Shown: in pieces, positions 1 to 39,879 of the stretch
How the letters are laid out: each line of letters begins with the position of its first letter
Position numbering within the stretch: the stretch's first letter is position 1
Assembly: GCA_002709665.1 (NCBI GenBank)
Contig: PAQK01000037.1
Coordinates: 1 to 39,879 of the forward strand
DNA: 39,879 nucleotides
Direction: 5' to 3'
Source: Gemmatimonadota bacterium
GTDB taxonomy: Bacteria; Latescibacterota; UBA2968; GCA-2709665
Program-made: the position numbers and the translations under genes
Notes under the pieces: model-generated
Told to the model about the DNA's origin: nothing
Database searches by the model: none
Seen by the model: the letters and a program-made list of their open reading frames with translations, nothing else

Positions 1-119
1 TTCTTAGCGGCCTTCTTGGCAACCTTCTTGGCAGGCTTCTTGGCGGCCTTCTTGGCAGGCTTCTTGGCGGCCTTCTTTGCAGCCTTTTTCGCTGGCTTCT
101 TGGCGGCTCTCTTTGCCAT
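1..119 (-). CDS. Lys/Ala-rich histone H1-like DNA-binding protein, 3' part outside window (partial)
   Basis: Reverse strand reads MAKRAAKKPAKKAAKKAAKKPAKKAAKKPAKKVAKKAAK; strong RBS AAGGAGGTGAATGCG before ATG at 119. Confidence 0.8.
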   Translation of the reverse strand, partial: MAKRAAKKPAKKAAKKAAKKPAKKAAKKPAKKVAKKAAK

Positions 120-340
120 CGCATTCACCTCCTTCTTTAAAGATCGAGGGAGGCTAGCCTCCCTCGGACGCTCCGTTTGTAATTCTTCTTGTTGATTTAT
201 TCTAAGCGAGAATATAAGCCCGATGCAGCGAAAGAATCAAGCCCTATCTTCATTCTTGTTGGAATTAGACCAAGGTGGATAGACCATCATCGCAGACACT
301 ACGCTTACAGGCGATGCGTATCTTTGTTGTGATTCAACGC

Positions 341-1813
341 CTATTGCAACCTGTAATTCGGCGCCTCCTTTGTAATGGAAATATCGTGGGCGTGACTTTC
401 TCTTACTCCGGCGGAAGTTACCTTTACGAACTTTCCATTAAGCCGCAACTCTTCGACGTTGCGCGTGCCACAATACCCCATTCCCGCCCTAAGTCCGCCG
501 ACCAATTGGTATATGAATCCAGAGATGGAACCCTTGTAAGGAACCTGACCCTCTATTCCTTCGGGGACGAGCTTTTCGGTCTCGACATCTCCCTGAAAAT
601 ACCGGTCCTTGCTCCCCCTCTGCATTGCACCCAGAGAACCCATCCCCCGGTAGACCTTGAATGTTCGGCCCTGGTAGATGACTGTTTCGCCCGGGCTCTC
701 ATCCGTCCCGGCAAACAGATAACCGATCATTACAGAGTTTGCGCCTGCTGCGATTGCCTTTGCTATGTCCCCGGACTGTGTAACGCCTCCGTCCGCTATA
801 ACGGGAACACCGGCCTCCTGCGCCACTTCCACACAATCCATAATAGCGGTAATCTGTGGAATCCCGACTCCGGCAATGACCCGGGTAGTGCAGATGGCTG
901 AGGGTCCCATACCTACCTTGATGGCATCCGCCCCTGCAGAAATCAAATCCTTGGCTGCCTCTCCTGTGGCAATGTTGCCGGCAACTATCTCCGTATCCGG
1001 ATAATCCGTTTTAACCTTTTCAACTGCCTCAAGAACACCGTGCGAATGTCCGTGAGCGGTGTCCACAACAATAACATCCACGTCTCTTTCAACCAACGCT
1101 CGGATACGTTCTTCGGAGTCGCCTCCTACCCCAACCGCTGCGCCAACACGAAGTCTGCCTATATCGTCTTTACACGCATTGGGGTATTGTGTCTTCTTCT
1201 CAATGTCCTTCACTGTAATCAGACCCTTCAGAATATCCTGGCCATCCACCACCGGCAACTTTTCGATCCTGTGCTCCTGAAGAATTTCCTGAGCCTCTTC
1301 CAACGAAATACCGAGCCTGGCGGTCACCAAGTCCTTTTGGGTCATCACATCTGCCACCTGGCGGCCCACATTCTTTTCGAATCTCAGATCGCGGTTCGTC
1401 AATATACCAACAAGCTTTTTGCTTCGATCAACGATTGGGACACCGGAAATCCGGTACTTGGACATCAGTTCGAGGGCCTCGTGGATGAAATCTTCCGGAG
1501 AAAGTGTCACGGGATCCACAATCATCCCACTCTCTGAGCGTTTTACCTTTTCCACTTCTTCTGCCTGTTTATCGACTGTCAGATTCTTGTGGACAACCCC
1601 AATACCACCCTCCTGAGCCATTGCCACCGCCAACCTGGCCTCGGTTACAGTGTCCATTGCAGCACTGACCAAAGGAATATTCAGCCTGATTCGATTGGTG
1701 AGCCTGGTTCCCAGGTCGACCTCCTTGGGCAACACTTCGGATTTACCGGGAACCAGCAAAATGTCTCCATAGGTCAAACCCTCTTTGATAATCTTGTCAG
1801 TGGACTTGTCCAT
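341..1813 (-). CDS. guaB: Inosine-5'-monophosphate dehydrogenase
   Basis: 490 aa, CBS domains, [11 protein letters not shown]-like loop ([12 protein letters not shown]), [28 protein letters not shown] upstream of ATG. Confidence 0.97.
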
Positions 1814-1904
1814 ACAGCCTCCCTTCAGATAGGATCTGGAACATCCTTCTTAACCGGAAGATTCATCTGAGCAAAATCAGTGGAAATCAGGCAAGTTTTG
1901 GATA

Positions 1905-1936
1905 CAAAAAAGCCCCTTGACAGACGTATCAAGGGG
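1905..1936 (-). terminator. Intrinsic terminator on minus strand upstream of guaB
   Basis: 8-bp stem CCCCTTGA(1913-1920)/TCAAGGGG(1929-1936) followed on the minus strand by T6. Confidence 0.75.
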
Positions 1937-2082
1937 TTTGCGTCAAACCGTACCCGGCCTCACCGGGGTTCTGGTAACAGCAACTCAAGCCCCCGGCATG
2001 GGATGCGAAATCACGATTGGGCAACTTCGTGGCCATCCAGGCCCCTTAAGCGGGTATATTCTCCTGCGTACCAAGAATAGAA
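1906..2082 (-). ncRNA. Candidate structured RNA or attenuator leader between a sigma70-like promoter and an intrinsic terminator, upstream of guaB
   Basis: Promoter TTGACA-17-TAGATT on minus strand; hairpins TATTCT..AGAATA, CACGA..TCGTG, CCCGG..CCGGG, GGTTTG-ACG-CAAACC; enclosing stem UUAAGGGG/CCCCUUGA competes with terminator stem. Confidence 0.45.
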
Positions 2083-2088
2083 TGGACA

Positions 2089-2117
2089 AATCTACGGGAA
2101 TCGATTTAAGGTGTCAA
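2089..2117 (-). promoter_or_regulatory. Sigma70-like promoter (TTGACA, 17 bp, TAGATT)
   Basis: Perfect -35 and near-consensus -10 with 17-bp spacing on minus strand. Confidence 0.6.
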
Positions 2118-2290
2118 CGCCTTTTTCGGACAACATGACAATCGAAGTTGCACAGACAGCGCTACCTTATTGCTACAAGTCTTTTAAAGACAATTCTTTC
2201 TGTATAGAATCATGTTGACCCCCTTGGTTGCTCGACTTATAATCCTCAAAGAACGGTCGATCCCGGAAACTAACTGGAGCGCAGCCGGAT

Positions 2291-2884
2291 ATGCCTGTTT
2301 TATCCAAGTTACTCTTTGCAGTGTTGGTGCTCACACCCATCCTTTTGGCGTGGGTGAAGGGCGATCGAATACTTGATTTTATGGAGGCACGTCGCAAAAA
2401 GCGCAGGCGCCAAAAGAGGAAAAAGAGAACAAGGTCTTTGCCTTTGAGAGAGGACGCCGTTCTTTCCATACTGGATGCAGAGGACAGATGTGATGAAATC
2501 GACGCCCGAATCGCCGGGTCGCTAGCCAGTTACCAGATCCTGCAGAACCGGGACAGGGAGGGAACCGTACTGCCTGTCCTCTTGGAGGCCGAACACATGC
2601 TGCTATCCAGGGAATCCCACTTCAACTCCTATCTGGATATTGCCTGGCTGCAAAGTGAAACCATAGAGATCCTATCCAAGGAAGTATCATTGCTCAGGAA
2701 TATGGCACAACTTGGTCCGCATCAACACCGCCCCGCTGCACCAGCCGGCGCCACCAGTCATCTGATCGAAAATCTTGAAGCCGCCATCAGAAAACGAGCG
2801 GATGTGGATCGAATGCTCGACAATGTCGGGAACCAATCAACCGACAATGATACAGGCTCAAGTTTCGACGCTACAGTAGGCTGA
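2291..2884 (+). CDS. Hypothetical protein, N-terminal TM helix followed by basic stretch
   Basis: 197 aa ORF: LLFAVLVLTPILLAWV then RRKKRRRQKRKKR; helical remainder. Confidence 0.6.
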   Translation: MPVLSKLLFAVLVLTPILLAWVKGDRILDFMEARRKKRRRQKRKKRTRSLPLREDAVLSILDAEDRCDEIDARIAGSLASYQILQNRDREGTVLPVLLEAEHMLLSRESHFNSYLDIAWLQSETIEILSKEVSLLRNMAQLGPHQHRPAAPAGATSHLIENLEAAIRKRADVDRMLDNVGNQSTDNDTGSSFDATVG

Positions 2885-3176
2885 TAACCCCCACAAGAAA
2901 GAATCATAAAGCTTTTTAAAACAATGGTTTGCATCCTACCCCAGGTCTTTTCTCACGGAACTTTTACTTGCCTTTGCTCGTTCAAAAAGCACCCCTTCAA
3001 GGATCCTTGATTTTACCTTGACATCCCATTTTCTATTCATTAGATTTGGCCTTTGTTCTGGTGAATAGTGGTCTATCTTCAGTGTTATTGAAGGCTTAAA
3101 TCTTCATCCTTAGACTGAATCGACCCCAAGGCCTGGCTGTAATTCTACCAGGAGCCTGCCAAGGAGTACCCTCGCG

Positions 3177-4379
3177 ATGAAATCCAACATTCGTTATCTC
3201 ATTGTTGCCCTCATCTGTGGGTCCTTCGTGATGAGCGAAGTGCCAACTACAGAGGCAAAAAGAAAAAAGAAGAAAGAAGAACCCGAACAAGCGCCAGTCG
3301 ACTCTTTGCAGCAATCGAAGAAGCACTTGTCCTTCGGCTACAGGTATTTGAAGAACAAGCAGTATAAAGATGCGGAGATACAACTTACAAGATCCTGGAA
3401 GTTCAATCCGACCAGCCCCAAGGCTGCCTACTATTTGGGTAGGTTGTATAATGAAACTGAAAAGGTTGAGGAGGCCATCAACTGGTTCACCACAGCCATC
3501 CAGTTGAATCCGGCAGGGACAAACGCGAAAAATGCATATTACTTCCTGGGTCAGCTCTACGTTCTACAGGAGAACAGACCGGAAGCGATAAGAGTCTATG
3601 AGATCCTGCTGGACATTGCCCAGACACCTGAAAAGGAAAAGCAGTATCTCCATCACCTCGTAACACTGTATGTTGAAGAGGAAGATTTTGAGACGGCGTT
3701 GACTCATACCCGCCGTTGGGGCGAACTGGCACCGGGAGACCCCGACGTCCAGGACACCATAGCCAAGCTTGCATTGCATACCGGCGAGGATGATGAAGCC
3801 CTTGTTCAAATGGAAAAAGTGCTTGAAATGAACCCTGAGGACTATGCCACCTTACAAACCTTGGCTCAAATGTATGTGCAAAAAGACATGAAACTAAAAG
3901 CCTTTGAGGCATATACAAAACTTCACGATTTTGAGCCCGACAATTTTCTCTATCTGGACCAGCTGCTAACCCTTGGGAAGGATCTCGGCAAAAACCAGAG
4001 ATACCAAAACAGTCTCTTGAGGAAAATGCTGAAGCTCCAACCGAATAATCTAAGCGTTATTGAACGGTTGGTGGACTCCACCGGATCCATCCGAATGGTC
4101 AATCAGGGGCTCAAGCTGGATCCAGGCAGCGGTAAGTTAAATTATATGAAAGGGCAATACTTCTACGACAAATGGAAGAAGTCTGCCGCGAAAGCAGATT
4201 CGATGGACGCGCTCAAATGGTTCAAGAGGGCGAAGAAAGATCCGCAATGGACAGGTAATGCCAAACGAATGATCGACGAACTCGATCCGCCCATCACTGA
4301 AGAAGAGAAAATGCGGCAGAAGTTCTTCAACAAAACAAAGAAGAAAGAAGAGGAGGTGGATATTGAAGGTAAAAAGTAA
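3177..4379 (+). CDS. TPR-repeat protein with signal peptide
   Basis: 400 aa; N-terminal hydrophobic segment; repeats such as PKAAYYLGRLYNETEKVEEAINWFTTAIQLNP. Confidence 0.85.
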   Translation: MKSNIRYLIVALICGSFVMSEVPTTEAKRKKKKEEPEQAPVDSLQQSKKHLSFGYRYLKNKQYKDAEIQLTRSWKFNPTSPKAAYYLGRLYNETEKVEEAINWFTTAIQLNPAGTNAKNAYYFLGQLYVLQENRPEAIRVYEILLDIAQTPEKEKQYLHHLVTLYVEEEDFETALTHTRRWGELAPGDPDVQDTIAKLALHTGEDDEALVQMEKVLEMNPEDYATLQTLAQMYVQKDMKLKAFEAYTKLHDFEPDNFLYLDQLLTLGKDLGKNQRYQNSLLRKMLKLQPNNLSVIERLVDSTGSIRMVNQGLKLDPGSGKLNYMKGQYFYDKWKKSAAKADSMDALKWFKRAKKDPQWTGNAKRMIDELDPPITEEEKMRQKFFNKTKKKEEEVDIEGKK

Positions 4380-4583
4380 TGGGATGTTGACAATATTCTT
4401 TATATCTTGAAGAAATGTTTCTATAGTACATCATTTTAGTCACTTTGATAATCCAAATTCAGAGACAATTCCGTCTTTGAACTTTTTCCAACCGGCGATG
4501 GTGAGTGGCCCTTTATGGTGAATATAAAAGAAGCCTTTTTGGGACCAGCCACTGACGATCCAAAGCACCTGGGGGGATGAAGC

Positions 4584-5210
4584 ATGCTTGAGCTTTTCTT
4601 TGATGGTGGCCCTTTTATGTGGCCGTTACTGATCATGCTGCTCTTTGGAATTGCAGTAAGCTTTGAGCGTTTGTGGTCTCTCAGCCAATCTTCGATCAAC
4701 ACCAGAGAATTCTTTGCTGAAGTTCAGGAAGCCTTGAAACAGCGCGGTCCCGAAGGCGTTGCCGAGGTTTGTTCCAACCATAAAGGCCCGGTTGCTTCGG
4801 TAATTCATGCCGGCCTGCTCAGACTGGACCGAGGAATTGACCACGTAGAAAAGGCGATTGAAGAATCTGGCGCAATCGAAATGGCCTTTCTTGAAAAGGG
4901 AATGGTCTGGTTATCCACTGTGGCCAACATTGCCCCGCTCCTTGGTTTCCTGGGAACGGTGAGTGGTATGATCGGCGCCTTCGACGCTATTGCCCAGGCA
5001 GGCGACGTGGAGCCAAGCATTGTGGCTTCCGGTATCTCAGAAGCCCTAATCACAACAGCATCCGGACTCGTGATTGCGATTCCGATCCAGGCCTTCCATA
5101 ACTTCTTCGTCTCCAAGATCGATAAGATCATCATCGACATGCAGGAGAGTTCCACCCAGTTCGTCGATGAGCTGATCCAGGCCGGCTACGACTCACCAGA
5201 AGGAGAGTAA
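4584..5210 (+). CDS. MotA/TolQ/ExbB proton channel family protein
   Basis: 208 aa; GMVWLSTVANIAPLLGFLGTVSGMIGAFDAIAQAGDVEPSIVASGISEALITTASGLVIAIP. Confidence 0.95.
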   Translation: MLELFFDGGPFMWPLLIMLLFGIAVSFERLWSLSQSSINTREFFAEVQEALKQRGPEGVAEVCSNHKGPVASVIHAGLLRLDRGIDHVEKAIEESGAIEMAFLEKGMVWLSTVANIAPLLGFLGTVSGMIGAFDAIAQAGDVEPSIVASGISEALITTASGLVIAIPIQAFHNFFVSKIDKIIIDMQESSTQFVDELIQAGYDSPEGE

Positions 5211-5213
5211 GTC

Positions 5214-5630
5214 ATGGCCAAGAAGTCAGGGGTCCAGCGAAGGAACAAATCAAATCCCGAGATTCCGACCTCTTCGATGGCGGACATCGCCTTCCTCCTG
5301 ATCGTGTTTTTCCTGGTTACAACCACTATGAACCAGGACAAAGGCATAGGAATGCAGCTCCCGCCGGCTGGGGAGAACAAAAAGATTCAGAAGAAGAATA
5401 TCTGCAATATCTGGGTCAACTCAGTGGGCGATATTTTGATCAACCTGGAATCGGAGATTCCCCTCGGCAGATTAAGGGCTGAAATGGAACGCCGCCTTCG
5501 AGAGAATGAGAAACTCATCGTCTCTCTCAAAGCGGATGAGGAAACTCCGTACACAACATTTATTGATGTCTTGGATGAAGTTAAACTTTCGGGCGCAAAG
5601 CGAATCTCACTTGCTTCACCCGAGAAGTAA
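5214..5630 (+). CDS. ExbD/TolR family protein (copy 1)
   Basis: PTSSMADIAFLLIVFFLVTTTMNQDKGIGMQLPP motif; 138 aa. Confidence 0.93.
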   Translation: MAKKSGVQRRNKSNPEIPTSSMADIAFLLIVFFLVTTTMNQDKGIGMQLPPAGENKKIQKKNICNIWVNSVGDILINLESEIPLGRLRAEMERRLRENEKLIVSLKADEETPYTTFIDVLDEVKLSGAKRISLASPEK

Positions 5631-5660
5631 GTTGTTTCGCCCGAATCAGGAGAATCGTCC

Positions 5661-6071
5661 ATGCCAGACTTTGTGAAAAAGTCAGGGGTGCAAAGCTCAA
5701 TCCCAACCGGCTCAATGGCAGATATTGCATTCCTGCTTCTTATCTTCTTCATGGTAACCACGGTCTTTGTCCGATACCGGATACCTGGCATTGTACTTCC
5801 GAAAGCTGAAAAGGTCGAAGAAATCAAGATGCGTAGACACATCAATTATGTTTGGGTGTCCGCAGACCGAAAAGTTTTCATCAACGACAAACTCGCACCT
5901 ATGGGTGCGGTGGCCGCCACATTTTACGAATTCAGGCGTGTTAACCCAAGACTCATAGTTTCGTTGAAGTGCGATGTACGGGCTCCATACGGGATCGTAT
6001 CAAGGGTCCTGGAAGAGCTCAGAAAGGCGGATGCCCTGAGGGTGAACTTCGCCACCGACAAAGAGAGGTGA
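5661..6071 (+). CDS. ExbD/TolR family protein (copy 2)
   Basis: PTGSMADIAFLLLIFFMVTTVFVRYRIPGIVLPKA; 136 aa. Confidence 0.93.
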   Translation: MPDFVKKSGVQSSIPTGSMADIAFLLLIFFMVTTVFVRYRIPGIVLPKAEKVEEIKMRRHINYVWVSADRKVFINDKLAPMGAVAATFYEFRRVNPRLIVSLKCDVRAPYGIVSRVLEELRKADALRVNFATDKER

Positions 6072-6078
6072 TAAACCG

Positions 6079-6753
6079 ATGGCCTACATTCGCGGCAAGG
6101 ATGTAATCCGGACAAAGAATCCGGAACATGATCTAAAGCAGAGCTATCGGAAGGTGTTCTGGCTGAGCACCGGCATATCCTTTTTCCTGCATGCATTGGC
6201 GGCGATCCTCTTTCCCACCTTCGAAATCCAGGCCGGTGCCGGAAAGAAAGATCAGATCATCATTCAGATGGAGGATATCCCTGAAACCAGGCAGATCCAG
6301 CGTCCACCCCCACCCCCAAGGCCCGCGGTTCCCATCGAGACCGAGAGTGACGATGTCCCGGATGACGTAACCATTGAGACGACCGACCTGGACTTCGATC
6401 AGGCCCCGGTAGATTTGCCACCGCCACCACCACCTGGTTCCACGGATGCTCCCGAAGAGGAGGAAATCCTGGAGTTCTGGAAGGTGGAAGAAAAACCTGG
6501 GCTGAAAAAGAACGTAAAACCCAAATACCCTGAAATTGCAAGGAAGGCCGGACTCGAGGGAAAGGTCTTTGTCAAGTTTATGGTAGGCCGGAATGGACGA
6601 GTTCAACAAGTACAGGTGTTGAGGGGGCAGGAGATCTTCCGCCAGGCCGCCATCGACGCCGTGATGCAGTTCGTCTTCTCGCCGGCCATGCAGAATGACA
6701 AACCGGTAAACGTATGGATGACTCAGGCGATCACCTTCAAGCTGCATGAATAG
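6079..6753 (+). CDS. TonB family protein
   Basis: TM segment, Pro-rich linker, C-terminal KPKYPEIARKAGLEGKVFVKFMVGRNGRVQQVQVLRG. Confidence 0.93.
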   Translation: MAYIRGKDVIRTKNPEHDLKQSYRKVFWLSTGISFFLHALAAILFPTFEIQAGAGKKDQIIIQMEDIPETRQIQRPPPPPRPAVPIETESDDVPDDVTIETTDLDFDQAPVDLPPPPPPGSTDAPEEEEILEFWKVEEKPGLKKNVKPKYPEIARKAGLEGKVFVKFMVGRNGRVQQVQVLRGQEIFRQAAIDAVMQFVFSPAMQNDKPVNVWMTQAITFKLHE

Positions 6754-6786
6754 GCCGCAACGTCTGCTCATCTGATTAACATTCAC

Positions 6787-6830
6787 AAAGGCTGTCGTGA
6801 TCTCCTACGGGAAATTATGATAGCCTTTTG
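6787..6830 (+). terminator. Probable intrinsic terminator after tonB-like gene
   Basis: AAAGGCT...AGCCTTTT stem-loop. Confidence 0.55.
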
Positions 6831-6942
6831 TGCATATGTTGTTATATATTAAAGCGCTTGACAGGGTAAGCGAAATTAGCAATATTACTGTGCGCCTGTT
6901 GGGTTAGCCTTTAAACTGAAAAAAATATACGAGGTCCATTTC

Positions 6943-8169
6943 ATGCTTTTGCGAGTTTTTACCGCCGTTGTCCTCTCTGCTGTCTTACTCGTGCAACCTG
7001 CCTGGACACAGGTCAGTCCGGAGTCCGCCGAGAAGTACAATTCCGGCCAGGACCTGTTCAAGAAACGACGCTATCAGGATGCCCTGGCAGCCTTTGAAGA
7101 CGCGGTGAAACTGGATGCAAAAAATGCGCAGGCCTATCGAGGCATGGCCAAGACCTATCAGAAGCTGAGAAACTACCCGCAGGCAGTTGAATCCTTTCAG
7201 ATGGCCGTCGGAGTAAAACCGGATTATGTGGAAGCCTACTACGAGTTGGGTCAGTTACAGCTCACAACTTTAAGGGAGTATGAGAAGGCCCAGTCGAGCT
7301 TTCAAAGCCTTCTGGAAGTCAATCCGGATTTTCAGGAGGGCAAAGTCAGAGACCTGCTGAAGGCCGCATATGTCAAACACGGGAGTGGCTATCACAGGCA
7401 GAAGAACTACAAAAAGGCTGCTGCACAATACGAAAATGCAACCCAGCTTGATCCCACAGATGCAACGGTATTCTACAACCTGGGCCTCGCCCATAGGTCT
7501 GCCAGGAATTACACGAAAGCCAGGAATGCCTTCACCACTGCCACCGATCTGAATCCCAAGTATGCAAAAGCACACCGGGCACTGGGTGACCTTTACCGCA
7601 TCACAAAAAAGAACAGCCAAGCGATTCGGAGCTATAAGAAGGCTATCGACAGCGATCCCAGTTGCAAGGTCAAGAGTACAATTCACGCTTACATCAACCT
7701 GGGGAAGGTATACACCTCCACAAAGCAGGCCGCCAAAGCTGTTACCATGCTCCAGAAGGCTGTCACCGTATCACCGAAGAATCGCAAAGCAAAAGTCTAC
7801 ATTGCCCTGGGCTTTGCCCACACACAACGCAAGCATTTCAAAAGCGCGGTTTCAGCCTTCACTCAGGCACTCAAGTTCGATGGTAGAAATTCCGAAGCCC
7901 AGTACCGCTTGGCATCCGCACATTTCGAGTTGAAAAACTACCAGAATGCACTGAATGCTGCCAGAAAAGCAACTGGCTCCTCCAAATTCAGAGTGCCCGC
8001 TCATGTGTTGATGGGTGATGTTTTTGATGCGTGGCGCCCCGATGGTTGGAAGGAAAAGGCCATTGCGAACTACAAAAAGGGTTTGAAGGACAGGAGAAAT
8101 AAGAAGTATTGCGAAGACAAGATCGATCGAATCCTGAATCCTATGGGTGAGGAAGTAGAAGGAGAATAG
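6943..8169 (+). CDS. TPR-repeat protein with signal peptide
   Basis: 408 aa; repeated A.YE.A..LDP..A..FYNLGLA units. Confidence 0.9.
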   Translation: MLLRVFTAVVLSAVLLVQPAWTQVSPESAEKYNSGQDLFKKRRYQDALAAFEDAVKLDAKNAQAYRGMAKTYQKLRNYPQAVESFQMAVGVKPDYVEAYYELGQLQLTTLREYEKAQSSFQSLLEVNPDFQEGKVRDLLKAAYVKHGSGYHRQKNYKKAAAQYENATQLDPTDATVFYNLGLAHRSARNYTKARNAFTTATDLNPKYAKAHRALGDLYRITKKNSQAIRSYKKAIDSDPSCKVKSTIHAYINLGKVYTSTKQAAKAVTMLQKAVTVSPKNRKAKVYIALGFAHTQRKHFKSAVSAFTQALKFDGRNSEAQYRLASAHFELKNYQNALNAARKATGSSKFRVPAHVLMGDVFDAWRPDGWKEKAIANYKKGLKDRRNKKYCEDKIDRILNPMGEEVEGE

Positions 8170-8207
8170 ATATCGAAATAATCCCCGGATTCGGGGCGGT
8201 GATGGGA

Positions 8208-8230
8208 GGGGGCTCAGAGGGCCCCTTTTC
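8208..8230 (+). terminator. Intrinsic terminator
   Basis: GGGGC-TCAGAGG-GCCCC followed by TTTT. Confidence 0.6.
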
Positions 8231-8465
8231 CATTTGAGGTAATCTGCAATAACCCGTTAGACTCATAGAGGTTATGTGAGTTTTCTCCAAGATAACATTA
8301 AAGCGGCAATATTTTTCGTCGATATAAATAGAGCTCACATAAAGAACATATAAACAGTGTACTTAGGGCCGTCCGCACCAACCATTTTCGAAATTTCAAG
8401 TGGTAGGTGCGATTCCCCCATGGGGTCAAAAACTGGACCCCAATAGTCCATTCGAGGAAATCATC

Positions 8466-11400
8466 ATGCCAGACGAAAGAGAAACCCCAACTCCCCCTGA
8501 GAATCAGGAACGCGAAGCGTCTCTTGACCAAGAAACTCTCGACGCACTGGTCGGCGACTCGGGCAGCGAGGACACGAAAGATCTAGAATCTTTATTGTCC
8601 AACCTGGACGGTGTCGATGATTCGGACGAAGGGCCTTCTGAAGGTGAAGCCGATGCCAGCGATATGGATAACATGGAGGCCCTGATCGATCAAATGGAAT
8701 CAGACGTTGATGCTCCTGCAGAGGAAACTCAGACGGATGAGGCACCCTCAGAAGCCGAGCGTGACGAGATGAACGACCTTCTATATCAGGACACCATCGC
8801 TGATGTGGATCAGGCAGACGGAGAACCTGAAGAGAGTGCCACCGATGAGCAGGAGGAGTCTACAGAAGACGATCTGGAATCTCTATTGTCCGACCTCGAT
8901 GGACAGGATGAACCCGAGGATTTGGCCACCCTGTTGGATGAGACCGACGATTCCGCGGATGTCGAAGCATCATCCGATGTGGACTCCGAAGAAATCGATG
9001 AAGACCCGGAGTCTCTCTTGGCGGAACTGGATGGTGAGGACGTTTCATCTACTGAAGAGATCGACACCGATGACACACCCGAAAAATCGACAGAAGAGGT
9101 GGTCGTAGAGGATCTGGAATCGGTCCTGGAAGAGACAGCGGATGAGGATGTTTCTTCAGGGGAAGGTGAAGAGGACCTTGCAGGAGAAATTGAAGCGTTA
9201 CTCGAAGATGACAAAGAAGTCTCGGACGCAGATGAAACACAAGAGGGTTCCGGCGACGAGGAAACCGCAGCGACCGACGACACGGAAGAGGACCTAGATG
9301 CACTACTCGAAGGACTGGACACTGAATCCGCGGAATCTGAGGACGTTGAGGCGGAGATTGAGCTAGAACTGGAACCGGCTGAGGAGGATGATACAGAAAC
9401 TCCGGAGCCAGAGGTCGAGGAAACAACACTTGAGTCGGAAGACGGAAGCAGCGATGAATCCACGCAATCTGATGAAGATGTGTCGGAATTGGATCTGGAC
9501 GAAGCCAAGGACAATGAAAGTCCGGACGATCAGCTTGATGAATTGATCGAGGACATCATTGATGAGGATGCAGCCGGTGATTCGGAAACCGAAGAAGGTG
9601 TCGCAGAGGAGGAAGTTTCAGAAGAGGACGTCGCGGAATTACTTGGGGATGATGAAACCCTCCTGGAGGATGTGAACGCAGGGGCTGAGGACAAACAAAA
9701 GGAACCTGAGGAAGGCGCAGGAGATCTGGACGATCTTTTGGATGATCTAGATTCAGGCGCTCTGGATGAAGCCTCGGATGAAGATTCCGACGACCTTGAT
9801 TCGCTTCTGGATGGCCTGGACGACAGCGACGCCGGCGATGATGTCTCCGATGAGATGAGCCTGGACCTGGACGAAGAAGGAGACGACGATCTTGATTCGA
9901 TGTTCGACGACTTGGACACCGATGACGAGTCACCTGAGGAAGTCGATGCCACAGATGACGACGATCTTGGTGACCTGTTCGATGAGAACTTGAACGTGGG
10001 AGTTGAAAAGGATGTTGCCCACATCTTGGCTACAGGAGAACCCGCTCCGGAGTCAGGTGACGATTCGTTGCTGGATGACGACATTCTCGACGGCTTCAAA
10101 AGCGTTCAGGAGAGTATTGTTTCCGGTGGGGAGGAGGCAGGCAGCATTACCGGCACCATCATGCTTTTGGATGATGACGAAGACAATCGCACGTTGTTCA
10201 AGGACGCACTGGACGTATCGGACGAAACCTATAATTACATCGAAGTCGACACGACCGATAAAGCCCTTGAAACCCTTTCTTCTCAGAACGCCAGCCTCAT
10301 CCTGATGAACCTGGACGGCAACACCGGAGATGCAGCTTCGTTTCTCAAACGGCTTTCATCCAGCCAGGAATTGCCGAGCATCCCCATAGTCGTCAACAGC
10401 ACCGAGAACGACCAGATCGAGGAAGCGATACGGGCAGGCGCAACGGATTATTTTTCACGTCCGCTGGATGTTATGGATGTGGAGTACCAGGTACCCAAGA
10501 AGATCTCGAATCTTATCAAGCTTCAGAAGGCCGAGCACCTGCTTGCCGAAGGCTTGGGGGACGATCAGTCAGCCACAGACTCTCAAGACTCCGATGACCT
10601 GGGTCTCGACAGCGATATGGACGAGTTCGACGATCTGATGCTGGATGACGGTATTGAAGATGAGGACGACGCGTTGCGCCCCGAGGACCTGATAGCAGGA
10701 GTATCATCGGGAGGTGGAGGAGCGGCTACAGCCACACGCAAGAAAGGCAAGAAACGACTCATACCCATTACAGATCAAAGACGGATGATCCGGGAACGTG
10801 AGCGGAATGCGTTTGCCACCAGAGACCAATCCAGAAAACTTCCCCTGATCCTGGGCATGGCTCTCCTGGTTATCTTTTCCGCCGGACTCTCCGCAGTCGC
10901 AGTAAACTACGTAATGAACCAGAGACAACAGGAAGTCGCTACTGTCACACCTGCGGCACCACCCAAACCAGCTACTGTCTTGCAGCAACCCAAGTTTGCT
11001 CAGAAAGACTTCGAGATGGCGAAGCAGCGAACCGAACGCCCCAACACATTCCAACGTCAGGCGGACGAAGCCAAGATCCGGATTCGTCGAACTGTCCAGG
11101 AACTGGAGAGTTCCGGAGGCGCCTGGTGGTCCCCCTGGCGAGTAATGCGCAGTACAGGCGTATCTCTTGACAGGCTTGTAAACCGGAGGCAGGTCTCAGA
11201 TATTATGGACGCCTTCGGGGTCAACCAGGCAACCGTAAATGCAGGACTCGGAAACAGTTCAACACTGGATTATCTTGCCAGTGTCGGGTTCGACATGAGA
11301 GGCAAGAGTGCGGATGAACTTAATGCAAGAGAGACCTTCGAATTACTCTCCGCCCGTCAGATCAAGAACACCAACCAGATCGTGGACATCCTCTCCTCGC

Positions 11401-11615
11401 TTCAGGATAAACTTGCAAAAGACCGGGCGCAGCAGGCACGAAGAAGAGCGAAGCAGAAGAAGACGAGCGAAACTGCGGCACTGGACCGCAAGCCTGAGGT
11501 TTCGGCGTCCTCCACGTACAGCACAGCTTCTATCGAGACACATCGGATTCACACCAGCAAGGTGGCACAATTTGAACCCTTGACGGAGCACCATGATTTC
11601 TGGCGTAGTACGTAA
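8466..11615 (+). CDS. Very acidic protein with D/E-rich repeats, degenerate response-regulator receiver-like domain, TM helix and C-terminal helical domain
   Basis: Start moved from 8400 to ATG 8466 (GAGGAA RBS). IMLLDDDEDNRTLF...LILMNLDG...GATDYFSRPLDV receiver-like core; TM LPLILGMALLVIFSAGLSAVAV. Confidence 0.85.
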   Translation: MPDERETPTPPENQEREASLDQETLDALVGDSGSEDTKDLESLLSNLDGVDDSDEGPSEGEADASDMDNMEALIDQMESDVDAPAEETQTDEAPSEAERDEMNDLLYQDTIADVDQADGEPEESATDEQEESTEDDLESLLSDLDGQDEPEDLATLLDETDDSADVEASSDVDSEEIDEDPESLLAELDGEDVSSTEEIDTDDTPEKSTEEVVVEDLESVLEETADEDVSSGEGEEDLAGEIEALLEDDKEVSDADETQEGSGDEETAATDDTEEDLDALLEGLDTESAESEDVEAEIELELEPAEEDDTETPEPEVEETTLESEDGSSDESTQSDEDVSELDLDEAKDNESPDDQLDELIEDIIDEDAAGDSETEEGVAEEEVSEEDVAELLGDDETLLEDVNAGAEDKQKEPEEGAGDLDDLLDDLDSGALDEASDEDSDDLDSLLDGLDDSDAGDDVSDEMSLDLDEEGDDDLDSMFDDLDTDDESPEEVDATDDDDLGDLFDENLNVGVEKDVAHILATGEPAPESGDDSLLDDDILDGFKSVQESIVSGGEEAGSITGTIMLLDDDEDNRTLFKDALDVSDETYNYIEVDTTDKALETLSSQNASLILMNLDGNTGDAASFLKRLSSSQELPSIPIVVNSTENDQIEEAIRAGATDYFSRPLDVMDVEYQVPKKISNLIKLQKAEHLLAEGLGDDQSATDSQDSDDLGLDSDMDEFDDLMLDDGIEDEDDALRPEDLIAGVSSGGGGAATATRKKGKKRLIPITDQRRMIRERERNAFATRDQSRKLPLILGMALLVIFSAGLSAVAVNYVMNQRQQEVATVTPAAPPKPATVLQQPKFAQKDFEMAKQRTERPNTFQRQADEAKIRIRRTVQELESSGGAWWSPWRVMRSTGVSLDRLVNRRQVSDIMDAFGVNQATVNAGLGNSSTLDYLASVGFDMRGKSADELNARETFELLSARQIKNTNQIVDILSSLQDKLAKDRAQQARRRAKQKKTSETAALDRKPEVSASSTYSTASIETHRIHTSKVAQFEPLTEHHDFWRST

Positions 11616-11645
11616 AACCAGTGGGAGAATTCTATTCCCCTGCCA

Positions 11646-12383
11646 ATGATAGGAATAGCGTGTGGGTTCCGCCACACGACGCCGGCCCCATACGATCGGA
11701 ACACCAGTCTTGAGCACACCGTGCGGGAGCAATATGTAAACGCGGTCATTCAAGCAGGAGGAGTTCCGATACTACTTCCTGCCGTGGAGGATGTGAAATC
11801 CCTCGACCGGATCGAGTCTGCCATAGACGGTCTGCTGCTTCCCGGTGGAGATGACATATCACCGGTCCACTATGGACAGGAGCCACATCCGGCTCTCGGA
11901 GATCTCTCCCCCGAATGTGATGAAAGTCAGCTGCATATCACACGCCGCATATTAGCTCAGGATCGTCCCAAGCCCGTTCTGGCCATCTGCCGGGGCGCAC
12001 AGCTTCTGAATGTTGCGGCAGGCGGCACCCTGTTTCAAGATATTCCCTCCCAGATTCAAAACCCGATTCAGCACCGGCAAGTTTCCCATACCAGTGTTGC
12101 CCTGCATACCATCCATATAAAGACAGGTTCGATTCTGCACACGGTATTCGGTTCGGAACTCATCCAATCGAACAGCTATCACCATCAGGCAATCGACAGG
12201 ATAGCGAACGGATTTGTCCTGTCGGCCGAGTCCTCGGATGGTGTGATCGAAGCTATCGAAATGCCGGGAGCTCCATTTGTTGTGGGCATTCAGTGTCATC
12301 CCGAGGCACTGTGCGAGGTGGATCCTATCTACCAAACCCTCTTCGGCGAATTCGTAATGGCCACAATCTCTCACAAGTCCTGA
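11646..12383 (+). CDS. Gamma-glutamyl-gamma-aminobutyrate hydrolase family protein (peptidase C26)
   Basis: LLPGGDDISPVHYG, PVLAICRGAQLLNVAAGGTLFQDI, GIQCHPE. Confidence 0.93.
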   Translation: MIGIACGFRHTTPAPYDRNTSLEHTVREQYVNAVIQAGGVPILLPAVEDVKSLDRIESAIDGLLLPGGDDISPVHYGQEPHPALGDLSPECDESQLHITRRILAQDRPKPVLAICRGAQLLNVAAGGTLFQDIPSQIQNPIQHRQVSHTSVALHTIHIKTGSILHTVFGSELIQSNSYHHQAIDRIANGFVLSAESSDGVIEAIEMPGAPFVVGIQCHPEALCEVDPIYQTLFGEFVMATISHKS

Positions 12384-12401
12384 TTTGACCCATTCCCCAG
12401 A

Positions 12402-13267
12402 ATGAAGAAAGAACCGTTTCTCTACGCCATCTCCTTTGTGATCGACACCGGCTTCGGCGTGGTTGGAATCACCGTTCCTCTCTTAGCTCTGCAACTGGGA
12501 GCAACCTACAATGAATTGGGGCTCATCGGTGCTGTCAGCTTCTGGTCTACTCCCTCGGTTCCGTAGTCTCCGGCAGGTTGTCGGAGCGTCTGGAATACCG
12601 CAGAACCATGATCGTTGCGAGCTCCCTGGCCGTCCCGATGGTGCTCCTCTTCAATTTTGCTTCCACGGTCATCCAGATTCTCCTGCTTTCCGGAATTATT
12701 CGTCTTTCACTCACCGGACTCTGGCCTTCCAAGCAAGCCTGGCTGGGTAGTGGCAAGGATCGGTCCGAGTTGCTGAATACATTGGGAAAGTACAATGTCT
12801 GCTGGGGGCTTGGAATTCTGGTCGGACCGTTAGCCGGAGGAGCGCTTTACAGCCTTGGAACCGCCATGCCTTTCGTATTCGTTTCCTCGCTAATGGGGCT
12901 CATTTCCATTGTCCTCATCCTTTTGAAAGTACGTGATGAGTATGCTGATAAACCCTCTCCCTATCAACCACAGCATCAAGCCAACGCAAGACAGTTTCTG
13001 CCTATCGCCTGGAGCGCGAACTTCGCTGGGTTTTTCAGCGCCGGGGCGATCTGTGCACTTTTCCCTAAGCTCACGAGCGATCTTGACATTTCGTCCGACA
13101 TTCTCGGCCTGCTCCTGTCTCTAACAGGTGGGGTCGCTGCCCAGCACATTGGATCCGGGGCCCCCTATCTGCTTGCCGCCGTCGTAATTTTTATAGTCGT
13201 CCTTTTGCAAACATATTTGCACCAAGGCATCTCGAAATCCGGACTGTCCTGTCAACCCGGAGACTGA
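12402..13267 (+). pseudogene. MFS transporter remnant with frameshift and probable internal deletion
   Basis: MKKEPFLYAISFVIDTGFGVVGITVPLLALQLGATYNELGLIGAVSF then stop at 12564; reading continues in another frame as VYSLGSVVSGRLSERLEYRRTM... Confidence 0.8.
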
Positions 13268-13271
13268 TACA

Positions 13272-13724
13272 ATGAAGGTGGAATCCCTGACCTTTGCGCT
13301 TGCCCTGCTGGGTTATGCGAGACTGGCAACCAATACGGTCCTTGCTGTTTCGGGAAAATACGTCAGGTGGATGAATCTTTCAGTCATTCCTCCCATTGCG
13401 CTCCACGTGTTCCTGGTCTGAGCTTATCGTTACCATTGGCAGTTTTCTCAGGACACCAGAAACGGACCATTCGGATTCATTGTCTTTCACATCGCCCTTA
13501 TTGTAATCGTATTTACTCCTTTCCTTCCACCTAGAAAAACGGTATTCCTGCTTCTGGTTTCCTTTCTTACCGTTTCGGTCGGCGCTTGTGGTGCAGTATT
13601 CCGTTACCCCGTAGTAGAAATCTATCGAGTCCCGGTGACCGTCATTGCAATCCTCACAAGTATCTATGCCGGATACAAACTTTACCAGAACCGTATCACA
13701 CGGTCGGTGAGCCCGAAAAGCTAA
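13272..13724 (+). pseudogene. Small membrane protein ORF (151 codons) interrupted by one in-frame TGA at 13419-13421
   Basis: MKVESLTFALALLGYARLATNTVLAVSGKYVRWMNLSVIPPIALHVFLV*AYRYHWQFSQDTRNGPFGFIVFHIALIVIVFTPFLPP... to TAA at 13722. Confidence 0.65.
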
Positions 13725-13878
13725 CCTGAACAGCTGCGCAGATCCCTGGAATCGTCCAATGTGTTTCAGGTCTTTACCACTTGACAAAACCTGGCACTTC
13801 ACTCATTATGGCTCGGGTCCGACTAAGCCACGTAGGCCCCAAATACCCATCTACGAACTCGAAAAGGAGTAACGAGAC

Positions 13879-14973
13879 ATGGCTGATCGCATACTCGTCT
13901 ATGTTGGCACCTACACCGAGAAAGAGGCCCAAGTTGAAGGTAAGAGTCAGGGCATTCATATCTACGATCTCGACCTTTCTTCGGGTGCCCTGGCGTCTGT
14001 GAGCGTAACAACTGGGATAATGAACCCGACCTTCCTTGACATCGACAAAGATCAAAAAATCCTGTACTCGGTCAGCGAAGTCGCTGACTCCGGGGGAGAC
14101 CCCTCTGGCGCCATCACTGCATTCCGAATCGATTCGGGTACGGGCGAACTCACGACGCTCAACCATCGTTCCTCCATGGGACCCGGACCTTGCCATCTCA
14201 GTGTGGATGCCTCCGGAAAATTTGTTCTGGTAGCCAACTACTCTGGCGGGAGTGTCTCAATCCTGCCCATAGAGGAAGATGGAAGCCTTGGTGAGGCATC
14301 GGACTTCATCCAGCACGAGGGGTCCAGCGTAAACCCTGGTAGACAAACGGAACCTCACGCACACTCCATCACCCTGGATCCTGGAAACAGATACGCCTAC
14401 TCTGCGGATCTAGGAATCGACAAAGTGCTTATTTACCGTATCGATTTCGAAAACGGCAATCTGATCCCAAACCCTCCACACGGCGAAACAGCACCTGGGG
14501 CCGGACCCCGACATTTCGTGTTCCACCCCAATCGGAAATTTGGATACGTCATCAACGAGCTCGACAATACGGTCACCATATTCGCATACGACGAGGACAG
14601 CGGATCCCTTGAAACCATCGGGGCCAAATCCACTATCCCGAATGACTTTGATGGAACTACCTACTGCGCCGATATTCACATCCTATCTTCAGGCAGGTTT
14701 CTCTACGGAACAAACAGAGGACATGACAGTCTGGTAATCTTCGAAGTGGACTCGGAATCGGGAATGCTCACCACGGTAGACTACGAATCCACGCAGGGCG
14801 AATTCCCTCGGAACTTCGCCATAGATCCCACCGAGACATTCCTGCTTGCGGCGAATCAGAATACCGATAACATCGTGTCATACCGAATCGACCACGACTC
14901 AGGACGACTCACGCCAACGGGGCACATCACTGAAGTACCAACTCCTGTGTGCATCAAGATGACCCGGACCTGA
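13879..14973 (+). CDS. Lactonase family beta-propeller protein (6-phosphogluconolactonase-like)
   Basis: 364 aa; YVGTYTE...GIHIYDLD, GPGPCHLSVDASGKFVLVANYSGGSVSILPI, PHAHSITLDP, GPRHFVFHPN. Confidence 0.93.
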   Translation: MADRILVYVGTYTEKEAQVEGKSQGIHIYDLDLSSGALASVSVTTGIMNPTFLDIDKDQKILYSVSEVADSGGDPSGAITAFRIDSGTGELTTLNHRSSMGPGPCHLSVDASGKFVLVANYSGGSVSILPIEEDGSLGEASDFIQHEGSSVNPGRQTEPHAHSITLDPGNRYAYSADLGIDKVLIYRIDFENGNLIPNPPHGETAPGAGPRHFVFHPNRKFGYVINELDNTVTIFAYDEDSGSLETIGAKSTIPNDFDGTTYCADIHILSSGRFLYGTNRGHDSLVIFEVDSESGMLTTVDYESTQGEFPRNFAIDPTETFLLAANQNTDNIVSYRIDHDSGRLTPTGHITEVPTPVCIKMTRT

Positions 14974-15051
14974 TACATCTGATCCACAGAAACAAACCCA
15001 CCCGCCGCGTTCCGTATTCTCCGATTCAGGAGATCAAGCAGTCCTCCAGCT

Positions 15052-15645
15052 ATGATCACACTCAGCCAGATAAGGAAATCCACCTCCAGACATCAGCCCA
15101 TAATTGTGGATGATTCTAACGACAGGAAAAGAGGCTCGGTTGCGCTCATCCTGCATCAATCGCCACCCGGTCTCCGCCTGTTTTTTGTTGTAAGGGCGAA
15201 CAAGAAAGGAGACCCATGGTCGGGTCACATTGCCTTTCCAGGTGGAAGGGTGGAACCCGGCGACAGGGACCACCGGCATACTGCCGAAAGAGAGACCCGT
15301 GAAGAAACCACACTGGATCTTTCCACGGCCACATATCTTGGTCAGCTGGACGACGTCACCGGCACGACTCTGAAGATCGTGGTTTCTGGATACGTGTACC
15401 ACATCGACACCATCCCGAACCTGAGTTTGAACTACGAACTCACAGAATCGCACTGGATACCCATTGAATCGCTGCTTGTGCCGAACCGCCAGATGTATCA
15501 CAGATTCCAGTTCGAGGGATTCGACGGCAGTCTGCCTGCCATTGATATCCTGGGTCCGGATAAACCTATCCTGTGGGGCCTGACCTATCGACTCGTGGGG
15601 CAGCTCCTGCAACTCGTGGGTTACAGCCTCCCGGGTCTATCCTGA
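15052..15645 (+). CDS. Nudix hydrolase, CoA pyrophosphatase-like
   Basis: IAFPGGRVEPGDRDHRHTAERETREETTLDL Nudix box. Confidence 0.88.
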   Translation: MITLSQIRKSTSRHQPIIVDDSNDRKRGSVALILHQSPPGLRLFFVVRANKKGDPWSGHIAFPGGRVEPGDRDHRHTAERETREETTLDLSTATYLGQLDDVTGTTLKIVVSGYVYHIDTIPNLSLNYELTESHWIPIESLLVPNRQMYHRFQFEGFDGSLPAIDILGPDKPILWGLTYRLVGQLLQLVGYSLPGLS

Positions 15646-15660
15646 CAACACAACCTTTTT

Positions 15661-17073
15661 TTGGGCCTCAAAGTGGACGATTTTCATCGCCTTTCTGCAC
15701 TGGAACTCATTTCATTCTACAAGCGCCGTGACATCTCTCCCGTCGAAGTGACCCGGGCAGTTCTGGAACGTATTGGGAATCTGAATCCGAACCTTAATGC
15801 CTTTGTCACAATCACTTCAGACCTCGCCATTGAGCAGGCTCGCGTGGCGGAGCAGGCATATGCAAAGGAAGCGACTCCACCTCCCCTGGCGGGTGTACCA
15901 GGATCTCTGAAGGATTTGACCTCAACGAAGGGGGTGCGCACAGCAAAAGGCTCCCTGCTTCACAAGGATTGGATACCCGACTACGATGCCCCTCTCGCCG
16001 AGCGCCTCTACGATGCCGGAATGGTCATGCTCGGAAAGACCAATACCCCTGAGTTGGGATGGAAGGGAGACTCAGACAACCGCGTCTTCGGTCCCACACA
16101 CAATCCCTGGCTACACGGCAAAACGGCTGGAGGGTCCAGTGGGGGCGCGGCTGCGGCAGTCGCCTCCTGTCTAGGACCCATCTCTCAGGGTACCGACGGT
16201 GCCGGATCCATACGGATTCCTGCCTCCTTTTGCGGGACGTATGGCATTAAACCTTCGTGGGGTCTCGTCCCGCAATATCCCGCAAGTGCGGTAGAACTTC
16301 TGTCTCACGTTGGGCCCATTACCCGAACCGTTGGCGACGCCGCATTGATGCTTACTGTGATGGCAGGCGCGCACCCCCTGGACAGAATTTCTCTTCCCGT
16401 AGAGATTGATTACTTGGGTGAATTGCAAGGATCAGTAAAAGGACTCAGGATTGCCTGGTCTCCCGACCTTGGGTACGCCTCCGTCGACTCCGAAGTATTG
16501 GCCATTGTATCAAAGGCTGCCAACCGGTTCTCTGAGATGGGATGCCTGTTGGAGGAAAACCATCCTCCGATGCCCGACACGTGGGAAATTCTGGACACAA
16601 TCTGGGCCTCCGCGTTTGCCGGCGTGTATCTGGACAGCCTCGATCAGGTCCGGGATGACTTGGATCCGGGATTGCTAGCTGTTGCAGAGAAAGGCTCGAA
16701 ATACACTGCTGCGCAGCTTGCCAGGGCAAACGCCCTGCGGATCGACTACTATCACGGATGGCGAACCTTTATGGAATCGTACGACCTGGTTTTGACGCCA
16801 ACACTTCCCGTCACTGCATTTCAGGCCGGTGATGACCACCCCGGTCAGGTCAACGACCGTGAGACAACTTACCTGAGCTGGACATCCTTCACCTATCCCT
16901 TTAACATAACCGGCCAGCCGGCCGCAACCGTACCGTGTGGGTTCACCCAGGACGGGCTTCCAGTGGGTCTGCAAATCGTGGGCAAATGGCGTGACGATGT
17001 TTCCGTACTCCGAGCCTCGGCCGCTTTTGAGGAGGCAGCGCCCTGGGCAGATCACCATCCGTTGGTAACCTAG
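15661..17073 (+). CDS. Amidase (amidase signature family); TTG start as called
   Basis: GVPGSLKDLTSTKGVRTAKGS; GKTAGGSSGGAAAAVASCLGPISQGTDGAGSIRIPASFCGTYGIKPS. Confidence 0.93.
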   Translation: MGLKVDDFHRLSALELISFYKRRDISPVEVTRAVLERIGNLNPNLNAFVTITSDLAIEQARVAEQAYAKEATPPPLAGVPGSLKDLTSTKGVRTAKGSLLHKDWIPDYDAPLAERLYDAGMVMLGKTNTPELGWKGDSDNRVFGPTHNPWLHGKTAGGSSGGAAAAVASCLGPISQGTDGAGSIRIPASFCGTYGIKPSWGLVPQYPASAVELLSHVGPITRTVGDAALMLTVMAGAHPLDRISLPVEIDYLGELQGSVKGLRIAWSPDLGYASVDSEVLAIVSKAANRFSEMGCLLEENHPPMPDTWEILDTIWASAFAGVYLDSLDQVRDDLDPGLLAVAEKGSKYTAAQLARANALRIDYYHGWRTFMESYDLVLTPTLPVTAFQAGDDHPGQVNDRETTYLSWTSFTYPFNITGQPAATVPCGFTQDGLPVGLQIVGKWRDDVSVLRASAAFEEAAPWADHHPLVT

Positions 17074-17165
17074 TCTCCGGCCAAACGCCATTTGCTGCAC
17101 ACATGCTATGGCAAACGATCCCAATCAAGACGCTTCGGAAAAATCTATCGACCTTTCCAGAATAG

Positions 17166-17792
17166 TCGGAGATCGTATCATCAGGTCTCGAGGCAATGGC
17201 TATTCGTGCCGACGTGTCCTGTCCCGAAGACTTGGTGTCCGCCATCGAGAGGACGGTCGACCTGTGGGGTCGGCTTGACATTCTCGTCCCGAATGCGGGA
17301 ATTCAGCTTCACAACGAAGATCTGAATTTACACCAGCTAGATGAAGGCGTTTGGAACAGGACTCACGAGGTAAATTACAAGGGTGTCTATCTGGCTGCAA
17401 AATACGGTCTTGCCCAATTCGAGGGACAGGGTGATGGCGGAGCGATCGCCATTGTGGCCTCGATAACCGCCCTCAACAGATCTTCCCGCAATCCCTCATA
17501 CATGTCCGGAAAACATGGCTTGATCGGCCTGTCACGCTACATTGGTGTTCACTATGCAGACCGGAACATCCGGTTCAACAGCGTATGTCCGGGAGCCCTG
17601 GAACGAACACCAATCTTCGATAATCACCCGGACCCCGAGGGCAGGAAATCCAAACTGGAAGATGCAATTCCTCTAGGCCGATTGGGCACACCGGAAGATA
17701 TCGCGCCTACCATCGTCTTTCTGGCCTCTTCGGATGCCGCTTACATCACGGACGCCAATTTCGTCGTAGACGGCGGCCTCACCGTCACCTGA
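17166..17792 (+). pseudogene. SDR family oxidoreductase, N-terminal cofactor-binding segment missing
   Basis: EIVSSGLEAMAIRADVSCPEDLVSAIERTVDLWGRLDILVPNAGIQ...YMSGKHGLIGLSRYIGVHYADRNIRFNSVCPG; TAG at 17163 upstream; no TGxxxGxG motif present. Confidence 0.75.
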
Positions 17793-17816
17793 CCGACCCT
17801 TACCCCCAACTCGCCG

Positions 17817-18776
17817 ATGCGTGACACCACCACATATGCTTCGGTAATCGAAGCGATAGGCCAAACCCCGCTTGTAGAATTGAAGAGGATGACGGAGGGT
17901 GTAGCGGGAACCATCCTGGCCAAATTGGAGTACCTGAATCCGGGTTTCTCCAAAAAGGACAGAATCGCCAGGCAGATCATTCAGGATGCCGAAGATAACG
18001 GTGACCTCGAACCCGGTCAACCGGTTGTGGAACTCACCAGTGGAAACACCGGCACAGGCCTTGCCATCGTCTGCGGGATAAAAGGATATCCCTTCGTCGC
18101 GGTGATGTCTCGAGGAAACTCGGCCGAACGGGCAAGGATGATGACGGCCCTGGGTGCGGAGGTAGTTCTCGTGGACCAGCTCCCCGGGTCCGAACCAGGA
18201 CAGGTATCCGGTGGAGACCTCGCGCAAGTCGAGAAAAGAGCTCGGGAAATTGCGAATGAGCGACAAGCCTTTCGCGCAGACCAGTTCCTCCTGGCAGGCA
18301 ATTTTCGTGCGCACTACCTTCATACCGGTCCAGAAATCCTGTCACAGGCCCCAATCAGTATAGACGCATACTGTGATTTTGTTGGGTCCGGGGGGACATT
18401 TTCCGGGTGTGCTGCAGCTCTCAAAGAGTCGGATCCTGCCATCAAATGCTACGTGGTTGAGCCACAGGGCGCAGCGGCCCTCGCCGGAAAAACTGTCGAA
18501 AACCCCAACCACAGGATACAGGGGGGTGGCTATGCCAGACCCGAACTCCCGCTGCTGAATAACGAATTGATCGATGGATACATCCTTGTTACGGATGATG
18601 AATGCCGGGATGCTGCAAGAAAACTCGCTGCAAGGGAAGGCATATTTGCAGGCTACTCGTCTGGCGCAAATATCGCAGGAGCCCTTCGGATACTTCGTGA
18701 CGAGCAAGCCCTAACCGTGACAACCACCATAAACGACTCCGGTCTCAAATACCTCAGCACGGACCTTTGGCCGTGA
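17817..18776 (+). CDS. Cysteine synthase family, PLP-dependent (cysK-like)
   Basis: NPGFSKKDRIARQII, VVELTSGNTGTGLAIVCGIKGYPFVAVMS, FVGSGGTFSGCA, GIFAGYSSGAN. Confidence 0.93.
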   Translation: MRDTTTYASVIEAIGQTPLVELKRMTEGVAGTILAKLEYLNPGFSKKDRIARQIIQDAEDNGDLEPGQPVVELTSGNTGTGLAIVCGIKGYPFVAVMSRGNSAERARMMTALGAEVVLVDQLPGSEPGQVSGGDLAQVEKRAREIANERQAFRADQFLLAGNFRAHYLHTGPEILSQAPISIDAYCDFVGSGGTFSGCAAALKESDPAIKCYVVEPQGAAALAGKTVENPNHRIQGGGYARPELPLLNNELIDGYILVTDDECRDAARKLAAREGIFAGYSSGANIAGALRILRDEQALTVTTTINDSGLKYLSTDLWP

Positions 18777-18841
18777 CCTGATTCTTGCTATGATCCTTGA
18801 AAAAGGATAAGTTATAGACTCGTGTCAGCATCTGCAGTGAC

Positions 18842-19305
18842 CATCAGTCAGGTGGGGGGCATCTTGTTTCGACCCTGCGCTGATCGTAGGTTTTGTTCAC
18901 GGAGGCACCAAGAAGAAGATCATTCCTATCCTGATCATCCTGCTTGCAGGTCAGGCGCCTGGACAAACGCTGGAGGAGGCCAGGAAGACGATAGAGGATA
19001 TGAACTGGATTGAGGCACTGAACAAACTTCAGATTGGCGTGATCAGAGATGACATAGGTGATCAACTCATACGAGCCGCAGGTGTGGATGGCAAAATCAT
19101 CAAGCCGAAAAGCTCCGCTTACAATATGGTACAAATGCTGTACAAGGGTAGGTTGGACACCATAGCTTACGCAGAAGACATAGCCAGGTATCAGTTTAAG
19201 CTAGCAGGTATCGATCCGAATCTATACGAATCCATCTATGTCCTCCAAAAATCTCACATGGGATGCACATTCCACAAATCCACCGACCCCGGTGTACAGG
19301 ACTGA
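18842..19305 (+). pseudogene. Extracellular solute-binding protein (family 3-like) remnant
   Basis: Signal-peptide-like KKKIIPILIILLAGQAPGQTLEEARKTIEDMNW followed directly by C-terminal SBP-like LNKLQIGVIRDDIGDQLIRAAG...GRLDTIAYAEDIARYQFKLAGIDPNLYESIYVLQKSHMGCTFHKSTDP. Confidence 0.55.
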
Positions 19306-19347
19306 TCTCTTGTGCACGAGCTGAAATGGAGACCAAAACTCAAAGGC

Positions 19348-20307
19348 ATGTCCGGCACAACAAACGATACTTGGAAAGCACCTGAGGCACGGGGAAGCCT
19401 GTTCCTTGTTGTGGGTCCCAGTGGTGTAGGCAAGAATACTCTGATTCACAGGTCCATCGAAAAGGATCCCAGAGCAAGGTATATTCCTTCGCTGAGCACC
19501 CGAGAGATGCGCGTATCGGAAACTCAGGGCAAGCCATACCGATTCATTACAAATGAAGAATTCCTAATTCAGATCGAGGAGGAAAATCTCCTCGAGTGGG
19601 AGGAAGTGAACGGGTACTACTACGGAAGTTCTATTCATGAAATCGAGGCGTGTGTTTCACAAGGATACGACGCGATCACCGACCTGGATGTCTTCGGCGC
19701 ACACAATCTCCTCTTGAAGATACCGATAGAGGTATGCACAATATTTGTCATGGTGTCCTCAAAGGAGCAGCACAAAAGGATCACCAGCCGGAATATTGAG
19801 GACCAGGAAAGTCTTCGCAGGAGACTTGAGCGAACCAGCATTGAAACCGATCTGTCGGTTCTCTTCGATTATCTCGTGTATAATGACCAACTGGATGATT
19901 CGGTTGACCAGGTCCTGGCGATAATGAAGGCACATCGAGCAAAGCGGGGCCTCATCAAATTCTCGGAAGAGCGAGGCAGTATGTATAACCAGAAAGTCCT
20001 GGAATTCACCGCTCGTCTGTCGGAGAATCAAAACTCCGAGCAGACATTCGACCTTCCCAGGACTGCGGTCGGAGATTTCGAGGGTCTGGATCATGCCTTC
20101 GCGAGACTCATCCGCATGATCAGCTACAAATCCAAACTTGAACTCTCCCCTCAGGAATTCGTAATCGCGACTCGGACGGAGCACCGAAACGTGGTCCAGA
20201 GCCACCAACCTTACTCCCAGTCCGTGTCCAAGGTAATCGTAGAAACGTCTCGAGAAGAGGCCTTCCTCGGACTCAAGAAGGCCGTGGGCCTTTACAAGCA
20301 ACCCTAA
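19348..20307 (+). CDS. Guanylate-kinase-like protein with ~120 aa C-terminal extension
   Basis: LVVGPSGVGKNTLI P-loop, PSLSTREMRVSETQGKPYRFITNEEF, YYYGSSIHEIEACVSQGYDAITDLDVFGA; ORF open upstream to GTG 19312. Confidence 0.8.
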   Translation: MSGTTNDTWKAPEARGSLFLVVGPSGVGKNTLIHRSIEKDPRARYIPSLSTREMRVSETQGKPYRFITNEEFLIQIEEENLLEWEEVNGYYYGSSIHEIEACVSQGYDAITDLDVFGAHNLLLKIPIEVCTIFVMVSSKEQHKRITSRNIEDQESLRRRLERTSIETDLSVLFDYLVYNDQLDDSVDQVLAIMKAHRAKRGLIKFSEERGSMYNQKVLEFTARLSENQNSEQTFDLPRTAVGDFEGLDHAFARLIRMISYKSKLELSPQEFVIATRTEHRNVVQSHQPYSQSVSKVIVETSREEAFLGLKKAVGLYKQP

Positions 20308-20428
20308 CCATTTCCCCCTAAACACTACCTCCTGAAATCTCACATTGCGACACTTGCAGTCATGAAGTATCGTTATGTGACAAACATCAAATCTCTATTG
20401 TCGGGAGGGACAATGGAAACCGAAATGG

Positions 20429-20456
20429 ACTCGCCCGATATGGGGGAGTTTTTTTA
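20429..20456 (+). terminator. Intrinsic terminator
   Basis: ACTCGCCC-GATAT-GGGGGAGT (one mismatch) followed by T7. Confidence 0.65.
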
Positions 20457-20580
20457 TTGTCGAGGCAAATTTCGTTTTCTGTGATCGGATATAATCAAGT
20501 GGCAGACCAGTGGGACCGAGCCTCCTGACAGTTTTGGTTACGCCACGCGCTGTTACAGCAAACTAAGGAAGGTTGACAAG

Positions 20581-23370
20581 ATGTCTGAGACGACAACGGA
20601 TCCAAAGGACTGGTCGGACTGGGAGAAGCACCGAGACCAGATTGTTCATCCCGCCGGTACCATCAAAGCGGCGGACCTTGAAAGGGCAAGGGAGAATATT
20701 CGGAAACACGATTGGGCCAGGCAATACCTGGATCGCCTCCAGAGTTCCGCAGATGACGTTGTCAGCAGCATGTCTCCCGATCACCTCGAGACCTTAATCG
20801 AAACAACAACTCCTGGTGGTATGGGACCCTGTCCAGCGTGTCGCGCCAAAGGATTGCCATGGCATCCCAACGGTCAATGGACTTGGTCTCCTTCCAGTCC
20901 CGATCAGCTCACCTGCAGCGTCTGTGAAACGATATTTCCGAACGCCGAATTTCCCGAGGAAATCTCCATAGAATGTACTTGGGGCAAAGGTCAAACCTTC
21001 ACATTCGCCGGCGGGGACACATTCAAATGCTTCTCCTACCTCCAGGCAAGGCCCAGCATTTCAGGAATCACCAGGGCTCACAAGGTCAGCCATGCAACTG
21101 AGCAGCTACAGACCCTGGCGCTTGCCTACGCCCTGACCGAAGATGACGATTACGCGAGCGCAGCAAAGGCTATTCTGCTCCGCTTTGCGAAAGTGTTTCC
21201 CGAATATCTCGTTCGGGCAGGATATGGCTATGGTGAGTACGCCGGTATGGACCCGCATATCGCCTCGGAACACATTCTGGACTTGCCCGAGAACGAACTG
21301 GTTTATCCTCCCAACAAACCCGACCGAAAGATCTTCACCGGATACTGGTCGGCCAGCAGGATCGGCACCTCCGGAATGGACGGGGGATGGGTTGTAAGGA
21401 TTTCAGACGCCTATAGTTTGACCTGCACTGCGGTAAATAGTAGTGCTTCGGTCTACAGCAAGGACGAGAAACTCAAGATCGAGAAAGATCTTCTCCTGGA
21501 GGCTACATACCTAGCCGCCTGCGATACCCTCATCAACAACAAATCCGTCGGGAACCGTGCCGGGGCCTCGGTCGCCGGCATGTGTGTAGGGCACCCAGGC
21601 CTGGTTCACTTTGGCCTGGATGGCTTCAAGAAAACGGTCGACGGGTGGTTCCTTCCCGATGGGGGCACATCTGAGTCTCCCGCCTATGCCATGATGACTA
21701 TGAGTGGTATACGACCTTTCGCACTAGCGTTCCGTGGCTACTCGGATCCGCCCAACTATGCCGGTCCCGACCGTCTCGACGATTTCAACGCTTGTCGCGA
21801 TACGCTCTATGGGGATTGCTGGCAGGCGTTGGTCTGGACGCTACAGGGTGACCTGCATTTTACACCATCAGCCGATTCATACAAGTCCACTTCCATCGGT
21901 GTGCAGTTTGCTGATCTGCTCGCCCTCGCCTATCCGACCGATGCACACGTGGCACTTCTCAAAGAGACTGTTGCAAAAGATGAAACCGCCGGCGGACAAA
22001 GTGCAGTCTTCTGCCGCGATCCAGAACTCGAATCAAGACAAACTCCCCTAATTCGAATGGATGATGTTGTATTTCCCTTCCTCTCCCAAGGGTACCTGAG
22101 AACGGGTGCCCATGGAAGAGACAGTGTGGCCTCTCTGAATGCCGCAAACCACGGTGGCCACCATCATCTGGACGGGCTCAACCTCTACTACTGGAAAGAC
22201 GGACACGAACTCCTCTCCGACCTGGGCTATTTGTGGGACCACCAGGACAAGTATCAAACTTACCGTACCTGGGCACACAATCTTGTGATGATAGATGGGA
22301 AGGATCAGACCGCACGAGGACGTCTCGGCATGTTCCACTTCTTTTCGGTCACGCCCACTGTGAAGGCCATGGAAGCATCATCAAACGGTTATGGCGCAGA
22401 CTCCTTGTACAGGAGAACGGTCGTCCAGATCGACCACGGGCTCTCAGGTACTTATCTCGTAGACATTTTCCGAACTTCGGGTGGCGAGAAGGCCGAGTAT
22501 GTATTCCACGGACCTCACTCCAACTATGATTTGAAGGGATTGGAACTGGGGCCGGCCAAAGAGACATTTGTTGATAGTGAAGGAACGACGATTCTCTCGG
22601 ACGTTAACCAGGGGAAACCGGACGGACGGTGGAGTGCGATGTGGACTTTTGAAGACGACTACAAATTCGAAGCTTTTGCTCCAGGACGTATGGGCGAATC
22701 AGTTTTTATAGGGGACGGATGGGGTCAGCGCGATCATCGCAATTCGGATGTGGGAGCGACATTGCCCTACGTGGTCCAGCGCCAGAAGGGATCTGAGAAG
22801 AATGTGTTCGCAGCTGCCTTTGAGGGATACCGAGATGGGCAATCACTAGTGAGGGCAATCGAGATCCTTCCTCTTCCCGACAATGCTCCCGATGACGCGA
22901 TCGCAATAGCGGTGGAGACGAATCAAGGAACAGACATCGTGATCGGCATGCTGACCTCGGAGCCAATCACAGTTACGACCGACCTGGGAGAAGTATCAAC
23001 AGATGGCCAACTGTCAGCGATCATGTCAACGGATGGCGGTGCATCTTCGGCCTGTCTTATCGGCGGCACTCGCCTCTCAACAGCCGACATTGACCTGAGC
23101 GTCCCCGAAGCAACACTAAGCGGCAGAGTTCTCACAAATGGATCAAGAAATGACCAATCCTATTTCGACATCGATTGTCATACGTCACAGATCGAGTCAA
23201 TGAAAGGCCAGACGTTGTTCGCACTCGAGGGAGCTACACGCCACGGCTATCCAATTCGAGGGATCGAATCTATTGAGACGGGAACTCGCGTGTTCACCAA
23301 GCGCGACCATCAAGGATTCGAAGCCCGAGCGGCAGAGCGTTGGGAGCTGCCGGTCACTGCGACGGTTTAG
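20581..23370 (+). CDS. Heparinase II/III family protein (polysaccharide lyase-like)
   Basis: 929 aa; LPDGGTSESPAYAMM, NAANHGGHHHLDGLNLYYWKDGHELLSDLGYLWDHQDKYQTYRTWAHNLVMIDGKDQ. Confidence 0.85.
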   Translation: MSETTTDPKDWSDWEKHRDQIVHPAGTIKAADLERARENIRKHDWARQYLDRLQSSADDVVSSMSPDHLETLIETTTPGGMGPCPACRAKGLPWHPNGQWTWSPSSPDQLTCSVCETIFPNAEFPEEISIECTWGKGQTFTFAGGDTFKCFSYLQARPSISGITRAHKVSHATEQLQTLALAYALTEDDDYASAAKAILLRFAKVFPEYLVRAGYGYGEYAGMDPHIASEHILDLPENELVYPPNKPDRKIFTGYWSASRIGTSGMDGGWVVRISDAYSLTCTAVNSSASVYSKDEKLKIEKDLLLEATYLAACDTLINNKSVGNRAGASVAGMCVGHPGLVHFGLDGFKKTVDGWFLPDGGTSESPAYAMMTMSGIRPFALAFRGYSDPPNYAGPDRLDDFNACRDTLYGDCWQALVWTLQGDLHFTPSADSYKSTSIGVQFADLLALAYPTDAHVALLKETVAKDETAGGQSAVFCRDPELESRQTPLIRMDDVVFPFLSQGYLRTGAHGRDSVASLNAANHGGHHHLDGLNLYYWKDGHELLSDLGYLWDHQDKYQTYRTWAHNLVMIDGKDQTARGRLGMFHFFSVTPTVKAMEASSNGYGADSLYRRTVVQIDHGLSGTYLVDIFRTSGGEKAEYVFHGPHSNYDLKGLELGPAKETFVDSEGTTILSDVNQGKPDGRWSAMWTFEDDYKFEAFAPGRMGESVFIGDGWGQRDHRNSDVGATLPYVVQRQKGSEKNVFAAAFEGYRDGQSLVRAIEILPLPDNAPDDAIAIAVETNQGTDIVIGMLTSEPITVTTDLGEVSTDGQLSAIMSTDGGASSACLIGGTRLSTADIDLSVPEATLSGRVLTNGSRNDQSYFDIDCHTSQIESMKGQTLFALEGATRHGYPIRGIESIETGTRVFTKRDHQGFEARAAERWELPVTATV

Positions 23371-23377
23371 ATTCTGA

Positions 23378-23464
23378 AGACGTCCAATCTGGCCAGTAAT
23401 CGCCGGCAGGATTTTCAGTCAATCGTCGTTGGTTCCGGCCATCTGCTTCCATCACGTAGGCCTC
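23378..23464 (-). pseudogene. PD40/TolB-type beta-propeller repeat fragment
   Basis: AYVMEADGRNQRRLTENPAGDYWPDWTS on minus strand, a single PD40-like repeat. Confidence 0.5.
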
Positions 23465-23602
23465 GATCTGGCAAACTATACCTGAGGACATCTGCTTTTG
23501 CATATTGCCGGTTCTCGATACAATCCTGCGATAACGCGCAGGATCACTCGAACATTCGGGGGGGGCATCGATCGGGATGCGGGAAGTCGCCAAGTTGTAG
23601 GA

Positions 23603-23995
23603 TCAGGATCTACCGAATTCCAGATAGGCCTCCATCAAAGCCCCAATGTTCTCGGTCGGTGTGTCCGCCTGGATATTGTGAGACGTGCAGAAGATGTACC
23701 CGCCATTCGACTTGAACAGATCCGCAAGCTCCTTTACCTCCTGCCGAACATCATCAGGTGATCCGAACGGCATCGTCTTCTGAATCGAAACACCTCCCTG
23801 GAAGCAGATATACTTGTCGAACCTGCTCTGCAGATTGCTCAGAGCCATTCCGTTTGCTTCCAGTTGGCAGGACTGCAGCACGTCGAGTCCGCAGTCCATC
23901 ATTTCGGGAATGATGTCCACCACAGAACCGCAAATAGGGATACGGTCCCCTACTTTATGATCGAAAGCCAGTAGTGTGCGTTCTCTTGAGTCCAT
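23603..23995 (-). pseudogene. Uroporphyrinogen decarboxylase (URO-D)-like protein with large in-frame internal deletion
   Basis: N-terminal MDSRERTLLAFDHKVGDRIPI joined directly to C-terminal CGSVVDIIPEMMDCGLDVLQSCQLEANGM...GGVSIQKTMPFGSPDDVRQEVKELADLFKSNGGYIFCTSHNIQADTPTENIGALMEAY. Confidence 0.8.
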
Positions 23996-24032
23996 GTGTT
24001 TTCCCTATTCCATCCGAACAAGTGTTGACCGA

Positions 24033-25934
24033 TTAGACGCGAACACTCCTCAGAGGGTTCCCATTCGAGAATTCTGTCACTTCAGGACCATTCCTGATAG
24101 GGAGCCACGAACAGTAGGGTGTTCCCACCTCACCGGCACTTGCGAAATCACACAAGCGAACGGCCTTTCCTCCAGCCGCCTTGAATTCCAGCAGCACAAC
24201 CGGGGGCAGCCATTCACTCCACTTGATTCGTTTTGGCTTCTTGCCGTTCAGCACCACCGAAGGAATATCAAGCATGCAGGATACCGGATCCCATTCCTCG
24301 AGATCTCGTGTAAGAATCTTACCCTTCTTCGTTATATCCAGATTATACCGATGGTCATAGGTCAACAGAATTGGACCTCGGTAGATCGAAGCGCGTCCTT
24401 TACATTCCTGCTCCCCCTGCCATACATGGAGCGACATATCAAGGGCCATCTCGATCCTGTCTCCGGCCTTCCAATCTCGGACAATGTCCAAGTATTTCCC
24501 AGACTTCACGCCCTGAATGGCTTCGCCGTTCAGACTCACCCTCGTCTTCTTCGACCAATACGGAATCCGCAGTTTCAAGGTGAACTGGCTCGACCGTTGC
24601 GGATCAACCCTGATGATGATTTTTCCCTCGACCGGATACTCGCTTTTCTGAACAAGGGTCACGGATATCCCGGACTTGAGCCTTGCTGAGATCTTTGACT
24701 CGCCATAGTAGTTCAGAATCAGCCCATCCTGATCCTTCATCAGCCCCCAATCGCTCAACATACCGAACCCGCGGCTGGCATTCACACTGCAGCAATTCAA
24801 TTCGGGACTGCCTTCCCGGGCCTGCCAGTTGTGATCGGTCGTGAAGCATCTTCGGACCCCGTTCATAGGCGTGTCGTAGGTCGACCACCGTCCCGTAGAC
24901 GAGTGGATTCCGGGGACAGAATTCATAGAGGACAGCTCAAGTTCATCTGCAACGATCGAGTTACCTGTCAGCTTCAGCATCTCGACACTCATCGCCATCC
25001 AGGCTATCGTACAACAGGTTTCGATCGCCGCCAGGTGATAGGGATTACCAGTTGCTTTCTCTCCCGAAGAGAACCCACCATTGTTGTGTCGATCAAACTT
25101 CAAAATGCTCCACCAGATCTGTTCAAAGGCCTGTCTGTACTCATCTTCGCCCGTAATCCAGTACAGTTCCGCCAGAGCCATGATCGGGTGAAGCGATTCC
25201 CATCGAGGCTTCGGCGTCTCAAAGAACTCTTTGCCTTGAAGCGGCTGCCGGAGGTAATCCCCTGCCAGGTATTCACCATTCGCTTTGGCGCCAAACTCCT
25301 CCACAATCTGAATCGCCAGATCCAGGTAGCGTTTTTCCCTGGTCTTTCGAAACAGCAAACAAAACGCATGCACCGGCGCTAGATTCATCTCTGTGGAACC
25401 GGTCTCCACCAGCCTGGTCTTCTTCCTACCCAGATACTTCCTGCAAAACAAATCCCCGATACGCATCGCACAGGCCAGGGCCTCTCTATTTCGCGTTTCC
25501 TCACTCCACAACATCAAACCCAGCATGATGTGGTAATGGCCCCATGTGTCCCATGTCAGCCTGCCTTTCCAGCAATTGGGAGCTTCGTTCGTCAATCTGG
25601 ATTTTCTGGGCCAGGGACCCAAGTAACCGTCCTTGTCCTGTGATTGTATCAAGCGATGGACAAACTCCCTCAACCACGCTCTAAGCTTCGGGTCACGGTT
25701 GAGTCTGTATACCTGGACCGCCCCCGTGAGATACTTCCCCGCGAACTCTCCTGCCCATGGAACCATATCCCTCAAAGGAGACGCATCACGATCGCGAAAC
25801 ATCTCAAGCATTCCCGGATTGGCTTTGGGAGCCACCAGCAACCACTGATCCGTAATCCCATCGATGTAGTCTCCAAAGAATCCCCCTATCTGGAATCTGG
25901 CATTCGGGATCCTTCTGTATTTGGGTTGGCTCAT
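24033..25934 (-). CDS. Glycoside hydrolase family 127 / DUF1680-like protein (beta-L-arabinofuranosidase-like)
   Basis: 633 aa; WETWGHYH-like DTWGHYHIMLGLML, AIETCCTIAWMAMS, ELNCCSVNASRGFGMLSDW. Confidence 0.8.
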   Translation of the reverse strand: MSQPKYRRIPNARFQIGGFFGDYIDGITDQWLLVAPKANPGMLEMFRDRDASPLRDMVPWAGEFAGKYLTGAVQVYRLNRDPKLRAWLREFVHRLIQSQDKDGYLGPWPRKSRLTNEAPNCWKGRLTWDTWGHYHIMLGLMLWSEETRNREALACAMRIGDLFCRKYLGRKKTRLVETGSTEMNLAPVHAFCLLFRKTREKRYLDLAIQIVEEFGAKANGEYLAGDYLRQPLQGKEFFETPKPRWESLHPIMALAELYWITGEDEYRQAFEQIWWSILKFDRHNNGGFSSGEKATGNPYHLAAIETCCTIAWMAMSVEMLKLTGNSIVADELELSSMNSVPGIHSSTGRWSTYDTPMNGVRRCFTTDHNWQAREGSPELNCCSVNASRGFGMLSDWGLMKDQDGLILNYYGESKISARLKSGISVTLVQKSEYPVEGKIIIRVDPQRSSQFTLKLRIPYWSKKTRVSLNGEAIQGVKSGKYLDIVRDWKAGDRIEMALDMSLHVWQGEQECKGRASIYRGPILLTYDHRYNLDITKKGKILTRDLEEWDPVSCMLDIPSVVLNGKKPKRIKWSEWLPPVVLLEFKAAGGKAVRLCDFASAGEVGTPYCSWLPIRNGPEVTEFSNGNPLRSVRV

Positions 25935-26096
25935 CTATTATGTCCTTTCCATTGGAGTGCCAGACAACCGGCACCGGATCGATACGCCTCCTCCAGCAGG
26001 TTTACGTATTACCCCCCTGCCGTGTCGATACGACGATTCAACACAAACATCACGACACCAAAAAGAACCACAAAGGGACCTTCCCAGACCTTCCAG

Positions 26097-26885
26097 TAGA
26101 GTGGCAAGCCCTCCACCCAATCCACAAAAACAAGGACCAGCCCGAAGGTAGATTGGGAGGAAATATGTCTACAGGGTCACGATTCGCTTGCTCTCCGAGT
26201 ATCCAATAAGCTCATCAATGAAGAGCTATTAGTTACTCAATTTGCTGGAACAAGACTTCGACTTGAATTGGATCGCATACCTCTTTGGCGAGGAGACCGC
26301 GTTGGCCTGAAGGAACTATCCGGTAACATAGGCCAGTACCTATGCTTGCCTAGCCTGACGGGCTACGAGGTCCTACTCGCTGCTGTTCAGGACGGCCTGA
26401 ATTCTACAAGCTAGCAGATTGAGACTTTCGCTTACGCAGACCGGTGGGATGAAAAGGATGGGCGTTACGTCGGTCTTCGAGCCGGGCACGCTGGTATGGT
26501 GACCATGGATGACCATAGTGTCCTAGTAAAACCGGATGTGGCTGCCAGACAGTTGGCTGAAGAGCGTGATGAATCGGAGCCTCAACCAACTCCCGACCCA
26601 AGGCCAGACGATTCCGATAATCAGGATCCCGAAGAGGAGGACGAGGAGAGGCCACGGCGCTTCTTCGGCAGCAAGGACCTTGACCCAACTCGCGTGGGCC
26701 GCGACGCTGGCCAAATCGGACAGGAGATCGTCCAGCACCTTGCAGCTCGCGAGAACTCGCAAGTTGAGGTTACCATCGAGATCCGATCCGAAATACCAAT
26801 CGGCGCCCCCGAAAAAGTCGTTAGGACCGTGAATGAGAACTGCAGGACAGGAAATTCAAGTCATTCGGTTTTGAGGAAGAATAGG
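26097..26885 (+). pseudogene. DUF499-type ATPase C-terminal remnant (TAG at 26412-26414, later frameshift, N-terminus absent)
   Basis: VDWEEICLQGHDSLALRVSNKLINEELLVTQFAGTRLRLELDRIPLWRGDRVGLKELSGNIGQYLCLPSLTGYEVLLAAVQDGLNSTS*QIETFAYADRWDEKDGRYVGLRAG...PRRFFGSKDLDPTRVGRDAGQIGQEIVQHL...VRTVNENCRT then frame shift to KFKSFGFEEE*. Confidence 0.7.
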
Positions 26886-26889
26886 CTGA

Positions 26890-27378
26890 TGCCTCCCAAA
26901 AGACACCATTATGCTCCTATTTGGTATCAAGCGCCCTTCACGATTCAGAGGGACGGTAAGAAACTGATCTATGCCTACGACAAAGAAAACACGGATGCTG
27001 ATCCAAGACTGCAGCAGCCAGTGAACACGGGTGTGGAGGGAAGGCTGTATTCCTCGGTAAACCAGGATGGGAATGAGATATCTCTAGAAGAAGACTTCGC
27101 GGGAATAGAGACACAAATGCAGCCTATTCTTGACGCTTGGATATCAGACCCTGATCGACAGGACGAAGGCGAAAAAGAGGCGTTCCCATTCTTTATTGGC
27201 CACATTCTGATGCGATCGCTTAGGATGATAAACCAAGTTGCGGAGTCTCAGGAGGCTGCATCAGTGGCGATCTTTCGGAAGTTGGCAAGCCAGCCTCCCG
27301 AGGCTCAAGAGAAGATGTTTCAAGAGCTAAAATCCCAGGGGAAACTCAAAGCTGTGGAATCGGTAGGGGCTATGTAGG
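26890..27378 (+). CDS. DUF4238-like protein
   Basis: Starts MPPKRHHYAPIWYQAPFTIQRDGKKLIYAYDKENTD; the ORF-track call 26496..27377 fuses this to the DUF499 remnant through a frameshift. Confidence 0.6.
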
Positions 27379-27659
27379 CCTTACTCGAAGCGGTGGAAGG
27401 GCGTTTCAAGATCAGTCCGGACCGAAAGTAAGCTATGGCCCAGTCTATTGCCGCCAGCCATAGAGTGGACGATGAGCTCCTGTGCATAAAATGGTGTCGG
27501 GCCACCTAGATATCATGCGTTGGCACAAGTCCTGGTGATTGGCTGCGCAGTCCGTTGTCAGCGGGTTTAGGCCGCCCAATGTTTACGCATTGATCGTTAT
27601 GTCAACACTTTAAGTTACTTCGAATTCTCAGCAGTGTCAACAAGCCGTCGAAATTAGAG

Positions 27660-27725
27660 GCCCTGGTGGGTATCCCTTGATAGGGGACGGGCAACCGTTA
27701 TCAGCGACCACCCGTCCACCAGGGC
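27660..27725. repeat. Inverted repeat, 10-bp perfect arms with two nested hairpins
   Basis: GCCCTGGTGG(27660-27669)/CCACCAGGGC(27716-27725); inner ATCCC-TTGA-TAGGGG and ACGGG...CCCGT. Confidence 0.7.
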
Positions 27726-28002
27726 AATAAACTCAATGTCTTTCATCTATGCACAAATTTCCAGGCACTTTTCAGAAGTTCTTGAATAATAAAACAGCTC
27801 CACAAGAACATCGTCCCTTTGGTCTAGCTCAACCCTCTCCATAATATCAATCCTGCGATCCAACGGAGTGGATGGCGCAGGCCCCTCGGTTTCCCTTGAT
27901 AATCCCGATGCTTTTGCTGAACATACTTTAATAAAAATTGGCTAAAGCACCAGCGAGCAAAACCGACAGCTGGAAATTTCAGTCTCGAGACAGGAGATCA
28001 GC

Positions 28003-28857
28003 ATGGCGAACGAGCACGCTGACATAGAATTCATGAATGTAGACCAAACGGACTTCAGCACTTTCACACTTGCGCAGCAAATTCGTCATCTGGAGGTGGA
28101 AGGCTTCGTCGTGATGCCGGATGTGCTCGGTAAGGAGCAAATAGACCGCATCAATAAAGAAATGGCGGACGCGCCAATGCAGGTCAAAGACTACAGCGAT
28201 GCCCAGACCTACTGTCTTGAACCCCAGTGGATGAGCGATGCACTGCTTGAACTGGTTGCCAACCCGCCAATCATAGATTTTCTGAAAGTCCTGATGGGTG
28301 AAGATATCGTCTTCACCCGTGGCCTATTTTCTCGCACGCTGGCGGGATCTCCACCCATCTCGCTGCACACAGACGGCCAGCCCCTCGGATCATCCATTTT
28401 CGGTTACGAGGGCAGCTCCCCTCGGCTCCTTCGTGTGCTCTATTATCTCGATGACCTCACCGAGGAACGGGCGCCCTTTCGACTAGTCCCGAGATCCCAC
28501 CTCTCCTTCCACGCCGAGGCCAATCCATACATCCGGTATGAGTCCCATCCAGGCGAGACTACACTTTGTCCGAAAGCCGGAACGGCCGTCATTATCCCGA
28601 TCAACCTGTTTCATGGGACACACTCCAACAAGGCAGATACGCAGCGTACACTCGTACAGCTTGGATATCGACCAGCGTGGGCAGGACCTATTCAGCCTAT
28701 GGAGGAGTGGGATCAAGAACTGGTCGCAAGCGCACCTGAGTCTGTGAAACCCTATTTGCAGAGCCTTAACACATCAGGTTTGGCGTGGGATCAAGCACAT
28801 AAGCCGAAGGATATGAGGATGGATGGGAAGGCAATAGATCCTGGGAGGTGGGGATGA
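28003..28857 (+). CDS. Phytanoyl-CoA dioxygenase (PhyH) family protein
   Basis: 284 aa; LHTDGQ, FRLVPRSH, LFHGTHSN. Confidence 0.9.
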   Translation: MANEHADIEFMNVDQTDFSTFTLAQQIRHLEVEGFVVMPDVLGKEQIDRINKEMADAPMQVKDYSDAQTYCLEPQWMSDALLELVANPPIIDFLKVLMGEDIVFTRGLFSRTLAGSPPISLHTDGQPLGSSIFGYEGSSPRLLRVLYYLDDLTEERAPFRLVPRSHLSFHAEANPYIRYESHPGETTLCPKAGTAVIIPINLFHGTHSNKADTQRTLVQLGYRPAWAGPIQPMEEWDQELVASAPESVKPYLQSLNTSGLAWDQAHKPKDMRMDGKAIDPGRWG

Positions 28858-28868
28858 AGGCAACAGGC

Positions 28869-28907
28869 GTCCTGAGTCCTGAGTCCTGAGTCCTGAGTCC
28901 TGAGTCC
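28869..28907. repeat. Short tandem repeat, heptamer GTCCTGA x ~5.6
   Basis: GTCCTGA repeated perfectly five times plus GTCC. Confidence 0.97.
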
Positions 28908-28975
28908 AAAAAAATCGGAACACAGTCTGAGAATCACAGAAATTCGCTCGATAATTTTGCTTAAGGAGAATCGAA

Positions 28976-29096
28976 TGAACAAAGGCATTTACACGATGTT
29001 TTACACTTCGGAAGCAGAGGAGCTGCGGGCATTTCTCAGGGACAAACTCCGATTTCCCTATATAGATGTTGGTGACGGATAGCTGATCTTTGATAT
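28976..29096 (+). pseudogene. VOC/glyoxalase N-terminal fragment with in-frame TAG
   Basis: MNKGIYTMFYTSEAEELRAFLRDKLRFPYIDVGDG*LIFDM. Confidence 0.6.
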
Positions 29097-29936
29097 GAAC
29101 GATGAACTCGATCGGGTCGTCTCACAAAATATTGAGAAAGACAATCCGGTGAACGCACCAACTCCCGGATGGCTACTTCAACTCGGTCTGCTGTCGGACA
29201 AGACCGCGGCGTTTTGTGAAGACTCCGGCATCCTCGACCTCATCGAAGACATTGTGAAACCTGGAATTGCCATCTACTCCGCCAAACTCGTATCCAAAGA
29301 ACCATACGAGTCCACCATCTGTCACTGGCACCAGGACAATACCTATTACAACTGTCATGTGGTATATCAGTGTATTTCATACGCAGTTTGTGGGGTTTGA
29401 ATAGCAAAATGGTGGAAATGAAACCCCGATATATCACAGATTCAACTGAAATAATTTCAGTTGCAGCCTTGCCAATTATCGTAACTGAAATGATTTCAGC
29501 CACAAAAGTTTTTCCTGCTATCCTTTAACTTGAAGGCGAACCATAATCAAGTTGAAGCCGAAGCATGCCTGCATGAACATGCAGAAAGACGTGTCAAAGC
29601 GAAACCCGAATGTCGGTCTGGATACCCCTTGAGGACAGCACCCGCGATCAGGGTTGTCTCCAGGTCATCCCGGAGAGCCACAACAAAGGTTTGCAGCCAT
29701 TCAGCCACAAGGAGTGTGGCACCTGCAACCTTGGTATCGACACTGAAATAGCCATTGAGGACCGGGAATTCCTTCCGGCAAACGCGGGTGATACCGTCTC
29801 GTTCAGCGCATTTCTGCAGCACGCCTCCTACGGCAACATCACAGAAAAACGACGCCGAGCATTTATCGTCTCCTACCAGGAGGCCACGGTAGGAAAGGGC
29901 AACGATGCGCAGTACAAAGTTCTCCGGCCAGCTTGA
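29092..29936 (+). pseudogene. PhyH family dioxygenase interrupted by ~250-bp insert
   Basis: N-part MNDELDRVVSQNIEKDNPVNAPTPGWLLQLG...ICHWHQDNTYYN; C-part resumes at 29610 as MSVWIPLEDSTRDQGCLQVIPESHNKGLQ...FLQHASYGNITEKRRRAFIVSYQEA. Confidence 0.8.
29352..29600. mobile_element. Palindrome-rich insertion (possible MITE or IS remnant) inside PhyH pseudogene
   Basis: GTGGTATATC/GATATATCAC and GGGGTTT/AAACCCC inverted repeats plus two CTGAAATnATTTCAG palindromes; no transposase ORF. Confidence 0.4.
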
Positions 29937-29964
29937 TCATTCTCACCTTGGGGAGAGACTCAAA

Positions 29965-30831
29965 ATGGAACCCTTTGCAATATCCGGAATCAGTTTCATG
30001 CCAGAAATGTGGAAAGAGAAAGCTAATCTCAAGACCCTGTTGGGACACATCGACGTGGCAGCGGAAGAAGGGGCCCAGGTCATCGCATCTTGCGAAGGCG
30101 TGCTCGACGGGTACATCACAAAGGAACTGCCGAAACACCGGATCCAGCCCGGCACCGAGAAAACACGTGGCTACGCACAGCGAGTCGCAAAGTTCAGAAA
30201 GCGCCAGGAATCACTCGCTGAAAGAATCAAGAAGAACTGCATTCCGGTACTCCAGAAGAAAGCGGCAGAACACCAGGTCCACCTGTTCATTAACACCCTG
30301 GACCTCAGACGCAAACAAGCAGTTTACAACACCACCTTCGTCATCGATCCGAATGGGGAAATCATCGGTAAGTACGACAAGATCCACGCCGCTTTTGAAG
30401 TCGTCAACAAGCTTGGCAAAGGATATCCTGTATTCAAAACACCTTACGCAAACATCGGAGTTATTGTCTGTGCCGACAGGCAGTTTCCAGAGACGGCACG
30501 TGCGGTGGCCCTTGGTGGCGCAAACGTGCTCATCATCAACTCGTACGGGATGTGGGGCGAGGGCGCCAACGAACGCTTCATCCGACAAAGGGCTTACGAG
30601 AATGGCCTCTATCTCCTCTTCTGCCATCCGAACGAAACAGTGCTCTGCTCACCGGAGGGTCGTGTGATCGCCTCGACTTGCCCCTGGGAGAATGTGCTGA
30701 TTCGCAAGATAGACCCGGAACCCGCTGTAGGCAGAGGTCTTTTTGGCAACCGCGAAATGGCCCAGACCTACAGCATCATCGGCGATCCCTCCGCATATAC
30801 CAGCCGGAAGAAGAAAAAGAAAGGCAAATAG
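29965..30831 (+). CDS. Carbon-nitrogen hydrolase (nitrilase superfamily)
   Basis: Catalytic-triad contexts ASCEG, KYDKIHA, GVIVCADRQFPE. Confidence 0.9.
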   Translation: MEPFAISGISFMPEMWKEKANLKTLLGHIDVAAEEGAQVIASCEGVLDGYITKELPKHRIQPGTEKTRGYAQRVAKFRKRQESLAERIKKNCIPVLQKKAAEHQVHLFINTLDLRRKQAVYNTTFVIDPNGEIIGKYDKIHAAFEVVNKLGKGYPVFKTPYANIGVIVCADRQFPETARAVALGGANVLIINSYGMWGEGANERFIRQRAYENGLYLLFCHPNETVLCSPEGRVIASTCPWENVLIRKIDPEPAVGRGLFGNREMAQTYSIIGDPSAYTSRKKKKKGK

Positions 30832-31577
30832 ATGTCTCCAGGTGAACTCACGTTTCAACAGAAACCCCTCACTCAGCAAGGATTCGATTACACTGCCGAG
30901 GAACTTCGCAGTCTGCAATGGGGCTACGCTTCACACTGTTGCTCTGTATGGCCATCTATGGGCTCTACACGCAACAACCGAACATCCACTTCGGCCTGGC
31001 TGCCTTGGGAATTCTCCCCTTCTGGTTTTCGTCCGGTCACCCGCTAGACTTGCTATACAACTATCTGACCCGACCAACAATTGGCGCCGTCAAGCTACCA
31101 CGGAATCCCCTTCCAAGAAGGATCGCGTGTGTGATGGGCGGATCGATGAACGCCTTCATCGGACTCGCATTCGTGTCGCAGAATCCTGGAATTACATACA
31201 TCCTCGGTGGCATATTGATTACCTTGCAGAGCACGGTCATTACCACCCATTTCTGCGTCGGCTTGTGGATGTATGAAGACGCACTGAAACTATTGGGAAG
31301 AGCGACGAAGCTGGTACCGATCGATCAGGCTCGGGAAATGATCAACACGGGTGCACAGCTGGTAGATGTCCGTAAGCCCGACGAATTTGCAGGAGGCCAC
31401 CTCGAAGGAGCCACGAATATTCCAGTTGATCAAGTCGCCCAGCATCTTGAAACATTCAGGGAGAATCGTTCGCTTCTCTATTGTCAGAGTGGACTTCGTT
31501 GCCAAAGAGCTATCCAGATTTTCCAGCGATACGGCATTGAAGACGTTCACAACCTTGGGGCGATGTCGAGATGGTAA
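30832..31577 (+). pseudogene. DUF4395-like membrane domain fused to rhodanese domain; probable frameshift near 30920 (the ORF from 30918 may still be expressed)
   Basis: MSPGELTFQQKPLTQQGFDYTAEELRSLQWG in one frame, LRFTLLLCMAIYGLYTQQP...FCVGLWMYE...LVDVRKPDEFAGGHLEGATNIPVD...LLYCQSGLRCQRAI in the next. Confidence 0.6.
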
Positions 31578-31611
31578 ATCACACATAGGTCCGATCAATG
31601 AAGGAGCAGGT

Positions 31612-32931
31612 ATGATAGCCGGTTTCTCTAGAGTCAACATGAACCCGCCGCCCGGAACCCGAATGATGGGTTTTGGGACCAGGGACAAGGGTCCCGGCAG
31701 CGAGTCCATTCGCGACGACATCTTCGTCCGTGCCCTCTACCTCTCCCACGGTGGCGAGGAGGCCGTCATCCTCTCCTTCGACATGTGCTTTATCGGGCGT
31801 GAAGACTCGGACCGGTATAAAGGTGTCATCGGGCGGCTTCTGGATCTCAGCCCTCGCAAAATTCTGCTCAACTCTTCCCACAGCCATGTTGGACCGGCAT
31901 CTGGTTACTGGGCTTACGGCGACTACCTCCCCCCCGACCAGCTCTATCTTCGCGAACTCGAAGGGATGATCGTCGCCGCTGTCACTGAAGCCCGTGACAC
32001 TGCTCAAGACACAACCATCTGGGCGGGCTCCGGAAAATCCACAATTCCAATGAACCGTCGCCGGATGATGGACAGCGGCAAAACCGAAAATCGTCCGAAC
32101 CCCGATGGCATCGTCTGTGATACACTCCCCGTTTGCCTCCTCAAGAATGCTGCGGGTGATCCAATCGCGTGCCTGTTCTCCATATCCGCCCATCCATCTA
32201 TCGTTGGTGGAACCGCAATATCAGCAGAATATCCCGGCGCTGCGACAAACAGGGTGGACGTCTTTCTTGGCAGAAACTGTAGCATGTTCCTCCAGGGATG
32301 CGGCGGCGATGCCAAAACCAGTCCCGCGGGCGAAGGTCAGGACGCGTGGATCAGCAACGACTGGGACATTGTGGAAAAAGTCGGCGAAATCCTCCTGCAG
32401 GAAGTCATCGACATCGTCAACAACGGTCTGTCAGAACACCAGCCGGCACTCGCGACGGCACTTGCGGAGACACAGTGGCCTCTTCTTGAACCAGTCAGCA
32501 GGGATGAATTCGCCAGAAAAGCGTCGGAGGGCTTGATCAAGGGTGCTACCCCTTCTGAACAAGGTGTGGATGACCTCTGGGCTGCAAGACAAGTGGAACT
32601 CATCGACCGCGGCCAAGCCCTGCGCTCAACTGCCTCTGTCCTGATCCAGGGCATCAAACTGGGTGAAGGTCTGCGGATGGTCGCGATCGAAGGCGAGCCA
32701 GTAGCCGAACACGGGTTGAACATTCTCGATTTCTACGACAACGGCGTCACATTTCCCCTGGGATACGCGAATGGCGAGTCTATGTACTTGCCAGTAACGC
32801 GCCAACTCCCTGAGGGGGGTTACGAGGTCGAAGCGTACGGTGAGTATGGGTACCCTGCACAGCTCGCACCGGGGATGGAGGAGATTGTCCGAGAATCGAT
32901 GGAGAGATTTCAAGAACAAGGGATAGATTGA
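31612..32931 (+). CDS. Neutral/alkaline ceramidase-like N-terminal domain protein
   Basis: Start moved from 31366 to ATG 31612 (AGGAG RBS); GFSRVNMNPPPGTRMMGFGTRDKGPG, RALYLSHGGEEAVILSFDMCFIG, ILLNSSHSHVGPA, SAHPSIVGG. Confidence 0.8.
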   Translation: MIAGFSRVNMNPPPGTRMMGFGTRDKGPGSESIRDDIFVRALYLSHGGEEAVILSFDMCFIGREDSDRYKGVIGRLLDLSPRKILLNSSHSHVGPASGYWAYGDYLPPDQLYLRELEGMIVAAVTEARDTAQDTTIWAGSGKSTIPMNRRRMMDSGKTENRPNPDGIVCDTLPVCLLKNAAGDPIACLFSISAHPSIVGGTAISAEYPGAATNRVDVFLGRNCSMFLQGCGGDAKTSPAGEGQDAWISNDWDIVEKVGEILLQEVIDIVNNGLSEHQPALATALAETQWPLLEPVSRDEFARKASEGLIKGATPSEQGVDDLWAARQVELIDRGQALRSTASVLIQGIKLGEGLRMVAIEGEPVAEHGLNILDFYDNGVTFPLGYANGESMYLPVTRQLPEGGYEVEAYGEYGYPAQLAPGMEEIVRESMERFQEQGID

Positions 32932-32969
32932 CTGTGGTGTGATGTATGTGGTCCTGTGTTGAGAGACTG

Positions 32970-33190
32970 ACGTTATCCTGTATTCTCGACTGGGACCTTT
33001 GGTCCCGCTCGAACGTACTGGGTTTTGGTGGGGTGTGAATTGATGTGATAGACGATATCCTGTATTCTCGACGGAGACCTTCGGTTCCGCTCGAACATAC
33101 GGGGGCTTTGGTGGGGCGTGAATTGATGTGATAAACGTTATCCTGTGTTTTCGACTGGGTCCTGCGGTTCTGCTCGAACGTACGGGATTA
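32970..33190. repeat. Three tandem ~82-83 bp repeats, third copy truncated
   Basis: Units start at 32970, 33052 and 33135; shared core ACGwTATCCTGTrTTyTCGAC...CTCGAACrTACkGG...TTTGGTGGGGyGTGAATTGATGTGATA. Confidence 0.9.
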
Positions 33191-33228
33191 TCGCTTTCTG
33201 CAAAACACTTGATACTGAGGAGTTAACT

Positions 33229-34614
33229 ATGACTACCATTGCAGTGGAGCCGGAGGAGAAGGTAGCGGTCAACGGCGTTCTCGAATCTGACAGGATAAGT
33301 GAGATGCGGGCTGGATTCGAGGCGGAATCGGTGAACCGGATCGTTCAGAACGCCGTCTGCAAGAATCAGGTCGACACCATCGCATTGAACAGAGGCATTG
33401 TCACCTCTGTTGACCACAGCTTCAGCCATATACTGGACGACTGGAAGGTCACCAATCAGAAAAGCAGCGGGCGTTGCTGGATGTTCGCGGGACTGAATCT
33501 GCTGCGTGTCGGCGCGATGAAAAAAATGAATCTGAAGGCCTTCGAATTCAGCCAGAACTACACCTTCTTCTGGGACAAGCTTGAGCGAGCGAACTACTTT
33601 CTGGAACGCATCCTTGACACATCGGATCGCGATGTCGACGATCGGCACGTTGCCCAGCTCCTGTCACGTCCTCTCGACGACGGCGGCCAGTGGAATATGT
33701 TCGTCAATCTGATCAAGAAGCACGGCCTGGTCCCTCAATCCGCAATGCCGGAAACCGACAGCTCCTCAAACTCCGGCAGGATGAACACCAACCTACTGCA
33801 CAAACTGAGAGAGGGCGCTAAAGACCTTCACAATTTGGCCGCAAGCGGAAGTGGCCCGGACGAGCTTCAGGCAGTGAAGCAGCACATCCTCGACGCCATA
33901 TATCGAATGCTCGCCATCCATCTGGGGACACCGCCTGACAAATTCGACTGGCAATGGCAGGACTCGGACAAGGAATTTCACCGTGACGGCGAGATGACTC
34001 CACAGGAATTCGCTCAGAAATACATCACGGTAGATCTGGACGACTACGTTTGTCTCGTGCACGACCCTCGCCCGACAAGCCCGCTTGACCGCACCTTCAC
34101 GGTCGAATTCCTTGGGAATGTCGAAGGAGGGGAGATCGTCAAGTATCTGAACATCGACATCGACCTGATGAAACAGATCACAATGCATACGCTTCAAAAT
34201 GGCGAGCCGGTCTGGATGGGTTGTGACGTAGGTAAGATGATGCAGCGAGATCTGGGCTTGTGGGATGCCCACCTGTTCGACTTCGAAGGAGTGTACAGCA
34301 CCGGTTTCGAACTCGACAAATCCGAGCGACTCCAATATCACCAGACACAGATGACACACGCGATGCTCTTCACCGGTGTAGACGTCGTCCAGGAACACGA
34401 CGAGGACACCCCCAGGCGCTGGCGTGTTGAAAACAGCTGGGGTGACGCCAACGGGAAGAAGGGCTACTACCTGATGAACGACAACTGGTTCGACCAATAC
34501 ATGTTCGAAATCGCCGCAAAAAAGGAATATCTCCCCACAGAACTCCAGGAAGCCCTCGACCTCGAACCTATTGTACTTCCGCCTTGGGATCCAATGGGTG
34601 CGCTCGCCAGGTAA
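33229..34614 (+). CDS. C1-family aminopeptidase (PepC / bleomycin hydrolase family)
   Basis: VTNQKSSGRCWMFAGLNLLR catalytic Cys context; MTHAMLFTGVDVV His; VENSWGDANGKKGYYLMNDNWFDQY; start set at ATG 33229. Confidence 0.93.
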   Translation: MTTIAVEPEEKVAVNGVLESDRISEMRAGFEAESVNRIVQNAVCKNQVDTIALNRGIVTSVDHSFSHILDDWKVTNQKSSGRCWMFAGLNLLRVGAMKKMNLKAFEFSQNYTFFWDKLERANYFLERILDTSDRDVDDRHVAQLLSRPLDDGGQWNMFVNLIKKHGLVPQSAMPETDSSSNSGRMNTNLLHKLREGAKDLHNLAASGSGPDELQAVKQHILDAIYRMLAIHLGTPPDKFDWQWQDSDKEFHRDGEMTPQEFAQKYITVDLDDYVCLVHDPRPTSPLDRTFTVEFLGNVEGGEIVKYLNIDIDLMKQITMHTLQNGEPVWMGCDVGKMMQRDLGLWDAHLFDFEGVYSTGFELDKSERLQYHQTQMTHAMLFTGVDVVQEHDEDTPRRWRVENSWGDANGKKGYYLMNDNWFDQYMFEIAAKKEYLPTELQEALDLEPIVLPPWDPMGALAR

Positions 34615-34626
34615 AGGACTGGAAGA

Positions 34627-36099
34627 ATGGCCAAACCTTATGTATTCATAGGCTTCGACACCGAGGACCCGATCAACCCTGAAGCCGACGATGTTCTCCT
34701 CAGACTCGCTCAGACGTACACCAAGGCAGGCATCCCAGCCTGTTTCTTCATGGTCGGTGAGAAGGCACGCGTGCTCAGATCCAGGGGCCGCAAGGATGTC
34801 CTCTCCGCCCTCAGGGATCACGAAATCGAATACCACGGCAACTACTGGTTCGAGTATCCAGAGCCTGCGCTCGTCTACGGAAACCGTGACCCTTGGGACC
34901 AGGCTGTCGAAAAGGGTCGGTCAATCGAAACACCCGGTCTCCAGGATGTCGCCGAGATTACGGGCCAATTTCCAGTCGCCACCTGTCAGCACCAGAACAA
35001 CCACAGTCCGGCGACAACTCACGCAATGCAGCAATCCGGTGTCAAGGTGTGGAACGGCGGGCTTGGCGCAAAACTGGATGGAATCGGCTGGATCATGAAC
35101 CTTTTTGTCGTCGGTAGACACTCACGCACGGTATCAAGCCAGGGCAGTTGGGGAAGTTTTCAATTCGATCCCGATCGCCCGAAGCGTCGTCCTGGAACCA
35201 TGAACCCAAAGGTCGAACTGAAAAACTTCCAGCAGCGCTTCGACGCGCAGCTAGAGACCGGAACCACGCACGTGAACATCCTGGGTCACCCGACCTGCTG
35301 GGCAATGGCCGAATGGTGGGGCTGGTACGACTGGTCGGCCGCGTTCCGTCACGCGAGCCTCAACGGAGCTGTCGGCCCCTACCAGCAAGGTCGTCAATGG
35401 GAACGCGGTGTCACGCGCTCCAGGGCGGACATCGACGCACACTTCCAATGGACGGCCGCAGCGGCGAGGTGGCTGGCCCGTCGCAAGGACATCAACGTTA
35501 CAACATTCGCGGATGTCCTCGCCGAACACGCCGATCCCCCGGGCGAGTGGCTCACAGACAGCCAGGTCCGCTCAGTCGCCAAACAAGTTCTCAAACGACT
35601 CGATCACACGCGTGCTGGCGAGACCACGCTATCCGCAGCGGACTCACTTTACGTACTCGCCCAATATGTAAGATTCATGCTAGCTGAAAAGTGTCGTCCT
35701 GATCAAACACAAATCAAGCGAACGATCGGTCCGGTAGAGGACGTCTACAAACCCGCCAAAGAAATCCGATTCAAACGTCAGAACCTGCTATTGGCCTCAC
35801 GACACCTTGTCGAATATGCAGATGCCAACGGCCGACTCCCCCACGCCCTTCGTGTACACGGCATCGATTGCGGTCCAGGCGAACTCCTCATCGCCCTCGC
35901 CCAATCGGTAGCCGCGGACAAACTGCCCGATTTCGTCACTGTCGAGCCAACTGCAGGCGTTCCGGAATGCGTGGCAATGGACTGCTTCTCCAAAGCGACC
36001 GCAGGTTCAGGTCACGCAACACCGGGATACACGCCCACGCAGATACATCTACAGGGCAGACTTCAGTCCTGGAGTTACCGACCCGCCGGCAAGAGATAG
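34627..36099 (+). CDS. Polysaccharide deacetylase-like (NodB-fold) protein with C-terminal extension
   Basis: VFIGFDTEDPINPEADDVLLRLAQTYTKAGIPACFFMVGEKAR...EIEYHGNYWFE; HPTCWAM. Confidence 0.65.
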   Translation: MAKPYVFIGFDTEDPINPEADDVLLRLAQTYTKAGIPACFFMVGEKARVLRSRGRKDVLSALRDHEIEYHGNYWFEYPEPALVYGNRDPWDQAVEKGRSIETPGLQDVAEITGQFPVATCQHQNNHSPATTHAMQQSGVKVWNGGLGAKLDGIGWIMNLFVVGRHSRTVSSQGSWGSFQFDPDRPKRRPGTMNPKVELKNFQQRFDAQLETGTTHVNILGHPTCWAMAEWWGWYDWSAAFRHASLNGAVGPYQQGRQWERGVTRSRADIDAHFQWTAAAARWLARRKDINVTTFADVLAEHADPPGEWLTDSQVRSVAKQVLKRLDHTRAGETTLSAADSLYVLAQYVRFMLAEKCRPDQTQIKRTIGPVEDVYKPAKEIRFKRQNLLLASRHLVEYADANGRLPHALRVHGIDCGPGELLIALAQSVAADKLPDFVTVEPTAGVPECVAMDCFSKATAGSGHATPGYTPTQIHLQGRLQSWSYRPAGKR

Positions 36100-36325
36100 T
36101 CGAGCGCTTTCGATTGTCGACCAGATGAATTGCCTGCCATTCACCGAACCGGGTAAAGCTGTGATCAACAAGTCGACCCTTCAGCCCGAATGAGGTGAAG
36201 CCCCGTCATTGTCCTCAGCGTCACCTCTCCAAACTGTGAGCTGCAGATTGTCAGCGATACCCTGCGATCACCGCGAGTACGTATAAGCACCATTCCTTTC
36301 TATTCCATGGCCTAAGGAGAACCTG

Positions 36326-37213
36326 ATGCAGGACGAACTACCAGTGGAAATCGAAACCCAGGTCGAAGGACAACCACACACCGGGAAAACCCTTGCGGTC
36401 ATAGGCCCCCACTCAGACGACTTCTCGATATTTTCGGCGGGAACCGTCGCCAAACTCATTTCTGAAGGTTACACCGGCTACTTCATCCGGGTCACAAACG
36501 ACGAAATGGACTCCTACGATCTCACCACCAGCGAAACCGTTCTTGCCAACGAAAGCGACACCCAGGACGTCGCCAGGGTCCTCGGCATCCAGAAAGTCTA
36601 CGACCTCAACTACCGGAATCACTATCTCGACGAAGTTCCGCCCACAGAGATCCGTAACCGTCTCATCTTCCTGTTTCGTCTCCTTAAAGTAGACACCGTC
36701 CTTGGATTCGATCCCTGGGGTCACTACGAGGAGAATCCTGACCACTACGTTGCGGCTCAGGCCACAGAAGCGGCCTGCTGGATGGCCGGCGGTCGTCTCG
36801 ACCTGCCCGAACATCTCGAAGCCGGCCTCGAACCTTATGGCGTCTCGGAAAAGTACTATTGGGCTCGCGGTCCTCAACTCGTCAACCGCGTCGTTGACAT
36901 CACCCAGGTGATTGAACAAAAGATGGAATCCATCCGCGCGAACCGGACACAGATCCGAAATATGGCGCTGGGTCTTCGCGATCGCCTGGCCGCGAGGAAA
37001 CTCACACTCCCCTGGTTGAGCGCAGACGACGAAACGATCATCAAAGAATATGTAGACCTTGTCTTCCGAGCAGCGGATCACCACACCGGTCAGCAACACG
37101 GGCTGGAATACGCTGAGGCCTTTCACTACATCGGTCCAGGAGATCACTCGTCGAAATTCACCTCTTGTCATATGGAAGACTATCTCCGCAAACACGCGAT
37201 ACCGCTCGAATGA
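36326..37213 (+). CDS. PIG-L (LmbE-like) deacetylase family protein
   Basis: LAVIGPHSDDFSIFSAGTVAKLISEGY; WGHYEENPDHYVAAQATEAA. Confidence 0.85.
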   Translation: MQDELPVEIETQVEGQPHTGKTLAVIGPHSDDFSIFSAGTVAKLISEGYTGYFIRVTNDEMDSYDLTTSETVLANESDTQDVARVLGIQKVYDLNYRNHYLDEVPPTEIRNRLIFLFRLLKVDTVLGFDPWGHYEENPDHYVAAQATEAACWMAGGRLDLPEHLEAGLEPYGVSEKYYWARGPQLVNRVVDITQVIEQKMESIRANRTQIRNMALGLRDRLAARKLTLPWLSADDETIIKEYVDLVFRAADHHTGQQHGLEYAEAFHYIGPGDHSSKFTSCHMEDYLRKHAIPLE

Positions 37214-37222
37214 GGCATCGGA

Positions 37223-38504
37223 ATGACATCGAGAGAACGGGTCCTCACCACATTTGCTGGAGACGAAGCGGACAGGGTTCCCATCAACTACTTCGCGAAC
37301 CCCGACATCGACCGCCGGATGAAATCACACTTTGGACTCACCAAGGACGAAAGGGAAGGACTTCTCCAGGCACTCGGCGTTGACTTCAGGACGGTATCCG
37401 CCCCCTACATTGGCCCCAAGCGACACGAGGATGTTCCATAACGTTCTGTCGACATCTGGGGCATTCACCGCAGGTGGATCAAACACGAAAGTGGCGGCTA
37501 CTGGGATTACTGTGATTTCCCGCTCAAGAACGCTATCGTCGATGGGATTGATGCCTGGCCGATGCCTTCACCTGACGACTTCGACTACATCCAGATCGTC
37601 GCAAGTGGGATTCCTACGCCCTCGTCTTTAGAAACGCCGGCATCGGTGACATCATCAACAGCACCGGGATGATTCGTACAATGGAACAGGTCCTTGTCGA
37701 CTTGATGGCCAACAACCCTGCCTGTATCCGCTACATTGAACGCAAGGACACTGAATCCAGGAGTGTCTGGTACGGAGGCGGCTACCTCGAGAATATCGAT
37801 CAGTTACGCGTGCGGCTGGAACCGGACTACAAACCTCAACTGGCCGAGATCAGAAGGAAGCGAGAAGAATCCGCCCGGGTGGATGGAGCCTGCTGGATGA
37901 TCATCCCCTGGTGCTTTCACACAATCGCAACATCAATGAGTCTTGAGCCTTTTGTTTGCGCGTGTTACGATCGCCCCGACTTCATTCAGGAGGCAATGAA
38001 TTGGGTCGAATCCCGTAACCATCACGCCGTTCAAGAGGTTGTCTCGCGCGTCCAGCCAGACTTGGTCCTCATCGACGATGACTGCGCCTACAAGACCGGC
38101 ACGATGATCTCTCCTGAGATGATGACCGACTTCACACTAGAACCTTCAAGCTGATCTCCGACCTGGGTATCCCGATTGCCTTCCACACCGACGGTAGACT
38201 CAACGACGTCATCCCACTCCTTCTGGAACTTGGGGTCTCCGCCGTCCACGGTTGCGAAAAACAGGCCAACAACCTTTGCCACCTAGTCTCCGAATTGGGG
38301 GATCACATCACTCTCTGTGGCAATATGGACGGAGTGTTTCTGTCCGCTGCACCACCTGAGGAAGTTTCCGACGGGACCGAGACAATGCTGCAAATCGGCT
38401 CTTCCTCGAGGCGATTCATTGCCGGCTGCAACACCAGTCCCCAGGACTATATCCCATCAGAAAACTACAGGGCGATGGCCAACGCAATCCGAAACTTCGC
38501 CTAA
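37223..38504 (+). pseudogene. URO-D-like methyltransferase/decarboxylase with one nonsense codon and two frameshifts
   Basis: MTSRERVLTTFAGDEADRVPI...HEDVP*RSVDIWGIHRRWIKHESGGYWDYCDFPL...; YALVFRNAGIGDIINSTGMIRTMEQV in frame 2; KLISDLGIPIAFHTDGRLNDVIPLLLELGVSAVHGCEKQANN...ITLCGNMDG in frame 3. Confidence 0.85.
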
Positions 38505-38598
38505 CCCTGAAGTATCCTTGACATCACCCCTCACCTGAGCGAAATTCAGTTGTCATTGTGATTCTGTACGGAGTCACCCTTACTCCACTGGAGGAAAT

Positions 38599-39312
38599 GT
38601 GTACATCTACGTAGCTGTAGTCGACCAGAAGGGTTACGACGAGAACGGGCCGGGATCCGGTCACATCAAGGCCCGGTTGGAACTCGCCTCTGGTGAGCCC
38701 TGTCTCATTGTTCCTTATCGCCGTTTCAATATGAAGCTCGTGGAAGAACTAAAACCTCGCGGAATTGCTATGAGCGGCTTCGGTGGACATTTCGAAGACC
38801 GCAAGGTCAGATGGTTCTGGGGTATGGACGAGGTTTTACACCAAGCGGAGGTCCCTATCCTCTGTTTCTGTGGGAGCCACGAGGTCCTTGGATTTGCCTA
38901 CAACCAGAACTTGCGAAAAACAAAATCCCTTCGCGATCCGATCATTCGAAAACTTCGACCTAACGAGGACTTCCCGCGTCGAGCCACCGCCGATCCAAAA
39001 CTCAAGAACCGTTACCTCGCGGATGGTATATTTCCCATCCATCAAGTGAAGAAGGATCCGCTTTTCAAGGGGCTGCCAAAGAACATGCTGATGCGATGCT
39101 CCCACTCTTGCGAAGTCAAGAAGCTGCCCAGAGATTTCGAGCTCATTGCCTCGAGTGCACACTGCAAGATCGAGGGGATGCGACACAAAACAAAGACGCT
39201 CTATGGCGTACAGTTCCACCCTGAAGCTTTTGCGGCACCATACTTCCACGGTCGCACGCTGCTCAAAAACTTCGCAGATATCGTCAACGACTACTGGACC
39301 AAACGATCGTGA
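38599..39312 (+). CDS. Class I glutamine amidotransferase-like protein (GTG start)
   Basis: VPILCFCGSHEVLGFAYN nucleophile region, GVQFHPEAF triad end. Confidence 0.8.
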   Translation: MYIYVAVVDQKGYDENGPGSGHIKARLELASGEPCLIVPYRRFNMKLVEELKPRGIAMSGFGGHFEDRKVRWFWGMDEVLHQAEVPILCFCGSHEVLGFAYNQNLRKTKSLRDPIIRKLRPNEDFPRRATADPKLKNRYLADGIFPIHQVKKDPLFKGLPKNMLMRCSHSCEVKKLPRDFELIASSAHCKIEGMRHKTKTLYGVQFHPEAFAAPYFHGRTLLKNFADIVNDYWTKRS

Positions 39313-39328
39313 CCTGCCCTCATACCAA

Positions 39329-39879
39329 ATGACAGAGTTCATCCGCAACACCCGATACTGCGATCTCCCCGGGGCGGTTCACAATCATCTGAGCAAGGTG
39401 CTTCTCGACAACATCACCTCGACAATCGCTGGCTCAGCTACGCCCGCTGTAGAAATCATCAAGACCTTTGTCAAACGCGTCTTCTCCGGCAATGAATCCA
39501 CCGTGGTTGCCTCTAGAAAGCGCTCCAACCCACCGGGTGCAGCGCTCGTAAATGCTTGCTCAGCCAACGCCCTGGACATAGACGATGGCTTTCGTCTATC
39601 CAAAGGTCACCCTGGCTCAGTTGTCATCCCCGCAGCCCTCGCCCAGGCGGAAGCCCTGAATGTCTCGGGTGAACGATTCCTCACGGCTGTGATGATCGGC
39701 TACGAAATTGCGATGCGTGCAAGTGTCGCCTGGCACACACACGAGCATCGCGCCCCCAGTTACCACGGGTCCGGCTCCTGGGGAAGTCTTGGTGCGGCAG
39801 CCGCCTGCGCGTATCTGATGGACCTGAGTCCCGAACAAACCGAAATGGCCCTGGGGATCGCTGAATACCACGCACCAAT
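39329..39879 (+). CDS. MmgE/PrpD family protein (partial, runs off window end)
   Basis: Own translation from ATG 39329: LLDNITSTIAGSATPAVEIIK...NACSANALDIDDGFRLSKGHPGSVVIPAALAQAEALNVSGERFLTAVMIGYEIAMR...YHGSGSWGSLGAAAACAYLMDLSPEQTEMALGIAEYHAP; not in supplied ORF track. Confidence 0.9.
   Translation, partial: MTEFIRNTRYCDLPGAVHNHLSKVLLDNITSTIAGSATPAVEIIKTFVKRVFSGNESTVVASRKRSNPPGAALVNACSANALDIDDGFRLSKGHPGSVVIPAALAQAEALNVSGERFLTAVMIGYEIAMRASVAWHTHEHRAPSYHGSGSWGSLGAAAACAYLMDLSPEQTEMALGIAEYHAP

Follow-up and report, generated by a model that had tools for sequence, protein, structure and literature searches.

We favour, with somewhat better than even confidence and from comparison of sequences among relatives, the reading that the guaB leader in the window (the whole stretch of 39,879 nucleotides that was analysed) is a leader-peptide transcription attenuator that would work by direct ribosome occlusion, the principle of pyrBI and pyrE. 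IMP dehydrogenase catalyses the committed step towards GTP, and guaB makes XMP en route. Control of purine genes at the RNA level is mostly by riboswitches, while that of pyrimidine genes includes ribosome-coupled attenuation. If true, the reading would extend ribosome-coupled attenuation from pyrimidine to purine genes, and close coupling of transcription and translation would become readable from genome sequence in an uncultured phylum. A leader-peptide attenuator of guaB was not found in the literature searched, a search that most subscription papers fell outside.

Promoter, terminator and their conservation

The leader lies on the minus strand ahead of guaB (Table 1). Both the promoter and the intrinsic terminator named in the preliminary description are present. 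The promoter is the sole promoter-like site on this strand from 2600 to guaB, and transcription is predicted to start at about 2082. The whole terminator, at 1936-1905 on the minus strand, reads CCCCTTGATACGTCTGTCAAGGGG and then CTTTTTTG. In the window sequence alone it is unremarkable singly, since one terminator-like site was found and 1.4 are expected in shuffles. The window leader fold is in modest excess over shuffles (z -1.66; 9 of 200 shuffles were equally good).

Table 1. Features of the guaB leader in the window
Feature	Position	Strand	Remarks
Sigma-70-type promoter TTGACA-17-TAGATT	2117-2089	minus	10/12 consensus matches
Shine-Dalgarno-like AAGGGG of leader ORF	2047-2042	minus	core of the UUAAGGGG strand
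Leader ORF, 35 codons, MATKLPNRDFASHAGGLSCCYQNPGEAGYGLTQTP	ATG 2036 to TGA 1931-1929	minus	predicted coding
Terminator hairpin CCCCTTGA-TACGTCTG-TCAAGGGG	1936-1913	minus	10 bp, 4-nt loop, about -15.5 kcal/mol
Terminator U-tract CTTTTTTG	1912-1905	minus	its G opens the GTAT kept by most relatives
guaB, IMP dehydrogenase, 490 aa	1813-341	minus	GGGAGG Shine-Dalgarno just 5' of 1813

The comparison covered 22 guaB loci from nine genera (g1 to g9) in three families (f1 to f3) of Latescibacterota. The close relatives that are publicly named belong to Candidatus Latescibacterota, some of them under the label Gemmatimonadota, and the guaB orthologues of close relatives are 79-83% identical. A strong promoter, TTGACA with a TATATT-like -10 element, is found about 150-215 nt 5' of the hairpin in 22 of 22 loci. 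A leader of about 100 nt with the CCCCUUGA...UCAAGGGG hairpin is kept in every relative (22/22), and the first nine pairs of the terminator stem are standard in all of them (22/22). The hairpin is near letter-identical across genera, with CCCCUUGAUGCGUCUGCGUCAAGGGG in several and small changes elsewhere. It is followed by a U-tract and then GUAU in most relatives. The GUAU directly 3' of the U-tract (window 1905-1902, minus strand) itself persists in nearly every relative, an unusual degree of conservation for sequence that follows a terminator. When a degenerate pattern of the hairpin was searched for, it occurred essentially once per relative genome, and there always before guaB. The exceptions are one unrelated extra match in genome G007 and the lack of a match in g9, the stem of which is a variant. 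A scan of wider genome contigs with the hairpin pattern returned mostly ordinary terminators of unrelated bacteria.

Beyond these loci, the 330 nt 5' of guaB were free of a terminator in all 26 genes taken from other bacterial families, and a leader of this type is absent from the more distant readable guaB regions of Latescibacterota. A second copy of the leader was looked for at guaA of the same clade and is absent there.

The spacer from terminator to guaB measures 45-96 nt in most genera. In none of the relatives does this spacer hold a promoter-like site that matches at 9/12 or better, the best reaching 8. The other, upstream neighbour of the leader varies between genera while the leader stays beside guaB. 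With no such promoter and with changing neighbours, guaB is most likely transcribed through the terminator. The comparison across genera thus places the element beyond chance, although the single-sequence statistics are weak, and we judge the attenuator to be probably genuine and specific to guaB. The earlier idea of an attenuator is strengthened to this extent, promoter and terminator being kept before guaB in nine genera. The alternative offered there, a stand-alone sRNA, loses likelihood from the fact that the element keeps the guaB side while the other neighbour changes.

The U-tract is poor in two genera. It is weak in g3, where it reads UUUC(C/U)UGU, and nearly absent in g9 (L038), so termination is doubtful in both. 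In g9, the most distant genus (L038:3048-3236, minus strand), the hairpin CUCCUUGG...GUCAAGGAG is kept while the U-tract is almost gone. Retention of the hairpin despite the near loss of the U-tract may hint at a role besides intrinsic termination.

An apparent second copy of the leader in the genome, on contig C18, was rejected as a duplication and is a contig-end overlap. Positions 1-13124 of the window overlap 141-13264 of contig C18 in the same assembly (L224) over 13.1 kb at 99.6% identity, which indicates one locus assembled twice. The overlap probably reflects strain variation, and overlaps of this sort may make up part of the assembly's contamination, estimated at 8.8%.

Several other features were seen around guaB and in related genomes. 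The guaB leader promoter has a strong divergent promoter-like site, TTGACC-17-TATAAT (11/12), at its back; this site, at window 2215-2243 on the plus strand, faces a 197-aa ORF (2291-2884, plus). Further along, 3177-6071 (plus) holds a TPR protein and then an ExbB-like and two ExbD-like small membrane proteins in an apparent operon, the names being given from sequence appearance. At 1-195, beside guaB, the plus frame reads FLAAFLAGFLAA repeats and the minus frame would be Lys/Ala-rich and histone H1-like; L035 has a comparable Lys/Ala-rich stretch close to its guaB. The guaA ORFs of L212-L223 (e.g., G000:C65:8836-9336) are about 600-660 aa, with tandem GMP_synt_C matches in most genomes that have a match. 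They are longer than usual bacterial GuaA and are reminiscent of the eukaryote-type GMP synthetase.

The leader open reading frame and the competing stem

The roughly 175 nt of the leader had been described as free of ORFs. This was an error, as the leader holds a predicted ORF of its own with a Shine-Dalgarno-like sequence (Table 1). The spacing from AAGGGG to the ATG is 5 nt, and the TGA falls within the 5' arm of the terminator. An ORF in the equivalent position is present in 21 of the 22 loci. At 17 of the 22 (seven genera, one of them with a GTG start) it has about 30-40 codons, is preceded by a Shine-Dalgarno-like sequence and has its end at -6 to +8 nt relative to the stem. In g3 it has 27-40 codons and stops 10-16 nt short of the stem, and g9 (L038) is without an ATG ORF. 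Relative to the stem, the stop ends at +8 in g1, g2, and g5, at -1 in g6, g7, g8, and L036, at -2 in most of g4, at -6 in L027, and at -16 to -10 in g3. The conserved order is promoter, ORF, stop codon at the stem, terminator, and guaB, with no promoter-like site between the last two.

This placement is far from what shuffled sequences give. In 7 of 9 genera there is an ORF that starts with ATG, has 25 codons or more, carries a Shine-Dalgarno-like sequence and ends at -17 to +8 nt of the stem, and the number is 8 of 9 if GTG starts are allowed; in dinucleotide-preserving shuffles, such an ORF ending occurs in 2-16% of cases per genus. The joint P values of about 2e-7 (ATG) and about 3e-7 (GTG allowed) are guides, as the interval of -17 to +8 was set after looking and the genera are related and not independent samples. 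The start context GGCCTGGATGG(C/T)C is common to the window and the sister genus g2 (L020), and the columns aligned to the window Shine-Dalgarno form a G-rich Shine-Dalgarno region in the relatives. Indels within the ORF, seen in g4 and g3, are multiples of three, and single-base and 4-nt indels lie just outside it. The substitution pattern does not prove coding because pN/pS in g4 (0.5-0.6) is within its column-shuffled controls (0.9, sd 0.45; 119 of 500 as low) and pN/pS in g3 is near 1.

At the peptide level, a profile built from the g4 peptide (MHQRFYTYCCRKKRRITPPPGLRAECVTVPAS and relatives) finds the leader frames of g2 (RRLAPPIMGPGQVCVPA, P 0.007), g7 (CRKRWPAPLLNPGDGCVT, P 0.019), and g6 (RKRRPTP, P 0.035), all of which share with it a basic stretch followed by (T/A)P. 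The same profile has no clear match in g1, g3, g5, g8, and g9, and in the profile comparison the window peptide has no detectable similarity to the g4 peptide. Nor does it show recognisable homology with the leader peptides of other genera. Several of the relatives' leader peptides contain PP or PPP. Overall, the leader peptide varies strongly and the distance from stop to terminator is kept. From the position, start signals and indels of the ORF we infer that it is likely translated.

Two other explanations of the ORF and terminator were weighed. The hairpin could be a constitutive partial terminator that lowers guaB by a fixed factor, the ORF being fortuitous. The g4 pN/pS values within shuffled controls and the lack of a recognisably conserved peptide in g1 or g8 agree with this, but the position of the ORF relative to the stem is kept far better than chance and its indels are multiples of three, and we regard a fixed terminator of this sort as very unlikely. 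Alternatively, the promoter, Shine-Dalgarno, ORF, stop, and terminator form a complete unit and could be an independent small gene for a basic Pro/Arg/Cys-containing protein or a dual-function sRNA, with guaB using another promoter. The unrelated cyanobacterial Yfr1 sRNA offers a precedent, as it adjoins guaB outside its leader (PMC1242208). Against such a gene stand the spacer without a promoter-like site, the linkage to guaB across nine genera with a changing neighbour on the other side, and the absence of the hairpin pattern elsewhere in the genomes save for the one unrelated match. A peptide that is highly variable next to a terminator at a kept distance also argues against it, and we consider an independent gene unlikely.

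The preliminary description had instead proposed a switch between the terminator and an antiterminator stem sharing one strand with it. The two 8-bp complementarities exist as letters, but the competing stem (2049-2042 with 1936-1929) is not conserved. In the relatives, the stem is paired in 60% of alignment cells, as against 59% with partners shuffled, and thus pairs no more than chance. Enforcing it in the window gives -59.0 vs -68.2 kcal/mol, a cost of about 9 kcal/mol, and the role that best fits its 5' strand is that of the leader ORF's Shine-Dalgarno sequence. When a common RNA fold was searched for across the nine genera, only the terminator was shared. Because the competing stem is unconserved and costly and the terminator is the only common structure, the antiterminator was rejected and an aptamer is unsupported. 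A trp-type attenuator was likewise rejected, since the window ORF has no codon run and the competing stem is unconserved.

The preliminary description could not match the leader to familiar riboswitch classes. In Rfam 15, no family reached its gathering threshold in the window or in any of nine relatives; when the cutoff around the leader was relaxed to E up to 10, only a plant-virus pseudoknot (E 9.5) appeared. 6S RNA (RF00013) has no match in the window or the whole genome. An aptamer-type riboswitch, in which the roughly 100 nt before the terminator would bind a ligand and compete through the antiterminator stem, can draw on the two complementarities in the window and on a pairing probability of about 0.4 for the competing stem before the 3' arm of the terminator is made. 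It can also draw on a 13-bp stem specific to g4, which lies inside the leader ORF, shows a few compensatory changes and might be a pause hairpin. The chance-level pairing and energetic cost of the competing stem, the lack of a second common structure, the empty Rfam search and the modest z score of the window leader fold all weigh against a riboswitch, which we hold to be improbable.

Proposed mechanism and candidate signal

In the favoured reading, that of ribosome occlusion, RNA polymerase would start at about 2082 and transcribe an ORF of about 35 codons whose stop lies at the 5' arm of the terminator or within it. A ribosome following closely would, on the last codons or the stop, cover about 9-19 nt of the stem. 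The covered stem would block the hairpin, and transcription would go on into guaB. If translation lagged or the leader were untranslated, the hairpin would form and transcription would stop. This control of read-through by the ORF, which we infer from the conserved layout, fits a footprint model in which 11 nt are covered past the stop. In that model the stem is reduced from -15 to -25 kcal/mol to 0 to -4 kcal/mol in g1, g2, and g4 to g8; the stop codon of g3, 10-16 nt away, is beyond reach.

The effect of stop codon position on termination is known from experiments in Escherichia coli. Li et al. shifted a stop codon closer to a terminator that followed it, from a distance of 28 bp to one of 5 bp, and termination fell from about 90% to less than 10%. 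The effect needs coupled translation, and they also cite a steeper effect of stop distance for pyrBI (PMC4824070). In short leaders such as pyrBI, pauses of RNA polymerase let the ribosome catch up (PMC4824070). When polyproline precedes the terminator of pyrL, read-through comes to depend on EF-P (PMC5021804), a case that is of interest because several of the leader peptides described above contain PP or PPP.

The identity of the signal is conjectured from leader composition. The most plausible signal is GTP supply, which would act through pausing of RNA polymerase in the G/GU-rich stretch before the stem. At low GTP, the polymerase would pause before the hairpin, the leader ribosome would catch up, the terminator would be masked, and guaB would be on. 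In its last 60 nt the leader has a G content of 35%, up from 24% before (P 1e-4, with composition bins set after seeing the sequences), and this stretch contains GUGUG in 6 of 9 genera (P 1e-4). Matches to the elemental-pause consensus are barely above those in shuffles (16 vs 11.4). GUGUG also encodes the peptide Cys-Val, and hence the pausing and peptide readings are inseparable here. Under GTP sensing, an arrest-prone basic, proline-containing leader peptide would possibly make an extra contribution in some genera. Alternative signals are translation rate, ppGpp, and an arrest-prone nascent peptide. The fuller proposal, that the leader is a GTP-sensing counterpart of pyrBI giving feedback control of purine synthesis without a repressor or riboswitch, with an arrest-prone peptide possibly contributing, is tentative, and our analysis leaves it rather unlikely. 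If true, it would describe purine feedback control in a phylum without genetics.

Relation to known systems

The leader shares single features with several known elements. Cyanobacterial Yfr1 is also a small RNA gene beside guaB; it lies between guaB and trxA, has its own mapped start site, and its cotranscription with either was judged unlikely (PMC1242208). Unlike Yfr1, the leader described here is without an Rfam match. The guanine (purine), PRPP, and ppGpp riboswitches likewise place purine genes under terminator control, whereas no Rfam match and no conserved aptamer are found here. The trp and his leader-peptide attenuators also combine a short leader ORF with an intrinsic terminator. 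The guaB leader differs from them in having no regulatory codon run and no conserved antiterminator or protector hairpin.

The closest resemblance is to pyrE and pyrBI. As in attenuators of this type, a promoter and a terminator lie 5' of the gene with no second promoter between and no conserved antiterminator, and the ORF ends at or beyond the 5' arm, except that g3 falls 10-16 nt short and g9 is without an ORF. In E. coli pyrE, the stop codon of rph/orfE stands just before the terminator. The guaB leader is like pyrE in that the stop is a few nucleotides from the stem and a ribosome at the end of the ORF would block the hairpin; it is unlike pyrE in that the upstream ORF there is the full gene rph, whereas here it is a leader ORF of 27-40 codons. 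With E. coli pyrBI (pyrL) it shares a nucleotide-biosynthesis gene behind a promoter and a short ORF that reaches an intrinsic terminator. No sequence similarity between the two is expected, and NTP-sensitive pausing, a feature of pyrBI, is only conjectured here. In pyrBI the leader ORF encloses the terminator (PMC4824070), whereas here the end of the ORF falls at the 5' arm of the stem or within it. The target here is guaB, a purine gene, and not pyrB, and for guaB we propose what holds for pyrBI, a ribosome that masks the terminator with no antiterminator structure.
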